Shown here: positions 1-64,000 of the stretch, in pieces
How positions within the stretch are numbered: position 1 is the first letter of the stretch
How the letters are laid out: each line of letters opens with the position of its first letter
Assembly: GCF_900115755.1 (NCBI RefSeq)
Contig: NZ_FOXQ01000001.1
Location: 496,001-560,000 of the forward strand
Length of the DNA stretch: 64,000 nucleotides
Reading direction: 5' to 3'
Source of the DNA: Parafilimonas terrae
Lineage (GTDB): Bacteria; Bacteroidota; Bacteroidia; Chitinophagales; Chitinophagaceae
The notes under the pieces: model-generated
What the model was told of the DNA's origin: nothing
The model's input: only the letters and a program-made list of their open reading frames with translations
Databases searched by the model: none
Program-made: the position numbers and the translations under genes

Positions 1-356
1 TGAAAACATTAACCAAGGCCGAAGAACAGGTTATGCAGGCGCTCTGGAAAATTGATAAAGGTTTTTTAAAAGATATAGTAGAATCCATGCCTAACCCAAA
101 ACCCCATCCCAATACGGTGGCTACGCTTTTGAAAATATTGATTGAAAAAAAATTTGTAGTTACAGAAACCTTCGGCAGGATGAATGAATATTCGCCCGCT
201 GTATCCAAACAGGCCTATTCAAAAAACACTATGAGCAGTTTGGTGAAAGGATATTTTGGCGGCTCATTCAGCAAAGCCGTTTCCTTCCTGGTAGAAGAAA
301 ACAAATTAAGCGTGGAAGATCTTGAACTATTGCTTCAACAATTAAAAAAGAAATAA
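1..356 (+). CDS. BlaI/MecI-family transcriptional repressor (first base of start codon outside window)
   Basis: This is a small winged-helix repressor of the BlaI/MecI/CopY type. The frame is open from base 1: the bases tg-aaa-aca-tta precede the first in-window ATG at 33, so the true ATG almost certainly begins one base before the window. That would give about 118 residues, normal for the family. The N-terminal half (AEEQVMQALWKIDKGF, then a PHPNTVATLLKIL recognition-helix region) fits the BlaI helix-turn-helix, and the C-terminal half is the usual dimerisation helix region ending in a lysine-rich tail. It stops at 356, one base before the M56 gene, which is the classic blaI-blaR arrangement. 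In such pairs the membrane protease senses a signal and inactivates the repressor. Here the inducing signal is unknown. Confidence 0.9.
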   Translation, partial: KTLTKAEEQVMQALWKIDKGFLKDIVESMPNPKPHPNTVATLLKILIEKKFVVTETFGRMNEYSPAVSKQAYSKNTMSSLVKGYFGGSFSKAVSFLVEENKLSVEDLELLLQQLKKK

Positions 357-357
357 T

Positions 358-3009
358 ATGCTGCAGCAACTAAGTATTTACCTCTTGAAGGTAACCAGCA
401 TTAGCGGGCTTCTTTTTTTATACTATCACATTGCGCTGCGCAATAAACGCTTTCATTATTATAACCGTTTTTATCTTTTAATGGCAGTTGCCATAAGCAT
501 TGTTTTGCCCTTGCTAAAGCTGGAATGGTTTACTTTTTTCAGCGACTCTGATCAAACTATTCATCTCTATAAAATTATTTATGGCAGCGGTGAACATGAA
601 GTTATGGTAACCGGCAAGACCGGTATTAACTGGGAACAACTTACAATATATGCTATGGTAGCAACAGGCCTTGTTTTACTTGCCGTTTTATGCAGCCGCA
701 TAATAAAAATCAAGCTGCTGAAGAAAAACTATCCTGTACAGCAGTTTACAGATTTTGATTTCATAAATACCGATATTTCATCAGCACCGTTCTCTTTTCT
801 TAAAGATATTTTCTGGAGAAATGATATAAGCCTGGAAGAAGAAACCGGCAAACAAATACTGCAGCATGAGATTACACATATCAGGCAAAAACATTCGTGG
901 GATAAGCTGTTTATGCAACTGATAATGTGTTTTTATTGGATGAACCCCTTTTTTCACCTTATAAAAAAAGAACTGTATTTAATACATGAATTTATTGCCG
1001 ATGAAGAAGCTGTAAAACATGCAGATGCAGACGCTTTTGCCAAAATGTTATTAACTGCCCAGTTTGGAAAATTCAATTTTTTACCTGCACAATCTATTTT
1101 TTATTCATCTATTAAAAGACGATTAACAATGCTTACCATTTCAAAGAAACCCCAATTTAGTTATGCAAGAAGATTAATGATTTTACCATTAATCACAGCC
1201 CTCGTTTGCCTGTTTGCTTTTACCGTAAAAACAAGAAATGCAGGCAACGCCATCCCGGTGTTGGCAAAACCTTTTGTATTGGTTGTTGATGCAGGGCATG
1301 GCGGAGCAGATAAAGGCGCATCAGCAAATGGTATGTATGAAAAAGATGCCACTTTAAAAATTGCACAAAAAATAAAAGAGCTTTCATCTCAATATAACAT
1401 TGATGTAATACTTACCCGCAACAGCGATGTATATATGAACCCACGTGAAAAGTCAGATTTTGCGAATACACAAAATGCAAATGCGTTTATTTCGATTCAT
1501 GTAAACACTAATGATAAAGAACATCCAAAAGAATCAGGTTTTGAAGTATTGCTTTCTTCGAAGTCTGATGAAAAGTTTGCTACCCAAAACAAAGTGCTGG
1601 GTTCTGCTATTCTTCAAAATATAAGCAGGGATTTTACCGCAGCGCCATCTTTACAAACACGCAGTACCGGCATATGGGTATTAAAGAACAGTAACATTCC
1701 TTCAGTTTTAATTGAATGCGGCTACATAACCAACAAAGAAGATGCAGCCAATTTAAAAGACGATGCAAAGATTGAATTGATAGCGAAAAATATTCTCGAA
1801 GGAATAGCAGCTTATGCAAACCACGCAGCAACCAGTATAAGGGATACCATACCTGCAAACATACTTAATGTTACTGCCGACAAACAACCATTATATGTTG
1901 TAAACGGGAAGCCATCTTCTGAAGCAGAAATCAAATTAATTAATGAAGCAGATATTGAGCGTATTGATGTTTTAAAAGATTCTGCATCCCGAGTAATCTA
2001 TGGCCCAAAAGCAGAAAATGGAGTTGTATTAATTACTTTAAAAACGTCTGCGAAAAAAGCCCAGGAACCATTATATGTTGTGGATGGAAAAATTGTTTCA
2101 AAGGAAGAAGCTATAAAGAATGAAGCAACCAATATTGAATCAGTAAACGTTTTAAAAGACAAATCAGCCATTGATAAATATGGCGATAAAGGAAAGAATG
2201 GCGTAATAGAAATAACTTCTAAGAATGCAGCTAAAGAGCCAATCGTGTTGAAAGTGCCCGATAATGTTTTATATGTAATTGATGGAAAAGTTTCAAGCAA
2301 AGAAGAATATAATAAGCTTGACAAAAAAACAATAGAATCAGTAAACGTTTTGAAAGACAAACCAGCCATTGATAAATATGGCGATAAAGGGAAGCATGGC
2401 GTAATAGAAATAACTTCTAAGAATGCAGCTAAAGAACCAATCGTGTTGAAAGTTCCCGTTGATGTTTTATACGTAATTGACGGTAAAATTTCAAGCAAAG
2501 AAGAATATAATAAGCTCGACAAAAAAACTATAGAATCAGTAAACGTTTTAAAAGACAAACCGGCAATTGATAAATACGGTGATAAAGGCAAGAATGGCGT
2601 AATAGAAATAAAATCAAAAGATCAAACCGGGAACAGTACAAGCAATAACAACAAATCAATTGATGTAAAAGATTCAAACACTAAACCCATTTTTACCACG
2701 GCACAAATTGAACCTCAATTCCCCGGCGGTGCCGAGGCATGGGGCATTTACCTGGCGAAACAACTGGATGCAAGTGTACTTGCCAAAAGAAAAGCGCCTC
2801 CTGGCATTTACACAGTTACACTTTCCTTTATTGTGGATGAAGACGGAAATTTATCTGATGTAAAAGCATTAAATGATCCCGGTTACGGCGCCGGTGCAGA
2901 GGCTGTTCGTGTGCTTAAACAAGGGCCAAAATGGCTGCCTGCCATTGAAAACGGGCATACTGTTGCATTCCTGAACAAACAGAAAATCGCCTTTAAAATT
3001 TCAGAATAA
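358..3009 (+). CDS. M56 (BlaR1-like) membrane peptidase fused to Amidase_3, plug-like repeats and a TonB-like C-terminus
   Basis: This 883-residue multi-domain sensor starts one base after the blaI stop. Residues 1-290 form a BlaR1/MecR1-type M56 membrane protease: hydrophobic segments lie near 5-27, 38-54, 96-114 and 272-290, the zinc motif HEITH is at 170-174, and a downstream HEF/E211 is a candidate third ligand. Residues 306-487 form an N-acetylmuramoyl-L-alanine amidase (Amidase_3). Its DAGHGG (H314), E328, SIHVN (H381) and IECGY (E453) are all present, so both enzymes look intact. Residues 511-752 hold four LYVxxGK...IESVNVLKD...YGxKGxNGVIxI units, resembling the TonB-dependent-receptor plug motif. 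Residues about 784-883 (PQFPGGAEAW...) resemble the TonB C-terminal domain. The amidase follows the fourth membrane helix and should be periplasmic. I infer a cell-wall-responsive regulator of the upstream repressor; the role is not proven. Confidence 0.85.
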   Translation: MLQQLSIYLLKVTSISGLLFLYYHIALRNKRFHYYNRFYLLMAVAISIVLPLLKLEWFTFFSDSDQTIHLYKIIYGSGEHEVMVTGKTGINWEQLTIYAMVATGLVLLAVLCSRIIKIKLLKKNYPVQQFTDFDFINTDISSAPFSFLKDIFWRNDISLEEETGKQILQHEITHIRQKHSWDKLFMQLIMCFYWMNPFFHLIKKELYLIHEFIADEEAVKHADADAFAKMLLTAQFGKFNFLPAQSIFYSSIKRRLTMLTISKKPQFSYARRLMILPLITALVCLFAFTVKTRNAGNAIPVLAKPFVLVVDAGHGGADKGASANGMYEKDATLKIAQKIKELSSQYNIDVILTRNSDVYMNPREKSDFANTQNANAFISIHVNTNDKEHPKESGFEVLLSSKSDEKFATQNKVLGSAILQNISRDFTAAPSLQTRSTGIWVLKNSNIPSVLIECGYITNKEDAANLKDDAKIELIAKNILEGIAAYANHAATSIRDTIPANILNVTADKQPLYVVNGKPSSEAEIKLINEADIERIDVLKDSASRVIYGPKAENGVVLITLKTSAKKAQEPLYVVDGKIVSKEEAIKNEATNIESVNVLKDKSAIDKYGDKGKNGVIEITSKNAAKEPIVLKVPDNVLYVIDGKVSSKEEYNKLDKKTIESVNVLKDKPAIDKYGDKGKHGVIEITSKNAAKEPIVLKVPVDVLYVIDGKISSKEEYNKLDKKTIESVNVLKDKPAIDKYGDKGKNGVIEIKSKDQTGNSTSNNNKSIDVKDSNTKPIFTTAQIEPQFPGGAEAWGIYLAKQLDASVLAKRKAPPGIYTVTLSFIVDEDGNLSDVKALNDPGYGAGAEAVRVLKQGPKWLPAIENGHTVAFLNKQKIAFKISE
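2068..2613 (+). repeat. In-frame tandem repeats (plug-like units) inside the M56-amidase gene
   Basis: Units 2 to 4 of the plug-like repeat are nearly identical in DNA as well as protein. The motif ESVNVLKDK recurs at residues 594, 660 and 726, a 66-residue (198-bp) period. The spacer ITSKNAAKEPIVLKVP occurs twice unchanged. The first unit (residues 511-562) is much more diverged. Such near-identity indicates recent duplication or ongoing gene conversion, and copy number may vary between strains. Confidence 0.9.
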
Positions 3010-3011
3010 TT

Positions 3012-4505
3012 TTATTCACCCGGGTAAACCGGCGATAAAAAATCACTGTTGCTTATAAATGCAATATACTTACCGTCAGGGCTCCAGTTAGGTGTATTCA
3101 TGGTGCCCTGGCCTCCGTATAAAGCCGCAAGCACTTTTGGTTTGCCACCTTCAACCGGCATCAGTCTTATATAAACATGCTTGTAAAAAGGATGGTCTGA
3201 AGGGTCAACATCTTTTTCGAACGAAATAAAAAGGATCCATTTACCGTCAGGCGAAATATGCGGAAACCAGTTATTGAATTCATCATTGGTAAGTTGTTCC
3301 TGGTTACTTCCATCTGTATGCATGCGCCACAACTGCATGGTACCAGTTCTTGCAGAATTAAAATAAATGTATATACCGTCGGGCGAATATTCCGGGCCAT
3401 CATCCAGGCCTTTGGCTGTAGTTAACTGCGTTTCTTTTCCGCCGGTTGCCGGAATGGTGTATATATTAAAATCATCATTACGCTGGCCGGTAAATACAAG
3501 CGTTTTTGCATCAGTGCTCCAGCCATGTAAATAAGACGGGCCTGTTTGTGTAACAGGCTTTGGTTCCCCTCCCTCAACCGGAACTGTAAAAATATTTGAG
3601 GGGCTGCCGCTGCTGAGACCCAGCATTTTTCCGTCAAAAGAAAGCACATGATCGTTATTGTTTTTATTTACAGTGCCGGTATTTAAAACAGCAGGTTTAT
3701 TAGTGGCAAGATCGAATTTATAAATAAGCCCTTCGCTGTTATACAATAAATGTTTACCGTCTTTCATCCAGTTAGGCGCCTGCAAAGATTTTGGCGATTG
3801 ATAAATAATCCTGCTTTTGCCTGTTTCAACATTCATTATTTCCAGTTGGCTGCCTAAGTACTGCCTGTACGGAACAAGTGTGGGCGGCGCCGGTTTTACA
3901 ATGCGTACATTATAAAAAATAGCTTTTTCTGTAACCGTAGGATTGTGCGCACAAACAAATAAACCCGCATATACTTTATCACCAAGATCAAGCTGAACAC
4001 TGTCTTCGGTAAATATTTCGCCTTTATGCGCTACAGACATGATGTATGTATTACCGCGCCTTTCCAGTTGTATCACATCGGCGCCGGTAAGCTTTGCTTT
4101 TACCTCCATCATGCTGTCGTTATTTTTTTTGCGGTATTGAAGCGAAGTAAGCCCGTCACCATGCACGGCAACACTGGCACAAGCCGAAGTGCTGTCTAGA
4201 GAAGAACGGATCATCCATCCCAATTTCCTGTGCGCATCCACACCTTTACCAATGAAAGATGCATTGCAGCGCAGAATAAAATCACCGTCCAGTTGCCTGC
4301 ATACATACTGAAAGCCATCGTGGTTAAACCAGATATTATTACCCGAACCTTCTATGGTATATTCCTGTTCCTGTGCATTGTAAACAGCACTTCCCTGTTT
4401 GGTATCGCCTATGGCAAACTGGTTTTCAAAAACGCCAATAGCATTTTGTGCGGCAGCATTAATTGTAATCATTATCAGTAAGATAAAAACGGAAAGTAAT
4501 TTCAT
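3012..4505 (-). CDS. Secreted protein: DUF1349/LamG-like N-terminal domain plus TolB-type WD40-like beta-propeller
   Basis: This 497-residue exported protein has a signal peptide at residues 1-20 ending in AAAQ. Residues about 22-205 look like a concanavalin-A-like sandwich (DUF1349-like: DFILRCNASF, GWMIRSSLDS). Residues about 210-490 contain repeated TolB/PD40 blades of the SPDGKYI type (SPDGIYIYFNSA, SPDGKWILFIS, SPDGKYIAFIS). Proteins of this layout are common in Bacteroidota and are usually annotated as TolB family. The substrate is unknown; a periplasmic or surface binding role is inferred. It is convergent with the M56 gene, with only two bases between the stops. No terminator is visible between them. 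Confidence 0.75.
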   Translation of the reverse strand: MKLLSVFILLIMITINAAAQNAIGVFENQFAIGDTKQGSAVYNAQEQEYTIEGSGNNIWFNHDGFQYVCRQLDGDFILRCNASFIGKGVDAHRKLGWMIRSSLDSTSACASVAVHGDGLTSLQYRKKNNDSMMEVKAKLTGADVIQLERRGNTYIMSVAHKGEIFTEDSVQLDLGDKVYAGLFVCAHNPTVTEKAIFYNVRIVKPAPPTLVPYRQYLGSQLEIMNVETGKSRIIYQSPKSLQAPNWMKDGKHLLYNSEGLIYKFDLATNKPAVLNTGTVNKNNNDHVLSFDGKMLGLSSGSPSNIFTVPVEGGEPKPVTQTGPSYLHGWSTDAKTLVFTGQRNDDFNIYTIPATGGKETQLTTAKGLDDGPEYSPDGIYIYFNSARTGTMQLWRMHTDGSNQEQLTNDEFNNWFPHISPDGKWILFISFEKDVDPSDHPFYKHVYIRLMPVEGGKPKVLAALYGGQGTMNTPNWSPDGKYIAFISNSDFLSPVYPGE

Positions 4506-4578
4506 AGCAGGTGATTGATGAAGACTAAAATTAATTTAATAGCAAACAAAAATTTTGGAATAAGCAGTAACCCCTGGT

Positions 4579-5082
4579 TTAGTTTCCCTGTTCATCCCGC
4601 CTCAATATAAAACTTATTCTTCCGTTTGTTTCAAGAAATGCCGTATCAATTTCGGAGAGCGTTAGTTTTTTGGTTTCAAGGCGAAGGCTTTCATGCAGGT
4701 CATTTTCACTCATGCCCGTTCTTTCAAGCGCATCCTGTATAATTGCGCCGTTATTATACAACTTAATGTAAGTGCCTTTTACAAGCTTTTCAAACTTCCT
4801 TCTTTTTACAGACAGCCAGGCAACAATGCGGTGCATCACAACCATTACACCGGAAGCTACGATTGTATCAACATAACCGGATGCGCCCACCACACCCCTT
4901 GCGAGTATGGCACCCAGCATAATGGTTACAATTGTATCAAACGGGGAACGCTTGGCAAAGGTGCGCATGCCTGCAAACCTTATCAGCACAAGCATTATAA
5001 TAAACATGACAAAAGCCCTGATGCACATTTGATACATTTCTAGATGTTCGCCTTCTCCGAATAAAAAATTTATTATGTTCAT
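4579..5082 (-). CDS. DUF421 (YetF-like) membrane protein
   Basis: This 167-residue protein has an N-terminal membrane region of about three helices (FVMFIIMLVLIRFAG, FDTIVTIMLGAILARGVV, TIVASGVMVVMHRIVAWL). A cytoplasmic domain follows with the YetF-family features KLVKGTYIKLYNNG, MSENDLHESLR and a late TAFLETNGRISFI strand. The family is widespread but its biochemical role is not established. The ATG overlaps the stop of the upstream pyrophosphatase gene by four bases (ATGA), so the two are cotranscribed and probably translationally coupled. Confidence 0.85.
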   Translation of the reverse strand: MNIINFLFGEGEHLEMYQMCIRAFVMFIIMLVLIRFAGMRTFAKRSPFDTIVTIMLGAILARGVVGASGYVDTIVASGVMVVMHRIVAWLSVKRRKFEKLVKGTYIKLYNNGAIIQDALERTGMSENDLHESLRLETKKLTLSEIDTAFLETNGRISFILRRDEQGN

Positions 5083-5558
5083 TGTATGTTGGTTTTAATA
5101 AGTTTTAATGCCTGCTGTGCGCCTATATGTTTTAAAGGTTTGAATGTTTTGCCTTCGAGTTTATTGTAATTGATAAAAAAACTTTCGAGTTGAGTTATGA
5201 TATCTTTTGGGAGATTATTTATTGAGCGAATGGTTTCAAATAACTGTGAGGCAAGCGGAACCGCAAGCAACCTGTCATTTCGAACAGTTTTTCCTTTTGC
5301 GGATTGTGAAGCTGTTATAGCGCCTATCAGCCTGCAGTCCATAATACAACCCGGGAAACTTTTTATTTCTGATAGGATGATTACATCAAGCGGGTCGCCA
5401 TCACCTCCCCTCGTGGAAGGTATAAATCCAAAATCAAATGGAAATACCATTCCGGCCGGTAGAAGCTTTTTCAATTTAAAGCCGTTGTGCTGTTCATCGT
5501 AATTATATTTTGCATTACTGCCTTTTGGTGTTTCAACAATCGCCGTGATGGTTTCCAT
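5079..5558 (-). CDS. ppa: Inorganic pyrophosphatase (family I-like)
   Basis: This 159-residue soluble enzyme is predicted to hydrolyse pyrophosphate to two phosphates, pulling biosynthetic reactions forward. The family I signature DGDPLDV is at residues 53-59, preceded by FPFDFGFIPST, which matches the YPxxYGFIPxT region of the family. The protein is somewhat shorter than the usual 170-180 residues, and the KxxY and D-K-D segments are diverged (ASQSAKGKTVRNDRLLAVP), so it belongs to the divergent short branch often found in Bacteroidota. It is first in a two-gene unit with the DUF421 protein. Confidence 0.85.
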   Translation of the reverse strand: METITAIVETPKGSNAKYNYDEQHNGFKLKKLLPAGMVFPFDFGFIPSTRGGDGDPLDVIILSEIKSFPGCIMDCRLIGAITASQSAKGKTVRNDRLLAVPLASQLFETIRSINNLPKDIITQLESFFINYNKLEGKTFKPLKHIGAQQALKLIKTNIQ

Positions 5559-5585
5559 CTTATGTTTTAAAAATCATCAACAAAA

Positions 5586-5614
5586 ATAAAGCCCCGTTAA
5601 ATTGTTAACGGGGC
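5586..5614 (-). terminator. Rho-independent terminator of the DJ-1/PfpI gene
   Basis: A perfect 10-bp stem, GCCCCGTTAA (5591-5600) with TTAACGGGGC (5605-5614), has a 4-base loop. Read on the minus strand it is followed by TTTATTTTTG, a good U-tract. It lies just downstream of the minus-strand gene ending at 5644. Confidence 0.85.
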
Positions 5615-5643
5615 TTATCCTTCAAAAAACCATACTCACTATT

Positions 5644-6207
5644 TTAATGCGCAGGTGCAGGCACATGCACGCCTTCATGTATCTCTTCTATCATTTTTTT
5701 ATTGAAGGCCGGCAAATCATCGGGACTGCGGCTTGTGACCAGGCCATTGTCAACCACCACTTCACGGTCAACCCAGTCTGCACCGGCATTTTCAATATCT
5801 GTTTTTAGCGATGGATAAGAAGTAAGCGTTCTGCCATCCAGCAAATCCGTTTCAATTAATGTTTGCGGGCCGTGGCAAATAGCTGCAACTGGTTTGCCTG
5901 ATTCAATAAAGTTCTTTGTAAACTCAACAGCTTTTTTACTGGTACGCAATTTATCAGGATTCATTACGCCACCGGGCAAAACCAATGCATCATAATCTTC
6001 TTCTTTTACATCATCAACCTGCCTGTCAACATTCAGTTCAATTGACCAATGATCATGATTCCATGCTTTTACTTTTTGTTTTTGGGGCGATACAATATGC
6101 ACTTCCGCACCGGCTGCTTCCAGCGCTTTTTTAGGGCTTGTCAATTCAACCTCTTCAAACCCTGTCTCAGTAAGTATAGCAACCTTCTTTCCCTGTAGAG
6201 ATTTCAT
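5644..6207 (-). CDS. DJ-1/PfpI-family protein (PfpI/YhbO-like)
   Basis: This 187-residue single-domain protein has the flavodoxin-like DJ-1/PfpI fold. The nucleophile elbow AAICHGPQ (Cys111-His112), the conserved glutamate in the GFEEVEL region (E18-E20) and the LVLPGG strand (residues 76-80) are all present. The best-studied relatives are intracellular proteases or deglycases acting in stress responses; which activity applies here cannot be told from sequence. The gene is monocistronic: a strong terminator follows it and a 313-bp gap precedes it. Confidence 0.9.
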   Translation of the reverse strand: MKSLQGKKVAILTETGFEEVELTSPKKALEAAGAEVHIVSPQKQKVKAWNHDHWSIELNVDRQVDDVKEEDYDALVLPGGVMNPDKLRTSKKAVEFTKNFIESGKPVAAICHGPQTLIETDLLDGRTLTSYPSLKTDIENAGADWVDREVVVDNGLVTSRSPDDLPAFNKKMIEEIHEGVHVPAPAH

Positions 6208-6520
6208 AGTATTAACTTTTAAATGATTAAAATCATTCTATTCAAAAACAAAAACCAAACCATCTGTTTAAAAAAATTTTTGAGCACTTACTTCGAATGA
6301 TACGCTTCCGCAATCTCATTCTGTACTAAAAGAAGATGGGCATTAATAACTACAACCATGCATTTATGCTGACATCAATACCCACACATCTTGAAATAGT
6401 TAAACAGAAATTTATAAATTGCCACATAAAAAACTCTGCTCTGCGAAGTCCCCGGGCTTCGCAGCATTATGTAACGGGTCTCTGATCCGCAATTATTAAA
6501 ATTTAAAACAATAAGCCATT
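6208..6520. other. Intergenic gap with an 8-bp inverted repeat
   Basis: This 313-bp divergent spacer lies between the PfpI and oxidoreductase genes. It contains CTGCGAAG (6441-6448) paired with CTTCGCAG (6457-6464) around a CCCGGG centre. There is no U-tract directly after the stem on the plus strand, so a terminator is not supported. An operator or dispersed palindrome is possible. No convincing TAnnTTTG box with a -33 partner was found. Confidence 0.4.
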
Positions 6521-7630
6521 ATGAAATCTCGCCGGTCTTTTATTCAACAGGTTTCACTAACCGCAGCAAGCATCCCTGTTCTAAACATTTTAAATGCAAC
6601 TACTATGAATACAAGTATTAACGACGATAAAATATTACGCGTTGCCATTATGGGCTTGGGCGGATATGGCACACGTGTAGCCGAAGCCATGAAAGATTGT
6701 AAAAGGGCAAAGCTGGTTGGCGTCATCAGCGGCACGCCATCTAAAATTACCGACTGGCAAAAAAAGTATAACATTCCTGAAAAGAACTGTTACAACTACG
6801 AAAACTTTGATGCTATAAAAAATAATCCTGATATAGATGCCGTGTATGTTATTACGCCCAATGGTTTGCATAAAGAACAGGTAATACGTGTTGCCAAAGC
6901 AGGCAAACATGCTATATGCGAAAAACCAATGGCCCTGAATGCGAAAGAAGGGCAGGAAATGGTGGATGCATGCAAAGCCAATAATGTAAAACTTCTGGTT
7001 GGCTACCGCATGCATTTTGAGCCGCACACACTCGAAATAATCCGCATGCGGAATGCCGGCGAATTTGGCAAGGTTTTATTCTTCCAGGGCCTGAGCGGTT
7101 TTACTATCGGCGATCCCACACAATGGCGTTTAAATAAAGCGCTTGCCGGCGGCGGCTCTATGATGGATATTGGTATTTATTCCATCAATGGTTCGCGCTA
7201 TATGATTGGCGAAGACCCGGTTTGGGTTACAGCTCAGGAAACCAAAAACAACCCGCAGAAATTTAAAGAAGGCGTTGATGAGACCATACAGTTTCAGCTT
7301 GGTTTTCCCGGCGGCGCTGTTGCTTCCTGCCTTTCCACTTACAGCATGAACAACCTCGACAGGTTTTTTCTCAATGGCACTAAAGGCTTTGCAGAATTAT
7401 TGCCGGCAACCGGTTATGGGCCCATAAAAGGCCGTACCAATAAAGGTGAATTAGAAGCGCCGGTGGTAACGCATCAAACCGTACAAATGGATGCTATGGC
7501 GGGAATTATATTAAATAATGAAAAGCCCGTTGTGCCTGTTGATGGTGAAGAAGCCGTGAAAGATTTAAAGATCATTGATGCCATTTACGAGGCCTGCAAA
7601 ACCAGCAATAAGATTGAATTGAAATTATAA
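6521..7630 (+). CDS. Gfo/Idh/MocA-family oxidoreductase with Tat-like signal
   Basis: This 369-residue NAD(P)-dependent oxidoreductase carries an N-terminal SRRSFIQQ twin-arginine motif followed by a hydrophobic stretch, so it is probably exported folded to the periplasm. The Rossmann motif GLGGYG is at 45-50 and the family EKP motif is at 134-136 (ICEKPMAL). The C-terminal alpha/beta domain contains GGGSMMDIGIYSINGSRY. Exported members in Bacteroidota usually act on sugars or sugar-derived polymers; the substrate here is unknown. It stands alone and is followed by a long hairpin. Confidence 0.88.
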   Translation: MKSRRSFIQQVSLTAASIPVLNILNATTMNTSINDDKILRVAIMGLGGYGTRVAEAMKDCKRAKLVGVISGTPSKITDWQKKYNIPEKNCYNYENFDAIKNNPDIDAVYVITPNGLHKEQVIRVAKAGKHAICEKPMALNAKEGQEMVDACKANNVKLLVGYRMHFEPHTLEIIRMRNAGEFGKVLFFQGLSGFTIGDPTQWRLNKALAGGGSMMDIGIYSINGSRYMIGEDPVWVTAQETKNNPQKFKEGVDETIQFQLGFPGGAVASCLSTYSMNNLDRFFLNGTKGFAELLPATGYGPIKGRTNKGELEAPVVTHQTVQMDAMAGIILNNEKPVVPVDGEEAVKDLKIIDAIYEACKTSNKIELKL

Positions 7631-7687
7631 AAAGCTTTTCGCTTCTGTTTATTGTGGTCATGCCGGTGCTGCACTTCGTAGCAACAT

Positions 7688-7730
7688 TTTAATGTATGCA
7701 GAGATATACCTCTGCATACATTAAATTTTA
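7688..7730 (+). terminator. Long hairpin, probable terminator after the oxidoreductase
   Basis: A perfect 16-bp stem joins TTTAATGTATGCAGAG (7688-7703) with CTCTGCATACATTAAA (7710-7725) around the 6-base loop ATATAC, followed by TTTTAAA. Because it is A-rich before and T-rich after the stem, it may work in both directions. Confidence 0.7.
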
Positions 7731-7757
7731 AACCTTCAAACAAATGAACCCGTGAAC

Positions 7758-7789
7758 TTGTGAACAAGTAAACACTTGAACTACTTTTG
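7758..7789 (+). promoter_or_regulatory. Bacteroidota-type promoter of tilS (leaderless arrangement)
   Basis: TTG at 7758-7760, a 21-base spacer, then TACTTTTG at 7782-7789 match the -33 TTG / -7 TAnnTTTG consensus. The box ends four bases before the ATG at 7794, so transcription should begin at or inside the start codon. This also argues against the upstream in-frame TTG at 7776 as the start. Confidence 0.65.
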
Positions 7790-7793
7790 CCGC

Positions 7794-9149
7794 ATGTTGC
7801 TTCAACAATTTCAACAGCATTTAAAAGAAGATTTTCCGCACTTATCGCCGGCCAATAACAAATTCATATTAGCTGTAAGCGGCGGTATAGACAGCGTTGT
7901 ATTAACCGATCTTTTTTATAAATCAGGCTATGATTTTATTATTGCGCATTGCAATTTCCAGCTGCGCGGTGAAGAAAGTTTAAGAGATGAATTGTTTATG
8001 ACAACCTTAAAAGAAAAATATAACAGGGAAGTTATCATACAACAATTCAACACAAAACAATACGCTGAAGACAACAAAATTTCCATACAGGAAGCAGCAA
8101 GAAAATTAAGGTATGACTGGTTTTCAGTTATCAGCCATCAACTATCAGCTATCAGCTTTACTGCCATAGCGCACAATGCTGATGATAATATTGAAACCAT
8201 GCTGATGTACCTCTTTCGCGGCACCGGCATTCACGGCCTAACGGGCATGCAAGCTTATGATAAAGCAAGAAAAATTATCCGCCCTTTATTGTTTGCCACA
8301 AGAAAACAAATAGCCGCTTATGCGGAAGAAAATAATTTAGGCTGGGTGGAAGATTCTTCCAATTTACAGGATAAATACACCCGCAATTTTTTCAGGCATA
8401 ATATTATTCCTTTGGCAGAAGCGCAATTTGAAAACACAAGGCAAAACCTGCAAAGCAATATTCAACGGTTTAAAGATGTGGCAATTTTATACGAACAGTC
8501 AGTTGAAACACATAAAAAGAAATTGATTGAACAAAAAGGCAATGAAATTCATATCCCCATCTTAAAACTGCAGCAAACGCAACCTTTGGATACCGTTTTA
8601 TGGGAAATAATAAAACCTTATAATTTTCATGCACAACAATTAGCTGAAATAAAAAAATTGTTTGATGCAGCAAACAGCAGCTATGTGCAATCATCAACGC
8701 ACAGGATAATAAAAAACCGCAACCATTTTATTATTGCACCAATTGAAACTTCAGAAGCTAACCACATTTTAATTGAAGCAAATGATAAGCAGGTAAAATT
8801 TGAAAATGGCATGTTGATGTTTGAAAAACTTTCAGCTACCAGCTACCAGTTATCAGCCGGTAGCAATATGGCACAAATGGATGAAAGCAAAATTGAATAT
8901 CCCCTATTGCTGCGCAAATGGAAACAGGGCGATTATTTTTATCCTCTCGGAATGAAGAAGAAAAAAAAACTCAGCCGCTTTTTTATTGACCTTAAACTTT
9001 CTGCAACTGCAAAAGAAAATGCCTGGGTTATTGAAATGAATAAAAAAATCATCTGGGTTATTGGTTACAGAATTGATGAGCGTTTTAAAATAACACCATC
9101 AACACAGGAGGTTTTAAAAATAAGTTTTACTGCTGCACAGGAACGCTGA
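7794..9149 (+). CDS. tilS: tRNA(Ile)-lysidine synthase
   Basis: This 451-residue ATP-pyrophosphatase joins lysine to C34 of the CAU-anticodon tRNA-Ile, so that the tRNA reads AUA instead of AUG. The PP-loop SGGIDS is at residues 29-34. The family segment AIAHNADDNIETMLMYLFRG, with the R-N-F-F-R-H element of the N-terminal catalytic domain, is present. The C-terminal half holds the LLRKWKQGDYFYPLGM motif of the TilS C-terminal domain. ATG 7794 is chosen because the promoter box lies just upstream. Two stretches of the coding sequence (8124-8158 and 8831-8865) are made of CAGCTATCAG-like dispersed repeat, read as SVISHQLSAIS and LSATSYQLSAG. Confidence 0.93.
   Translation: MLLQQFQQHLKEDFPHLSPANNKFILAVSGGIDSVVLTDLFYKSGYDFIIAHCNFQLRGEESLRDELFMTTLKEKYNREVIIQQFNTKQYAEDNKISIQEAARKLRYDWFSVISHQLSAISFTAIAHNADDNIETMLMYLFRGTGIHGLTGMQAYDKARKIIRPLLFATRKQIAAYAEENNLGWVEDSSNLQDKYTRNFFRHNIIPLAEAQFENTRQNLQSNIQRFKDVAILYEQSVETHKKKLIEQKGNEIHIPILKLQQTQPLDTVLWEIIKPYNFHAQQLAEIKKLFDAANSSYVQSSTHRIIKNRNHFIIAPIETSEANHILIEANDKQVKFENGMLMFEKLSATSYQLSAGSNMAQMDESKIEYPLLLRKWKQGDYFYPLGMKKKKKLSRFFIDLKLSATAKENAWVIEMNKKIIWVIGYRIDERFKITPSTQEVLKISFTAAQER
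8124..8158 (+). repeat. CAGCTATCAG-type short repeat inside tilS (copy 1)
   Basis: A run of TCAGTTATCAGCCATCAAC and related ATCAGC units lies between the LRYDWF and AIAHNADD segments of TilS, where homologues usually have a variable helix. The same word family occurs in spacers around 9895-9912, 42868 and 44108-44210. Confidence 0.6.
8831..8865 (+). repeat. CAGCTACCAG-type short repeat inside tilS (copy 2)
   Basis: TTCAGCTACCAGCTACCAG followed by TTATCAGCC lies in the linker before the TilS C-terminal domain. It resembles copy 1 and the spacer repeats near tuf. Confidence 0.55.
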
Positions 9150-9169
9150 AGCTGCGTAACAAATCAACT

Positions 9170-9194
9170 GTACAAGGGAGTGACACAACCGTGA
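9170..9194 (+). repeat. 25-bp dispersed repeat, copy A
   Basis: The 25 bases here, beginning GTACAAGGGAGTGAC and ending CAACCGTGA, are identical to the reverse complement of 31424-31448. Both copies are intergenic. Confidence 0.85.
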
Positions 9195-9226
9195 TGAGGA
9201 GTGTTCAGCAGTTGGCAAACAAAAAA

Positions 9227-9868
9227 TCACCGCATTAAACTGCTGCGTATAGCATCAACAAAATGACTGATTGGATTAAAGCCGGTATTCAATGCAAAGC
9301 TTAAAGCAATTACAAAAGCAACGCCATACAGCGAACCCCATAAGTGGGCAGAATGATTGATGTTGCCACCGCCGCGTTTATTAAGATAAGCCGTGATAAT
9401 AAGATATAATGGCCCGAAAATAAAACCGGGAATAGGTATGGGTAAAAACAGCAGGCTTAACCGTGCATCGGGATATAACAATATGCCTGCAAACACAACA
9501 GCAGACACAGCGCCGGAAGCGCCGAGGCTGCGGTAATAATAATTGTCTTTGTTTTTCATGTAGGTGGGTATAAGGCAAATGGCCAGTGCAGAAACATACA
9601 TTACCAGGTAAAGCAATGTGCCCGCGCTGCCAAATATTTGCGAAAAGCCATCGTTTACATAGTCGCCAAAAAAATACAGCGACAGCATATTAAAAAGCAA
9701 GTGGCCAATATCAGCATGAATTAAACCATTGCTAAAAAACCGGTACCACTGGTTGCGTTTGGCAATATCAGGCGGATAAAAAATAAGTTTATCCATGAGG
9801 TCCTGGTTATTAAACGCCATGAAAGAAATAATGCCTGTTATAATGATAATAATAATTGTTATTGACAT
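9227..9868 (-). CDS. Rhomboid-family intramembrane serine protease
   Basis: This 213-residue polytopic membrane protease cleaves substrates within the membrane. The catalytic serine motif GASG has S118, and the catalytic histidine is H175 in NHSAHLWGSLYG. The LIHADIGHLLFNMLSLYFFG helix carries the conserved H/N pair of the oxyanion region. There are about six hydrophobic segments. I start at the ATG giving MSITIIII because the upstream alternative at 9904 is a TTG without A-rich context. It lies 66 bases after rlmH on the same strand. Confidence 0.9.
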   Translation of the reverse strand: MSITIIIIIITGIISFMAFNNQDLMDKLIFYPPDIAKRNQWYRFFSNGLIHADIGHLLFNMLSLYFFGDYVNDGFSQIFGSAGTLLYLVMYVSALAICLIPTYMKNKDNYYYRSLGASGAVSAVVFAGILLYPDARLSLLFLPIPIPGFIFGPLYLIITAYLNKRGGGNINHSAHLWGSLYGVAFVIALSFALNTGFNPISHFVDAIRSSLMR

Positions 9869-9933
9869 GTTTAATTTTTTAAGAAAGCCGTGAGCTATGA
9901 GCAATCAGCTGCGGGCCTTACACCTTAAGCCTT

Positions 9934-10407
9934 TTATGCATGGTGATACTTTTCGTTGCGCAAAATAGTACATGCACGGTAAACCTGCTCCGTCAAAATT
10001 AACCGCACCAGCATGTGCGGAAAAACAAGTTTTGATAAACTCCATATAAAATTTGCGCGTTGCTTTATTTCATCGCTTACACCAAAGGCGCCACCAATTA
10101 AAAACACTATAGTTCTTACGCCTGCATTTATTTTTTGTTCTATAAAATTTGATAATTCAACCGATGTTAATTGTTTGCCTGTTTCATCCAGCAGCATTAA
10201 AAAATCATCACTCTTTATTTTACTTAAAATAAGTTTGGCTTCCTGTTTTTTTAATTCAGCCTCCGGCAATACTGCAGCATTTTTTACCGGTGGAATAATA
10301 AGCCATTCAACATTATAATAATTGTTTACACGTTTTGTAAAATCATCAACCGCTTTTTTAAAAGCTTCATCATGCGGCTTGCCAATATTTATAAATTGAA
10401 ATTTCAT
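9934..10407 (-). CDS. rlmH: 23S rRNA (pseudouridine1915-N3)-methyltransferase
   Basis: This 157-residue SPOUT-class methyltransferase acts on the pseudouridine at position 1915 in helix 69 of 23S rRNA in assembled ribosomes. The knot region LIGGAFGVSDEIKQRA and the C-terminal LVFPHMLVRLILTEQVYRA...YHHA are diagnostic. Its full length matches the family (about 155). The following rhomboid gene on the same strand suggests an operon. Confidence 0.95.
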   Translation of the reverse strand: MKFQFINIGKPHDEAFKKAVDDFTKRVNNYYNVEWLIIPPVKNAAVLPEAELKKQEAKLILSKIKSDDFLMLLDETGKQLTSVELSNFIEQKINAGVRTIVFLIGGAFGVSDEIKQRANFIWSLSKLVFPHMLVRLILTEQVYRACTILRNEKYHHA

Positions 10408-10600
10408 TCGTGCAAATTTGTTTTTTCAATGGCCTCATCTAACGCCTTAACATACACTTCCTCTTGAAAACATTTTACGGCATTTCATTTTATTAATGCA
10501 ACAGATGCACAGATAAATTTTTTATTAAATCACCAACAGTTTACTTAGACATTCGTGGCATTCGTTCAAAATTATATAACATTGCCCCAAATAATAAATT

Positions 10601-11452
10601 ATGCGATTGTTGAAATTTGCTTTCTTCATTTCATTTTGCTTTATCGCCATGTTTACAGAAGCACAGCCTTTGAATGTAATGTCATTTAACATTCGTTATA
10701 ACAATACCGGCGACAGTTTAAACGCATGGCCTTATAGAAAAGACCTTGCGGCTTCGCAGGTTAAATTTTTCAACGTGCATATTCTTGGTGTGCAGGAAGC
10801 TTTGGATGACCAGATGCAGGATTTACAGCAACGCCTTCCCAATTACAAGCATGCAGGTGTGGGCCGCGACGATGGCAAAACAAAAGGCGAATACAGCGCT
10901 ATATTTTATGATACAACAAGATTACTTTGTTTAAAGAATGCAACTTTCTGGCTATCGCAAACGCCGGATGAAGCAGGTTCCAAAGGATGGGATGCGGTAT
11001 TGCCGAGAATTGTTACCTGGTGTTTTTTTGAAGATAAACTCACGCATAAAAAATTCTATGCTTTTAATACACATTTTGATCATATAGGCAAAGTGGCGCG
11101 GGCTGAAAGCGCCAAATTGTTATTGCAAAAAGCAAAAGAAATGGCGGGCAGCCTGCCGGTAATTGTTACGGGCGATTTTAATGCATCGGAAAATGATGAG
11201 CCTATAAAAATTATTGTTGATAAAACAAATCCTGACCATCTTACGGAATCTATTTCCGTTTCGCAAACGCCGCATTACGGGCCCACAGGCACATTCAATG
11301 CTTTTAAATCAAAAGAAGTAAGTGATAAAGCCATCGACCACATCTTCATAAAAAATAAAGTAAACGTGCTGAAACACGGCACTATTTCAGAAAGCTGGAA
11401 CGGCAGGTTTTCATCAGACCATTTCCCGGTGCTGGCAGTGGTGGAGTTGTAA
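10601..11452 (+). CDS. Secreted endonuclease/exonuclease/phosphatase-family protein
   Basis: This 283-residue protein has a signal peptide (about 1-21, ending TEAQ) and one EEP fold. Visible motifs are LNVMSFNIRYNN (metal-binding Asn/Asp strand), VQEAL (catalytic Glu), GDFNAS near residue 191 and the terminal SSDHFPV. Secreted relatives include phosphodiesterases and sugar- or lipid-phosphate phosphatases. The specific substrate cannot be assigned. It is monocistronic, with no clear promoter match. Confidence 0.85.
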   Translation: MRLLKFAFFISFCFIAMFTEAQPLNVMSFNIRYNNTGDSLNAWPYRKDLAASQVKFFNVHILGVQEALDDQMQDLQQRLPNYKHAGVGRDDGKTKGEYSAIFYDTTRLLCLKNATFWLSQTPDEAGSKGWDAVLPRIVTWCFFEDKLTHKKFYAFNTHFDHIGKVARAESAKLLLQKAKEMAGSLPVIVTGDFNASENDEPIKIIVDKTNPDHLTESISVSQTPHYGPTGTFNAFKSKEVSDKAIDHIFIKNKVNVLKHGTISESWNGRFSSDHFPVLAVVEL

Positions 11453-11545
11453 GATGAAACAATAACAACCCGGCAATTTATTCCTGTAATTTTTTTATAC
11501 TCCGCAAGATGTAAAAAAGTGATTTTGTGCTGTTCGGTTTTAGCG

Positions 11546-11564
11546 CCCTCTCCTTTGGAGAGGG
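11546..11564 (+). repeat. CCCTCTCC palindrome with G-rich tail (dispersed-repeat type)
   Basis: CCCTCTCC-TTT-GGAGAGGG forms an 8-bp stem with a 3-base loop, followed by ATTAGGGGGTGAGG. This word is a familiar intergenic element in many bacterial genomes. There is no T-tract, so it is unlikely to be a simple terminator. Confidence 0.5.
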
Positions 11565-11685
11565 ATTAGGGGGTGAGGTCTGACAAAAAATATGATTCGC
11601 TAATTTATCCCTTGCGCACTATAACATTCAATAGCTGTCAATAATTTTTTATTTCCTTTTTTAGGATGGAAGTTAACTTGCGCCC

Positions 11686-14019
11686 ATGCAGGATTATTTG
11701 AAAGGATTGAACGAGCCGCAGCGTGAGGCAGCAACACATATTAACGGGCCATTGATGATAGTTGCCGGCGCCGGCAGCGGTAAAACGAAAGTGCTTACCA
11801 CCCGCATTGCACACTTAATGGCAAACGGCATTGATGCGTTTAACATCCTGGCACTTACATTTACTAATAAAGCCGCCGCCGAAATGAAAGAGCGCGTGGA
11901 AAAAATTCTCGGCAACAACGAAGCCCGCAATCTTTATATCGGAACTTTTCACAGCGTATTTGCAAGAATTTTAAGGGCCGAAGCGCCGCGTATTGGTTAT
12001 CCAAACAACTTTACTATTTATGATACGGATGACAGCCGCTCTGTTATAAAAACAGTAGTGAACGAATTAAATCTCGACGATAAATTATACAAACCAAACG
12101 TTGTTCATAACCGCATATCATCTGCAAAAAATGCATTGGTGGGGCCTGATGAATATGCCAACGATTATTATTTACAGCAGGAAGACATGCGTGCCAACCG
12201 CCCCGCTTTGGCACAGGTGTATAAAGCTTACCAGGTGCGTTGTTTTAAAAACGGCGCAATGGATTTTGACGATCTTTTATTCAAGATGTATGAACTGCTG
12301 CGCGACTTTCCCGAAGTGCTGCATAAGTACCAGCATAAATTCAAATACATTTTAATTGATGAATACCAGGACACCAATCCTGTTCAGTACCAGATAACAA
12401 AACTGCTCGCTGCTGTAAACGAAAACATTTGTGTGGTGGGCGATGATGCACAAAGCATTTATAGTTTTCGCGGCGCCACCATTGAAAACATTTTGCAGTT
12501 TCAGCAGGATTATGATGATGTAAAAGTGATTAAGCTGGAACAGAATTACCGCAGCACACAAAGCATTCTGAATGTGGCCAACGAAGTCATAAAAAATAAT
12601 AAAGGCCAACTGCCAAAAAGTTTGTGGACGGAAAATGCGCATGGCGAAAAAATTAAACTGGTGCGCACCATGACGGATAATGATGAGGGAAAATATGTGG
12701 CTGATACCATTCAGGAACAAAAGCTGCGCAATCATTATCACAATAAACATTTTGCCATTCTTTACCGCACCAATGCACAAAGCCGTTCGTATGAAGAAAG
12801 CCTGCGCCGCATGGGCATTGCTTACAGAATTTTCGGCGGCATCAGCTTCTACCAGCGAAAAGAAATTAAAGACTTTATTTCCTATTTGCGTGTAATTGTA
12901 AACACACGGGATGAAGAAGCATTAAAGCGCATCATTAACTATCCCATTCGCGGCATTGGCAAAACATCGGTGGAGAAGATTGTGATCTTCGCTAACGATC
13001 AAAACATAACTTTCTGGGATGTGCTTACCCGTGCATCTGAGTTTGGTTTTAAAGCAGGCACACTGGAAGCCATTCAGAATTTTGTAACCATGATCCGCTA
13101 CTTTCAAAGCATGCTGGAACAAAAGAATGCTTACGATGTTGCGGTGCAGGTGGGCAAGCATACCAATTTTGTAAAAGAGCTTTTTAACGATAAAAGCACA
13201 GAAGGTTTGGCAAGGTATGAGAACGTGCAGGAGTTGCTCAACTCTATAAAAGAGTTTACCGAAAGCCCGGATAATGAAGATGGTGAAGTGGGCGATAAAA
13301 CCCTTGGCGCTTACCTGCAGCAGATAACTTTATTAACCGATGCAGATGAAAAAGATGAAAATGCTGATGTGGTAAAGCTGATGACGATACATGCTGCAAA
13401 AGGCCTGGAGTTTCCGGTGGTATTTGTGGGCGGCCTGGAAGAAACATTATTTCCAAATGCCATGAGCATAAACACACGCGAAGAACTGGAAGAAGAAAGG
13501 CGTTTGTTTTACGTGGCGGTAACAAGGGCAGAGAAGCATTTGTTTTTAACCTATGCCAATGCGCGCTACCGTTTTGGCAGCCTAACCCAAAACGAGCCCA
13601 GCCGCTTTTTGGATGAACTGCCCGAAACATTTTTAGACCGCACATATGCGGGCGGCGGCGCCAGGAACCAAACCAGTAATATGGGTTCGGCATTTGCGAG
13701 AATGCACCGCGGCTTTGAAGGCAACACACAATTTTCAAACGCAAGCCGCCAGGCGCCCAAATCAAAAACGTCGGCATTGCCTACCGGTTTAACCAGCAAG
13801 CCGCCGCAAACGGTTCAGCATATTCCATCAAAAGATTTTGTGCCGAGCGACACCACCAATTTGCAGGAAGGCCAGAAAGTAGAGCATCAGAAATTTGGTT
13901 ATGGATTAGTTACCAAACTGGAAGGCAGCGCCCATAACCCCATAGCCACCGTAAAGTTTGAACTGAACGGCGAAAAAAAGATCATGCTGAATTATGCAAA
14001 GCTGCGTATTGTGGAATGA
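11686..14019 (+). CDS. UvrD/PcrA-type 3'-5' DNA helicase
   Basis: This 777-residue superfamily 1A helicase functions in nucleotide-excision and mismatch repair and in clearing replication obstacles. Motif I GAGSGKT is at 28-34, motif Ia TFTNKAAAEMKER follows, motif II is DEYQDT near 225-230, motif III/IV is VVGDDAQSIYSFRGA, and motif V/VI contains LMTIHAAKGLEFPVVF and VAVTRAEKHL. The last 60 residues (GQKVEHQKFGYGLVTKLEG) are the Tudor-like PcrA C-terminal domain that contacts RNA polymerase. A TAACTTG box ends five bases before the ATG, so the message may be leaderless. Full length, no anomaly. Confidence 0.95.
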   Translation: MQDYLKGLNEPQREAATHINGPLMIVAGAGSGKTKVLTTRIAHLMANGIDAFNILALTFTNKAAAEMKERVEKILGNNEARNLYIGTFHSVFARILRAEAPRIGYPNNFTIYDTDDSRSVIKTVVNELNLDDKLYKPNVVHNRISSAKNALVGPDEYANDYYLQQEDMRANRPALAQVYKAYQVRCFKNGAMDFDDLLFKMYELLRDFPEVLHKYQHKFKYILIDEYQDTNPVQYQITKLLAAVNENICVVGDDAQSIYSFRGATIENILQFQQDYDDVKVIKLEQNYRSTQSILNVANEVIKNNKGQLPKSLWTENAHGEKIKLVRTMTDNDEGKYVADTIQEQKLRNHYHNKHFAILYRTNAQSRSYEESLRRMGIAYRIFGGISFYQRKEIKDFISYLRVIVNTRDEEALKRIINYPIRGIGKTSVEKIVIFANDQNITFWDVLTRASEFGFKAGTLEAIQNFVTMIRYFQSMLEQKNAYDVAVQVGKHTNFVKELFNDKSTEGLARYENVQELLNSIKEFTESPDNEDGEVGDKTLGAYLQQITLLTDADEKDENADVVKLMTIHAAKGLEFPVVFVGGLEETLFPNAMSINTREELEEERRLFYVAVTRAEKHLFLTYANARYRFGSLTQNEPSRFLDELPETFLDRTYAGGGARNQTSNMGSAFARMHRGFEGNTQFSNASRQAPKSKTSALPTGLTSKPPQTVQHIPSKDFVPSDTTNLQEGQKVEHQKFGYGLVTKLEGSAHNPIATVKFELNGEKKIMLNYAKLRIVE

Positions 14020-14064
14020 TGGCGTGAATGATTAACTGCTAATTGAAACTCCCGACGGGTATGG

Positions 14065-14084
14065 CCGCAAGGTGCGGTTTTTTT
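14065..14084 (+). terminator. Terminator of the UvrD/PcrA helicase gene
   Basis: CCGCA-AGG-TGCGG (14065-14077) is followed by seven T residues. It lies 45 bases after the helicase stop. Confidence 0.75.
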
Positions 14085-14389
14085 GAATTAATTTATGGGC
14101 AGAGAAAGATCGGATTGTTCCAACAACAATTGATTCTGTATAACATTAAAGCGTTGATTTTGAATAGCGGCTTTTTTGAGTAGTTTCGTATTTTGTAACG
14201 GAAAACAGCGCGTTGTGTGATATAATATTTTTAGACCTTGAAATTTTTAGTTTCACTTATATTTCTACTTAGCTTTTGTTCAACAACCCGCTCAGCGAAG
14301 TGTTTGGTAATGGCTGACGTTGCGAAACATCAACTTTATAGACAGACCTGAGCGGCTGCCAAATCATAATCTATTTACATTTTGATATC
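14085..14389. other. Gene-free spacer containing a candidate dispersed element
   Basis: No coding frame is visible. CCGCTCAG (14288-14295) and CTGAGCGG (14348-14355) form an 8-bp inverted repeat 52 bases apart, enclosing a moderately structured segment. It could be a short non-autonomous element or a regulatory RNA; neither is supported further. Confidence 0.35.
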
Positions 14390-15613
14390 ATGATATACTA
14401 TATAAGGCTTCTTAAGATTATATTTATATTATTTATTTCTGTAACAGCTTCCGGTCAAATTAAACAGGCTGCAATTGGACAAACAGTTGAAAAAATCTCC
14501 ATAGATAAGATAATTAATGATACTAAGAATACTAAGAGCCTACACGACTTAAAGGGAAAACTTACTATCCTCGATTTTTGGGCAACCTGGTGTGCTCCTT
14601 GTATCTTATCAATGAAGCATTTGGAAGAACTAAAGAAAACGTATGGCGATAGCATTACTATTATAGCTGTTTCAGATGAAAATGAAAACACTATAAAACA
14701 TTACCTCTCCAAAAACAGACAACCTTTTGTTTTTGCATTGGATACTACAAGAAAATTAAATAATTACTTTCCCCATCTTACAATACCTCATACGGTTTTA
14801 ATTAGCAAAGACTTAAAGGTGCTGGCTATTACCGAGCCGTACAACATTACCAAGGAGGTAATACAAAATGCCTTGAAAGGAGAATCGGTTAGTCTCCATG
14901 AAAAAAAATATCAGGAATTTGACAGCAATACCGATTATATGCAAACAGATTCTTCTACCATTACAAGATTTCAGATTACTAAAGCTATTCCATCTCTGCC
15001 TGCACGAATACAAGGTTGGCACCATCACCCACTATTTGATGGAAGACGATTTACGGCAATCAATTATACTGTTGAAGATGTTCTGCAACAAACTTTTGAT
15101 GAACCAAACTTTAAATTGATAGGGTATGATTCATCTGCTGCTGCCGTGGTTCCGGATGAGCCTTTGTGTTTTGATATTATTGTAAGTAAGGAAAGAAAGG
15201 ATAGTCTTTTCGTTGATTTACGGAAATACCTGTTGCAGAATTTTGGCATTAAGGTTCGTATAGATAGTGTTGAGCAACCAGTTTATCTTCTTAAAAAAGT
15301 AAAAGGCTATACATTTCAAAAAGCAACAGGGAAACAGGTGTTTTATAAAATTCAGAATGGTAGCAACGGATACAAGGTAGACAGCGCTTCTGTTTCGGAC
15401 TTTATTAAAAATTGTATTCAGGGTATTTGCCCTTACCTGGTGTTAGACAAGACCAACTTATCCGATCGTTATAATATCGACTTTCAATATAACTTCCTTA
15501 AAAATTTTCCCTTCATTGTTGAAGGTAAAGATTTCAAAGACAACTTAAGAAAAAGCGGGTTTGAGTTAGAAAAATCTACAAGTAAAGCACCTTCTTTAGT
15601 TATCTATCGGTAA
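14390..15613 (+). CDS. Exported TlpA-like thioredoxin with a C-terminal DUF3738-like domain
   Basis: This 407-residue protein has an N-terminal signal anchor (residues about 5-22). A thioredoxin/TlpA domain follows with FWATWCAPC (active-site pair at about C68 and C71) and the cis-proline IPHTVLI. The C-terminal 200 residues (FTAINYTVEDVLQQTF, KYLLQNFGIKVRID) resemble the DUF3738 region found fused to TlpA domains in Bacteroidota. The likely role is periplasmic thiol-disulfide exchange. The gene is visibly richer in A+T and uses codons such as AAT, AGA and ACT more than its neighbours, which hints at later acquisition. Confidence 0.75.
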   Translation: MIYYIRLLKIIFILFISVTASGQIKQAAIGQTVEKISIDKIINDTKNTKSLHDLKGKLTILDFWATWCAPCILSMKHLEELKKTYGDSITIIAVSDENENTIKHYLSKNRQPFVFALDTTRKLNNYFPHLTIPHTVLISKDLKVLAITEPYNITKEVIQNALKGESVSLHEKKYQEFDSNTDYMQTDSSTITRFQITKAIPSLPARIQGWHHHPLFDGRRFTAINYTVEDVLQQTFDEPNFKLIGYDSSAAAVVPDEPLCFDIIVSKERKDSLFVDLRKYLLQNFGIKVRIDSVEQPVYLLKKVKGYTFQKATGKQVFYKIQNGSNGYKVDSASVSDFIKNCIQGICPYLVLDKTNLSDRYNIDFQYNFLKNFPFIVEGKDFKDNLRKSGFELEKSTSKAPSLVIYR

Positions 15614-15705
15614 CTGAGGGAAAAGTATATTTTTTCCGCCGCCGCTGGTGTTCTTCAGCAACGGGTTCTTCCATCAAAAGCATTTCCAAATCAAAAAATA
15701 AACCT

Positions 15706-17658
15706 TCATCGTATCAATACAACCGTGCCCCGTTTCACAAATGGCGCGCCTGCATTTGTTTTGCCTGCAACCATCCATACATAAGTGCCTGTGGGTTGCG
15801 GTATGCCGTTTAAATTACCGTCCCAGGCGGCAGAAAAACTTTGAGAGGTGTAAACAACCTTTCCCCAGCGGTTCAGTACCCTGAAATAAAATATTTCCTT
15901 AATGCCCACGGGCGTAATCTTAAACTTATCGTTCAGGCCATCGCCGTTGGGCGTAAAAGCGGTGGGGATATATATTTCCGGCCCCTTAAAAACTTTTACA
16001 TGCACCATATCGCTGGTGGCGCACCCTATGGCCGTGGTGGTGGTAAGCGTGTAGGTAATGTCTTCATACAAAATAGCGGTGGGGCTGGCAATGTGGGTAT
16101 TGTTTAACCCCGTGGACGGCGACCATGAATAAATTTCACCGCCGCTGCCCTCCAGCTGAAAGGGGGAGCCAAGCATAACCGTGGTATCACTGCCCGCATT
16201 GGCAGCAGAGCCATACACCCGCACTGCTTTTATAACCGTATCGGCATCACAGCCGTTGTCAGCCTGTGCCGCAAGCGCCACCGTGTAAGTGCCGCCGCTT
16301 GTATAAGTATGGGTGGCAACCGGGTCTTCGGAGAAAATATTGTCGCCAAAATCCCATAGCCATTTATTTATCACAATACCAGGGCTGTTATTCTTTGCCC
16401 TAAAGGTTACAGGGATATTGCTGCAGGTATCTGTTTTTGTAAAATCTATTTGCGGTGCTCTGCCTACGGTAAAAGTTTGCACGGCCGTATCGGAAGGGCA
16501 GTTTTCTTTGGTGTTTACAAACAGTTTTACGGTATAAGTGCCGGGCTGGTATTTAACGGGTAACGGGTTTTGTAATGAAGAAGTGCTGCCATTGCCTAAA
16601 TCCCAATACCAGTAATTTTTAGTGCCGCCGTTTAAAGCGGTGGCATCTGTAAAAGCTACGGTATCATTTGCGCAAATGGGGGTTACGCTGGTATTAAAAC
16701 CTGCATTGGGATAAGCGCCCACCGTGAGGGTTTGGGCAAAAGTATCAGAGAGGCAGCCATCGCCGCCCTTAACGTTTAAAGAAACATTATAAACGCCGGG
16801 TTGTTCATACGCATGCGCCGGGGGATTTTTTAAGTTTGAAGTGGCGCCGTCACCAAAATCCCAATACCAGTTGCTGATATTTCCATACGAAGTGGAGCTG
16901 TCGGCAAAACTGAAAGATGTGCCAACGCAACTGTTGTTATGCGGCGCCAAAACAAATTTAGATTCAAGCGGCACGCAAACTTTCTGCACATTGAAATTGG
17001 TGCCGGTACCGGCAGTGAAGCCCCAATATACAAGCGGGTTATTATTAAAAATATCCTGCACAATGTTTTTGGTGAGAGAGAGGCGCAGGTGGCCGTCCAT
17101 GCTTACTTCCATCAAATCATTCTCAGGCTGCCAGTTTATTTTTAATACATGCCATTGGCAGTCTTCAATATTGTCGCCGCCGGGCAAAACGGCAACAGGC
17201 CCGGCAAGGTTATAAATTGAATGATGGAAAGTGTTTCCGTCAGATTGTATAGCGATGTGGTCATAATCAGGATCATCCTGAACGCCGTTAGTATAAGTGT
17301 CTATGGTTATAGCAATTGAAGATGCTATGCCCTCGTACCCAAGCCCTGCGCCTTCATTACCAACACCTGCAGCGGAGGTTTGCAACACAAAAGAAATCCC
17401 GTCGGCGCCGCCCACATCATCACAGCCCAAAAAAACATTAAAAGCATAATTAAACGGTTGGGAAAGGTTTATCTGGTTTTTATTCCATACGGCGCCCTTC
17501 GTGAAGTTGCTTTCATTGGTTAAAGTATAGCAACCGCAATCGTCTTGTGTGGCCGAGCCAGCAAGCTCGTACGGATTTTGCGCAAAAGCTCCCGTATTTA
17601 AAAGCAGCAGGAAAAAGAACAATACAGGGCGGTTTTTCAATTTTATTTTTCCAATCAA
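15706..17658 (-). CDS. Type-IX-secreted lectin-PKD protein with type B sorting domain
   Basis: This 650-residue surface or secreted protein has a signal peptide (about 1-26, ending GAFAQ). A legume-lectin-like (L-type) domain spans about 28-230 (NYAFNVFLGCDDVGGADGIS, WHVLKINWQPENDLM). Three PKD domains carry the WxWDFGDG signature, followed by an Ig-like segment. The C-terminal module IPTAFTPNGDGLNDKF...RWGKVVY...WDG...PTGTYVW is the gliding-motility-associated type B sorting domain read by the type IX secretion system. No ATG fits: the start is a TTG at 17658 or the TTG at 17640. A carbohydrate-binding adhesin is inferred. Confidence 0.85.
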   Translation of the reverse strand: MIGKIKLKNRPVLFFFLLLLNTGAFAQNPYELAGSATQDDCGCYTLTNESNFTKGAVWNKNQINLSQPFNYAFNVFLGCDDVGGADGISFVLQTSAAGVGNEGAGLGYEGIASSIAITIDTYTNGVQDDPDYDHIAIQSDGNTFHHSIYNLAGPVAVLPGGDNIEDCQWHVLKINWQPENDLMEVSMDGHLRLSLTKNIVQDIFNNNPLVYWGFTAGTGTNFNVQKVCVPLESKFVLAPHNNSCVGTSFSFADSSTSYGNISNWYWDFGDGATSNLKNPPAHAYEQPGVYNVSLNVKGGDGCLSDTFAQTLTVGAYPNAGFNTSVTPICANDTVAFTDATALNGGTKNYWYWDLGNGSTSSLQNPLPVKYQPGTYTVKLFVNTKENCPSDTAVQTFTVGRAPQIDFTKTDTCSNIPVTFRAKNNSPGIVINKWLWDFGDNIFSEDPVATHTYTSGGTYTVALAAQADNGCDADTVIKAVRVYGSAANAGSDTTVMLGSPFQLEGSGGEIYSWSPSTGLNNTHIASPTAILYEDITYTLTTTTAIGCATSDMVHVKVFKGPEIYIPTAFTPNGDGLNDKFKITPVGIKEIFYFRVLNRWGKVVYTSQSFSAAWDGNLNGIPQPTGTYVWMVAGKTNAGAPFVKRGTVVLIR

Positions 17659-17732
17659 AGCAATGCAATTTATTTATTTGGCAGCAACTGCATCAATTCC
17701 GGTATAATTTTTTAATTATTAATAATCCAGGC

Positions 17733-17975
17733 ATGAAAAAATCATTTCACAATAACATAATCCATTTAAATTCCGAAGCTTTAAAAAGTATAAGCTACAA
17801 TGAAGATAAACATATATTGGAAGCCACATTTTCCAATAACCGGACTTATCAGTATATAAAAATGCCAAAAAAGGTGTGGAAAGATTTTTTAAAAACAATT
17901 GATGCTGGCAAATCTGCCGGGGCATTCATCAATAAAAGAATAAAGCCATTTTACAAATACGTTGAAATTAGCTGA
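17733..17975 (+). CDS. KTSC-domain small protein
   Basis: This 80-residue protein consists almost entirely of a KTSC domain, named for its resemblance to the C-terminal part of a lysyl-tRNA synthetase. Seen are LKSISYNEDKHILEATF, YQYIKMPKKVWKDFL and the terminal INKRIKPFYKYVEI. The ATG at 17733 is preferred over a longer upstream frame, which would run back into the lectin-PKD gene on the other strand. The function of this domain is not established. Confidence 0.75.
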   Translation: MKKSFHNNIIHLNSEALKSISYNEDKHILEATFSNNRTYQYIKMPKKVWKDFLKTIDAGKSAGAFINKRIKPFYKYVEIS

Positions 17976-17994
17976 AAAATGTATTATCATTCAA

Positions 17995-18002
17995 TACTTT
18001 TG
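17995..18002 (+). promoter_or_regulatory. -7 box upstream of cmoA
   Basis: TACTTTTG matches TAnnTTTG and lies 34 bases before the cmoA ATG. No TTG occurs at the best distance, so the -33 element is weak. Confidence 0.4.
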
Positions 18003-18036
18003 TGCAATGGCAACACAAATATTGCCATCATAATTT

Positions 18037-18765
18037 ATGAGCCAGGACCAGGTTTTTAAAGACGAAATAAAAAAAGCTTCCGATTTTAAGTTCGGCGCCA
18101 CTGTAGCCAATGTTTTTGACGATATGGTAAACAGGTCGGTGCCTTATTATGGCGAGATGCAGCGCATGACAGCAGAACTTGCTGCAGACCATGCAAAAGA
18201 AGGCAGTTATGTGTATGACCTCGGCTGCTCAACCGGCACTACCATGATAGGCATGAATACGCTGGTGCCTGAAAATATTGAGTTTATTGGTGTGGATGAT
18301 TCTGACCAGATGCTTCAAAAATGCGATGCCAAACTAAAGGAAGCCGGTTTTACAAGAAAATACCAACTGGTAAATGCAGATCTCAATCAGAATGTTGAAA
18401 TTAAGAATGCTTCTGTGGTAGTGCTTTGCCTCACACTGCAATTTATACGCCCGGTTCACAGGGAGCGGTTGGTTAAAACAATTTATGATGGCCTGAATAA
18501 AGACGGCGTTTTAATATTGATTGAAAAAATACTGGCTGAAGAAAGCAGCTTTAACCGCGACTTCATAAAATATTATTACGATATGAAACGCCGCCATAAC
18601 TACAGCGAAATGGAAATTTCACAAAAAAGAGAAGCGCTGGAAAATGTTTTGGTGCCTTACAAACTAAGCGAGGATAACCTGCTTTTACGCGAAAGCGGCT
18701 TTGCACATGTGGAAGTTTTTTTCAAATGGTATAATTTCGCCGGCCTTATTGCAGTAAAAAAATAA
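18037..18765 (+). CDS. cmoA: Carboxy-S-adenosyl-L-methionine synthase-like methyltransferase
   Basis: This 242-residue class I SAM-fold protein has GSYVYDLGCSTGTT (SAM-binding loop), VDDSDQML and the N-terminal DQVFKDE...FDDMVNRSVPYY region characteristic of CmoA. CmoA makes carboxy-SAM from SAM and prephenate for the 5-oxyacetic acid modification of tRNA wobble uridine. The partner CmoB is not in the window. The next gene, a membrane methyltransferase, follows after one base, so the pair is an operon. Confidence 0.88.
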   Translation: MSQDQVFKDEIKKASDFKFGATVANVFDDMVNRSVPYYGEMQRMTAELAADHAKEGSYVYDLGCSTGTTMIGMNTLVPENIEFIGVDDSDQMLQKCDAKLKEAGFTRKYQLVNADLNQNVEIKNASVVVLCLTLQFIRPVHRERLVKTIYDGLNKDGVLILIEKILAEESSFNRDFIKYYYDMKRRHNYSEMEISQKREALENVLVPYKLSEDNLLLRESGFAHVEVFFKWYNFAGLIAVKK

Positions 18766-18766
18766 T

Positions 18767-19492
18767 ATGGTACAAATAGGCAATTTCTTTTTTAAATACC
18801 GCAACTGGTTGTTTATCATATTTTATGCGTTGCTGTTTGTGCCGGGCCTGCCTCAATTATTTACCGAAGAAAAATTTGGTAAAAACTATTACTGGTACCC
18901 AATTATAATCGGTTTAATTATTACGGTTTTAGGGCAGGCTACACGCGGCGCTACCATTGGGCTTGCTTATATAATCCGCGGTGGAAAGAATAAAAAAGTT
19001 TATGCGGAAGACCTTGTCACCACAGGCATATTCGCTCATTGCCGCAACCCTTTATATGTGGGTAATATTTTAATGATTACCGGTGTGGGTATATTATCCA
19101 ATTCCCTTTTGTATGTTGTTATAATGATCCCCTTTTTTCTTTTTATATGGCAGGCAATTGTGCTGGCCGAAGAAAATTTTCTGCGCAATAAATTCGGCGA
19201 ACAGTTTATAAATTATTGCGCAAGGGTGAACCGCTGGGTACCCAGTTTTAAAGGCATCAGCAAAACATTTTCAGGCATGCATTTTAACTGGAAACGTTAT
19301 GTTGCCAAAGAACACACAACCACTTTTATATGGCTGGTTGGTATTGTTTTATTGCTGCTGTTCTTTTATCCGCAGCTCACAAATTACGATAGCCATTGGC
19401 GTAACACCCTGCTCATCATCATCCTCGCAGTTTTACTGGTTATTTACATCTTCATAAGAATAATTAAGAAATCGGGCAGGCTGAACGGATAA
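18767..19492 (+). CDS. Isoprenylcysteine/phospholipid methyltransferase-like membrane protein
   Basis: This 241-residue integral membrane protein has hydrophobic segments near 13-28, 44-62, 94-130 and 185-237. The ICMT/PEMT signature HCRNPLYVGN, followed by the EENFLRNKFGEQFINYCARVNRWVP helix pair, binds SAM in this family. The substrate in bacteria is usually unknown. It begins one base after the cmoA stop, so the two are probably coupled. Confidence 0.8.
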   Translation: MVQIGNFFFKYRNWLFIIFYALLFVPGLPQLFTEEKFGKNYYWYPIIIGLIITVLGQATRGATIGLAYIIRGGKNKKVYAEDLVTTGIFAHCRNPLYVGNILMITGVGILSNSLLYVVIMIPFFLFIWQAIVLAEENFLRNKFGEQFINYCARVNRWVPSFKGISKTFSGMHFNWKRYVAKEHTTTFIWLVGIVLLLLFFYPQLTNYDSHWRNTLLIIILAVLLVIYIFIRIIKKSGRLNG

Positions 19493-19498
19493 ATTTTA

Positions 19499-19528
19499 TT
19501 GCCTTATCAGTTTTCATTTTTAGGTTTG
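19499..19528 (+). promoter_or_regulatory. Promoter of the aminotransferase gene (leaderless arrangement)
   Basis: TTG (19499-19501), a 19-base spacer and TAGGTTTG (19521-19528) form a near-ideal Bacteroidota promoter. The box ends four bases before the ATG at 19533. Confidence 0.75.
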
Positions 19529-19532
19529 TGGT

Positions 19533-20732
19533 ATGTCTAAGCTCACCATTAGCAAGCGTGGCCGCGAAATGCCGCCATCTCCCATACGAAAGCTCGTGCC
19601 TTTTGCCGAAGCAGCGAAAAAGAAAGGCATAAAAGTGTATCACCTTAATATTGGCCAGCCCGATATTGAAACACCTGAACATGTTTTGGAAGCAGTCCGC
19701 AAATCAGATTTTAAAATTCTGGGATACAGCCATAGCGCAGGTAATGAAAGTTACCGCCGCAAACTGGTGGGTTATTATGAAAAGAATGGCATCAGCATCA
19801 ATCATAATCAAATCATAATTACTACCGGCGGCAGTGAAGCTATTTTGTTTGGGTTTATGGCCTGCATGGATGCCGGTGATGAAGTAATTATTCCCGAACC
19901 ATATTATGCCAATTATAACGGCTTTGCCGTTTCAGCAGGCGTAAATGTGGTACCGATAACATCGCACATAGAAAACGGTTTTGCATTACCCCCGATAGAA
20001 GATTTTGAAAAAGTTATTACCAACCGCACAAAAGCAATTGTTGTTTGCAACCCCAATAATCCTACCGGGTATTTGTATAGTAAAGATGAAATGGAAGTTT
20101 TGAAGCAAATTGCTCTAAAACACAACCTGTATTTATTTGCCGATGAGGCCTACCGGGAGTTCTGTTATGAAGAAGAGCATTTCAGCGCTATGCAACTGGA
20201 AGGCTGTGATGACAATGTGGTATTGATGGATACCATCAGCAAACGTTACAGTTGCTGCGGTGCAAGAATAGGTGCATTTATTACGCGTAATGAAACAGTG
20301 TATAATACGGCATTAAAGTTTGCCCAGGCAAGATTAAGCCCTCCAACTTTTGGGCAAATAGCGGGAGAAGCAGCGATTGATTTGCCGGATAATTATTTTG
20401 ATGTAACAAAAGCAGCATACAAAGCCAGGCGGGATTTAATTGTAGAACGATTAAACGCTATTCCGGGTGTTTACTGCCCCAATCCCGGCGGCGCTTTTTA
20501 TGCTATGGCTAAGCTGCCCATTGATGATTCTGATAAATTCTGCCAGTGGCTCCTGGAAGAATTCAGTTATGATAACCAAACATTAATGCTGGCTCCGGCA
20601 ACAGGTTTTTATGGCTCGGTTGATTATGGAAAAGACGAAGTAAGGCTTGCCTATGTTTTAAATCTTGAAGCCATAAGCGCAGCTATGGATTGCCTGCAGA
20701 AAGCGCTTGAACAATATCCCGGTCGCCAATAA
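19533..20732 (+). CDS. Class I/II pyridoxal-phosphate aminotransferase (aspartate aminotransferase-like)
   Basis: This 399-residue fold-type I PLP enzyme has the substrate-arginine-like LNIGQPD segment, GGSEAI, CNPNNPTG, FADEAYREF and the PLP-lysine region DTISKRYSCCGARIG. It transfers amino groups between an amino acid and a 2-oxoacid. Aspartate or aromatic substrates are likely, but specificity is not readable. Full length, expressed from its own promoter; convergent with the next gene, six bases apart. Confidence 0.9.
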   Translation: MSKLTISKRGREMPPSPIRKLVPFAEAAKKKGIKVYHLNIGQPDIETPEHVLEAVRKSDFKILGYSHSAGNESYRRKLVGYYEKNGISINHNQIIITTGGSEAILFGFMACMDAGDEVIIPEPYYANYNGFAVSAGVNVVPITSHIENGFALPPIEDFEKVITNRTKAIVVCNPNNPTGYLYSKDEMEVLKQIALKHNLYLFADEAYREFCYEEEHFSAMQLEGCDDNVVLMDTISKRYSCCGARIGAFITRNETVYNTALKFAQARLSPPTFGQIAGEAAIDLPDNYFDVTKAAYKARRDLIVERLNAIPGVYCPNPGGAFYAMAKLPIDDSDKFCQWLLEEFSYDNQTLMLAPATGFYGSVDYGKDEVRLAYVLNLEAISAAMDCLQKALEQYPGRQ

Positions 20733-20738
20733 ATTAAA

Positions 20739-23384
20739 TCAACGCAGCAGGTTTATGGTTCCTTTTTGATTGATTATGCTTCCATCCACACATATCAGTT
20801 GCATCACATATACGTATGTACCCATGTTTTGAACAAGGCCTTTAAACTTGCCATCCCAGCCATAAGCAGCTTCATTGGTAGTGAAGTTTACCTTTTCAAA
20901 AACTTTCTGTCCCCAGCGGTTAAAAATAATCATGGATTTTACGGTTATTGGCACTTTTGAATTGGGATAGAAATAATCATTTAAACCATCATTATTGGGC
21001 GTGAAACTATTTGGTATAAGGACGAAATTCTCGATGCAGGCGGGAATCATCTGAACTGAATCCGTATTGATGCAACCGAAATTGTTACGAACTGTTAAGG
21101 TATAAGTTAACGGGCTGCCCAATGTGGCAACAGGGCTTGGACAATTGAAACAGGAAAGGCCTGTTTGCGGCAACCATTGCCAATCAATAACATCGGCGCT
21201 TGAAGTTGACTGCAGTGTATAGGTAGAACCCACAGGCAATGCCACCTGGCTATCGGTAATATCCACTGTAGGCGACGGATTAACGGTAATGTTTACAGTT
21301 GCCGTATCGGTAAAGCAATGGTTGCTGTCGCTGCCGGAAACTGAATAGGAAATATTTCCGGAAGGCGTGGCAATGGGATTGGCAATAGCAGCATCGCTTA
21401 ACCCCGTAGAAGGAAACCATGAATAATTGCCTGAGCTTGCGCCACCTGCGATCAGTTGCAGGGATGATCCTGCACAAACAGCCGTATCACCCGGTTGTAT
21501 GCTTACGCGTTCTTTAGGTTGAACGGTTACAACAACTGTATCTGTAGCAAAACAGCCTTCCGGCGTAGAGCCCTTTACATAATAATTTGTTGTTGCATTG
21601 GGTGCTACTGTTGGTGGAACAGTACAAGGATTACAAATGACCGCCTGATCAGTATTCCAAATATAAGTTGAAGCGCCTGTGGCCGTTAAAACAGCGCTTT
21701 TACCTAAACATAATAATGTATCGTTTCCTGCAACAACTGTTGGCGTGGTAAGCAGTTGCATTTGCTGTGTTTTGGAATTCACGCAGCCATTGCCATCGGT
21801 AACGGTGAGTTTAACATTATAAAGACCGGGAAAATCATAATAGTTTAGGGCAGGCCCCTGAACTGAATCTGTTCTGCCATCGCCATAACTCCAAAACCAT
21901 TTTTGTATTGGCGATCCTGATGGGGTTGATTCATCTGAGAAATCTACTTTGGTAAGGGTACACGCAGTGTCTGGCAGGGAAAATTTAGCGGTAGCGCCTA
22001 CTATGGTTATCGGGTTTAAATCAATTGTATCGGTACAATTATAAATATTCCGGAAAATTGCAACAGGATTAAAATTACCTGCCGTATCATAAACATGGTT
22101 TATCGTATCACGGGTTGAATTATATCCTGTGGAATCCCCGTCGCCAAAATACCACCTGAAATCTTTTGCAATATCAGGATCATACTGTGTAAACCCCAGT
22201 TGAACAGGATTACCATAACAGTAAGGCGCCGCAGATAATACATTAGCAACAGGTTTAATTTCAGAAACAAAAACCATACGGTTTGTGGTATCGTAACAAA
22301 TACCATCATCAACCCTGAGTTGCACATTATATGCACCTACCGCGGGGTAGGTATGTGGTACCGACCTCAGGTTGGATGTACCTCCATCCCCAAATGCCCA
22401 TTGGTAGGTAGTGTTTGGTGACAAGGTTGCTGAAAAATTAAATGTATAAGGATTCTGGCAATCAGGGTTTGCGAATATTCTTCCGCCAGGAGCTTTTACG
22501 TGAATGTATTTATTTCTAACCATCGTATCCCTGCACCCGTTATTGTTAACAATCAACCGCACATTAAACCAACCGGAATCCTGGTAATGCTGTAAAGGTG
22601 AAGGTTCCTCGCTTGTTGTTTTATCACCAAAGCTCCATGACCACGATTTAACATTAGCCGAAGATTTATTGGTAAATTGCCTTAGTTCAGAGGCGCAGCC
22701 ATCCCGGGGAGTGGCTGTAAAATTAGCTGTTGGCTTAGTGCCTACATGTATCAGATTTTCTTCTTTAAGCTGGTTAACACAGCCGTCCGTCGTTTCAATA
22801 GTAAGTGAAACATCAAACGTTTTTGTACCGGTAAAAGTGTGAGCAGGATTTTGTTGGGAAGAAGTAGTTCCGTCGCCAAAATTCCAGGTGCGGCTTTTAA
22901 GCGTTACACCCGTAAGGTTGGTATTATCATTAAATTGAACGTTTAACGGCGAGCAGCCTGTGGTAACGCCCGTAGTAAACTCAGGTTTAGGAGTTCGAAA
23001 CACTTTAATATATCCTGTTTTTTCCTCATAATCTTCTTCCAGGTCATTTCTTACAATAAGCCTCACCGTGAAATTGCCCCCCGTTGTATAGGTCATCGTT
23101 GGATTTCTTTCTGCTGAAGTTTGCCCGTTGCCAAAGTCCCAAAACCAACTCGTTGCCGAACCGGTGCTCTGGTCTGTAAAACTTACCGTAAGATCAGAAC
23201 AGCCACTGGTAACAGAAGCTGAAAATGCCGCGGTTAATTGTGTCTTTCCTTCAATACCCGACACCAAAAAAATGCCTAACAATAAAATAAAAACGGGATT
23301 TTGGTAGTTAATTTTAATAAGATCGGTTTTAAATAGTTTCAGATTTATTGCAAAAATCCTGCAAATCAATATATAACGGAACAT
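20739..23384 (-). CDS. Large PKD-repeat protein with type B type-IX sorting domain
   Basis: This 881-residue surface protein has a hydrophobic signal region at about 30-46 (FILLLGIFLVSGI); the true start may be downstream of the ATG given. Six PKD domains (about 50-545) carry WFWDFGNG, TWNFGDG, SWSFGDK, QWAFGDG, WYFGDG and WSYGDG. Three Ig-like/SprB-like segments with paired cysteines follow (about 545-780). The last 90 residues (IPNSFTPNNDGLNDYF...RWGQKVF...WDGKFKG...MGTYVYVMQLIC) are the gliding-motility-type sorting domain. It is an adhesin or biofilm protein by family analogy. Confidence 0.85.
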   Translation of the reverse strand: MFRYILICRIFAINLKLFKTDLIKINYQNPVFILLLGIFLVSGIEGKTQLTAAFSASVTSGCSDLTVSFTDQSTGSATSWFWDFGNGQTSAERNPTMTYTTGGNFTVRLIVRNDLEEDYEEKTGYIKVFRTPKPEFTTGVTTGCSPLNVQFNDNTNLTGVTLKSRTWNFGDGTTSSQQNPAHTFTGTKTFDVSLTIETTDGCVNQLKEENLIHVGTKPTANFTATPRDGCASELRQFTNKSSANVKSWSWSFGDKTTSEEPSPLQHYQDSGWFNVRLIVNNNGCRDTMVRNKYIHVKAPGGRIFANPDCQNPYTFNFSATLSPNTTYQWAFGDGGTSNLRSVPHTYPAVGAYNVQLRVDDGICYDTTNRMVFVSEIKPVANVLSAAPYCYGNPVQLGFTQYDPDIAKDFRWYFGDGDSTGYNSTRDTINHVYDTAGNFNPVAIFRNIYNCTDTIDLNPITIVGATAKFSLPDTACTLTKVDFSDESTPSGSPIQKWFWSYGDGRTDSVQGPALNYYDFPGLYNVKLTVTDGNGCVNSKTQQMQLLTTPTVVAGNDTLLCLGKSAVLTATGASTYIWNTDQAVICNPCTVPPTVAPNATTNYYVKGSTPEGCFATDTVVVTVQPKERVSIQPGDTAVCAGSSLQLIAGGASSGNYSWFPSTGLSDAAIANPIATPSGNISYSVSGSDSNHCFTDTATVNITVNPSPTVDITDSQVALPVGSTYTLQSTSSADVIDWQWLPQTGLSCFNCPSPVATLGSPLTYTLTVRNNFGCINTDSVQMIPACIENFVLIPNSFTPNNDGLNDYFYPNSKVPITVKSMIIFNRWGQKVFEKVNFTTNEAAYGWDGKFKGLVQNMGTYVYVMQLICVDGSIINQKGTINLLR

Positions 23385-23463
23385 ATACTTAAAAAAAAGT
23401 AATACTTAGAACGCCTTGAAAGAGTTTTTTAGTACCCCGCTTTTTATTTTAATTGATAAAGAC

Positions 23464-23471
23464 TACTTTTG
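23464..23471 (+). promoter_or_regulatory. -7 box upstream of tRNA-Met
   Basis: TACTTTTG matches TAnnTTTG and ends 14 bases before the tRNA. No TTG occurs at the normal spacing. Confidence 0.45.
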
Positions 23472-23485
23472 CGCTCCCTAAATAA

Positions 23486-23559
23486 GGCGGGATAGCTCAG
23501 GTGGTTAGAGCGTCGGATTCATAACCCGGAGGTCTCGGGTTCAATTCCCGATCCCGCTA
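23486..23559 (+). tRNA. tRNA with CAT anticodon (tRNA-Met)
   Basis: This is a full 74-base cloverleaf with acceptor GGCGGGA / TCCCGCT, D stem GCTC / GAGC, anticodon CAT at 23520-23522 and T arm TCGGG-TTCAATT-CCCGA. CCA is not encoded. The 31-39 pair is A-C. An elongator Met identity is most likely, but a TilS-modified Ile2 tRNA also carries CAT and cannot be excluded by eye. Confidence 0.92.
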
Positions 23560-23562
23560 CAA

Positions 23563-23593
23563 GCAAAAGAGGCGCCTGCGGTGCCTTTTTTGC
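23563..23593 (+). terminator. Terminator after tRNA-Met, probably bidirectional
   Basis: AGGCGCC (23570-23576), a TGC loop and GGTGCCT (23580-23586) are flanked by GCAAAAG and TTTTTTGC. The convergent gene ending at 23604 can use the same stem on the other strand. Confidence 0.8.
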
Positions 23594-23603
23594 TTCCTGA
23601 AAT

Positions 23604-24527
23604 TTATTTTCCCGGCAAAAGTTTCATGCTCTGCAGCCAGCTCCGGCAACTTTCCATCCATAAATCATTGGTTGTGGGATTATGCAATCCAAAACCATGT
23701 CCCCCCGCTTTATAAATATGCATTTCGGCAGAAACTTTATTATGAATTAAAGCTTCATAAAATGTAATACTGTTCATCACAGGCACAACATTATCGTCTG
23801 TTGCATGCACCAAAAATGTGGGCGGCGTTAGTGCAGTTACCTGCAATTCGTTTGAAAAAGAATCAAGCAATGATTTAGGCGGGTTTTTACCAATCAGCCT
23901 GTCCCTTGAACCAATATGCGCAATACTATCCTGGAAACTGATGACAGGATAAATAAAGATGGAAAAATCCGGGCGCAGGTTTATATTATTTGTATTTTCA
24001 ATATAACTGTGATTGAAATGCGTAGCTGCAGTTGAGGCCAGGTGCCCGCCGGCAGAAAACCCCATGATACCTATTTTATTGGCGTCAACATTCCACTCTT
24101 TTGCATGCATGCGTACCAATTGAATTGCACGCTGGGCATCCTGCAAAGGGCCAATAGTTTTATTAATCATAACGCTGTCTTCGGGCATGCGGTATTTTAA
24201 AACAAAGGCCGCCACCCCCATTTTATTAAATTCCCTCGCTATTGCAAAACCTTCTTTCACAATAGATGTTATCCAGTAACCACCGCCGGGGCAAATAACT
24301 ACAGCAGTGCCGGTGGCAATTTTTTTATCAGGCAAAAAAATGGTGAGTGTTGGCTGTGATGTAAAATGAACTATCGTATCGCCGGTTTCTCTGGGCTCCC
24401 ACCACTCCTTAGTATTATAAGGCTTGCTGTTAGGCACAGCGCCATCATATAAAGTAATGGTTTGTTGCGCATATAAGGAATGCATTGTAATTGTTGAAAT
24501 AAATAAGAATAAAGCAATTTTTTTCAT
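23604..24527 (-). CDS. Secreted alpha/beta-hydrolase (esterase-like)
   Basis: This 307-residue hydrolase has a signal peptide (1-20, ending LYAQ). The oxyanion-hole motif is CPGGGYW, the nucleophile elbow is GFSAGGH, and the late acid and histidine lie in HATDDNVVPV and GGHGFGLH. It resembles the BD-FAE/acetyl-esterase families that deacylate plant polysaccharides. It lies 34 bases after the GHL10 gene on the same strand, suggesting a two-gene carbohydrate-utilisation unit. Confidence 0.85.
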   Translation of the reverse strand: MKKIALFLFISTITMHSLYAQQTITLYDGAVPNSKPYNTKEWWEPRETGDTIVHFTSQPTLTIFLPDKKIATGTAVVICPGGGYWITSIVKEGFAIAREFNKMGVAAFVLKYRMPEDSVMINKTIGPLQDAQRAIQLVRMHAKEWNVDANKIGIMGFSAGGHLASTAATHFNHSYIENTNNINLRPDFSIFIYPVISFQDSIAHIGSRDRLIGKNPPKSLLDSFSNELQVTALTPPTFLVHATDDNVVPVMNSITFYEALIHNKVSAEMHIYKAGGHGFGLHNPTTNDLWMESCRSWLQSMKLLPGK

Positions 24528-24561
24528 GCGTAAAAATTATTCTGGTTTTATGCAAATAAAA

Positions 24562-26121
24562 TCAATTTTTAACCTGCCAGCCATCAGATGTTTTTTCAAG
24601 CAGGATAATATTTGATGGGGGGCTTTCATTATTCTCACGATCAACACTGGTTACAGCCATATAACAATTATCCCATTCTTTAGGTATGGCAGTGGTTTGA
24701 ATAACAAATTCAAATTTAAGCGAAGCATCCGCCGGTATTATTATTGCCGGGTGATTAGTTATACCTGCAATTGTTTTCGACAGGTACACCACAAAATTTT
24801 TAATCGGTTCCGTTTCACCTTTATTAATTCCATCGCCGGAAATAGTTAACCGCTGATTTCTTATACTTTGCCCTAAATCTATTTTTAACAGATGCGGATG
24901 CTGCGGTGCAGTAGTATCAATCCAATCCATCGGCGGAATCAATGCCGGCATCCTGTAATAATTAAACCGGAGACTGTCTTCCCAGCCGTTTGGGTTATAC
25001 ATTAAAAACTTGCTGCTGTAAAAAATGCTGCCATTTACATTGGCATCATCGCGAAGCATTTTTATTTCATCAGGTAATTCATTGGGATTACGCCATGCCG
25101 CCGTTGGCCTTTCAATGGCCCTGTAAACACCGTGGCCGATATATAATTGTTTCCCATAACTGTTTTCACTCCACCAGTTAAGCAAGGTTTCATAATCACA
25201 AAGCCTGTGACCTATTTCCCAATACAACTGCGGCGCTACATAATCTATCCATCCCTTTTTCAGCCATAATAAAACATCGGCATATAAATCGTCATAACAT
25301 GTTTGCCCTGCCTTCGTATCGCTGCCCCGTGGGTCAACTGAACTGTTGCGCCAAACACCAAACGGGCTTATACCAAATTTTACAAATGGTTTATACATAA
25401 GTACAGCATCATGAATCATTTTCACAATGCTGTCGCAATTACTGCGCCGCCAGTCAGCCTTGCTTATACCTTTTCCTCTTGCATACTTGAGATAAGCCTG
25501 GGTATCCGGAAAATCTTTGCCGGAAATTTTATAAGGATAAAAATAATCATCCATGTGTATGCCGTCTATATCATAACGTTTGAGAATGTCAATAACAACA
25601 TTCGTTACATACTTCATAGCTTCCGGAATACCGGGATTAAAATATCGTCTCCCGCCGTACCATACAAACCATTCAGGATGTTGCCGCGTTATATGATTGG
25701 GGGCAATAAATGTTGATGGGCTCATAGCGGCCCTGTATGGATTTAACCATGCATGAAATTCCATGCCGCGCTTATGGGTTTCTTCAATCATGAATTGAAG
25801 CGGATCGTAATAAGGTGAGGGCGCAACACCCTGCCTGCCTGTTAAATATTCGCTCCAGGGTTCATATTGAGAAGCGTATAGCGCATCAGCAGCAGGCCGT
25901 ATTTGTACAATCACGGCATTCATGCCATTCTTTTGTTGCTCATTAAGGATATTAATGAATTCCTGCTTTTGTTGTTCAGTGTTTAACCCTTTTCTGCTTG
26001 GCCAATCAATGTTGGCAACAGATGCAATCCATACTGCTCGAAACTCATATTTTGGCTGGCAATAAACCGATGAAAGATCAAGAAAAAACAAAATCAGTGC
26101 ACAACAAAAGAATCGCATCAT
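24562..26121 (-). CDS. GHL10/YngK-type glycosyl-hydrolase-like protein
   Basis: This 519-residue exported protein has a short hydrophobic signal (FFCCALILFFLDLSSVYC). A GHL10 (DUF187) TIM barrel covers about 25-330: EFRAVWIASVANIDWPS, VQIRPAADALY, WLNPYRA, DGIHMDDYFYP and DYVAPQLYWEIG. The acidic pair in HMDDYFYP is the likely catalytic region. A C-terminal fibronectin-like segment follows. Relatives act on cell-wall or other glycans. ATG 26121 is preferred to the TTG at 26124. No promoter box is obvious upstream. Confidence 0.88.
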   Translation of the reverse strand: MMRFFCCALILFFLDLSSVYCQPKYEFRAVWIASVANIDWPSRKGLNTEQQKQEFINILNEQQKNGMNAVIVQIRPAADALYASQYEPWSEYLTGRQGVAPSPYYDPLQFMIEETHKRGMEFHAWLNPYRAAMSPSTFIAPNHITRQHPEWFVWYGGRRYFNPGIPEAMKYVTNVVIDILKRYDIDGIHMDDYFYPYKISGKDFPDTQAYLKYARGKGISKADWRRSNCDSIVKMIHDAVLMYKPFVKFGISPFGVWRNSSVDPRGSDTKAGQTCYDDLYADVLLWLKKGWIDYVAPQLYWEIGHRLCDYETLLNWWSENSYGKQLYIGHGVYRAIERPTAAWRNPNELPDEIKMLRDDANVNGSIFYSSKFLMYNPNGWEDSLRFNYYRMPALIPPMDWIDTTAPQHPHLLKIDLGQSIRNQRLTISGDGINKGETEPIKNFVVYLSKTIAGITNHPAIIIPADASLKFEFVIQTTAIPKEWDNCYMAVTSVDRENNESPPSNIILLEKTSDGWQVKN

Positions 26122-26220
26122 CAAACGAAGATATAAGTTGAGCGCTTAGTGTTTAATGGTAAAGAGAAATTTAGAAATGTATTACCAGAATCGTGAAATG
26201 TATGTTGATAAGAAGTTAAC

Positions 26221-26679
26221 TCAATTGAGTTTAATACGAATGTCATACACAAAATCTTTTATATCCAATATTTTGAAAAGCTTATTGTCAGCATGACGCG
26301 GGTTCAATATGTAATTAAATTCATCGTGAATAACAGTTGAAGGGATTTTTATAACCGGGCTTTTGGCTGCATTTAAAAGTTTCGTTCCAAATTTTTTTGT
26401 TGAAGATGGTGCAGGTATATCTTTCCAGTCTCCGGGCAATTCATATTCTTCAAAAGCAAGAATATTTTCATCAGGTATTTCAAGCGTGGTCATACTTAAC
26501 GCCCTTGGCACATCATCAATGTTTATATTAACGGTATATTCAAGCAAAGCCAAAGCCCTGCTTTCCGATGTATAAATACAAGGGGTTAATTTATTATTCC
26601 ACCGGCCACCAAACAACCTCGCCCCTTCTCCTGATAAATCGTTTGCAAATTTGGTTTTGCATATTCTGTATACAAGCAT
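26221..26679 (-). CDS. RES-domain toxin (NAD+-degrading type)
   Basis: This 152-residue RES-domain protein shows YRI...GEGARLFGGRWNN, CIYTSESRALALLEYTV and the terminal NPRHADNKLFKI, which are the conserved Arg, Tyr, Ser and Glu positions of the family. Characterised RES toxins degrade cellular NAD+. The gene is eight bases downstream of its Xre/MbcA/ParS-type antitoxin, the standard order for this module. Confidence 0.9.
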   Translation of the reverse strand: MLVYRICKTKFANDLSGEGARLFGGRWNNKLTPCIYTSESRALALLEYTVNINIDDVPRALSMTTLEIPDENILAFEEYELPGDWKDIPAPSSTKKFGTKLLNAAKSPVIKIPSTVIHDEFNYILNPRHADNKLFKILDIKDFVYDIRIKLN

Positions 26680-26687
26680 AAAGGCAA

Positions 26688-27209
26688 TTAAGAATAAACG
26701 CCATATTCAATGCGGCCAATAACATTTTTCACTTCATCTCTTCCAAATGGACTGCCTATTAATTCAAAGGGCGTTTTACCGCCCAAAGCCTGGTTTGGCC
26801 TGAACATCCAGGTATTAAAACGGGCCACATCTTCAAAAACCTCGTAGCCATAAGAATATATATCGGCAAGACTGAAAATTCGCTCACTTAAACCCGCGTT
26901 GAATTTTTCCTGTTTCTTTTTATTGATCAATGTGGCTCTTGTAACAGACAATGCTTTGGCAAGCTTATCATAATCCATACTTGTTTTCTCTTTTAATTTT
27001 TGTAATTCTTCTTTACTGATGCCATCTTCTACAGCCGCCATTTTTTCGAAATTCGTCATTTGGCTTTCGGGCTTATGGCTAAAAGAAAGAATTGAAGAAA
27101 AGTTTTTTAATCCATTGACATTTTTTTTAACCACATATATAGCAGCGCTTTCCTCTACGGTATTGCCTGGTTTTCCGGCTTTATACTTTATCGTTTTCTT
27201 TTTTGCCAT
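26688..27209 (-). CDS. Xre/MbcA/ParS-type antitoxin (DUF2384)
   Basis: This 173-residue antitoxin has a disordered lysine-rich N-terminus. A central helix-turn-helix covers about 78-118 (DYDKLAKALSVTRATLINKKK). The C-terminal toxin-binding domain contains DVARFNTWMFRPNQALGGKTPFELI, typical of Xre-MbcA-ParS proteins. It should neutralise the RES toxin and autoregulate the pair. The ATG giving MAKKKTIKY is preferred; a further in-frame ATG lies at 27248. Confidence 0.88.
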   Translation of the reverse strand: MAKKKTIKYKAGKPGNTVEESAAIYVVKKNVNGLKNFSSILSFSHKPESQMTNFEKMAAVEDGISKEELQKLKEKTSMDYDKLAKALSVTRATLINKKKQEKFNAGLSERIFSLADIYSYGYEVFEDVARFNTWMFRPNQALGGKTPFELIGSPFGRDEVKNVIGRIEYGVYS

Positions 27210-27346
27210 AGTATAAAATTTTACTAATTTAAATATAAATTTATACATTTCTTTTGAAAAAGAAAATTTTTTTCAGGTATTTTATCAAAAATCTGGCATA
27301 ATAGGATACACTACGAGAATGCCTAAAAGCATTCCCTCAATCCGTG

Positions 27347-27354
27347 TATATTTG
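27347..27354 (+). promoter_or_regulatory. -7 box upstream of aspS
   Basis: TATATTTG matches TAnnTTTG and lies 109 bases before the aspS ATG. No good -33 TTG is present. Confidence 0.35.
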
Positions 27355-27463
27355 CCGCCCGATTTTGGCATGAGCAATCAACCTAAAATATCACAACTAC
27401 CAAAGCCGGAACCAAAAAAATTATTCATAAAAAAAGTAGTCCTCCTTTAGCGGACAGGCGTTT

Positions 27464-29287
27464 ATGTATCGTACACATACATGCGGAGAATTGAGAATTG
27501 AAAATGCCGGTGAAACTGTTACGTTGGCCGGCTGGGTGCAAACCGTGCGCAAATTTGGCGCTATAACTTTTGTTGATTTGCGCGACCGTTATGGCATAAC
27601 ACAATTACTTTTTGGCGAAATTTTAAATGACCAACTGGAAGCCAACCCGCTCGGCCGCGAATTTGTATTGCAGGTAAAAGGAAAAGTTTCTGAGCGCAGC
27701 AATAAAAATAAAAATATTCCTACAGGCGATATTGAAATTGCGGTAGATGAATTTAAGATACTTAATAAATCAGCAGTGCCGCCTTTTACTATCCAGGATG
27801 ATACGGATGGCGGTGATGATTTAAGAATGAAATACCGCTATCTTGATCTGCGCCGCAATGCTGTTAAGAAAAACCTTGAATTGCGTTATGCCGTAAACCG
27901 CAGCGCAAGAAACTATTTGCATGAGAACGGTTTTTATGATATTGAAACACCTTTTCTTATAAAATCAACACCGGAAGGTGCAAGGGATTTTGTGGTACCA
28001 AGCCGCATGAACCCGGGAGAATTTTATGCATTGCCGCAAAGCCCGCAAACATTTAAACAGCTATTAATGGTAAGTGGCTATGACCGCTATTATCAAATTG
28101 TAAAATGCTTCAGAGATGAAGATCTGCGAGCCGACCGCCAGCCTGAATTTACACAAATCGATTGTGAGATGGCCTTCGTTGAACAGGAAGATATACTGAA
28201 TATGTTTGAAGGTTTGGCGAAACGTATTTTTGAAGACGTAAAAGGGATTGATTATACAGATGCGGTTGAACGCATGACCTGGGAAGATGCCATGTGGAAT
28301 TATGGTAATGACAAACCGGATATTAGGTTTGAAATGAAGATTGCCAATCTTAAAAAGCCTTCATCTGTTTATGTAAACAAAACAGCCGGCAATGCTTTGA
28401 TCGACAATGCAAATTTTGTTGTATTTGACAGTGCTGAAACTGTTGTTGCCATTGCTGCTCCGGGCTGCAGTGAATATACCCGCAAGCAAACCGACGAACT
28501 AACCGAATGGGTAAAACGTCCGCAGATTGGCATGAAAGGTTTGGCTTTTATAAAATGCAATACCGATGGCAGTTATAAAAGTAGCATAGATAAGTTTTAT
28601 AATGGTGAAAGATTAAAAGCCATTGCTGATGCCGCAGGCGCTAAAGCCGGCGATCTTGTTTTAATTCTTGCAGGTAATGAAGAACGAACCCGCAAAGCTA
28701 TGAGTGAGCTCCGTTTGGAAATGGCCAAAAGGCTTGGGTTGCGCAAAGACAATGAGTTCAAACTGCTTTGGGTGCTTGATTTTCCCTTGTTTGAATATGA
28801 TGAAGAGGGCAACCGCTGGGTAGCAAGGCATCACCCGTTCACATCGCCCAAGCCGCAGGATATTGAAGTGATGATCAACAATAACCCGGCAATTGAAGAT
28901 GCTGCAAGATACCTGGACCATCCTTATGCAAACATCAAAGCCAATGCTTATGATATTGTATTAAACGGCAATGAAATTGGCGGCGGCTCTATAAGAATTT
29001 TTCAACGCGAACTGCAGGAAAAAATGTTTGCGGCGCTCGGCATGAGTAAAGAAGAAGCACAGCATAAATTTGGATTTTTATTGGGCGCCTTTGAATATGG
29101 CGCTCCTCCGCATGGCGGCATTGCTTTTGGTTTTGACAGGCTTTGCGCCATTCTTGGCGGCAGCGAAAGCATCAGGGACTTTATTGCTTTCCCTAAAAAT
29201 AATTCAGGCCGTGATGTAATGATTGATGCGCCTTCCACCATTGATGATAAACAGTTGGAAGAATTACAGATAAAGCTTGATGTATAA
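27464..29287 (+). CDS. aspS: Aspartyl-tRNA synthetase
   Basis: This 607-residue class IIb synthetase charges tRNA-Asp. An N-terminal OB fold is seen ([23 protein letters not shown]). Class II motif 2 is [19 protein letters not shown]. The bacterial GAD insert lies in the middle, and motif 3 is [13 protein letters not shown] near the end. Length fits the bacterial type. It is followed after 14 bases by a small membrane-protein gene. Confidence 0.96.
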
Positions 29288-29301
29288 AAATAAAATAGAG
29301 C

Positions 29302-29787
29302 TTGATTGTTGCAACTACATATCTGAGAGCAAGGAAGTGGCCATTAATAATTGTTTATGTGTTTATTGCTTTGCCTTTTGTTTTAGTCAGGCTTTTAAGC
29401 AATGCGGATGATTCAAAAAATGGATTTTATGCTGGATTTATAATTTTTTCTCATGCACTTATATTTTTGCTTTGGCTGGCTTTCAACAATCTTGAAATAA
29501 GAATTTATCAAAATTCGATTGCTTACAAAACTTTACTATTTACAAGGGAGATTAACTGGAACGAAATCATCGATGTTGATTTACATCTCGGATTTACCGG
29601 ACAACATCCGCATCCAAAATGGACATTTTTTGCAGGAAAGAAAAGTATTAATATCGACCCTTCTTATTTTTCAAGAACTAACAACCGTTTTTTAGCTGAA
29701 GCAGTTATGTCAAAATGTATCAATGCAAAAATTTCGGACACAGTTAAAAAAATCGCCGACGGAAAATTTCCATGGTATTTAATATGA
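29302..29787 (+). CDS. Small membrane protein, two helices plus a PH-like strand region
   Basis: I do not recognise a named family. This 161-residue frame has two hydrophobic segments (about 13-32 and 42-61). A beta-rich tail follows (EIRIYQNSIAYKTLLFTREINWNEIIDVDL) with the order seen in bacterial PH-like proteins. The only available start is TTG 29302, since an in-frame stop lies just upstream. It is noticeably A+T-rich compared with aspS and sits 14 bases after it, so it may be read through from aspS or be a recent insertion. Confidence 0.55.
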   Translation: MIVATTYLRARKWPLIIVYVFIALPFVLVRLLSNADDSKNGFYAGFIIFSHALIFLLWLAFNNLEIRIYQNSIAYKTLLFTREINWNEIIDVDLHLGFTGQHPHPKWTFFAGKKSINIDPSYFSRTNNRFLAEAVMSKCINAKISDTVKKIADGKFPWYLI

Positions 29788-29829
29788 GCGTTATGATTAT
29801 TTGCCAACTATAAATTGTGTTTCTTCATT

Positions 29830-30429
29830 ATGACATTTTCCCGCAAAAACTTACAACTTTCAGATAAAAAAAACTTATTCGTTTTTGCATTGGCTTCAGA
29901 AGCAGCAACAGAATTTGAGCATGTAAATAAACTTATATGCGGCATCGGAAAAATAAACGCAGCCTATGAACTTACTAAGTTAATTCATACCAATAAACCT
30001 TCCCTTATCATAAATCTTGGTTCTGCCGGCAGTAATGTTTTTCCTACGGGTGAAGTAGTTTGCTGCACACAATTTATTCAGCGGGATATGGATGTTCGTC
30101 CACTCGGTTTTGCTCAATATGAAACGCCGCTTTCAGGCATTCCGCCTGTATTAAATTATGGCATTGAAATAGAAGAACTGCCTCATGGCATTTGCGGTTC
30201 CGGCGATGATTTCGAAATCAATCATTCAAACACAAATTATAATGTAATTGATATGGAAGCCTACCCGCTTGCTTTAATCGCCATGAAAGAAAAAATACCT
30301 TTTTTATGCCTGAAATATATTTCAGACGGCGCCGATGGCGCTGCGGCAGAAAGCTGGACAGTGCAAGTGCACAAAGCCGCTGAGGCTTTTAAAAAGATAT
30401 TGTTTCCCAATACCTTTGCCCCTTTATAA
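29830..30429 (+). CDS. Nucleoside phosphorylase/nucleosidase-family protein (MTA/SAH or futalosine hydrolase-like)
   Basis: This 199-residue PNP/UDP-type fold has ICGIGKINAAYELTKLI (phosphate/ribose loop), INLGSAGS, YNVIDMEAYPLALIAM (ribose-binding Met-Glu) and LKYISDGAD (catalytic Asp region). Close families hydrolyse methylthioadenosine, S-adenosylhomocysteine or futalosine; specificity is not resolvable. ATG 29830 is chosen over an upstream TTG. The stop abuts the ATG of the DUF4249 gene, so the two are coupled. Confidence 0.8.
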   Translation: MTFSRKNLQLSDKKNLFVFALASEAATEFEHVNKLICGIGKINAAYELTKLIHTNKPSLIINLGSAGSNVFPTGEVVCCTQFIQRDMDVRPLGFAQYETPLSGIPPVLNYGIEIEELPHGICGSGDDFEINHSNTNYNVIDMEAYPLALIAMKEKIPFLCLKYISDGADGAAAESWTVQVHKAAEAFKKILFPNTFAPL

Positions 30430-31329
30430 ATGAAGCGGTTCGGACAATTATATTATTTGTTCATTCTTATCACATTCGTTTCCTGCGAGCGCACTATTGA
30501 TCTAAAAGTAAATGATCAACCCTCCAAACTCGTTGTTGACGCCCGTATTGAAGACAACGGCACGCCGCTGGTGGTGCTTTCAAATTCACTCAATTATTTC
30601 AATACGATTTCACCCGAAGAGCTGCAGGCTTCTTTTGTGCACAATGCCAACGTAACCATAACCGATGGCAGCAAAACCGTAACCCTGAAAGAAGTAAATT
30701 ATACAGATTCCAGCGGTTATACTTTCTATTATTATACAGTTGATGTTACCAATCCTGCACAGGTGCTTATTGGCAGACTTAGCACTACCTATAATCTTAA
30801 TATAGTATTAGCAGACAGTTCAGTTTACACAGCCACCACTACTATTCCTCCCATGCGCAAAACCTGCGATTCGCTTTGGTGGAAAAAAGCGCCTGATAAT
30901 CCCGACACAACCCGTTGTGTTTTATATGGCCTGTTCACCGATCCGCCCGGCTTTGGCGACTATGTACGTTATTTCGTAAGCACCAATAACCAGCCATTTT
31001 ATCCAGGCTATACTTCTGCTTTTGATGACCAGATTACCGATGGCACCACCTACACTTTCCAGATACCAAAAAGTTACAGCAGAAGCGATTCTATCAAATT
31101 CAACGATGAAGATTTCGGTTTCTTCCATCGTGGCGACAGCATTGTTTTCAAATTCTGCGACATTGATAAAGCCACTTACGATTTCTGGCGCACCTGGGAA
31201 TATGCGTATCAAAGCACCGGCAATCCCTTCTCCTCGCCCATTAAAGTCATTGGTAATATCAGCGGTGGTGCGCTTGGCGCTTTTTGCGGTTACGCCACGC
31301 AATACCAGTCTATTATCATCCCTAAGTAA
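30430..31329 (+). CDS. DUF4249 lipoprotein
   Basis: This 299-residue protein has a lipoprotein signal (LFILITFVSCE, lipobox cysteine at about 19) followed by RTIDLKVNDQPSKLVVDA, the start of DUF4249. It continues with the family's NANVTITDG and C-terminal CGYATQY segments. DUF4249 proteins usually sit beside TonB-dependent receptors in Bacteroidota; none is adjacent here. The function is unknown, probably at the outer membrane. Confidence 0.85.
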   Translation: MKRFGQLYYLFILITFVSCERTIDLKVNDQPSKLVVDARIEDNGTPLVVLSNSLNYFNTISPEELQASFVHNANVTITDGSKTVTLKEVNYTDSSGYTFYYYTVDVTNPAQVLIGRLSTTYNLNIVLADSSVYTATTTIPPMRKTCDSLWWKKAPDNPDTTRCVLYGLFTDPPGFGDYVRYFVSTNNQPFYPGYTSAFDDQITDGTTYTFQIPKSYSRSDSIKFNDEDFGFFHRGDSIVFKFCDIDKATYDFWRTWEYAYQSTGNPFSSPIKVIGNISGGALGAFCGYATQYQSIIIPK

Positions 31330-31348
31330 TTATTAACACAAGCTTCAT

Positions 31349-31356
31349 TAATTTTG
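31349..31356 (+). promoter_or_regulatory. -7 box upstream of trxB
   Basis: TAATTTTG matches TAnnTTTG and lies 140 bases before the trxB ATG. No -33 TTG at the usual distance. Confidence 0.35.
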
Positions 31357-31423
31357 CACGCTCAAATTATTTGCAGGCAAATAATTTTTGTTGTTATGAT
31401 CCCGGCTTTTGTACTTCGTGGCG

Positions 31424-31448
31424 TCACGGTTGTGTCACTCCCTTGTAC
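31424..31448 (-). repeat. 25-bp dispersed repeat, copy B (inverted relative to copy A)
   Basis: The plus strand begins TCACGGTTGTGTCAC and ends CCTTGTAC; its reverse complement is identical over 25 bases to 9170-9194. It lies in the spacer before trxB. Confidence 0.85.
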
Positions 31449-31496
31449 TAAAATTTTTCATGGCAGCATTATTCACTGTTCAAATTAAAATTCAGT

Positions 31497-32450
31497 ATGG
31501 CAAACAACGAAACAGAAAGGGTTCATTGCCTGATCATAGGGTCAGGCCCGGCAGGATATACAGCAGCTATTTACGCAGCACGCGCCAATATAAAGCCCGT
31601 TTTATACCAGGGCATTCAGCCCGGCGGGCAATTAACTATAACAACAGAAGTTGAAAATTACCCCGGGTATGCTGATGGCATCCAGGGCCCGGAAATGATG
31701 ATCGATTTTGAAAAACAGGCAAAACGCATGGGCGCTGATATTCGCTATGGGCTTGCTACGAAAGTTGATTTTTCCGGCCCCGTTCATAAAGTTTGGATTG
31801 ATGAAGAAAAATTGATAGAAGCTGATTCGGTAATCATCGCCACCGGTGCATCAGCTAAATGGCTTAATATAGAAAGCGAACAGCGTTTAAACGGTTATGG
31901 CGTAAGCGCCTGTGCCGTTTGTGATGGCTTCTTTTTCCGCAATAAAGAAGTGGCCATTGTGGGCGCCGGCGACACGGCTTGCGAAGAAGCCTCATATCTC
32001 TCAAAGCTTGCCACCAATGTGCACATGATTGTTCGTAAAGACGAGAATGGCATGCGCGCCAGCAAGGTGATGCAGGACCGTGTTAAAAACACGCCCAACA
32101 TAAAAATCTACTGGAACTCCGAAACTATTGAAGTGCTCGGCGAAACCAGGGTAGAAGGCGTTAAAATAAAAAATAACAAAAACAGCGAAGAGCAAACCAT
32201 ACCCATAAGCGCTTTTTTTGTTGCAATTGGCCATCAGCCTAACAGTGATATTTTTAAAGACTGGATCGACATGGATGAAGCCGGTTATATTAAAACAGTT
32301 CCTGGTTCAACCAAAACAAATATTAAAGGTGTTTTTGCTGCCGGCGATGTGCAGGATAAAACTTACCGCCAGGCTGTTACCGCAGCGGGCAGCGGTTGCA
32401 TGGCTGCATTGGATGCTGAAAGATACCTGGGAGAATCGGGGTTGAATTAA
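31497..32450 (+). CDS. trxB: Thioredoxin reductase
   Basis: This 317-residue flavoprotein transfers electrons from NADPH via FAD and a redox disulfide to thioredoxin. The FAD motif GSGPAGY is at 15-21, the redox pair CAVC at C139 and C142, the NADPH motif GAGDTACEEA near 156, and the C-terminal FAD motif VFAAGDVQDKTYRQAVTAAGSG. It has the size and layout of low-molecular-weight TrxR and stands alone. Confidence 0.96.
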   Translation: MANNETERVHCLIIGSGPAGYTAAIYAARANIKPVLYQGIQPGGQLTITTEVENYPGYADGIQGPEMMIDFEKQAKRMGADIRYGLATKVDFSGPVHKVWIDEEKLIEADSVIIATGASAKWLNIESEQRLNGYGVSACAVCDGFFFRNKEVAIVGAGDTACEEASYLSKLATNVHMIVRKDENGMRASKVMQDRVKNTPNIKIYWNSETIEVLGETRVEGVKIKNNKNSEEQTIPISAFFVAIGHQPNSDIFKDWIDMDEAGYIKTVPGSTKTNIKGVFAAGDVQDKTYRQAVTAAGSGCMAALDAERYLGESGLN

Positions 32451-32565
32451 ACTGTAACCTGCTGATAAACCAACGGGGTTCTTTAAATGTATTTCGTTCT
32501 GTCTGTTAACGCCTTTGATGTACATTTCCTCTGCATGCAGAATATATTTACATGAGCGTTTTGTT

Positions 32566-33051
32566 TTATTCCACTTTTCTAAAACGTGCCAGCGGCGCCA
32601 TGCGGGCTTTATTGAGAGATAGTATGCTGTCACTAATCGTATAATTGTCTGCATCTGTAAGTACCTGTTTTAAGCCGCTTTCAATTGTCATATCGGGGCA
32701 GGCCATCATGGTTGACATGCCTTGCTGAAAAGTAATGCGCAGTGTTTGCTCATTCAATTCAAATTTGCCGCCCAGGCCGTTGCAACCGCCGTTGGCTGCA
32801 TAACTGCTGTCTTCTTTTTTAAATGTGATAAAAGGCTCTTTGCCATTTACGCTGTCGGCAACCGGCTGTCCCATTAATTCAATCAATTTCCATTTTACAC
32901 CTGTAATGGCTAAAGCTGGTGTTGAAGGCGCAGTTTCTGCAATGGCAGAAGCAGTATCAGATGATGATGTTGCAGAATCTTTAGGGTTGCTGCAGGCACT
33001 GTATATTATGCCAAGGCAAATTGACAAGACAGGTAAATATTTTGCTTTCAT
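32566..33051 (-). CDS. META-domain (HslJ-like) lipoprotein
   Basis: This 161-residue protein has a lipoprotein signal (YLPVLSICLGIIYSACSN). A Ser/Thr/Ala-rich linker follows, then a META domain: GVKWKLIELMGQPV, AANGGCNGLGGKFEL, and STMMACPD carrying the family's second cysteine. HslJ is linked to heat-inducible novobiocin resistance in E. coli; here only an outer-membrane-associated role can be inferred. Confidence 0.88.
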   Translation of the reverse strand: MKAKYLPVLSICLGIIYSACSNPKDSATSSSDTASAIAETAPSTPALAITGVKWKLIELMGQPVADSVNGKEPFITFKKEDSSYAANGGCNGLGGKFELNEQTLRITFQQGMSTMMACPDMTIESGLKQVLTDADNYTISDSILSLNKARMAPLARFRKVE

Positions 33052-33165
33052 ACATTAGATTTATAAGTAAATATAAACGTTATAACAGCAAAATGTTTGC
33101 CGCTGTATTATTCTTCAATATATATCATTTATGCATGCTTAAGCCGGCATCATTACTTTTGATGG

Positions 33166-33729
33166 ATGAAGCTTTATATAAAGAATATGGTTTGCCAGCG
33201 TTGCAAGCTTGCAGTTGAAAATGAGTTGAGCAAACTGGGGTTGCATCCTGTAAAAACAGAGCTTGGCGAAGTGATTATTAAGGAAGATATTTTGAATAAA
33301 GGACAGGAATCTATATTAAGTAAAAACTTAAAAGCATTAGGTTTTGAATTGCTGGATGATAAACGTAAAAAGATAATAGAACAAATTAAAACGCTCATCA
33401 TAAATACCATTCATTACAACGATCAGCAGCCGCAGAAAAATTACAGCAGTTTTATTGCAGAAAAATTGCACCACGATTATTCGTATCTCAGTAAATTATT
33501 TTCTGAAACAGAAGGCATAACCATTGAGCAGTTCATCATTAATCAAAGAATTGAAAAAGTGAAAGAATTATTGGTGTATGATGAAAAAAACCTAAGTGAA
33601 ATTGCCTACGAAACCGGCTATAGCAGTGTGGCGCATTTATCAGCACAGTTTAAAAAAGTTACCGGTCAAACGCCGACTGTTTTTAAACAAAGCGGCATTT
33701 ATCATCGTAAAACGTTAGACAACGTTTAA
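33166..33729 (+). CDS. AraC-family regulator with N-terminal CxxC HMA-like domain
   Basis: This 187-residue regulator has residues 1-65 resembling a heavy-metal-associated domain, with MVCQRC (Cys10, Cys13) on the predicted loop. Residues about 85-180 are an AraC double helix-turn-helix (DYSYLSKLFSETEGITIEQFI; LSEIAYETGYSSVAHLSAQFKKVTGQTPTVF). The fusion suggests direct metal sensing. It lies 72 bases upstream of an HMA membrane protein and heads a group of copper-type genes, so it is probably their activator or repressor. Confidence 0.85.
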   Translation: MKLYIKNMVCQRCKLAVENELSKLGLHPVKTELGEVIIKEDILNKGQESILSKNLKALGFELLDDKRKKIIEQIKTLIINTIHYNDQQPQKNYSSFIAEKLHHDYSYLSKLFSETEGITIEQFIINQRIEKVKELLVYDEKNLSEIAYETGYSSVAHLSAQFKKVTGQTPTVFKQSGIYHRKTLDNV

Positions 33730-33789
33730 TAAGCCCTAATTATATAAATACAATCCATAATTGTGTAACAGCAAGATTCAGGGCTAAAA

Positions 33790-33797
33790 TAATTTTG
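33790..33797 (+). promoter_or_regulatory. -7 box of the HMA membrane protein gene (leaderless arrangement)
   Basis: TAATTTTG ends four bases before the ATG at 33802. A TTG at 33761 is 26 bases upstream of the box, too far for a standard -33, which could fit an activator-dependent promoter. Confidence 0.5.
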
Positions 33798-33801
33798 CTG
33801 C

Positions 33802-34536
33802 ATGACACACACATATACTATAACAGGAATGACCTGCAATGGCTGTGCATCAAAAGTGCAAAAGCTTTTAGCAGCAGTTGATGGTGTTGAAAAAGTGGAT
33901 ATTCATCTTGACAAAAACGAAGCAGATATTACCATGCATCATCATGTACAAACAAGTGCATTGCAAAATGCATTAAAAGATTATCCCAAATATCAACTGG
34001 CGGAATTGAATGTGCATGATGGCATGCCAACAAAAGATGCAGATGTACCCAAACCCTGGTTTGCAACTTATAAACCAGTGCTATTGATTTTCATGTACAT
34101 CACCGGCATAACATTATTGATTGAGGCTAACAATGGCTTTAATATCATGCACTGGATGAATAATTTCATGGGCGCCTTTTTTATAGTCTTTTCATTCTTT
34201 AAAATGCTTGATTTGAAAGGCTTCGCCGAAAGTTATTTTTCTTATGATATTATTGCAAAAAAATGGATGGGCTATGGCTATCTATATGCTTTTATTGAGC
34301 TTGCATTAGGCATAGCCTTTATTGCCGGGTTTAATGCGGTGCTCACCAATACCGTTACATTAATTGTAATGGCCATAAGCATTATTGGTGTTTTGCAAAG
34401 CGTTTTTAATAAAAGAAAAATAAAATGTGCCTGTCTTGGCGCCGTATTTAATTTGCCCATGAGCACCATAACAATTATTGAAGATTTGTTAATGATATTA
34501 ATGAGTGCGGCTATGCTTTTATTTTTGCTGGCGTAA
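33802..34536 (+). CDS. HMA-domain membrane protein (heavy-metal handling)
   Basis: This 244-residue protein has residues 1-68 forming a copper-chaperone-like HMA domain with GMTCNGC (Cys12, Cys15). Residues about 92-244 contain four hydrophobic helices similar to MauE/DoxX-type membrane proteins, with a conserved KCACLGAVFNLPMS cytoplasmic or membrane cysteine pair. Membrane passage or reduction of a bound metal is inferred. It is part of the copper-type group at 33166-36864. Confidence 0.8.
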   Translation: MTHTYTITGMTCNGCASKVQKLLAAVDGVEKVDIHLDKNEADITMHHHVQTSALQNALKDYPKYQLAELNVHDGMPTKDADVPKPWFATYKPVLLIFMYITGITLLIEANNGFNIMHWMNNFMGAFFIVFSFFKMLDLKGFAESYFSYDIIAKKWMGYGYLYAFIELALGIAFIAGFNAVLTNTVTLIVMAISIIGVLQSVFNKRKIKCACLGAVFNLPMSTITIIEDLLMILMSAAMLLFLLA

Positions 34537-34557
34537 ATATTGATATAAAAATTCCAG

Positions 34558-34944
34558 GTGAAGAGAATCCTATCCATATTGCTTTTTGTTGTTTATGCAA
34601 CTGCATCCAGCGGCGCTACTATAAGTTTTCATTACTGTATGGGAAAATTTATAGGATGGGATATCGACAAAAGTGATTCGGGAAATTGTGATAACTGCGG
34701 CATGCATAAACAGGAGCAACAAGGGTGCTGTAACGATGCGCATGCTTCTTTCAATATCAGCAAAGAACAAGTTAGCTCAGTTATCAATTTTACGCCGCTC
34801 AATCATACTGAATATACAAAGAATTATCCGCTTGTCTTTATTGATTATCCGTTATTCAATAGCAGCATAGTTTTTCACCGTATTGAAATTCCGCCTCCAC
34901 GCGCCAACCCGCCATTTTTATTGAATTGTGTTTTCAGGATCTGA
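34558..34944 (+). CDS. HYC_CC_PP-family protein
   Basis: This 128-residue exported protein has a signal-like N-terminus and shows all three signatures of the family: FHYC (residues 24-27), the QGCCND cysteine pair and the proline-rich IPPPRANPPF near the end. GNCDNCGMH is an extra potential metal site. The function is not established, but the family repeatedly occurs beside copper genes in Bacteroidota. The start codon is GTG. It is 21 bases after the HMA gene, probably the same operon. Confidence 0.85.
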   Translation: MKRILSILLFVVYATASSGATISFHYCMGKFIGWDIDKSDSGNCDNCGMHKQEQQGCCNDAHASFNISKEQVSSVINFTPLNHTEYTKNYPLVFIDYPLFNSSIVFHRIEIPPPRANPPFLLNCVFRI

Positions 34945-35051
34945 TAATAGTATTGTTCAGTTACATGGCTGCTTCTTTGCAGCATTTGAAATGTTGTTAC
35001 CCAACACTCACAATTGATCACTTACATTATCCTTAATTTTAAAATCATTTC

Positions 35052-36428
35052 ATGAAAACGCTTTTAACAGCTATAATAACTTTTCTTATTTCAATAAATT
35101 ATTTATCTGCACAGGATGATAGTTCAATGCATGCACATCATAATATGCATAACATGAACGAAAACGATACCATGCCTTCCGCTGAAAAAAATATGGAGAA
35201 GAAAGATTACGCGCCAATGGGCAATATGTCTTATTCTTTTTCTCTCAACCTGCCTATGACACGCAATGGTTCCGGCACCGGCTGGAGCCCGGATGCAGCG
35301 CCAATGTATGGCCACATGTATCATTCAAAAAACTGGATGTATATGCTGCATTACAATCTTTTTCTCCGTTACAATAAGCAGGATTTAAATGATAAAGGTT
35401 CACGCGGCGATGATGGTTTTGATGTACCCAACTGGATTATGTTTATGGGCCAGCGACAGGTGGGTGAAAGAGGCTTGTTTCGTTTTGGTACCATGCTTTC
35501 GCTTGATGCGTTGGTAACCGGCCAAAAGGGTTATCCTTTATTATTTCAAAGCGGGGAATCTGCGCATGGCGTGCCGCTTGTTGACCGCCAGCATCCGCAT
35601 GATCTTTTTTCCGAGCTGTCTGTTGCCTATTCTTATGCACTTTCCAACAAGGCCGATGTGTTTGCCTATATTGGTTATCCGGGCGAACCTGCGTTAGGCC
35701 CGGTTGCTTTTATGCACCGCGCTTCTGCTATGGATAATCCTGATGCGCCTATTTCCCATCACTGGATTGATGCAACGCATATAACTTTTGGAGTGGCGAC
35801 CATCGGTGTAAGGCTGGGGCAATTCAAACTGGAAGGGTCTTCTTTCACGGGCCGTGAACCAGATGAAAACCGTTATGATCTGGATAAGCCAAGATTTGAT
35901 TCGTGGAGCGGAAGGCTTTCTTTCAATCCTTCAAAAAACTGGGCATTCCAGGTGTCGCAGGCTTATGTAAAAAGCCCTGAAGCTTTGCATCCAGATGAAA
36001 ATGTGCACAGAACAACAGCTTCCGCAGAATATGCTGCGCAGTTTAATAAAAGAAATTCATTTGCGGCTACTGCTGTTTGGGGTATGAACAAACAAAAAGA
36101 TGAAGATGGAGAACATGCAGCATTGGCTGAAGCTTCTTATCGTTTAAATAAACTGGCTTTGTATGGTAAATACGAATTTGTACAAAAATCAACACACGAG
36201 CTTAATCTTGATGATGCTATTTATGGACATGAACTGTTTAATGTAAATGCTTTTACAATTGGCGCGAATTATGATTTGTTTAAACTGAATAAAACAAAGG
36301 TTGCGCTGGGCACACATTTTACTTTTTATAATGAAGATAAAAAGCTATACAGTTTATATGGTAAAAACCCCGCTGCGGTTGAGGTGTACCTGCGCATTTA
36401 TCCTGCGATGATGAGGATGAAGATGTAG
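35052..36428 (+). CDS. His/Met-rich exported protein, probable outer-membrane beta-barrel
   Basis: This 458-residue protein has a signal peptide (1-20, ending LSAQ). An N-terminal segment is rich in His and Met (MHAHHNMHNMNEND), as expected for copper or silver ligands. The remainder has alternating beta-strand character with YMLHYNLFLRYNK, LVDRQHPHDLF and a C-terminal EVYLRIYPAMM strand. It lies in the copper-type group. A periplasmic-facing metal-binding porin-like protein is inferred; the exact family is not recognised. Confidence 0.65.
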   Translation: MKTLLTAIITFLISINYLSAQDDSSMHAHHNMHNMNENDTMPSAEKNMEKKDYAPMGNMSYSFSLNLPMTRNGSGTGWSPDAAPMYGHMYHSKNWMYMLHYNLFLRYNKQDLNDKGSRGDDGFDVPNWIMFMGQRQVGERGLFRFGTMLSLDALVTGQKGYPLLFQSGESAHGVPLVDRQHPHDLFSELSVAYSYALSNKADVFAYIGYPGEPALGPVAFMHRASAMDNPDAPISHHWIDATHITFGVATIGVRLGQFKLEGSSFTGREPDENRYDLDKPRFDSWSGRLSFNPSKNWAFQVSQAYVKSPEALHPDENVHRTTASAEYAAQFNKRNSFAATAVWGMNKQKDEDGEHAALAEASYRLNKLALYGKYEFVQKSTHELNLDDAIYGHELFNVNAFTIGANYDLFKLNKTKVALGTHFTFYNEDKKLYSLYGKNPAAVEVYLRIYPAMMRMKM

Positions 36429-36534
36429 TGTTATTGTGGATTATTTTTGTAAGTGAGCTGAATACTAAAATTATTCACTATTCACCACCGGCAACTCACG
36501 AATTAATATCAATGTAATCATTAAAATCTTCTAT

Positions 36535-36864
36535 ATGAAAAATTACCACGATTACAAAGAATGCATTGATGCCTGTTTGCAATGTGCCGCATTGTGCAAC
36601 CATTGCGCAAGCGGAGATACACAGGAAAAAGATGTAAACATGATGGCGAAGTGCATTCAGCTTTGCATGGAATGTGCGGCTATATGTTATGCAGCAGCGC
36701 AATTGATGAGCTTGGGCAGCAGCCAGGCAAAAGAAGTTTGCTTTATCTGTGCACAGCTATGCGATGATTGTTATGCAGAATGCAGCAAACATAATCATGA
36801 GCATTGTAAAGAATGTGCTGCGGCCTGTAAGAAATGCGCTGAAGCATGCAGGAAAATGGCATAA
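36535..36864 (+). CDS. Csp-type four-helix-bundle copper storage protein (DUF326)
   Basis: This 109-residue protein contains 19 cysteines arranged as repeated CxxC and CxxxC pairs along four helices (ECIDACLQCAALCNHC; CIQLCMECAAIC; CFICAQLCDDCYAEC; CKECAAACKKCAEAC). This is the pattern of copper storage proteins, which bind many Cu(I) ions inside the bundle. No signal peptide is visible, so it should be cytosolic (Csp3-like). It closes the metal-handling group. Confidence 0.9.
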   Translation: MKNYHDYKECIDACLQCAALCNHCASGDTQEKDVNMMAKCIQLCMECAAICYAAAQLMSLGSSQAKEVCFICAQLCDDCYAECSKHNHEHCKECAAACKKCAEACRKMA

Positions 36865-36949
36865 GCATTTACGGGTAATGAAATTCAATTGGGTAAATTG
36901 AAGATTAATGCAAACAGATAGCGACTTTTGTTTGCCCAATTAAATTTCT

Positions 36950-38224
36950 ATGAAGTTTGAAAACACACTTGCCTGCGCCTTGCAACTTGACAAGGAGGAT
37001 AAACTAAATCATCTCAGGAATAGTTTTTTGTTTCCACAGCATAACGGAAAAGATTGCATTTATTTCACCGGAAACTCGCTTGGCCTTCAGCCAAAAAACA
37101 CTTCAGGCGAAATAAAACAGGTACTTGATAGCTGGGCTGTCCTTGGCGTTGAAGGGCATTTTAAAGGTGAAAACCCCTGGATGCATTTTCATGATAAACT
37201 CACAAAACCACTTGCAAAAATTGTGGGCTGCCTGGCAGAAGAAATAGTAATAATGAATGCGCTTACGGTGAACCTGCATTTAATGATGGCCGGTTTTTAC
37301 AGGCCAACAAAACAACGTTATAAAATTATCTGCGAAGCAAAAGCTTTTCCTTCCGATCAGTATGCATTTGCATCGCAGGCTTTATTGCATAATCTTAAAC
37401 CGGAAGATGTTATTGTTGAAGTTAAACCGCGTGAAGGCAAACATGTATTGCATACAGAAGATATTATTTCAGTGATTGAACAACACGCAGGAGAAACGGC
37501 GCTTGTATTATTTAGCGGCATAAATTATTACAGCGGGCAATATTTCAATATAAAGACTATAACAGAAGCTGCGCATAAAGCGGGCGCTTATGCAGGTTTT
37601 GACCTGGCGCATGCAGCCGGTAATGTTGAATTAAACCTGCATGATTGGAATGTTGATTTTGCCTGCTGGTGCACGTATAAATATTTAAACTCCGGGCCCG
37701 GCGCTGTTTCAGGCACTTTTATTCATGAAAGATTTGCAAGGGATAAAAACTTTCCGAGACTGGCAGGCTGGTGGGGCAACAATAAATTAACGCGCTTTAA
37801 AATGGAACAAAACTTTGATGCTATCCCAACAGCCGAAGGCTGGCAATTAAGCACGCCGCCTGCCTTATTATTGGCTGCGCATAAAGCAGCGCTTGATATT
37901 TTTGAAGAAGCCGGGATAGAAAATCTCCATCAAAAAAGAAAAACATTAACGGCTTACCTGCATTTTATTTTGAACGGCATCAATCAAAAATATAATTACC
38001 GCGTAATTGAGATAATAACGCTTGCAAATGAAGATGAAAGAGGCTGCCAGGTTTCTATGTTTATGCACAAAAATGGCAAAGCCATATTTGATGCTTTAAC
38101 TAATGAAGGTGTGATAGCCGATTGGCGTGAACCTAATGTAATTCGTGTGGCGCCGGTGCCATTATATAATAAGTATGAAGATGTATGGCGTTTCGGAAAT
38201 ATTATTGAAAACATTTTACAATAA
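36950..38224 (+). CDS. kynU: Kynureninase
   Basis: This 424-residue PLP enzyme cleaves kynurenine or 3-hydroxykynurenine to anthranilate derivatives and alanine in tryptophan breakdown or NAD synthesis. FTGNSLGLQPK near the N-terminus, FDLAHAAGNVELNLHDWNVD and the PLP-lysine region CWCTYKYLNSGPGA are diagnostic. No other kyn gene is adjacent. Confidence 0.94.
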   Translation: MKFENTLACALQLDKEDKLNHLRNSFLFPQHNGKDCIYFTGNSLGLQPKNTSGEIKQVLDSWAVLGVEGHFKGENPWMHFHDKLTKPLAKIVGCLAEEIVIMNALTVNLHLMMAGFYRPTKQRYKIICEAKAFPSDQYAFASQALLHNLKPEDVIVEVKPREGKHVLHTEDIISVIEQHAGETALVLFSGINYYSGQYFNIKTITEAAHKAGAYAGFDLAHAAGNVELNLHDWNVDFACWCTYKYLNSGPGAVSGTFIHERFARDKNFPRLAGWWGNNKLTRFKMEQNFDAIPTAEGWQLSTPPALLLAAHKAALDIFEEAGIENLHQKRKTLTAYLHFILNGINQKYNYRVIEIITLANEDERGCQVSMFMHKNGKAIFDALTNEGVIADWREPNVIRVAPVPLYNKYEDVWRFGNIIENILQ

Positions 38225-38245
38225 TGCAATAGCAGTTTCTTTCTG

Positions 38246-38938
38246 TTAAGAGAAATAACCGCTGATTAGCCCGGTGATTTTTTCTTTATAATTAATGCCA
38301 ATGGGTATAGAAGCTTTTGCCATTTCAATATTGTTGCCGTAAATAGATTTTATGTGATTTAATGAAACGATATAAGATTTATGAACGCGTATAAATTGTT
38401 TCGATTGTAATATTTTTTCCATCTCTCCCATAGTTTGCAGCGTTACAATATTTGAATTAACAGTAACTATTTTAAGATAATCTTTCATGCCCTGCACATA
38501 CATAATATCGGCAAAATTTATTTTAATAAACCTGCCGCTGCTTTTTACATAAATATGATCGCTTTTCGTTTTAGTTTCAGCGGGTAAATTAATTTCAAGG
38601 TATTTATGTATAGCCTTTGTAAAACGTTCGAATGATATAGATTTCAGCAAATAATCAACCACGTTAAACTCATAGCTTTCCAGGGCATAATCGGCGTAAG
38701 CTGTGGTGAGAATTATGTAAGGCATAGTTTGTAAAGTGCGCAGGAAATTTAAGCCTGTCATTCCCGGAAGCTGAACGTCTAAAAACATCAGGTCAACCTG
38801 CTGCTTTAGCAAAACGTCTTTTGCTTCAAGAGCATTATTGCAAATTGCTATCAGTTGTAATTGAGGCGTACGTTCAATATAAGCTTCAATTACTTGCTGC
38901 GCCAGCCTTTCGTCTTCAACAATTATACATTTTATCAA
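38246..38938 (-). CDS. LytTR-type response regulator
   Basis: This 230-residue protein has a receiver domain (residues 1-115; VEDERLA, phosphoacceptor Asp in MFLDVQLPG, conserved Lys in DYLLKSIS). A LytTR DNA-binding domain follows (YVKSSGRFIKINFADIMYVQGMKDYLKI...FIRVHKSYIVSLNHI). The start codon is TTG, one base after the stop of the kinase gene, so the two are coupled. The target is unknown. Confidence 0.9.
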   Translation of the reverse strand: MIKCIIVEDERLAQQVIEAYIERTPQLQLIAICNNALEAKDVLLKQQVDLMFLDVQLPGMTGLNFLRTLQTMPYIILTTAYADYALESYEFNVVDYLLKSISFERFTKAIHKYLEINLPAETKTKSDHIYVKSSGRFIKINFADIMYVQGMKDYLKIVTVNSNIVTLQTMGEMEKILQSKQFIRVHKSYIVSLNHIKSIYGNNIEMAKASIPIGINYKEKITGLISGYFS

Positions 38939-38939
38939 A

Positions 38940-40082
38940 TCAGGCCCTTTTAAGAATGAGTGAAACAGTAAATGTGTTGTTGCTTAAAATTACATCAAGC
39001 GTATGGGAGTCGGGATAAAGGTTTTCAAGCCTTCGCCTGGCATTTTGCATGCGCAATTCGGTTGAGCGGCTTTCTTCTTTTTCAGTTTGAATAATATGCA
39101 ACGCATGAGAAGTTGGATATAATAACTCGAGCATATTTTTACTTGTTCTTATGCCTGTGCCCTGTATTCTCCTGGCTTGTGTTTCAAGATCAATGCTGGT
39201 ATTATTAATGACTGTAAGTGTAATTTGTTCAGGCGTTATTTTCAGCGTTATATAAATGAATGCGTTGGCATAAGCACTGTCGAAAGCATGTTTAAACCCG
39301 TTTTCAACAAACGAAATAAAGAGCAAGGGTTCTATCATTATGCCTTCGGAATCGCCTTCAATATCAAACCGTATATCGGCGTTATATCTTACTTTTTCAA
39401 GTTCAATATAATTGCGGATGAATTCTATTTCTTTGGTTAAAGGCACTTTTTCTTCGTTGCATTCATAAATAAGATAACGCATCAGGTCGGCGAGTTTCAA
39501 TACAATACCTGGTGTTTCGTCAGATTTTTGCATGCTTAATGAATAAATGCTGTTTAAAGTATTAAAAAGAAAATGCGGGTTGAGCTGTGCACGTAAATAT
39601 TTTAATCGAAAATTATCGTTGTCTTTTTGAAGCGCTATTAACAGTTTTCTTTCATCAAAAGCCTTGTTAATAAAATAAATTGCTATCGCAATTAAAGTAT
39701 AAATAATACTCCATAAACATTCCCTGATAATAGTACTAAAACTATAAGTAAAATAAGCTTGTTCAGTTTGCGAACCAAAATCCCAAATAATAGAATAAAT
39801 ACCAAAAAGTATTAGCTGTATAGCAGCCAGGAACAAAATAGTTAAACTGAAATATTGTACATATTTTTTTTCATGTAGAAATCTGGGAACTATTATAGCT
39901 GAATAAAAAATATAAGCAGGCAACATCAAAAGATTAACTCCGAATACAAACCACCAGATTTTTGCATTATGCAAAAAAAAAGTGAGACAATTTATTAATG
40001 GGTTCATTAGGGCAAGCAATACCCAGCAAAATATTTCAATTTTGCCTGTGTGTTTTACCGGGCGGTCGTTGTCAAATTCCAT
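38940..40082 (-). CDS. LytS-type sensor histidine kinase
   Basis: This 380-residue kinase has about four hydrophobic helices (residues 15-150). The His_kinase box LRAQLNPHFLFNTLNSIYSL carries the phosphorylated His. A diverged HATPase region has FVENGFKHAF and GIRTSKNMLELLYP. No large sensor domain is present, so it probably senses through its membrane helices. It is first in a two-gene unit with the LytTR regulator. Confidence 0.9.
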   Translation of the reverse strand: MEFDNDRPVKHTGKIEIFCWVLLALMNPLINCLTFFLHNAKIWWFVFGVNLLMLPAYIFYSAIIVPRFLHEKKYVQYFSLTILFLAAIQLILFGIYSIIWDFGSQTEQAYFTYSFSTIIRECLWSIIYTLIAIAIYFINKAFDERKLLIALQKDNDNFRLKYLRAQLNPHFLFNTLNSIYSLSMQKSDETPGIVLKLADLMRYLIYECNEEKVPLTKEIEFIRNYIELEKVRYNADIRFDIEGDSEGIMIEPLLFISFVENGFKHAFDSAYANAFIYITLKITPEQITLTVINNTSIDLETQARRIQGTGIRTSKNMLELLYPTSHALHIIQTEKEESRSTELRMQNARRRLENLYPDSHTLDVILSNNTFTVSLILKRA

Positions 40083-40207
40083 GTGTAATTTTTTAAAACT
40101 TAAAACTACCGGATAGAATGCACTGCATTAAATGATTTCGACCAACTGCAGTATAATTTCGATCAATTAAAGAAATCAAAAAATTGGCCCTTAACATTTA
40201 AATTACA

Positions 40208-40238
40208 TTTGGAAAATAGATTTATGTACTTATCTTTG
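40208..40238 (+). promoter_or_regulatory. Promoter of rpsU
   Basis: TTTG (40208-40211), a 19-base spacer and TATCTTTG (40231-40238) form an ideal Bacteroidota promoter. The AAAAAAGGAAAAG leader before the ATG is one of the few SD-like sites in the window. Confidence 0.8.
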
Positions 40239-40264
40239 CAGCCCTAAAAAAGGAAAAGTAATTT

Positions 40265-40462
40265 ATGTTAATTGTAGATTCAAAAGATTGCGAAAACATT
40301 GACAAAGCGCTTAAAAAGTATAAAAAGAAATACGAAAAGAGCAAGACCTTATTACAATTAAGGGAACGTCAGACTTTTACAAAGCCTTCTGTTAAGCGCC
40401 GCAACCAGATTTTAAAAGCTATTTACAAGCAAAAAATCTCCAGCGGAAAGATTGAGCTTTAA
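40265..40462 (+). CDS. rpsU: Small ribosomal subunit protein bS21
   Basis: This 65-residue basic protein matches bS21 in length and in its central KKYEKSKTLLQLRERQTFTKPSVKRR region. It sits near the 3' end of 16S rRNA and the mRNA platform. In Bacteroidota, bS21 lies close to the anti-SD, where SD use is suppressed. It is followed by a 12-bp hairpin running into xerC. Confidence 0.95.
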   Translation: MLIVDSKDCENIDKALKKYKKKYEKSKTLLQLRERQTFTKPSVKRRNQILKAIYKQKISSGKIEL

Positions 40463-40483
40463 TATTTTTCTATTATAGATAGA

Positions 40484-40518
40484 AAACAGCCATAAGATGT
40501 ATAATTTTATGGCTGTTT
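40484..40518 (+). terminator. Hairpin between rpsU and the tyrosine recombinase gene
   Basis: AAACAGCCATAA (40484-40495) pairs perfectly with TTATGGCTGTTT (40507-40518) around an 11-base loop. The stem ends exactly where the recombinase ATG (40519) begins. It may act as terminator or attenuator. Confidence 0.65.
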
Positions 40519-41412
40519 ATGTTTGCTCAATATCCACAAAAAGAAGCTTTCCTCAATTACCTGCGTTTTGAAAAACGCTATTCGCAACACACCATTATTT
40601 CTTACCAAAACGATCTTGAACAGTTTTTAAGTTTCATTATTGCTGAGTTTGACGGGCCGGGCGTAGCTGAAATTAATGCAGCTATAGTCAGATCGTGGCT
40701 GGCACATCTTAAGCAGGAGGAAGATTTAACAGCAAAATCCATCAACCGTAAAATTTCCACTTTAAAATCATTCTATAAATTTTTAATGCGGGAGGGCATT
40801 GTGGCAACCACGCCTATGAGCATTATCAATGCACCAAAAATTAGTAAACGCCTGCCCGTTTATGTGGAAGAAAAAGATATTCAAACATTATTTGATTATG
40901 TAGAGTTCTCAGACGACTGGAAAGGAAGGACTGAAAAACTGGTATTGCAGCTTTTTTATAATACAGGTATGCGTGTAAGTGAACTGGTCAATTTAAAAAC
41001 ATCGCAGGTAGATTATGCCTATAATCATATAAAGGTTTTAGGCAAAGGCAATAAAGAAAGAATTATACCGGTAAATAAAGAATTAATAACAAATCTTCAG
41101 GATTATATAAAACATAAGCCGGGAGGCGACAGCATCAGCCAAGTTTTTGTAAATGAAAAAGGCAAGCCATTGTATGCAAGGCAGGTATATAATATGGTAA
41201 AGAAAAACTTGTCACTGGTTACCACTGTAAATAAGAAAAGCCCTCATATTTTGCGCCATAGCTTTGCCACCCATTTAACCAGTAACGGAGCCGATTTGAA
41301 TGCGGTAAAAGAATTACTCGGTCACAGCAGCCTTGCGGCTACGCAGGTTTACACGCACAATAACATTGAACGCTTAAAAGAGGTATTTAAAAAAGCGCAT
41401 CCCAAGGCTTAA
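40519..41412 (+). CDS. XerC/XerD-type tyrosine recombinase
   Basis: This 297-residue site-specific recombinase resolves chromosome dimers. An N-terminal core-binding SAM-like domain is seen (LRFEKRYSQHTIISYQNDLEQFL). The catalytic residues are visible: Arg in NTGMRVSEL, Lys in LGKGNKERIIPV, HILRHSFATHL, the LGHSSLAATQVY histidine and the nucleophilic Tyr in QVYTH. Housekeeping context and length favour XerC/D over a mobile integrase; which of the two cannot be decided. Confidence 0.9.
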   Translation: MFAQYPQKEAFLNYLRFEKRYSQHTIISYQNDLEQFLSFIIAEFDGPGVAEINAAIVRSWLAHLKQEEDLTAKSINRKISTLKSFYKFLMREGIVATTPMSIINAPKISKRLPVYVEEKDIQTLFDYVEFSDDWKGRTEKLVLQLFYNTGMRVSELVNLKTSQVDYAYNHIKVLGKGNKERIIPVNKELITNLQDYIKHKPGGDSISQVFVNEKGKPLYARQVYNMVKKNLSLVTTVNKKSPHILRHSFATHLTSNGADLNAVKELLGHSSLAATQVYTHNNIERLKEVFKKAHPKA

Positions 41413-41573
41413 AATGATTTCAAAAATTGCCTTAAAATTCCTTTAAAAAGTGACAAAAAAATGAGGTATTAAAATTTAAAAACTCTATCTTCATCAACGG
41501 AAATTCAATAACCCGAAAGGGCATTTCCAAGTGAGTTCTTTTTTTTATTGTTCACTTTAAAAGCAGTTTTTTT

Positions 41574-41873
41574 ATGAATGTAAACATTGAAACGGTACAC
41601 TTTACCGCCGACGCTAAACTGATAGACCATGTAAACAAAAAACTTAGTAAGCTAACCACATTCCACGACCGAATAATACGTACCGATGTTTTTCTTAAAT
41701 TAGACAATGTGGCGCATAATATTAAAGATAAAATTGCCGAAATAAGAATATACGTGCCCAGGCACAGCTTTTTTGTAAAAGCAACTTCAAAGTCGTTTCA
41801 GGAATCTTTCGACAGTGCATTAGATTCCGTAGTTAACCAATTAAAAAAACAAAAAGAAAAACAAGCTGCTTAA
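41574..41873 (+). CDS. hpf: Short ribosome hibernation-promoting factor
   Basis: This 99-residue protein matches the short HPF/RaiA family: NIETVHFTADAKLIDHVNKKLSKL, then the strand IAEIRIYVPRHSFFVKATSKSFQESFDSALDSV. It binds the 30S decoding region to inactivate ribosomes in stationary phase. It lies 161 bases after the recombinase gene and is followed by a strong terminator. Confidence 0.9.
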   Translation: MNVNIETVHFTADAKLIDHVNKKLSKLTTFHDRIIRTDVFLKLDNVAHNIKDKIAEIRIYVPRHSFFVKATSKSFQESFDSALDSVVNQLKKQKEKQAA

Positions 41874-41894
41874 TTTTTAAAGCGCTTTAAAATT

Positions 41895-41924
41895 AAAACC
41901 TCCGCCATCAGCGGGGGTTTTTTA
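41895..41924 (+). terminator. Terminator of hpf
   Basis: AAACCTCCGC and GCGGGGGTTT form a stem with one U-G pair around CATCA, followed by a T-tract (TTTTTT). Confidence 0.85.
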
Positions 41925-41966
41925 ATTTATTCTTATAAAACCACCTCAAAAATTCTGAGTAAAATT

Positions 41967-41995
41967 TTGCCAAATGAAGTTTTCACTTACCTTTG
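41967..41995 (+). promoter_or_regulatory. Promoter of the tRNA-tuf-secE-nusG cluster
   Basis: TTG (41967-41969), an 18-base spacer and TACCTTTG (41988-41995) match the consensus. It lies 99 bases before the first tRNA. Confidence 0.7.
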
Positions 41996-42094
41996 CCATC
42001 CCGAAAAAATGGGTAGCTCTTTTATTGTCGTCACTTCAGGAATCAAAATGAATATTTTTTAATTTATCAGGTGGCGTATTAAATTATTACAAAA

Positions 42095-42167
42095 GCCACT
42101 TTAGCTCAGCTGGTAGAGCAACTGATTTGTAATCAGTAGGTCGTTGGTTCGATTCCGACAAGTGGCT
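42095..42167 (+). tRNA. tRNA-Thr (TGT anticodon)
   Basis: A complete 73-base cloverleaf: acceptor GCCACTT / AAGTGGC, D stem GCTC / GAGC, anticodon TGT in ATTTGTAAT, T arm GTTGG-TTCGATT-CCGAC, discriminator T. CCA is not encoded. It is followed directly by two partial copies of its own 3' half. Confidence 0.95.
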
Positions 42168-42258
42168 CTTGAGTTATGACTTATCTGATTTTTAATCAAT
42201 AGGTCGTTGGTTCCCTGCCCGAATGACTTCGGTCAGGCGGGGATTCCGACAAGTGGCT
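42168..42258 (+). pseudogene. tRNA-Thr 3'-half copy 1 with hairpin insertion in the T loop
   Basis: This 91-base unit holds a degenerate anticodon arm (anticodon position reads TTT, stem G changed to A) and the T arm and acceptor 3' strand ending AAGTGGCT. A 28-base insertion (42214-42241) splits the T loop between GGTTC and GATTCC. The insertion folds as CCTGCC / GGCGGG, then a TGAC / GTCA stem capped by TTCG. There is no D arm or 5' acceptor. Confidence 0.8.
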
Positions 42259-42350
42259 CTTGAGTTATGACTTATCTGATTTTTTAATCAATAGGTCGTT
42301 GGTTCCCTGCCCGAATGACTTCGGTCAGGCGGGGATTCCGACAAGTGGCT
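42259..42350 (+). pseudogene. tRNA-Thr 3'-half copy 2 with hairpin insertion in the T loop
   Basis: This is a 92-base tandem duplicate of the preceding unit, identical except for one extra T in the anticodon-arm T run. It carries the same 28-base hairpin insertion (42306-42333) in the T loop. Confidence 0.8.
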
Positions 42351-42365
42351 CTGGTATTTATAATT

Positions 42366-42448
<83 letters not shown>

Positions 42449-42572
42449 CGGTTAATTTTACAATAGGGTAATTATTAATTTGCCTTATTGTATGAAGTTC
42501 TTTGAAATTTGAATGTTTGAACTACAGTAATCATCTTTAAATTACTATATTTTCAAATTTTCAAATTAAAAT

Positions 42573-42645
42573 GCGGGAGTAGCTCATTTGGTAGAGCGAT
42601 AGCCTTCCAAGCTATAGGTGGCCAGTTCGAGCCTGGTCTCCCGCT
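42573..42645 (+). tRNA. tRNA-Gly (TCC anticodon)
   Basis: A 73-base cloverleaf with acceptor GCGGGAG / CTCCCGC, anticodon TCC in CTTCCAA, and T arm CCAGTTCGAGCCTGG. Confidence 0.95.
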
Positions 42646-42668
42646 CTTTGAATGAGATGACAGAGGAT

Positions 42669-42729
42669 AGTTGACAGTTGACGGGAAATTCACTGTCAAC
42701 TTACAACGGTCAACTGTCAACTTTTTTTG
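42669..42729 (+). terminator. Long TTGACAG-type hairpin with T-tract between tRNA-Gly and tRNA-Thr
   Basis: AGTTGACAGTTGAC (42669-42682) pairs perfectly with GTCAACTGTCAACT (42709-42722), then TTTTTTT. The stem is 14 bp and the loop 26 bases, with another ACTGTCAACTT copy in the loop. It could terminate or attenuate transcription before tuf, or simply be a dispersed repeat. Confidence 0.6.
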
Positions 42730-42733
42730 ACAA

Positions 42734-42805
<72 letters not shown>

Positions 42806-42920
42806 CTATTCTAAGATTGGATGAAATTTGTGCCGCTGAAGCGGAACAATATAAATTTTAATTGCTGAAGCCTTAAAGCTGATAGCTGGATTTTTAAACA
42901 ACAACACAAAAACGATAAAG

Positions 42921-44108
42921 ATGTCTAAAGAGACTTTTAAGAGGGATAAACCTCACGTAAACGTTGGTACAATTGGTCACATTGACCATGGTAAAACCAC
43001 TTTAACCGCAGCTATTACTACCATCTTATCTTCAAAAGGTATGGCTGAGGCTAGAAAATATGATGAAATTGATGCCGCCCCTGAAGAAAAAGAGCGTGGT
43101 ATTACTATCAACACAGCACACGTTGAATATCAGACGGCTAACCGTCACTATGCTCACGTTGACTGCCCGGGTCACGCGGATTATGTGAAAAACATGATTA
43201 CCGGTGCTGCCCAGATGGACGGCGCTATCCTTGTTGTTGCTGCAACTGATGGCCCTATGCCTCAAACTAAAGAACACATCCTTTTGGCACGCCAGGTAGG
43301 CGTTCCCCGCATGGTAGTGTTTATGAATAAAGTTGACCTGGTTGATGATCCTGAATTATTAGAGCTTGTTGAAATGGAAATTCGTGAGCTTTTAAGCTTC
43401 TACGGTTTCGATGGCGATAACACTCCTATTATACAGGGTTCTGCAACCGGTGCTTTGGCTGGTGAAGAAAAATGGGTTAAGAAAGTAGAAGAATTAATGG
43501 AGGCTGTTGACAGCTACATTCCGCTGCCTCCCCGCCCCGTGGATCAGCCTTTCCTTATGTCTGTTGAAGACGTATTCTCTATTACCGGCCGTGGTACTGT
43601 TGCCACAGGGCGTATTGAGCGCGGCGTGATCAAAGTTGGCGATCCTGTTGAACTGGTTGGTTTAATGGACGCTCCTTTAAGCTCAACTGTAACAGGTGTG
43701 GAAATGTTCAAAAAATTACTGGATCGCGGTGAAGCTGGTGATAACGCAGGCTTGTTGTTACGCGGTATTGAAAAGAAAGATATCCGTCGCGGTATGGTTA
43801 TCGTTCAGCCTAAGAGCATTACTCCTCACACTGAATTCAAATGCGAAGTTTACGTACTGAGCAAAGAAGAAGGTGGCCGTCATACACCGTTCTTTAATAA
43901 ATATCGTCCACAGTTCTATTTCAGGACTACTGACGTAACTGGTGAAGTTTCTTTACCTGAAGGAACTGAAATGGTAATGCCTGGTGACAACATCGGTTTA
44001 ACCGTTAAGTTAATTCAGCCGATAGCAATGGAAAAAGGTTTGAAGTTCGCTATCCGCGAAGGCGGCCGTACAGTAGGTGCCGGCCAGGTTACTGAAATTA
44101 TAAAATAA
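42921..44108 (+). CDS. tuf: Elongation factor Tu
   Basis: This 395-residue GTPase delivers aminoacyl-tRNA to the ribosome. G1 is GHIDHGKT, followed by [32 protein letters not shown] and the domain 2/3 segments ([28 protein letters not shown]). Codon use is strongly biased, as expected for a highly expressed gene. It lies between tRNA-Thr and tRNA-Trp as in most Bacteroidota. Confidence 0.98.
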
Positions 44109-44174
44109 GCTGATAGCCTTTAGCTTTTAGCTATTAGTTAATTGCAAATAATATTTATTTGCTTAATATTGCGG

Positions 44175-44203
44175 AAAGCTATTAGCCAGCAGCTAATAGC
44201 TTT
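44175..44203 (+). repeat. AGCTATTAG-type perfect hairpin between tuf and tRNA-Trp
   Basis: AAAGCTATTAGC (44175-44186) pairs with GCTAATAGCTTT (44192-44203) around CAGCA. It belongs to a wider group of AGCTnnTAGCTTTTAG words covering 44108-44210. It may attenuate or process the tuf transcript. Confidence 0.55.
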
Positions 44204-44212
44204 TAGCTTTCT

Positions 44213-44283
44213 ACGGGTATAGTTCAATGGTAGAATAGAGGTCTCCAAAACCTTCGATCTGGGTTCGAATCCTAGTGCCCGTG
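44213..44283 (+). tRNA. tRNA-Trp (CCA anticodon)
   Basis: A 71-base cloverleaf with acceptor ACGGGTA / TGCCCGT, anticodon CCA in TCTCCAAAA, T arm TGGGTTCGAATCCTA and discriminator G. Confidence 0.95.
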
Positions 44284-44375
44284 CTTAGTAAAAGTAAACA
44301 AGTTGAAATGTTGATACGTTGAAAGGTTTTTACTAATCAACTTAATCAGCCAGTCAACTCAATCAACTTAAAAAA

Positions 44376-44570
44376 ATGAATAAAGTTTCTAATTATTTCC
44401 GCGATTCTTATAAAGAATTGACTGAAAAAGTTACCTGGCCAACCTGGGCCCAGTTGCAGCAATCAACCTTAGTTGTATTAGGTGCTACAATAATAATAAT
44501 GGCCATAATAGGTTTAATGGATTTGGGCAGTAATGAACTGCTGAAACTTATCTATTCATTTTTCAGTTAA
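44376..44570 (+). CDS. secE: Preprotein translocase subunit SecE
   Basis: This 64-residue protein is the single-helix bacterial SecE: an amphipathic FRDSYKELTEKVTWPTWAQL region followed by one membrane helix (TLVVLGATIIIMAIIGLMDL). It clamps SecY in the inner-membrane translocon. The next gene, nusG, follows after 16 bases. Confidence 0.95.
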   Translation: MNKVSNYFRDSYKELTEKVTWPTWAQLQQSTLVVLGATIIIMAIIGLMDLGSNELLKLIYSFFS

Positions 44571-44586
44571 TATATAAAGTAAGTGT

Positions 44587-45183
44587 ATGGAGAATGTAAC
44601 TGAGGAAAATGTTGTTCAACAGCAGGATACCAAATGGTATGTATTGCGTGTTGTGAGCGGTAAAGAGAGAAAAGTAAAGGAATATCTTGATAAAGACATA
44701 ATCCGCAGCGGTTATGCTGAGGTTATAAAACAGGTATTTCTGCCAATGGAAAAAGTATATAAAGTGCAGAATGGCAAAAAGGTAATGCGTGAAAAAAACT
44801 ATTTTCCGGGTTATGTTATGCTTGAGGTTTTAGATGGAAAGCTTACAGATGATATGATTCATCACATAAGTAATGTAAGCAACGTAATGCATTTTTTAAC
44901 CGATGGCAAAGGCTCAAAAGGCAATATTATTTCGCTGCGTAAAAGCGAAGTAAATAAAATGCTGGGTAAGGTGGATGAAATGAGTGAGGCCGGTGGTATT
45001 ACCATGAGCGAGCCATTTATTATTGGTGAAACAATCAAAATTATTGATGGCGCATTCAACGATTTTAACGGCGTAATTGAAGAAGTGAATGATGAAAAGA
45101 AAAAGCTGAAAGTGATCGTAAAAATATTCGGGCGTTCTACTCCTGTTGAGTTGAATTACATGCAGGTAGAAAAGCTCAGTTAA
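44587..45183 (+). CDS. nusG: Transcription termination/antitermination factor NusG
   Basis: This 198-residue protein has an N-terminal NGN domain (KWYVLRVVSGKERKVKEYLD...NYFPGYVMLEVL) and a C-terminal KOW domain (GETIKIIDGAFNDFNGVIEEVN). It couples RNA polymerase to Rho or the ribosome. Unlike most Bacteroidota clusters, rplK does not follow; a bidirectional terminator does. Confidence 0.96.
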   Translation: MENVTEENVVQQQDTKWYVLRVVSGKERKVKEYLDKDIIRSGYAEVIKQVFLPMEKVYKVQNGKKVMREKNYFPGYVMLEVLDGKLTDDMIHHISNVSNVMHFLTDGKGSKGNIISLRKSEVNKMLGKVDEMSEAGGITMSEPFIIGETIKIIDGAFNDFNGVIEEVNDEKKKLKVIVKIFGRSTPVELNYMQVEKLS

Positions 45184-45202
45184 ATACTTCTTTTTAAAAG
45201 AA

Positions 45203-45232
45203 AAAACCACAGATGATTTCTGTGGTTTTTTT
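45203..45232 (+). terminator. Terminator between nusG and the convergent arginase-family gene
   Basis: AACCACAGA-TGATT-TCTGTGGTT (stem 45205-45213 with 45219-45227) is flanked by A-runs and T-runs, so it can serve both strands. Confidence 0.85.
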
Positions 45233-45271
45233 ATGCCCTTCATTAATTATCATGATCAAACAGCTAATTAT

Positions 45272-46414
45272 CTAAAGCCTTTCCGCCGCCCGCAACCAGC
45301 GTTCCGGAATATCGTTGTTTAAAGCGGTAGCATAATCTTTCCCGCTGCAGGCAACGAAAGTTTTATCAGGTAACTGCATCCACCAGCGTTGCGTTTTCTT
45401 GCTTTGCAAAAACATCGTTTCAAAATCTGCAAACATTAGCCGGAATTCGTTGAAATATTCCCTTTGTTCAAGCGGTGCTTCGTTTTTTCCTTTTTGAATG
45501 CCATCCATCAAATACCAGAGCATGTGGCTAATTTGTTTAGCCGTGAGATCACTTATATCCTGCCTATAATTATAACCATAAATGCCAATGCTGCCGGCAA
45601 TACTGCTCATGCCTGCATATTGCATCAGCAAACAGGCTTCTTCGCCGTTAAATCCATTTGGCGTTATACGATTGGCAGGTGCATGGCTGTGCTGAATGGC
45701 CGTTATATCAAACCCAATTATATCGGCATTGCGCACAACCGGTTCCATTGTTTCTATATGTTCTTTCACAATGCCAACACGGTAGCAATCAAAGCGCAGC
45801 TTATCAATTGTTTCCAGCATAGACGGATGCACAAAATAGCTTTGAAAGCCAATATGATTATAATGTTTCAAATAATTGGGCTCTTTGGTAAACATTTGCA
45901 TAAGGAAATTTTCAGCCGGCATGCGGCTGTCAACATTCATATCAAGAATGGCATCTATGCAAACAGCTTCCACAAGTTTTTGCTGTGCATCAAAAACATC
46001 ATACTGCGCCATCATAATATCGTGCGACCCGCCGATAATCACCACCTTTTTATTAAGGGCTGATAACTCACTTAATATTTGCTGTAATGCGGCATAAGTA
46101 TCTTCCAGCGAAGCGCCTGATTTTACATTGCCTATATCAGCAATCTTAACTTCGGCGTGCCAGTGATACAAATTATAAAAATGAGCCCTTACTGCATTAA
46201 TGCCATCATCATCTCTTTTGGGCACACCGGCGCCTCGTGCTTCGCTGCAGCCAACAATAATAAGATCTGCAGCATCTACATCAGGAAAATTACTTGTATA
46301 AATATCTGCAGCGCTGCCTAATTGTTTAGAATTGTAATCTTCATCATTATTCAGCAGGCTTAAATTAACAGGTTCAAGAAAATCTATAATTGTATCTATT
46401 GCAGAAAATGCCAT
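45272..46414 (-). CDS. Arginase-family protein with degenerate metal site
   Basis: This 380-residue protein has the ureohydrolase fold. The first metal motif is intact (IIGGSHD, residues 127-132). The second, normally DAHxD, reads IDAILD (153-158), losing the histidine. The third, normally SxDxDxxDP, reads GFDITAI (234-240). Database names for such proteins are often formimidoylglutamase, but the lost ligands make arginase-type catalysis doubtful. It is transcribed from its own strong promoter. Confidence 0.75.
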   Translation of the reverse strand: MAFSAIDTIIDFLEPVNLSLLNNDEDYNSKQLGSAADIYTSNFPDVDAADLIIVGCSEARGAGVPKRDDDGINAVRAHFYNLYHWHAEVKIADIGNVKSGASLEDTYAALQQILSELSALNKKVVIIGGSHDIMMAQYDVFDAQQKLVEAVCIDAILDMNVDSRMPAENFLMQMFTKEPNYLKHYNHIGFQSYFVHPSMLETIDKLRFDCYRVGIVKEHIETMEPVVRNADIIGFDITAIQHSHAPANRITPNGFNGEEACLLMQYAGMSSIAGSIGIYGYNYRQDISDLTAKQISHMLWYLMDGIQKGKNEAPLEQREYFNEFRLMFADFETMFLQSKKTQRWWMQLPDKTFVACSGKDYATALNNDIPERWLRAAERL

Positions 46415-46432
46415 ATTGTATTTTTATTATAA

Positions 46433-46461
46433 CAAACATAATTAAAATGAAGCTTTGGCAA
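46433..46461 (-). promoter_or_regulatory. Promoter of the arginase-family gene
   Basis: On the minus strand TTG (complement of 46459-46461), an 18-base spacer and TATGTTTG (complement of 46433-46440) match the consensus. The -7 box ends 18 bases before the ATG. Confidence 0.7.
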
Positions 46462-46529
46462 AAGCACCCTGGTTTTTTAATTTTGAATTGTTTAACCCGT
46501 CTCTGGATTATTTACAAAATATCTGTATC

Positions 46530-46537
46530 TATTTTTG
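46530..46537 (+). promoter_or_regulatory. -7 box of batD (leaderless arrangement)
   Basis: TATTTTTG ends four bases before the ATG at 46542. No TTG at the usual -33 distance. Confidence 0.45.
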
Positions 46538-46541
46538 TTAG

Positions 46542-47981
46542 ATGCCTTTGTATGCAAAATATGTATTGACATTTTTAATGTTTGCCGCAAGCATACAAAC
46601 CTCCTTTGTGCAATCGCATCCTGCTGATATTCCTTCCTTAATTAATAATGAAACAGGTTATGATCAAACCAATAATGATATAGAATCTTTATTAAAACGA
46701 AAGATGTTTGTAAAGGTTTTTACCAACAAGGATAAGGTTTTTGTGGGCGAGCCACTCATGGCTACTTATAAATTTTATGTTGCCAGCGGCATAAACGACA
46801 GGCCCTCTGTAGGTAAACAACCTGAGTTTTCAGGATGCAGTGTAAAAGAATTAAACTTTGACCAGGGGCCTGAATTTGAGAACATCAATAATGAAGCTTT
46901 TTCAGTTTATACAATCAGAAAAGTACAGTTAACCGCATTGCAGGAAGGAAGCCTTTCACTGGGAAAAGCATACGTAAATAATTATGTGCAGGTTTTTAAC
47001 CCGAATGATGTTTTAACAACCAGGAAATTTAATATCACCGTAAGCAATGGTAATGAAACCGTAGAAGTAATTAATCTTCCTGAAAATAATAAGCCGGAAA
47101 ACTTCTATGGCATTACCGGCACTTTCGGTATAAGCGCAGCGATTGACAATAATAAAATTCCTGTGGGCGAAAACGGCAACTTAATTGTAACAATAAAAGG
47201 CGCAGGCAATCTTGACGCTATTGTTCAGCCCGAAATTAACTGGCCTCAGAACGTACAGCATTTTGATAGTAAGGATTCACAGCATGTAAGCCAGAATGAT
47301 TTTCCCATAACCGGCGATCGTGTTTTTAATATACCATTTATTGGAAGCAAGGAAGAGAACATTATTATACCGCCAATAAGTTTCAGCTATTTTAACACTG
47401 ATTCAAAAAAGTATGAGACCGTACAAACAGACAGCATTCCTGTATTTTTCATACAGGCGCTTTCGAAAAAAGATACAGCCAATGAAATCGTAAACTATGA
47501 TATAACCAACCGGAAATATTTATGGATAGTACCGGCCATTGCATTGCTTGTGGCATTAACAGCGCTCATCTCCCACAGGCGCAATAATAAAACTAATCCA
47601 AAAGCCAACACTGTTGTAAGCAACGCCCTGCCTGCGTTTGAAGCACCAAAGCCTGCTTTCAATGCAAAATATAAAACTGATTTTTCGAGGTATTTTGATG
47701 AACTGCAAACCATTACCGACAATAAAACTTTCTTTATAAAAGCAAAAAATGTTCTTACGAAAGCGGTTGCAGAAAAGCTTGATTCCTCACAATATTCCGA
47801 ACAGGTTTTAATGAATGAATTAATTAAAAAAACATGCAATGCTCCGGTTTGTAATAAGGCCGCAGCTTTGTACGAAGCTATTAACCTAAATTTATATGCG
47901 CCTTTTGAAACGCCTGCCGATCTCAATTTTTATTTTAAGGAAGTGAAAGAAACGGTTGAAGAACTTCAGCAGGAAAGCTAA
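46542..47981 (+). CDS. batD: BatD-family protein
   Basis: This 479-residue protein has a signal peptide (about 1-23). Large periplasmic beta-sandwich regions include FVKVFTNKDKVFVGEPLMATYKFYV and FYGITGTFGISAAIDNNKIPVGENGNL. One membrane helix lies at about 328-346, followed by a cytoplasmic tail. This is the layout of BatD of the Bacteroides aerotolerance (bat) group. The other bat genes and the MoxR ATPase are not adjacent, so it is an orphan here. Its stop overlaps the convergent regulator stop by four bases. Confidence 0.8.
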   Translation: MPLYAKYVLTFLMFAASIQTSFVQSHPADIPSLINNETGYDQTNNDIESLLKRKMFVKVFTNKDKVFVGEPLMATYKFYVASGINDRPSVGKQPEFSGCSVKELNFDQGPEFENINNEAFSVYTIRKVQLTALQEGSLSLGKAYVNNYVQVFNPNDVLTTRKFNITVSNGNETVEVINLPENNKPENFYGITGTFGISAAIDNNKIPVGENGNLIVTIKGAGNLDAIVQPEINWPQNVQHFDSKDSQHVSQNDFPITGDRVFNIPFIGSKEENIIIPPISFSYFNTDSKKYETVQTDSIPVFFIQALSKKDTANEIVNYDITNRKYLWIVPAIALLVALTALISHRRNNKTNPKANTVVSNALPAFEAPKPAFNAKYKTDFSRYFDELQTITDNKTFFIKAKNVLTKAVAEKLDSSQYSEQVLMNELIKKTCNAPVCNKAAALYEAINLNLYAPFETPADLNFYFKEVKETVEELQQES

Positions 47982-48682
47982 TCAATATATTTATAGCCAA
48001 CACCTCTTACAGAATGAAAGTGCTTTGGGTTGCGGCTATCTGTTTCAAAGTATTTTCTGAAATTAAGGATGAAATTATCTATCGTTCTTGTGTTAGGATA
48101 AACCTTATAGCCCCAAACAGATTGCAATATTTTTTCTCTTGTTACAACCTGGTTTTTGTTTTCAATAAGCAGCTTCAGCAACATGGTTTCTTTCTTGCTT
48201 AACTCAACTTTATCGCCATTACTCAATGTTGCTTCCTGTGCCTTAAAATCAATGGTATTACCATCAAAACTATAAGTATCAAATACAAAATCCTTATCCG
48301 CAATCTTTTTATTTTTAATGATGAGCTTATCAATCCTTAATAATAATTCCTCAAGATTAAATGGCTTGGTTAAATAATCATCAGCACCTTTCTTCAGCCC
48401 CAAAACCCTGTCATTGCCAGTGTTTTTAGCGCTTAGTATTAAAACCGGGACATCATTATTACTAATCCTTATATTTTCAGTAACAGTTATTCCATCCATT
48501 TCAGGCAACATTATATCCATAATGATAAGATCGAAATATTCTTCAGCAACTATCTTCATCGCCTGCGTTCCGGTAAAAGCGGAAGTAACGGAATAGCCTT
48601 CCATTTCAAGGTTCAGCTTCAATGTTTCGTGGAGATTTTCTTCATCTTCCACCAACAATATATTTGCTTTTTCTTCTTTCAT
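47978..48682 (-). CDS. OmpR/PhoB-type response regulator (RprY-like)
   Basis: This 234-residue protein has a receiver domain (ILLVEDEENLHETLKLNLE, Asp in LIIMDIMLPEMDG, Lys in DYLTKPFNLEELLLRI). A winged-helix domain follows with KLLIENKNQVVTREKILQSVWG and RTIDNFILNFRKYFE. It is coupled to the upstream kinase by a TAATG one-base overlap. The pair resembles RprX/RprY of Bacteroides; targets are unknown. Confidence 0.9.
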   Translation of the reverse strand: MKEEKANILLVEDEENLHETLKLNLEMEGYSVTSAFTGTQAMKIVAEEYFDLIIMDIMLPEMDGITVTENIRISNNDVPVLILSAKNTGNDRVLGLKKGADDYLTKPFNLEELLLRIDKLIIKNKKIADKDFVFDTYSFDGNTIDFKAQEATLSNGDKVELSKKETMLLKLLIENKNQVVTREKILQSVWGYKVYPNTRTIDNFILNFRKYFETDSRNPKHFHSVRGVGYKYID

Positions 48683-49659
48683 TATACTTTAAATTCTACA
48701 TTAAAAATACTTCCGGCTGGCTGATTATTGACAATGCTTATTTTGCCATTATGGCTTTCCGCAATCCGCTTACAAAGGTATAAGCCTAGCCCTGTACCTT
48801 TTGTGTTGCGCACGGTTTCATCTCCGCTGCGATAAAACTTTGTAAAAACCTTTTTCTTCTCTTCTTCATTTATGCCGACACCTTCATCAATCACACTCAG
48901 AAGAACAGTGTTATTATTACTTATCAATTTTATATGAACAGGCTTTTCTTTTGGTGAATATTTTAAGGCATTGCTTATTAAATTATTTATGAGCAATTGC
49001 AGCAATAAGCTTTCACCATTAATAAGAATGTTTTCTTCAATGTTTTTTGTGATGCTTCTTGATGGAAAACGGGCAGTAAAATATATAACGCATTTATCAA
49101 CCAACTCAGAAAAATCAAGGCTTTCTTTGGTGCTTAAATAATTACCGCTTTCCAGTTGCGATGTTATAAGGATATTTGAAACAAGCTCATTAAGCCGCTC
49201 TGTTTCCTGCAGGCTTGTTTTAATAAAATGCTGCTGTTTTTCTTCATCAAGTTTTCTTTTAAGCAAAGTTTCAAGGCTGAGATTTATAACGGCAATAGGC
49301 GTTTTTAATTCATGCGTAACAGCCATCATAAAATTTTGTTGTTGCCTGTTCAACATAAATTGTTTCCTTACAGAACGGTAAACAAATAATGCACCTATTA
49401 ATGTCAAAATCACAAAAGTTATTCCTTCACTTATATATTGTGCCGTTTTGCGGGAATGCTCATCATTAACTAAAAAAAGCTTTTGTTCGTATGCAGCGTC
49501 GTCTTTATTCAGTTGCAGCAATTTATAAAAGCGCATCTGATCGTTTTGCTGTTGCAGTGAAATAAACCACCAAATCCATGCTGCTGTAATAAATAATAGC
49601 AGGAACCAATAAACAAAAGTTATGAATGTAAGCTTGCGCTGTTTATAAGCAGAGATCAT
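48682..49659 (-). CDS. Sensor histidine kinase (RprX-like)
   Basis: This 325-residue kinase has two membrane helices (about 10-30 and 78-95) enclosing a small periplasmic segment. A HisKA domain follows with AVTHELKTPIAVINLS. The HATPase_c domain contains LLINNLISNALKYSP, IDEGVGI and GTGLGLYLCKRI. It is complete and classical. It forms a two-gene unit with the regulator. Confidence 0.92.
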   Translation of the reverse strand: MISAYKQRKLTFITFVYWFLLLFITAAWIWWFISLQQQNDQMRFYKLLQLNKDDAAYEQKLFLVNDEHSRKTAQYISEGITFVILTLIGALFVYRSVRKQFMLNRQQQNFMMAVTHELKTPIAVINLSLETLLKRKLDEEKQQHFIKTSLQETERLNELVSNILITSQLESGNYLSTKESLDFSELVDKCVIYFTARFPSRSITKNIEENILINGESLLLQLLINNLISNALKYSPKEKPVHIKLISNNNTVLLSVIDEGVGINEEEKKKVFTKFYRSGDETVRNTKGTGLGLYLCKRIAESHNGKISIVNNQPAGSIFNVEFKV

Positions 49660-49750
49660 TACTGCAAAATAAAAAGATTATGTGTTGCAAAATTGATTAT
49701 GATGTGCTACACTTGTAACAGCTTCTGATCTATCAATCTAAAAAATTATA

Positions 49751-50755
49751 ATGGAAAACAGCCTGACGGAATATGATGATGCGCAAAATGCCCGGTTGTG
49801 GGAAGGTGGTAAAATTTTATGTATGGGCGAAGCGCTCATTGATATGATTTGCACAGATAAAGGTAAACCGTTAACCGAAGGCCAGCATTTTTTAAAGAAG
49901 CCCGGCGGAGCGCCAACGAATGTTGCAGCTGCTATTGCTGCGCTTGGCGGTGATGTGGAATTAGCCGCTAAAGTGGGAAATGATCCCTTTGGCAAACACC
50001 TGGTAGAAGTAATGCAGGACTTTAATGTGTCAACAAAATGGATGCTGCTGGATAACCATTCCTTCACTACGCTTGCTTTTGTGTCTTTAATGGAAAACGG
50101 AGAGCGTGATTTTGTATTTAACCGCGGCGCTGACGGCCAGTTGAGCAGGGCTGAAATGGAGGCTATTGATCTCGATGGTTTTTCTATTATTCATTTTGGT
50201 TCCGCTACGGGCTTTTTGCCAGGACCTTTGCAAACTGCTTACCAGGGCTTAATGCAGAAAGCGCTTCATCGAAATTTATATGTGAGTTTTGATCCGAATT
50301 ACCGCCACCTGCTTTTTAAAAATAATGAGCAATCTTTTATTGACCAGTCCTGGAATTTTATAGAAAGCTGCAATTTTTTTAAAGTAAGCGATGAAGAAGC
50401 TTTGCTGATAACTGGTGCCGCAACCCTAACAGATGCTATAAATATTCTGAAGAAAAAAACAGATGCAGTTTTTACAATCACCATTGGAAAAGAAGGCACC
50501 ATGTTGATTGTAAATGATGAAATCGTTACGGTGCCAAGCATTCCTGTAAAGGCTGTTGACACAACCGGCGCAGGTGATGCATTTGTTGGCGCTGTATTAT
50601 ACCAGTTAAGTAAAATGCAAACTACATTAGATGAAATTTCTTTTGACAACTGGAAAAACATAGTTTATAATGCCAACAAAGCCGGCGCCCGCACCTGCGA
50701 ATACATGGGCGCTATGGAAGCTTTTAAACACCTAAGCAGCGATATTTTTAATTAA
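49751..50755 (+). CDS. PfkB-family carbohydrate kinase (fructokinase-like)
   Basis: This 334-residue sugar kinase has PGGAPTNVAAAIAALGGDVELAAKVGNDPFG (family signature 1) and AVDTTGAGDAFVGAVLYQL (signature 2 with catalytic Asp). The short N-terminal extension and the GEALIDMIC strand are typical of fructokinases. Substrate fructose is likely but not certain. It is convergent with dnaB. Confidence 0.88.
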   Translation: MENSLTEYDDAQNARLWEGGKILCMGEALIDMICTDKGKPLTEGQHFLKKPGGAPTNVAAAIAALGGDVELAAKVGNDPFGKHLVEVMQDFNVSTKWMLLDNHSFTTLAFVSLMENGERDFVFNRGADGQLSRAEMEAIDLDGFSIIHFGSATGFLPGPLQTAYQGLMQKALHRNLYVSFDPNYRHLLFKNNEQSFIDQSWNFIESCNFFKVSDEEALLITGAATLTDAINILKKKTDAVFTITIGKEGTMLIVNDEIVTVPSIPVKAVDTTGAGDAFVGAVLYQLSKMQTTLDEISFDNWKNIVYNANKAGARTCEYMGAMEAFKHLSSDIFN

Positions 50756-50763
50756 TTATTTTT

Positions 50764-52329
50764 TTAAAACGGGTCATCGTCTTCACCAAAGGCATCATCA
50801 TTCATTCGGCTGCCTTTTTGTATAAAGAGGCGCGCATTATTATCATCGCCGGTTTGTGAAGGCTGCGGGCCAAGCGGTTTCCAATTGCCTCCGGAAGATA
50901 AAGCAGGGCCACTGTCGCCATCCCATTCTTCGAATTTTTGTATGTGCAGCAGGGCGCGCAGTTTCACCGTTTCAAGCGAACCATTCCTGTGTTTTGCTAT
51001 TTTAATATGTGTTTCACCGCGTGTGCTTTCACCATGCTCATTGGAAAAATTCTCATAATATTCCGGCCGGTAGATAAACATAACCATATCTGCATCCTGT
51101 TCAATAGCACCGGATTCACGCAAATCGCTCAATTGCGGCATCTTGCTTTCCTTACGCGTTTCAACGGCACGGCTCAACTGGCTCAATGCAATGATAGGTA
51201 TGTTTAATTCTTTGGCGAGTGCCTTCAGGTTACGTGAAATGGTGCTTATTTCCTGTTCACGGTTTGAACCCCGGTCGCCACTGCCACTCATCAACTGCAG
51301 GTAATCTATAATGATAATACCAACCTTATGCTTATTTACCAGGCGGCGTGCTTTTGCCCTGAATTCAAAAATGTTTAAAGCGGCCGTATCATCAATAAAA
51401 ATAGGAGCCTGTTCCAGGCGCTTAATGCCCTTGGTGTGCAATTGCTGGTATTCGTAATCTTCCAGTTTACCACGTGCAATTTTTTCAAGTGCTATCTCGC
51501 TTTCTGCCGACAAAATACGCTGCACCAGTTGTGAAGAGCTCATTTCAAGCGAAAACACGCCAACGGCTGTAGGTTTCACCGGGCTTAAAGCCGCATTACG
51601 GGCAAGGTTCAGTGCGAATGCTGTTTTACCCACAGAAGGCCTCGCTGCCAGGATGATAAGGTCAGTAGGTTGCCATCCATAAGTTATGCGGTCAAGGCTT
51701 GCAAAACCACTTGGCACGCCAGATATATCTTCAGTCTTCGTGCGCAGTTCATCAATACGGTTAATGGTTTTGGCTAAGGCATTGCCAATATCTTCATAAT
51801 TATTTTTAAGATAATTATTGGTGATGCTGAACATTTTTGTTTCGCTGTCATCCAGTAAATCAAAAACATCGGTACTATCTTCATACGCGTCGCTGATTAT
51901 TTCGCCGCTGATGCGTATCAGTTCCCGCTGTATAAATTTTTGCAGAATAATTCTTGAATGTGCCTCAATATTAGCCGTTGATACAACGGCGTTGGTAAGT
52001 TTGGTAATATAATACGGGCCGCCTACAGCTTCCAGTTCTTCCGATGTTTTTAATTGTTCAACAACGGTAAGCATATCAATCGGCATACTTTGTTGGGCAA
52101 GGCTTTGAAAAGCTTTAAATATGCGCTGGTGCACATCGGTGTAAAAACATTCCGGTTTTAAAATTTCGATAACGGTATCAAATGCGCTTTTCTCAAGCAT
52201 GATCGCACCAAGCACCGCTTCTTCCAACTCCCGTGCCTGCGGTGGCAATTTTCCATAAACAGTGGTGCTAAGATCGATTGCTGGTTTTCTCCTGGTTCGT
52301 CTATCTTTATTTTGATTAACAATATCCAT
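50764..52329 (-). CDS. dnaB: Replicative DNA helicase DnaB
   Basis: This 521-residue hexameric helicase has the N-terminal DnaB domain (PPQARELEEAVLGAIMLEKSAF). A RecA-like motor follows with Walker A RPSVGKTAFA, Walker B IIIIDYLQLM and arginine-finger region DLRESGAIEQDADMV. The C-terminal tail is long and ends in the acidic, Pro-Phe-terminated GEDDDPF. No intein is present. Confidence 0.96.
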   Translation of the reverse strand: MDIVNQNKDRRTRRKPAIDLSTTVYGKLPPQARELEEAVLGAIMLEKSAFDTVIEILKPECFYTDVHQRIFKAFQSLAQQSMPIDMLTVVEQLKTSEELEAVGGPYYITKLTNAVVSTANIEAHSRIILQKFIQRELIRISGEIISDAYEDSTDVFDLLDDSETKMFSITNNYLKNNYEDIGNALAKTINRIDELRTKTEDISGVPSGFASLDRITYGWQPTDLIILAARPSVGKTAFALNLARNAALSPVKPTAVGVFSLEMSSSQLVQRILSAESEIALEKIARGKLEDYEYQQLHTKGIKRLEQAPIFIDDTAALNIFEFRAKARRLVNKHKVGIIIIDYLQLMSGSGDRGSNREQEISTISRNLKALAKELNIPIIALSQLSRAVETRKESKMPQLSDLRESGAIEQDADMVMFIYRPEYYENFSNEHGESTRGETHIKIAKHRNGSLETVKLRALLHIQKFEEWDGDSGPALSSGGNWKPLGPQPSQTGDDNNARLFIQKGSRMNDDAFGEDDDPF

Positions 52330-52710
52330 TTTATATGAAAAGAATTTAATCGGTTAAGTAGCTGCGTTATGTTAAGCAATTGTTGCCCTGATGTTACCGC
52401 TATATTATCGGCAACGGGGCAACGAATTAAGGGCTAATTCATGGCACGAAAAAATTTTATCTGAATTAAACTTATTAAACTTGTTTGCACAGGTTTCCAA
52501 CAAAATAACGAGGTTATCCACTATAACAGTATGGTTCTTCAACAGAAATAAAAAGTTTTAAGAAAATTCTATACTGATATCCACAGTCGTGGGTGCAAAA
52601 ACTTTTTCTTGAAAAACATGCTTATTTTTTAAAAAAAGTAGTATTACTGAAGTTTAAAATTTCGTTTTCTCCTCTTATTTCAAAGTCTATTTTTGCACTA
52701 ATTGATTTTT
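52330..52710. other. A+T-rich divergent spacer between dnaB and pheT with DnaA-box-like words
   Basis: This is a 381-base gene-free stretch. TTATCCACT (52514-52522) and ATATCCACA (52577-52585) each differ by one base from TTATCCACA. TATTTTTG (52688-52695) is the probable pheT -7 box. No hairpin with a T-tract was seen. Two boxes alone do not establish an origin. Confidence 0.4.
52688..52695 (+). promoter_or_regulatory. -7 box of pheT
   Basis: TATTTTTG fits TAnnTTTG and ends 15 bases before the ATG at 52711. No TTG lies at the standard -33 position. Confidence 0.5.
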
Positions 52711-55134
52711 ATGAAGATATCTTATAACTGGCTTAATAAATATTTACCTGAAACAATTGAACCGCAAAAATTATCGGAAATTTTAACGTCTGTTGGTCTT
52801 GAAGTGGAAGCGCTTGAACCTTACGAAAATTTTAAAGGAGGATTAAAAGGGCTTGTTACGGGCGAGGTGTTAAGTTGCGAACAACATCCTAATGCAGATA
52901 AACTTAAAATCACAAAGGTTGATATAAATAAAGGCGAGCCATTGCAAATAGTTTGCGGCGCACCGAATGTAGCAGCCGGTCAAAAAGTTATTGTAGCGCC
53001 TGTTGGCACAACCATCTTTCCTTTAAATGGAGAGGCAGTAACGATGAAAGTGGCTAAAATAAGAGGCGTTGAAAGCTTTGGAATGATTTGCGCTGAAGAT
53101 GAAATAGGCTTGAGCAACAATCATGAAGGCATTCTTATTTTGCCTGCCGAAACAGAGAACGGCACACCTGTTGAAAAGCTGTTTGATGTTTATGCTGACT
53201 GGATTTATGAAATTGGTTTAACGCCAAACCGCATGGATGCCATGAGTCATATTGGTGTTGCCAAAGATGTTTGCGCATGGTTGTCTTATCATAATCATAC
53301 AATTGTAACAGCAAAGCTTCCCTTTTCGAATAATACAGAAAACATCAGCGGGAACAGTGAATTTACTGTTACGATTGAAAATACAGATGCCTGCAAAAGG
53401 TATTCCGGCGTAGCAATAAAAAATGTAAAAGTTGCGCCATCGCCCGCATGGCTTCAGAATTATTTAAAAGCGATTGGTCAACGGCCAATCAATAATATAG
53501 TTGATATTACCAATTTCATTTTGCATGAAACCGGCCAGCCTTTACACGCTTTTGATGCTCATGCCTTGAGCAGTAAAAAAATAGTAATAAAAAATCTGCC
53601 TGAGGGTACTTTATTTAAGACACTTGATGAAGTGGAAAGGAAATTAGGCAGCGGGGATTTAATGATTTGCAACGATAATGAACCTGTTTGTATTGCAGGT
53701 GTTTTCGGCGGTATAGGCAGCAGTGTTACCGAAAAAACACAAAGCATATTTTTGGAAAGCGCGTGGTTCAGCCCTACATCCATACGGGCAACTTCCTTAA
53801 AACATGGCCTTAGAACAGAAGCCGCCATCAGGTTTGAGAAAGGAGTAGATATTTCAGGAACAGTACGTGCACTTTTACGCGCCATTGAATTAATAAAAGA
53901 AGTAGCAGGTGGAGAAGTGAGCGGAAAGCTAATTGATGTTTATCCCGTAGTTGCCGAAAAGAAAATTGTTGTTTTAAAATACGATTACCTTAAAAAATTA
54001 AGCGGCAAAGTTTATTCTCCGGAATCGGTAAAAAATATTTTAACGGCGCTGGAATTTGATATACTTGAAGAAAATAACAGCTTCATAAAACTGGCTATAC
54101 CATTAAGCAAAGCTGATATTAGTTTGCCCGCCGATATTGTGGAAGAAATTATAAGGATTGATGGTCTGAACAATATTGAAATTCCATCAACAATTACAAT
54201 AACACCTTCTATAAATGAAAATAGTTTAAAGGAGAATTTGAAAGAAAAACTGGCGCAATTGTTTGCCGGTTTGGGATTCAACGAAATTATTACCAACTCT
54301 ATTGCTAACAGTAAAAATTATAGTGAAGAAAAATTAAACACTGCTGTAAGACTGCTTAATAATTTAAGCGCTGATCTTGATATTATGCGCCCTTCCATGC
54401 TTGAAACAGGATTGGAAGTGCTTTCCTATAATGTCAACAGAAAAAATACCAACCTGCGTTTTTTTGAGCTTGGCAAAGTTTATAAACACAATGAAAATGG
54501 TTACTTGGAAACCGAAAAACTTTGTTTTTGGATAACAGGCAGAAAACAAACACCCGGCTGGAAAAATCAAAATGCAGAAGCTGATTTTTTTACAGCCAAG
54601 GGCATTACTGCAGCACTGCTGGAAAACATCAATATTAGAAATGTATCTTTTGGAGAACCGGAAGCTGTTGCAGAAGGTACTATTCAAACAATTCAAAAAA
54701 ACAAAACTAAATTAGGTAGCATTTTGCTGGCAGCTAATCCTCTTTTACAAAAATTTGGTATTAAACAGCCGGTTATTTTTGCAGAGCTTGACGTTGAAGG
54801 CCTGGCAGCAGAAGCTATAAAACAACAGGTTTTGTACAAAGAAATTCCACCATTCCCAGTTGTGGAAAGAGACCTCGCTTTTGTAACAGGTAAAAATGTC
54901 GTTTACGGCAGCGTTGCCTCTTTGTTAGAAAGAATGAAGGTGAAATATCTTGAAAGTTTTAAGCTGTTTGATATTTATGAAGGAGAAAAATTAGGCGCCG
55001 ATAAGAAATCGTTTGCCATTAACTTTAGATTTATCAACGCAGAAAAAACGCTTACCGATGCTGAAGTGGAGCTGGCTATGAAGGCAATTACTGAAAAGCT
55101 GGCAAAAGAATTTGATGCGGAAATCCGGCACTAA
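52711..55134 (+). CDS. pheT: Phenylalanyl-tRNA synthetase beta subunit
   Basis: This 807-residue subunit of the heterotetrameric synthetase has domains in order: the EMAP-like tRNA-binding OB fold (GEVLSCEQHPNADKLKITKVD...GMICAEDEIGL), B3/B4 editing (RPINNIVDITNFILHETGQPLHAFDAH), B5, the core and a C-terminal FDX-ACB domain (KEIPPFPVVERDLAFV). ATG 52711 is preferred because the upstream TTG (52702) falls close to the expected transcription start. pheS is not in the window. Confidence 0.95.
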   Translation: MKISYNWLNKYLPETIEPQKLSEILTSVGLEVEALEPYENFKGGLKGLVTGEVLSCEQHPNADKLKITKVDINKGEPLQIVCGAPNVAAGQKVIVAPVGTTIFPLNGEAVTMKVAKIRGVESFGMICAEDEIGLSNNHEGILILPAETENGTPVEKLFDVYADWIYEIGLTPNRMDAMSHIGVAKDVCAWLSYHNHTIVTAKLPFSNNTENISGNSEFTVTIENTDACKRYSGVAIKNVKVAPSPAWLQNYLKAIGQRPINNIVDITNFILHETGQPLHAFDAHALSSKKIVIKNLPEGTLFKTLDEVERKLGSGDLMICNDNEPVCIAGVFGGIGSSVTEKTQSIFLESAWFSPTSIRATSLKHGLRTEAAIRFEKGVDISGTVRALLRAIELIKEVAGGEVSGKLIDVYPVVAEKKIVVLKYDYLKKLSGKVYSPESVKNILTALEFDILEENNSFIKLAIPLSKADISLPADIVEEIIRIDGLNNIEIPSTITITPSINENSLKENLKEKLAQLFAGLGFNEIITNSIANSKNYSEEKLNTAVRLLNNLSADLDIMRPSMLETGLEVLSYNVNRKNTNLRFFELGKVYKHNENGYLETEKLCFWITGRKQTPGWKNQNAEADFFTAKGITAALLENINIRNVSFGEPEAVAEGTIQTIQKNKTKLGSILLAANPLLQKFGIKQPVIFAELDVEGLAAEAIKQQVLYKEIPPFPVVERDLAFVTGKNVVYGSVASLLERMKVKYLESFKLFDIYEGEKLGADKKSFAINFRFINAEKTLTDAEVELAMKAITEKLAKEFDAEIRH

Positions 55135-55154
55135 TTTGGCCTAATTTTTATTGT

Positions 55155-55442
55155 ATGGAAGATTTGCATGCCACAGTTAAAGATTTACATCTTGCTTTAC
55201 AAACGCTTTTAAAGAAACTGAACGGGTTAAAAAAAGAGAACGAGGAACTAAAAAAGGAAAATGTAGAATTGAGAAAAGCTGTTTCAGAAAAGGAGCATTT
55301 AATTAATGTAACTGAAGAAAAAATTGTTACAGCTAACATCAATGGTTTGTACGATGAGGAACAAAAAGAAGCGTTGCAATTTAAGATTGATGCATATTTA
55401 AAAGACATTGAAAAATGCCTTGCACTACTTAATGCCCGATAA
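55155..55442 (+). CDS. Coiled-coil protein upstream of zapA
   Basis: This 95-residue, almost wholly helical protein has heptad-rich LKKLNGLKKENEELKKENVELRKAV. It is 20 bases after pheT and stops where the zapA ATG begins (TAA then ATG). A ZapB-like or ZapA-partner role is inferred from position only; no family signature was recognised. Confidence 0.7.
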   Translation: MEDLHATVKDLHLALQTLLKKLNGLKKENEELKKENVELRKAVSEKEHLINVTEEKIVTANINGLYDEEQKEALQFKIDAYLKDIEKCLALLNAR

Positions 55443-55727
55443 ATGGAAGAATTAATACCTGTAAATATTTTGGTGGGAGACAGGAATTACCGTGTCAAAA
55501 TTAAACCCGCCGATGAAGAAAACCTGCGCAAAACAATAAAACTTGTAAATAACAAGCTGGTAGAATTTAAAACCAATTTCGCCGGCAAAGACATGCAGGA
55601 TTATATTGCCATGGTATTAATATGGCTTGCAACCGAACAACCATCAAGCGCCATTGCCAATGAAAACACCAGGGAATTATCAGGAAAATTAAAAGCGCTT
55701 CAACAGCTAATTCAGGAAGCTATATAA
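55443..55727 (+). CDS. zapA: Cell division protein ZapA
   Basis: This 94-residue protein has the ZapA N-terminal strand IPVNILVGDRNYRVKI, followed by the LRKTIKLVNNKLVEFK helix and the DMQDYIAMVLIWLATE segment. It bundles FtsZ filaments at midcell. The pheT-coiled-coil-zapA-6S RNA-rny order is common in Bacteroidota. Confidence 0.88.
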   Translation: MEELIPVNILVGDRNYRVKIKPADEENLRKTIKLVNNKLVEFKTNFAGKDMQDYIAMVLIWLATEQPSSAIANENTRELSGKLKALQQLIQEAI

Positions 55728-55739
55728 ATAAAAAGCTCC

Positions 55740-55965
55740 GTCCAAAAATGAACAGAGCGTATTCTGAAAAAGCCCCGAAAATCATTGTGCCTTACAGGCA
55801 AACATTTTTTAATTTTCTCTTCAGTTTTCAGAGAAGGTACTACATTAAACACATTCAGTTTGGGTTACGGCCCCTAAACTTTTAAAAACTTTACTGTTAG
55901 TTTTAACGGTAAGTCTTTTAAAGGTTTTCTTTAAGAACGAATTAAAAACGGGTACTGGTCTTTTT
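55740..55965 (+). ncRNA. ssrS: Probable 6S RNA (ssrS)
   Basis: The region downstream of zapA and before rny is the usual site of 6S RNA in Bacteroidota and many Proteobacteria. It is gene-free for 442 bases and has several stems: GCCTTACAGGC, TTCTCT...AGAGAA, AGTTT...AAACT and ACTTTACTGTTA...TAACGGTAAGT. The segment GGGTTACGGCCCC resembles conserved 6S words as I recall them. I could not trace the full closing stem by eye, so boundaries and identity rest mainly on position. Confidence 0.5.
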
Positions 55966-56169
55966 TCAAATTGAGTGCCAACGCTTGTACAAGTAATTAT
56001 ATTGTTATTTATCAATTAGTTACAAAATATCTCAACTTAAATCATTCCCAATTTGAAACAAATTAGTCTTAAATTGAGACTCAAAATCACTTTAAATATT
56101 CTGCCTGCTGATAATTAACTTCGCAGCTTAACAGTTTATAATAATAACTTTTTATCAATTTAAATTTTC

Positions 56170-57729
56170 ATGGATATATCAATCATAATCACAGGAATAA
56201 TTGCTTTGCTTGCCGGAATTGGGTTGGGAAAAATCCTATTTGCCAAGAATACCCGCAAAAAAATTGAAGAGGCTGATTTACAATCGCAGCAGATGCTATC
56301 TGAAGCACAGTTAAGAGCCGAAACCATTAAGAAAGAAAAAATACTTGAAGCAAAAGAGAAATTCGTACAACTTAAAGCTGAATACGATAAAGAAGTTCTG
56401 GAACGTAACCGTAAAATAAATGATGGTGAAAACCGGATAAAGCAAAAAGAAATAAGCATTAATCAAAAGGAAGGTTTACTTGACAAACAAATAAAAGAAA
56501 ATGAAGTAATTAAAGAAAACCTTAACCGGCAGCTCGAAGTTGTAGCACAAAAAAGGACTCAGCTTGAAAAACACCAGGAAGAACATATTAAAAGACTTGA
56601 AAAGATTGCCGGCCTAACCGCAGAAGAAGCAAAGACACAGCTAATTGAAAGCCTTAAACAGGAAGCTCAAACCCAAGCGCTTCAACTTCAGCAGGAAGTA
56701 ATTGAAGAAGCAAGGCAGAAAGCGAATAAAGAAGCGCGGAAAATAATCATACAATCTATTCAGCGAACAGCGGCCGAGCAAACCATCGAAAATACAGTAA
56801 CCATTTTCAATCTGGAAAGCGATGAAATCAAGGGCCAGATTATAGGCCGCGAAGGCAGAAATATTCGTACTATAGAAGCTGCAACAGGCGTTGATCTTAT
56901 TGTTGACGATACGCCTGAGGCTATCGTGCTTTCTTCGTTCGACCCGTTGCGCCGCGAAATTGCACGTTTGAGCCTGCAACGCCTGGTGGCAGATGGAAGA
57001 ATACATCCGGCCCGCATTGAAGAAGTTGTTGAGAAAACACGCAAGCAACTAGAAGAGCAGGTAATGGAAATAGGTGAAAGAACAGTAATTGAATTAGGTA
57101 TTCACGGCCTTCATAAAGAGCTGGTCCGCATTGTGGGAAAAATGCGTTTCCGTTCTTCCTACGGGCAAAACTTATTAATGCACAGCCGGGAAGTAGCTAA
57201 TTTATGCGCAACCATGGCGGCAGAATTGGGGTTAAGCCCCAAACTTGCAAAACGTGCCGGTCTATTGCATGACATTGGTAAAGTGCCTGATGAAGAAACA
57301 GAATTGAGCCACGCTTTACTTGGAGCCAAACTTGCAGAAAAATACGGTGAAAATGCAGCCGTTGTAAATGCAATCGGAGCACACCACGATGAAATGGAAA
57401 TGCAGTATATCATCTCACCTATTGTTCAAAGCTGCGATGCCATTAGTGGCGCAAGGCCAGGTGCAAGGAGAGAAATTATGCAGCAATACCTGCAGCGCAT
57501 TAAAGACCTCGAAACACTGGCCATGGGTTATACCGGCGTGGAAAAAGCCTATGCAATACAAGCAGGCAGGGAATTAAGGGTTATTGTTGAATCTGAGAAA
57601 ATTACAGATTCAGACAGCGATAAACTGAGTTTTGAAATAGCCCAGAAAATTCAGAACGAAATGACTTATCCCGGGCAAATAAAAATAACCGTGATAAGAG
57701 AGAAAAGGGCAATTAACGTTGCCAGGTAA
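56170..57729 (+). CDS. rny: Ribonuclease Y
   Basis: This 519-residue membrane-anchored endoribonuclease starts mRNA decay. It has one N-terminal helix ([20 protein letters not shown]). A long coiled coil (about 30-175) follows, then a KH domain ([29 protein letters not shown]). The HD metal domain follows with H367-D368 in [12 protein letters not shown]. Length matches the family. Confidence 0.96.
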
Positions 57730-57783
57730 ATTATATAAATTATAAACATTACTTAATGTTTATGAAGAATTGGTTTTTATTAT

Positions 57784-57814
57784 TTGGCATTTCCTGCAAA
57801 TGCCGTTACCTTTG
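57784..57814 (+). promoter_or_regulatory. Promoter of rplS
   Basis: TTG (57784-57786), a 20-base spacer and TACCTTTG (57807-57814) match the consensus; the box ends 24 bases before the ATG. Confidence 0.75.
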
Positions 57815-57838
57815 CAAACCTTTTTAAAATTATTGGTT

Positions 57839-58189
57839 ATGAACGCAGCAACTCAATTTATACATGAACAGCTTACCGCAAAAAAGCAACACCCAAAATT
57901 CAAAGCCGGTGATAATGTTACCGTTAATTATAAAATTGTAGAGGGTGGTAAAGAACGTGTACAAGGGTTTCGCGGTGATGTTGTAAAAATTCAGGGTACC
58001 GGTGCCACGGCAACTTTTACCGTGCGAAAAATATCTGATGGAATTGGGGTTGAAAGAGCGTTTCCTTTTTTCTCACCTAATGTTGACTCAATCATTTTGA
58101 ACAAGGTTGGTAAGGTTCGCCGTTCAAAATTGTATTACCTGCGTAACCGCAGTGGTAAAAGTGCCAGGATCAAAGAAAAAAGAATGTAA
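57839..58189 (+). CDS. rplS: Large ribosomal subunit protein bL19
   Basis: This 116-residue protein has KFKAGDNVTVNYKIVEGGKERVQGF, GVERAFPFFSPNVDSI and RRSKLYYLRNRSGKSARIKEKR, diagnostic for bL19 at the subunit interface. The ATG at 57839 is preferred: an upstream in-frame start would overlap the promoter. Confidence 0.96.
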   Translation: MNAATQFIHEQLTAKKQHPKFKAGDNVTVNYKIVEGGKERVQGFRGDVVKIQGTGATATFTVRKISDGIGVERAFPFFSPNVDSIILNKVGKVRRSKLYYLRNRSGKSARIKEKRM

Positions 58190-58213
58190 TTATCTTATCA
58201 TAAATTTTAAGAG

Positions 58214-58250
58214 AAAGCGAAAGATGTTAAAAATTTTTCGCTTTTTTATT
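58214..58250 (+). terminator. Terminator of rplS
   Basis: AAAGCGAAA (58214-58222) pairs with TTTCGCTTT (58236-58244), followed by TTTATTTTTT. Confidence 0.75.
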
Positions 58251-58291
58251 TTTTACAATCAGTTCTTTAGGCGGTCTCGTATTTTAGTTAC

Positions 58292-58299
58292 TATATTTG
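58292..58299 (+). promoter_or_regulatory. -7 box of tatA
   Basis: TATATTTG fits TAnnTTTG and ends 24 bases before the ATG at 58324. The -33 region lacks a TTG. Confidence 0.45.
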
Positions 58300-58323
58300 T
58301 TCTCTCACTTTAAATTTTATCAA

Positions 58324-58563
58324 ATGGGAAATCTTGGTTTTCAGGAAATATTACTGATAGCAGTAGTAGTTCTGGTGCTTTTCGGTGGCCGTAAAATACC
58401 TGAATTTATGAAGGGCCTGGGCCGTGGCGTTCGTGAATTTAACGATGCAAAAAACAGTGTTAGAAAAGAACTTGAAGAAGGCTTGAATGAAAAAGATAAT
58501 CAGCCGCCAACACCATCGGCAAACGGTGTTCAGCAAACAGCTACTACTACAACTCAGCCATAA
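58324..58563 (+). CDS. tatA: Twin-arginine translocase subunit TatA
   Basis: This 79-residue protein has one membrane helix ([15 protein letters not shown]). The conserved [20 protein letters not shown] hinge and amphipathic helix follow, and then a polar tail. It forms the pore of the Tat system that exports folded proteins, such as the oxidoreductase at 6521. tatC is not adjacent. Confidence 0.92.
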
Positions 58564-58597
58564 TTTTCTTTCCATATCATTAAAAAATTTGTAGCCT

Positions 58598-60043
58598 TTG
58601 TTTAGCTTCCATTCTATCAAAGACTATCAATCTTTATTATTAAACGGCAAAGCAACATGTGCTGATGCCGTTTCTTATTATATAAAGAATATAGAACAAA
58701 ATAAGCACCTTAATGCTTTTCTTGAAATTTATAAAGAAGAAGCATTGGAACGTGCTGCCCTGCTTGACGCAAAACGAAAGGCAGGAAATGCGTTGGGCAA
58801 ATTGCATGGTATAGTCATTGGCCTTAAAGATGTTATAAGTTTTAAAGGCCATAAGCTTTCAGCCGGCTCGCGCATACTCGAAAATTTCCAGGCGGTTTAT
58901 AATGCAACCGCAGTTGAAAGATTATTGCAGGAAGATGCCATAATTATTGGCAGGCAAAACTGCGATGAATTTGCCATGGGCAGCAGCAACGAAAATTCAG
59001 CGTATGGCAATGTGTTGAATGCTGCAGATAATTCGAGAGTGCCAGGTGGTTCTTCAGGAGGTTCGGCTGTGGCCGTTCAGGCTAAACTTTGTATGATAAG
59101 TTTAGGCAGCGATACGGGAGGCTCTGTTCGCCAACCCGCAGATTTTTGCGGCGTCGTAGGTTTAAAACCTTCTTATGGACGCGTTTCCCGTTATGGGGTT
59201 ATTGCTTATGCCTCCTCATTTGACCAGATTGGGATTTTCGCAAATTCAGTAGAAGATGCAGGCCTAATACTTGAAGTAATTGCAGGAAAAGACGATTTTG
59301 ACAGTACAGCAACGAAGGATATTTTTAAATTTTCGGGGCAGCACGAAAAAAAGAATTTTAAGATCGGCTACTTTCCGGCAACATTTAATCATCCCGGGAT
59401 CGACCCTGAAATAGCCGTCACCCAAAAGAATTTCATTAGCCATTTACAGAAAGAAGGATTTGAAGTTTCCCAAATTGAATTTGACCTGCTGGATTATATA
59501 GTACCGGCTTATTATATTTTAACAACCGCTGAAGCTTCGAGTAATTTAGCGAGGTACGACGGTTTAAAATATGGGGCACAACAGCCGGCCAAAGATTTAA
59601 ACGAGCAGATAAATTTAACCCGCAGTCAGTTTTTTGGCAAAGAAGTACAACGGCGTATTATGCTTGGCACATTTGTTTTAAGCGAAGGTTATTATGAAGC
59701 GTATATAACGCAGGCTCAAAAGGTTAGAAATATTTTGCTTAAAAAAATAAAAGAAATATTTGCTGAAGTTGACGCCATAGTGTCGCCGGTTTCTCCAACC
59801 ACCGCTTTTAAAACCGGCGAAAAAAATAATGATCCCATAGCTATGTTTTTGGCAGATATTTATACGGTGTTTGCTAATTTAACCGGCATTCCTGCCATAT
59901 CAATTCCACTATTTAAACATTCCAACGGTATGCCATTTGGCCTGCAGATAATGGCATCTCACCTAAATGAAGTAACTTTGCTGGCTATTTCTGAACACCT
60001 GGCAGAGGTAAACAAAACAGTTAACCAGCCGGCTAATGTTTAA
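58598..60043 (+). CDS. gatA: Glutamyl/aspartyl-tRNA(Gln/Asn) amidotransferase subunit A
   Basis: This 481-residue amidase-signature enzyme makes the ammonia used to convert mischarged Glu-tRNA-Gln (or Asp-tRNA-Asn). The catalytic Lys77 lies in IGLKDVI, the cis-Ser in PGGSSGGSAVAV and nucleophile Ser176 in SDTGGSVRQP. The start is a TTG giving MFSFHSIKDY; no ATG lies close. gatB and gatC are elsewhere. It is 34 bases after tatA. Confidence 0.92.
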   Translation: MFSFHSIKDYQSLLLNGKATCADAVSYYIKNIEQNKHLNAFLEIYKEEALERAALLDAKRKAGNALGKLHGIVIGLKDVISFKGHKLSAGSRILENFQAVYNATAVERLLQEDAIIIGRQNCDEFAMGSSNENSAYGNVLNAADNSRVPGGSSGGSAVAVQAKLCMISLGSDTGGSVRQPADFCGVVGLKPSYGRVSRYGVIAYASSFDQIGIFANSVEDAGLILEVIAGKDDFDSTATKDIFKFSGQHEKKNFKIGYFPATFNHPGIDPEIAVTQKNFISHLQKEGFEVSQIEFDLLDYIVPAYYILTTAEASSNLARYDGLKYGAQQPAKDLNEQINLTRSQFFGKEVQRRIMLGTFVLSEGYYEAYITQAQKVRNILLKKIKEIFAEVDAIVSPVSPTTAFKTGEKNNDPIAMFLADIYTVFANLTGIPAISIPLFKHSNGMPFGLQIMASHLNEVTLLAISEHLAEVNKTVNQPANV

Positions 60044-60049
60044 AATAAT

Positions 60050-61138
60050 ATGAACCAGTTTTTCAGGCATACATACCTTTTGAAAACCTTTTCTATAGGA
60101 AAAGCTGCCTGTTTATTCTGCCTTTTAAATATTTCAACTGTCTCATTTTCCCGTGCAAATAATACATTATTTGCAAAAGATAGTACCGGTACCGATTCTA
60201 TTTCCAAAACAACCCAGGCTGTATTTATTGCAGACAGCTCCAAAATATTTACCAGCCTTTTGGGAAACTCCGTGGTTAGCAATAATCCCATGGATTTATC
60301 AATGAATGCTGAAGCAAAATATTTTGCAGACGATTATATAAAAAAGCATACTTCCTATTTCAATAATATGAAAGTTTGGGGTAAGCCATATTTTGATTTA
60401 TATGATCACATTTTGTCTTCTTATGGCATCCCGGTGCAGCTAAAATATCTTTCTGTTATAGAAAGTAGCCTAAACTGTACGGCTGTTTCCTGGGCCGGAG
60501 CTGTGGGGCCGTGGCAAATTATGGATGCTACAGCAAGGGAACATGGATTAAGAACAGGCTATTATGATGAAAGAGCTGATTACGTTAAAAGCACTAATGC
60601 CGCCTGCAAAATTTTAAAGGATTTGTATAATACCTATGGTGACTGGCTTTTGGTAATTGCCGCTTACAATGCGGGAGCAGGCAATGTAAACCGTGCCATT
60701 GCAAAAGCACATAGCAAAGATTTTTGGAAGATCCAGTATTACCTGCCGCTTGAAACCCGTAATCACGTAAAAAAATTTATTGCAACACATTACTTTTTTG
60801 AGGGAAATGGAAGTATTGCAACAGGCAATAATACTGCGGCTTTACAAAATAAAGATGCTTATTTAGATATCGCTGCCAATTGCTCAACCGTAAATATTTA
60901 CGGAAAATATAATTCTGTTGTTATTGCCAATAACTTAATGATGGACCTTTCATTATTCAACCAGCTTAATCCTGATATTGATAATGTACTCGCCAAAGGT
61001 GATATTTACCCTATGCGTGTGCCCGCTGATAAAGCCCAATTATTCCAATCTAAAAAGAGCGATATACTTAAGCAAAGCGTTGAACTTTTACTCAATAGTT
61101 CCAGGCCTGCCACCCCGCCGGTTATTGCCGGTAAATAA
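60050..61138 (+). CDS. Lytic transglycosylase (SLT domain, MltD-like)
   Basis: This 362-residue exported enzyme cleaves peptidoglycan glycan strands with 1,6-anhydro ends. A hydrophobic N-terminal signal (about 17-33) is followed by an SLT domain with catalytic Glu138 in LSVIESSLN, WAGAVGPWQIMDATAREHGL and AAYNAGAGNVNRAI. The C-terminus has a degenerate LysM-like strand set. It begins six bases after gatA and abuts the convergent pabB stop. Confidence 0.9.
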   Translation: MNQFFRHTYLLKTFSIGKAACLFCLLNISTVSFSRANNTLFAKDSTGTDSISKTTQAVFIADSSKIFTSLLGNSVVSNNPMDLSMNAEAKYFADDYIKKHTSYFNNMKVWGKPYFDLYDHILSSYGIPVQLKYLSVIESSLNCTAVSWAGAVGPWQIMDATAREHGLRTGYYDERADYVKSTNAACKILKDLYNTYGDWLLVIAAYNAGAGNVNRAIAKAHSKDFWKIQYYLPLETRNHVKKFIATHYFFEGNGSIATGNNTAALQNKDAYLDIAANCSTVNIYGKYNSVVIANNLMMDLSLFNQLNPDIDNVLAKGDIYPMRVPADKAQLFQSKKSDILKQSVELLLNSSRPATPPVIAGK

Positions 61139-62422
61139 TTAGCGAAGCGCATCAATTATTGCTTTGGCTTTTAATAAACATTCCTCATACTCTTTTTCCG
61201 CATCAGCATAAAAAGTTATGGCGCCGCCAACCAGGTAATTTAAAAATCTATTATCAGCATTATAAAAAATGCTTCTTATCACTACATTAAAATCAAAATC
61301 TCTTTCAGGAGATATATAACCCACACTACCGGAAAATAATTGCCTTTTTGTTTTTTCGTACTGCTCAATTAATTGCATAGCCCGCCGTTTTGGGGCGCCT
61401 GTCATTGAACCCATTGGAAAAGTTGCACGGATAATTTCTGCAAATGTTACATCCTGTCTTAATTCGCCTTTTATAGTAGAGATCATTTGATGTACCTGCG
61501 GAAAAGAATAAATACCGAACAACTCATCGGCCATAACTGTTCCTTCTTTGCAAATCTTGCTCAGATCATTTCTTACCAGGTCAACAATCATTACATTTTC
61601 ACTTCGTTCCTTTTTATTCGCTTGCAAATTTTCCTTTTCAATTTCATCTAAAGCATTGTTTGCATTTCTTGGCGCGGTACCCTTTATAGGCTGAGAAAAA
61701 ACAGTGCTTTTATATTTGGATAAGAAACGTTCCGGACTAGCGCATAGTAAATATTTATTTTCAATCTTGTAAAAACAGGAAAATGGTGTCGGAGAAATTT
61801 CAATAAGTTTTGAATAAGTAAGTAAAGGCTCTATAAAAACATCTTCCGCAAAAAACTCCTGGCAATAATTTAATTCATAGCAATCTCCACGCAATATATG
61901 TTGCTGAACAGTTTTAATAATATCAAGATATTCCTCTCTTTTTAAAGAAGATTGCAGTTCTATTTGTTTTGATGATGAAGATTGGTTGTTGCCTAAAACT
62001 TCTTTTTTTATTTCTTCAAATATTAAACGCGGTTGCCTGTTAGCTGAATGAATAGTAGCAATATTCTTATTAAGGCTTATTACTATAGATGGTACAAAAA
62101 AGAAAACATCTTCGAAACCAATTTTGTTTATATGGAGTGATAGAAGCCCTTCAATTTCGTTTTTTAAATCATACCCCAAGTGCCCAAAAATCCAGTCTTT
62201 ATTTTCATTATAAAAATTATCAAGCTGGGATAAAATATTTTCTGAAGGAGAAAATATTTTGATGGCGTCAACCGCAACCAGGCAATCATATTTGTGATGC
62301 TCGTCAACGTAATGATGGCTATCCATAAAACAACAAATGCCAAACCGGTTTGCCCAGCTTAGCATTTGCTTTTTAAACAACAGAATATTATCAATAGGAA
62401 AAGACGCAGTTATTCTCTTCAC
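61139..62422 (-). CDS. pabB: Aminodeoxychorismate synthase component I
   Basis: This 427-residue chorismate-binding enzyme has PIKGTAPR, ERSENVMIVDLVRNDLSKIC, GSMTGAPKRRAMQLIEQYE and SGSVGYISPERDFDFNVVIRSI, the signatures of the TrpE/PabB/MenF family. The PIKGT lysine is typical of PabB. With a glutamine amidotransferase it makes 4-amino-4-deoxychorismate for folate. The start codon is GTG. It lies 11 bases downstream of the acidic-protein gene. Confidence 0.88.
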   Translation of the reverse strand: MKRITASFPIDNILLFKKQMLSWANRFGICCFMDSHHYVDEHHKYDCLVAVDAIKIFSPSENILSQLDNFYNENKDWIFGHLGYDLKNEIEGLLSLHINKIGFEDVFFFVPSIVISLNKNIATIHSANRQPRLIFEEIKKEVLGNNQSSSSKQIELQSSLKREEYLDIIKTVQQHILRGDCYELNYCQEFFAEDVFIEPLLTYSKLIEISPTPFSCFYKIENKYLLCASPERFLSKYKSTVFSQPIKGTAPRNANNALDEIEKENLQANKKERSENVMIVDLVRNDLSKICKEGTVMADELFGIYSFPQVHQMISTIKGELRQDVTFAEIIRATFPMGSMTGAPKRRAMQLIEQYEKTKRQLFSGSVGYISPERDFDFNVVIRSIFYNADNRFLNYLVGGAITFYADAEKEYEECLLKAKAIIDALR

Positions 62423-62433
62423 CTATAGGAGTT

Positions 62434-62880
62434 TTAGAAATCATCGTCATCGTCGTCGTCAAAGCTGCCTGAATCATTAAAAAGATCAAACTCTTTTAAA
62501 TCATCATCAAACTTAAAATCCTCCTCTTCTTCTTCTCCACCTTTCTTGCTGCCGCCAGATGATTTTTTACCCTTTGATTTTGGAATATCAAATTCATCAA
62601 AATCAGGATCCCATTCTTCTTCCTCTTCAGGCTTATCCCAATCATCCACTTCATCTTCCCCATCATCATCGTCGTCATCATCTTCTTCGGATTGCTTTTT
62701 AGTCCTGGGCCCAGACTTTGCGGCTTTTGAAGGTTTTACTTCTTCATCGTCTTCAAAATCTCCATCCAGTTCATCATCCTCTTCCACTTGTTTTTTTGCT
62801 TTGGAAGAACTTGTTTTATCAGCTTTATCTCCGGACGGTTTCGGAGTAGTCTTCTTTGTTTTGTCAGATTTAGATGCCAT
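62434..62880 (-). CDS. Highly acidic low-complexity protein
   Basis: This 148-residue protein is almost entirely Asp, Glu, Lys, Ser and Gly. It has a basic N-terminus (ASKSDKTKKTTPKPS), then alternating acidic runs and short lysine clusters. The C-terminus is FNDSGSF followed by seven Asp and a terminal Phe. It is probably disordered. The acidic, Phe-terminated tail recalls the SSB C-terminal peptide, but no function is known. It is translated in frame with a standard ATG and lies between purA and pabB on the same strand. Confidence 0.75.
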   Translation of the reverse strand: MASKSDKTKKTTPKPSGDKADKTSSSKAKKQVEEDDELDGDFEDDEEVKPSKAAKSGPRTKKQSEEDDDDDDDGEDEVDDWDKPEEEEEWDPDFDEFDIPKSKGKKSSGGSKKGGEEEEEDFKFDDDLKEFDLFNDSGSFDDDDDDDF

Positions 62881-62940
62881 ACACAGTTTTGATTAAGCTG
62901 TTGTAAAATTTCAACGAGTTTTTTTAATCAGCAAAAAAAT

Positions 62941-64000
62941 TTAATCATTAATTTTTATTATCTGTTCGCGTTGCGGCCCGTTTGACACATGGCTTACAGG
63001 CGAACCAATATATTGATTGATAAAAGAAATATAACGCTGCATCGCTTCCGGTAAATTATCACCTGTTTTCAGCGAAGTTGAATCGCAGTTCCATCCTTCA
63101 AAGGCTTTATATTCCGGTTTCACATCTGCGTGCGTTAACTGAAACGGCACTTCTGTACTTTTACTACCGTTTATTAAATATTCCGTGCAAACATTAAGTT
63201 CTTTAAACGAATCCAATACATCTGCTTTCGTCATTACCACGTTCGTTACACCGTTAAGCATGCAAGTATATTTCAAAGCTACAAGGTCAATCCAGCCGCA
63301 ACGGCGTGGCCTGCCTGTAGTTGCCCCAAATTCATTGCCAATTTTTCGCAACTCCTCTCCTGTTTCATCGTGCAATTCAGTCGGAAAAGGCCCACTGCCC
63401 ACCCTGGTGCAATAAGCTTTTGTAACACCAAACACCTTATTTATTTTTTGCGGCGCCACACCAAGGCCTGTGCACACGCCGGCAGAAATAGTGTTAGATG
63501 AAGTTACGAAAGGAAATGTGCCAAAGTCAACATCCAGCATAGAGCCCTGCGCTCCTTCTGCCAAAACTTTTTTGCCGCTGCTTATTTTATCATTAATAAA
63601 ATATTCACCGTTTATGATATTTAAAGTACGCAGAAATTCAATCGCGTCAAAAAATTCTTCCTCCCAGGCAGAAATATCTTCTGCAAAATGAAAGTTATCC
63701 AGCAGCCGCTGGTGTTTTAAACGTAGTTTGATGTATTGCGTAATAAACGATTTATCCATTATATCGCCCACACGTAAAGCATTTCGGCCGGTTTTATCCA
63801 TGTATGACGGGCCAATTCCTTTAAGCGTAGAACCAATCTTGCTTTCGCCCTTTGATATTTCAGAAGCTTTATCCAAGGCCCTGTGTGTGGGAACAATAAG
63901 ATTGGTACGCTGTGATATAAATAAATTTTTCTTTACATCTATACCAAATGCAGCAACCGCTTCGCATTCTTTTTTTAAAGTAACCGGGTCAAGCACCACG
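62941..64000 (-). CDS. purA: Adenylosuccinate synthase, 5' end outside window
   Basis: This is the C-terminal 350 or so residues of PurA, which joins IMP and aspartate in AMP synthesis. Seen are VVLDPVTLKKE at the window edge, GSTLKGIGPSYMDKTGR, LAEGAQGSMLDVDFGTFPFVTSSN, TRVGSGPFPTEL and TGRPRRCGWIDLVALKY. The frame runs off position 64000, so about 65-75 N-terminal residues, including the P-loop, are missing. It is likely full length in the genome. Confidence 0.96.
   Translation of the reverse strand, partial: VVLDPVTLKKECEAVAAFGIDVKKNLFISQRTNLIVPTHRALDKASEISKGESKIGSTLKGIGPSYMDKTGRNALRVGDIMDKSFITQYIKLRLKHQRLLDNFHFAEDISAWEEEFFDAIEFLRTLNIINGEYFINDKISSGKKVLAEGAQGSMLDVDFGTFPFVTSSNTISAGVCTGLGVAPQKINKVFGVTKAYCTRVGSGPFPTELHDETGEELRKIGNEFGATTGRPRRCGWIDLVALKYTCMLNGVTNVVMTKADVLDSFKELNVCTEYLINGSKSTEVPFQLTHADVKPEYKAFEGWNCDSTSLKTGDNLPEAMQRYISFINQYIGSPVSHVSNGPQREQIIKIND

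Follow-up and report, generated by a model that had tools for sequence, protein, structure and literature searches.

BlaR1-type receptors are antibiotic (penicillin) sensors. A gene in the window (the whole 64,000-nucleotide stretch of Parafilimonas terrae DNA analyzed here) raises the question of what such a receptor might sense when a cell wall amidase occupies the place of its penicillin-binding domain.

One open frame joins four kinds of domain

Positions 358 to 3009 of the forward strand form a single intact open frame of 883 amino acids. Directly 5' lies a gene for a BlaI/MecI-type repressor (Penicillinase_R; positions 3 to 356, forward strand, with the A of the ATG one base outside the window; Pfam, 99.8 bits). 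The original prediction of a single protein with an M56 protease, an amidase, plug-like repeats, and a TonB-like tail was confirmed by four Pfam domains above their cutoffs: Peptidase_M56 at residues 159 to 259 (45.3 bits; cutoff, 31), Amidase_3 at residues 309 to 484 (149.9 bits; cutoff, 27), Plug (56.5 bits; cutoff, 23.9), and TonB_C at residues 819 to 881 (39.9 bits; cutoff, 24.6). The amidase and the plug, for which a domain search had been proposed, are thus both among them. No penicillin-binding or transpeptidase domain was found in the protein with Pfam and NCBIfam.

All features of the fusion protein are read from the forward strand. Four predicted membrane helices and the M56 gluzincin take up residues 1 to 296 (positions 358 to 1245; AlphaFold [AF2] and Foldseek), with the HExxH motif at residues 170 to 174 (positions 865 to 879). 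The Amidase_3 domain, compact and without the AmiA-type insertion, spans residues 306 to 488 (positions 1273 to 1821; Pfam and Foldseek). Four plug-like repeats with hand-set limits follow at residues 498 to 562 (positions 1849 to 2043), 576 to 634 (2083 to 2259), 640 to 703 (2275 to 2466), and 712 to 772 (2491 to 2673); all four were recognized by NCBIfam, our own profiles, and AF2, and the first also by Pfam. The TonB_C-like domain ends the protein at residues 787 to 883 (positions 2716 to 3006; Pfam and Foldseek). The SusC/RagA models TIGR04056 and TIGR04057 each matched in four stretches, which bears out the earlier count of four repeats; taken whole, TIGR04056 stayed under its NCBIfam cutoff. 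The NCBIfam TonB model TIGR01352 also scored below threshold (16.3 versus a cutoff of 27.1).

AlphaFold models of residues 1 to 491 (27 sequences; mean pLDDT, 82.2; pTM, 0.47) and 497 to 883 (9 sequences; mean pLDDT, 75.9; pTM, 0.33) contained four long helices, the M56 domain, the amidase, four similar beta-alpha units, and the TonB_C fold; the pTM values are low, so the placement of the domains relative to each other is uncertain. An antisense open frame of 197 codons (positions 1998 to 2591, reverse strand) lies opposite the plug repeats and probably reflects the repeat rather than a gene.

The fusion recurs across the Chitinophagaceae

Of 294 Chitinophagaceae genomes, at least 79 carry the M56-Amidase_3 fusion. 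In 78 of these, one match runs from residue 20 or less to residue 420 or more; in G004, two matches lie in the same frame. In a named collection, the fused frame was present in 80 of the 80 loci kept from the 410 relatives among the matches listed. The architecture is therefore a recurring one, as the original prediction had proposed to check, and its presence in other genomes excludes a fusion created by an assembly or sequencing error. The same counts refute a chance or erroneous fusion of neighboring genes, in favor of which nothing was found and which we regard as almost certainly wrong.

Among the matches listed, those of five more family genomes stop between residues 360 and 419, and an in-frame TAG occurs in two of the at least 79 genomes (G285 and G216). 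Within the genus, the fusion lies in one open frame in five of eight genomes and in pieces at two contig ends in a sixth (G006); the two genus genomes without it are only 66 to 67% complete. At the order level (198 genomes), the full-span matches among those listed all fell within the Chitinophagaceae. At the phylum level (395 genomes, three candidates scored per genome), the matches listed included one full-span match outside the family, in a genome from another family of the class (G673). The named loci include Limnovirga, Agriterribacter, Ferruginibacter, Niastella, Sediminibacterium, Terrimonas, Longitalea, and many MAGs; one MAG with the fused frame is labeled Flavobacterium. From 143 loci, 126 frames spanning M56 and amidase were obtained, of which 109 were distinct once identical ones were merged.

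The membrane part is predicted to be built like BlaR1

AF2 predicted helices at residues 2 to 27, 30 to 52, 92 to 124, and 265 to 296. By sequence prediction, three of the four exceeded the hydropathy cutoff, and the loop charges agree with a four-helix topology. The fusion protein would share this predicted core with BlaR1 and MecR1 of Staphylococcus aureus and Bacillus licheniformis, and it likewise has a C-terminal exodomain past helix 4 and an adjacent BlaI partner; it differs in carrying Amidase_3 where the penicillin-binding domain was, followed by plug and TonB_C modules. Foldseek aligned the front part with the BlaR1 membrane/protease domain 8exr (TMt, 0.61; E value, 2.7e-3) and with whole-chain BlaR1 entries at E values of 4e-06 to 5e-05, yet with an rmsd of 17 to 28.

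The M56 residues H170, E171, H174, E211, and D215 are invariant in all 109 distinct relatives, with the HExxH-37-E-x3-D spacing of S. aureus BlaR1, whose gluzincin set is given as H201/E202/H205/E242/D246 in passages of the BlaR1 paper (Nature 2023, PMC9834060). BlaR1 Asp210 is nearly strictly conserved; at its spacing, the fusion proteins differ in having His179 (109 of 109). The same passages place BlaR1 extracellular loop 56-96 in the sensor site, from which the ligand displaces it; the sensor then shifts toward the membrane, and BlaI is cut by the protease (PMC9834060). Loop 56-95 of the fusion protein matches this loop in place. AF2 modeled it at a pLDDT under 50, so the model does not decide whether it enters the amidase cleft in the BlaR1 manner.

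The amidase keeps its zinc site and sometimes loses its catalytic Glu

The earlier placing of His314, Glu328, His381, and Glu453 proved correct. In the Amidase_3 family, the first three are zinc ligands and E453 is the catalytic Glu. Foldseek matched the domain to 4rn7 (TMt, 0.86) and to CwlD, CwlV, and others. Fold, zinc site, and compactness are shared with the compact Amidase_3 enzymes (CwlD, CwlV, LytH, and the Nostoc AmiC2 domain; 4rn7, 7rag, 1jwq, 5emi, and 7tj4), from which the fused amidase differs in being joined to a membrane signaling protease. Unlike AmiA/B/C amidases, the 109 fused proteins lack the long regulatory insertion before the catalytic Glu: the His-to-Glu distance is 61 to 81 residues, versus 141 to 152 in 30 stand-alone Chitinophagaceae amidases (the best 30; of 98 genomes, 91 had such a match). 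Besides the fusion gene, the window's genome has one other Amidase_3 gene, which is stand-alone.

All 109 relatives retain the zinc ligands. At the E453 position, 98 have Glu, and the others have Gln (5), His (2), Asp (2), Gly (1), or Ala (1); a second alignment left two further rows gapped there. The claim that both enzymatic sites are complete is thus true of the window protein, but 11 of its 109 relatives lack the catalytic Glu, a further difference from the compact enzymes. These losses represent nine changes on a quick tree of the 109 rows, with columns 445 to 460 left out. All four site residues are kept in 30 of 30 stand-alone amidases, a difference from the fused set (0/30 versus 11/109) that is not significant (Fisher P = 0.12). 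The dN/dS of the amidase segment was 0.066 to 0.177 in nine of ten pairs (the tenth was identical, and dS was high in several); the two Glu-less pairs tested gave 0.119 and 0.103, with no relaxed selection seen. In one Glu-less pair (L065-L046), the amidase/M56 divergence ratio was 2.17, against a 95th percentile of 1.82 among 476 Glu-keeping pairs.

Amidases that lose the Glu while keeping zinc ligands and constraint are as expected of a binding or sensing domain. They are the main support for reading the protein as a BlaR1-type signaling protease whose penicillin-binding exodomain was replaced by a peptidoglycan amidase (plus a plug and/or TonB_C tail in most) and which senses the wall through that amidase. 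We give this reading an even chance; against it, a Glu kept in 98 of 109 would be needless for a pure sensor, and the excess of losses over stand-alone amidases is not significant. The same data bear on the alternative that the amidase is the effector and not the sensor. In that case, the protein would be a wall hydrolase that is tethered to the membrane and regulates itself: BlaI and the M56 protease would set its dose, with the protease responding to its own level or to some other signal. A site complete in 98 relatives is in keeping with an enzyme, and control of a compact amidase without an insertion would have to come from elsewhere; in the 11 Glu-less relatives, however, the enzyme would be useless, and constraint was seen in two such pairs. 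We judge the effector alternative rather unlikely.

Relatives without the amidase and the plug/TonB_C tail

Bacteroidota M56 proteins without the amidase keep BlaI (20 of 20 stretches around their genes) and mostly keep plug and/or TonB_C, so the amidase is not needed for the circuit, which counts against sensing of the wall through it. These proteins (e.g., L147, L148, and L143) resemble the fusion proteins in the M56 core (42 to 52% identity), BlaI, and a similar tail, and L147 and L148 have tandem dyads (in L176 and L178, the same loci); they differ in having no amidase domain. On a tree of 16 related amidase-less M56 proteins and 46 of the 109 fused ones, the former are scattered among the latter (nine label changes), and starred branches force at least four amidase gains or losses; long branches are present. 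An unfiltered search for an amidase remnant in 11 of the 16 gave nothing significant (best E value, 0.42). By sequence comparison, the amidase is a cassette, present in some members and absent from others, that sits between helix 4 and the tail.

The best Foldseek match of the tail was the TonB C-terminal domain 6i97_D (E value, 7.8e-4), with SusC plugs matching more weakly. The protein thus shares the C-terminal fold of TonB energy transducers by Pfam and Foldseek, with TIGR01352 below its cutoff. The repeats have the sequence and fold of the SusC/RagA plug, and in sequence they correspond to its second half (profile positions 55 to 107). In contrast to a SusC/RagA transporter, no outer membrane beta-barrel was found in the protein; up to four plug-like units stand in a row on a predicted inner membrane protein. 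By our own profiles, plug units occur in 75 of the 109 fused relatives and TonB_C in 71; 56 have both, and 19 have neither. Twelve proteins have at most 524 residues and end shortly past the amidase.

These distributions are relevant to a second alternative: the tail senses outer membrane transporters or the state of the envelope, and the amidase, a labile passenger, serves as a wall anchor for the protein. Tails kept by most amidase-less relatives, repeated gain or loss of the amidase, and the wide occurrence of both modules among fused proteins all argue for it, while the 19 relatives with neither module detected, including the 12 short ones, keep M56 and amidase. We hold a sensing tail with a passenger amidase to be distinctly unlikely.

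In two genomes of one genus, an AmiA-type stand-alone amidase gene lies directly 3' of an amidase-less BlaI-M56-plug-TonB_C operon (L267:3903-4988 and L268:3020-4087, reverse strand). An ordinary amidase gene in this place, where no fused amidase is present, would suit an effector. At L271 and L279, an apparent amidase-bearing relative adjoins an amidase-less M56 gene. At L279 (4055-5905, reverse strand of the locus; G253:C18), two BlaI-M56 pairs lie in a row, the first without the amidase; in the second, the amidase is present but split into two overlapping frames, and this pair is possibly a decaying duplicate.

The BlaI partner and its candidate operators

The window BlaI matches MecI (1sd6; phmmer E value, 3e-06). 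BlaI lies upstream of the fusion gene in 106 of 109 relatives (101 found by pattern and 5 by profile, one of them cut and one with masked bases), and the remaining three begin near contig ends; in 28 relatives, blaI and the fusion gene overlap by 4 bases. In the alignment, Leu97 of the window BlaI falls at the P1' Phe of the cleavage site (residue 102 in MecI). At this position, Phe occurs in 12 of 101 BlaI proteins and another residue in 89; in 79 of 101, a Phe stands one residue before. In this respect, most partners differ from those of BlaR1/MecR1. The missing P1' Phe and His179 are real departures from BlaR1, and both tell against BlaR1-like wall sensing.

Upstream of the window's blaI, dyads are found at G000:C32:495938-495973, with a third at 495983-495996 (bases -62 to -4, just outside the window). 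Mapping of BlaI sites upstream of the gene pair had been proposed, and ACTA-N6-TAGT dyads were found in 98 of 101 blaI promoter regions; 94 of these have at least two copies. Shuffled sequences gave an expectation of 0.66 regions, and other gaps (0 to 13) reached at most 8 regions. The spacing is mostly 20 bp (77 neighbor spacings in the 101 regions). TAnnTTTG, presumably the Bacteroidota promoter element, is present in 66 of the 101, most often 16 bases from the dyad start. S. aureus BlaR1 similarly has tandem operators within a divergent region. On sequence grounds, the conserved dyads are a candidate BlaI operator in the Chitinophagaceae.

A 20-bp tandem dyad occurred in 33 of 44 chosen family genomes, with a reversed control of 0 in every genome, and 29 of 30 loci (covering 30 of 38 places) hold BlaI and M56 frames. 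Some of these pairs have no amidase, so the operator marks this BlaI group and not the amidase. Tandem dyads are nearly confined to BlaI-M56 pairs, so regulation may act mainly on the operon itself, a point in favor of the amidase as effector.

Neighboring genes

In 47 of 104 loci (genomes G011 and G021 counted twice), a gene for an FtsE-like ATPase is found upstream of blaI in divergent orientation, and the best FtsE-like match was never on the other side or on the same strand. Of the other loci, 38 have at least 1,000 bases upstream and no such gene, 17 have less room, and 2 have no BlaI. The best NCBIfam match of the ATPase is FtsE, at 232.5 bits and below the cutoff of 264.85. In the window's genome, the FtsE-like ABC ATPase is at G000:C32:493708-494394 (L047:3708-4394, reverse strand), and another frame (L047, 4586 to 5785) lies between it and blaI.

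The intergenic region shared by blaI and the ftsE-like gene holds dyads in 40 of 40 distinct regions read. They adjoin the blaI start and are separated from that of ftsE by some 60 bp or more (in 8 of the 40, the start is misplaced and the intergenic region exceeds 700 bp). The ftsE-like gene is thus a lead as a possible second BlaI target. FtsEX of Escherichia coli activates division amidases, and the divergent neighbor hints at a link to cell separation; it also fits the amidase as effector. Among the 92 loci that have an upstream frame, 14 carry a divergent LpxB-like gene; 3' of the fusion, a PurM-like gene in convergent orientation follows in 32 of 91.

A possible mechanism and its precedents

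In the wall-sensing mechanism that we infer, four helices would anchor the protein in the inner membrane, with M56 facing the cytoplasm and both amidase and tail facing the periplasm, a topology predicted from the model. At rest, BlaI would bind the tandem dyads of its own promoter. Engagement of the periplasmic part by wall material (or a tail ligand) would shift the periplasmic loop and fourth helix; the protease would then remove BlaI by cleavage, and the two-gene operon would be induced, raising the amount of receptor-amidase. Where a divergent ftsE-like gene is present, as in many relatives, it could respond too.

Domain order and fold, the invariant M56 set and zinc ligands, and the nearly constant BlaI with its dyads, many beside TAnnTTTG, point to this mechanism, as does the position of loop 56-95 relative to the BlaR1 loop described in part of PMC9834060; AF2, unsure of the domain placement (pTM, 0.47) and of the loop, weighs against it. 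The original prediction had proposed a regulator that senses peptidoglycan fragments or outer membrane receptor contact and relays to BlaI. Its BlaR1-type frame, swapped exodomain, and link to BlaI are well supported by the M56 spacing, the 106 of 109 upstream genes, and the operators; as to sensing, we infer that the amidase or the tail may recognize peptidoglycan or outer membrane receptors. A possible but doubtful extension is that the cell reads its own peptidoglycan through an amidase that has turned, or is turning, into a receptor domain and so tunes expression of the amidase (and of the ftsE-like gene in many species), forming a wall hydrolysis and cell separation feedback circuit dedicated to the Chitinophagaceae.

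Precedents exist for parts of this scheme. Amoroso et al. (2012, PMC3305447) describe a wall dipeptide that acts on BlaI/MecI in B. licheniformis. The joining of M56 to a wall hydrolase is already in print: passages of a review of M23 hydrolases report M56 and M23 in one protein, with mixed architectures together under 1% of hits, and these passages give no organism, partner, or function (PMC9662197). Those proteins likewise combine an M56 peptidase with a peptidoglycan hydrolase, but the hydrolase is an M23 endopeptidase and not Amidase_3. A literature search whose reach stopped short of subscription papers and preprints, with sources seen in part, found no M56-Amidase_3 fusion. If wall sensing is correct, the BlaR1 frame would be a general wall-sensing chassis, here in a family-wide version with a wall enzyme as the sensor, and which wall signal reaches BlaI would become directly testable. 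The natural Glu-less variants separate binding from cleavage, and the fusion family supplies the candidate operator.

Other BlaI genes and dyads

The window's genome has 3 AACTA-N6-TAGTT sites, versus 27 for the reversed control; two are at blaI, and the third overlaps the stop codon of a TonB-dependent-receptor-like frame. ACTA-N6-TAGT occurs at 19 places versus 204 in the control, 3 of them at blaI. Twelve of the 16 other single dyads were read: 7 lie inside frames of at least 130 codons and 5 outside, and no clear second operator target was seen among them. A second BlaI target in this genome is possible from the sequence; a wider BlaI regulon was rejected, with few exact dyads and most of those read lying inside frames. 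Two further BlaI genes (G000:C32:712209-712547 and G000:C19:75395-75730) each precede an M56-like frame with another C terminus, and exact dyads are few despite these two pairs.

Elsewhere, a pair of dyads spaced 24 bp apart lies, together with a promoter-like site, near a membrane-protein-like frame at L204:1487-1524 (G069:C52), where no BlaI frame was found. A tandem BlaI-type operator lies away from the fusion operon at L171:1501 (G034:C3:378539), where neither a BlaI nor an M56 frame was found; we take the frame after it to be thiolase-like. Another extra tandem BlaI-type operator is present at G242:C6:132484, in a genome of the same genus as G034.
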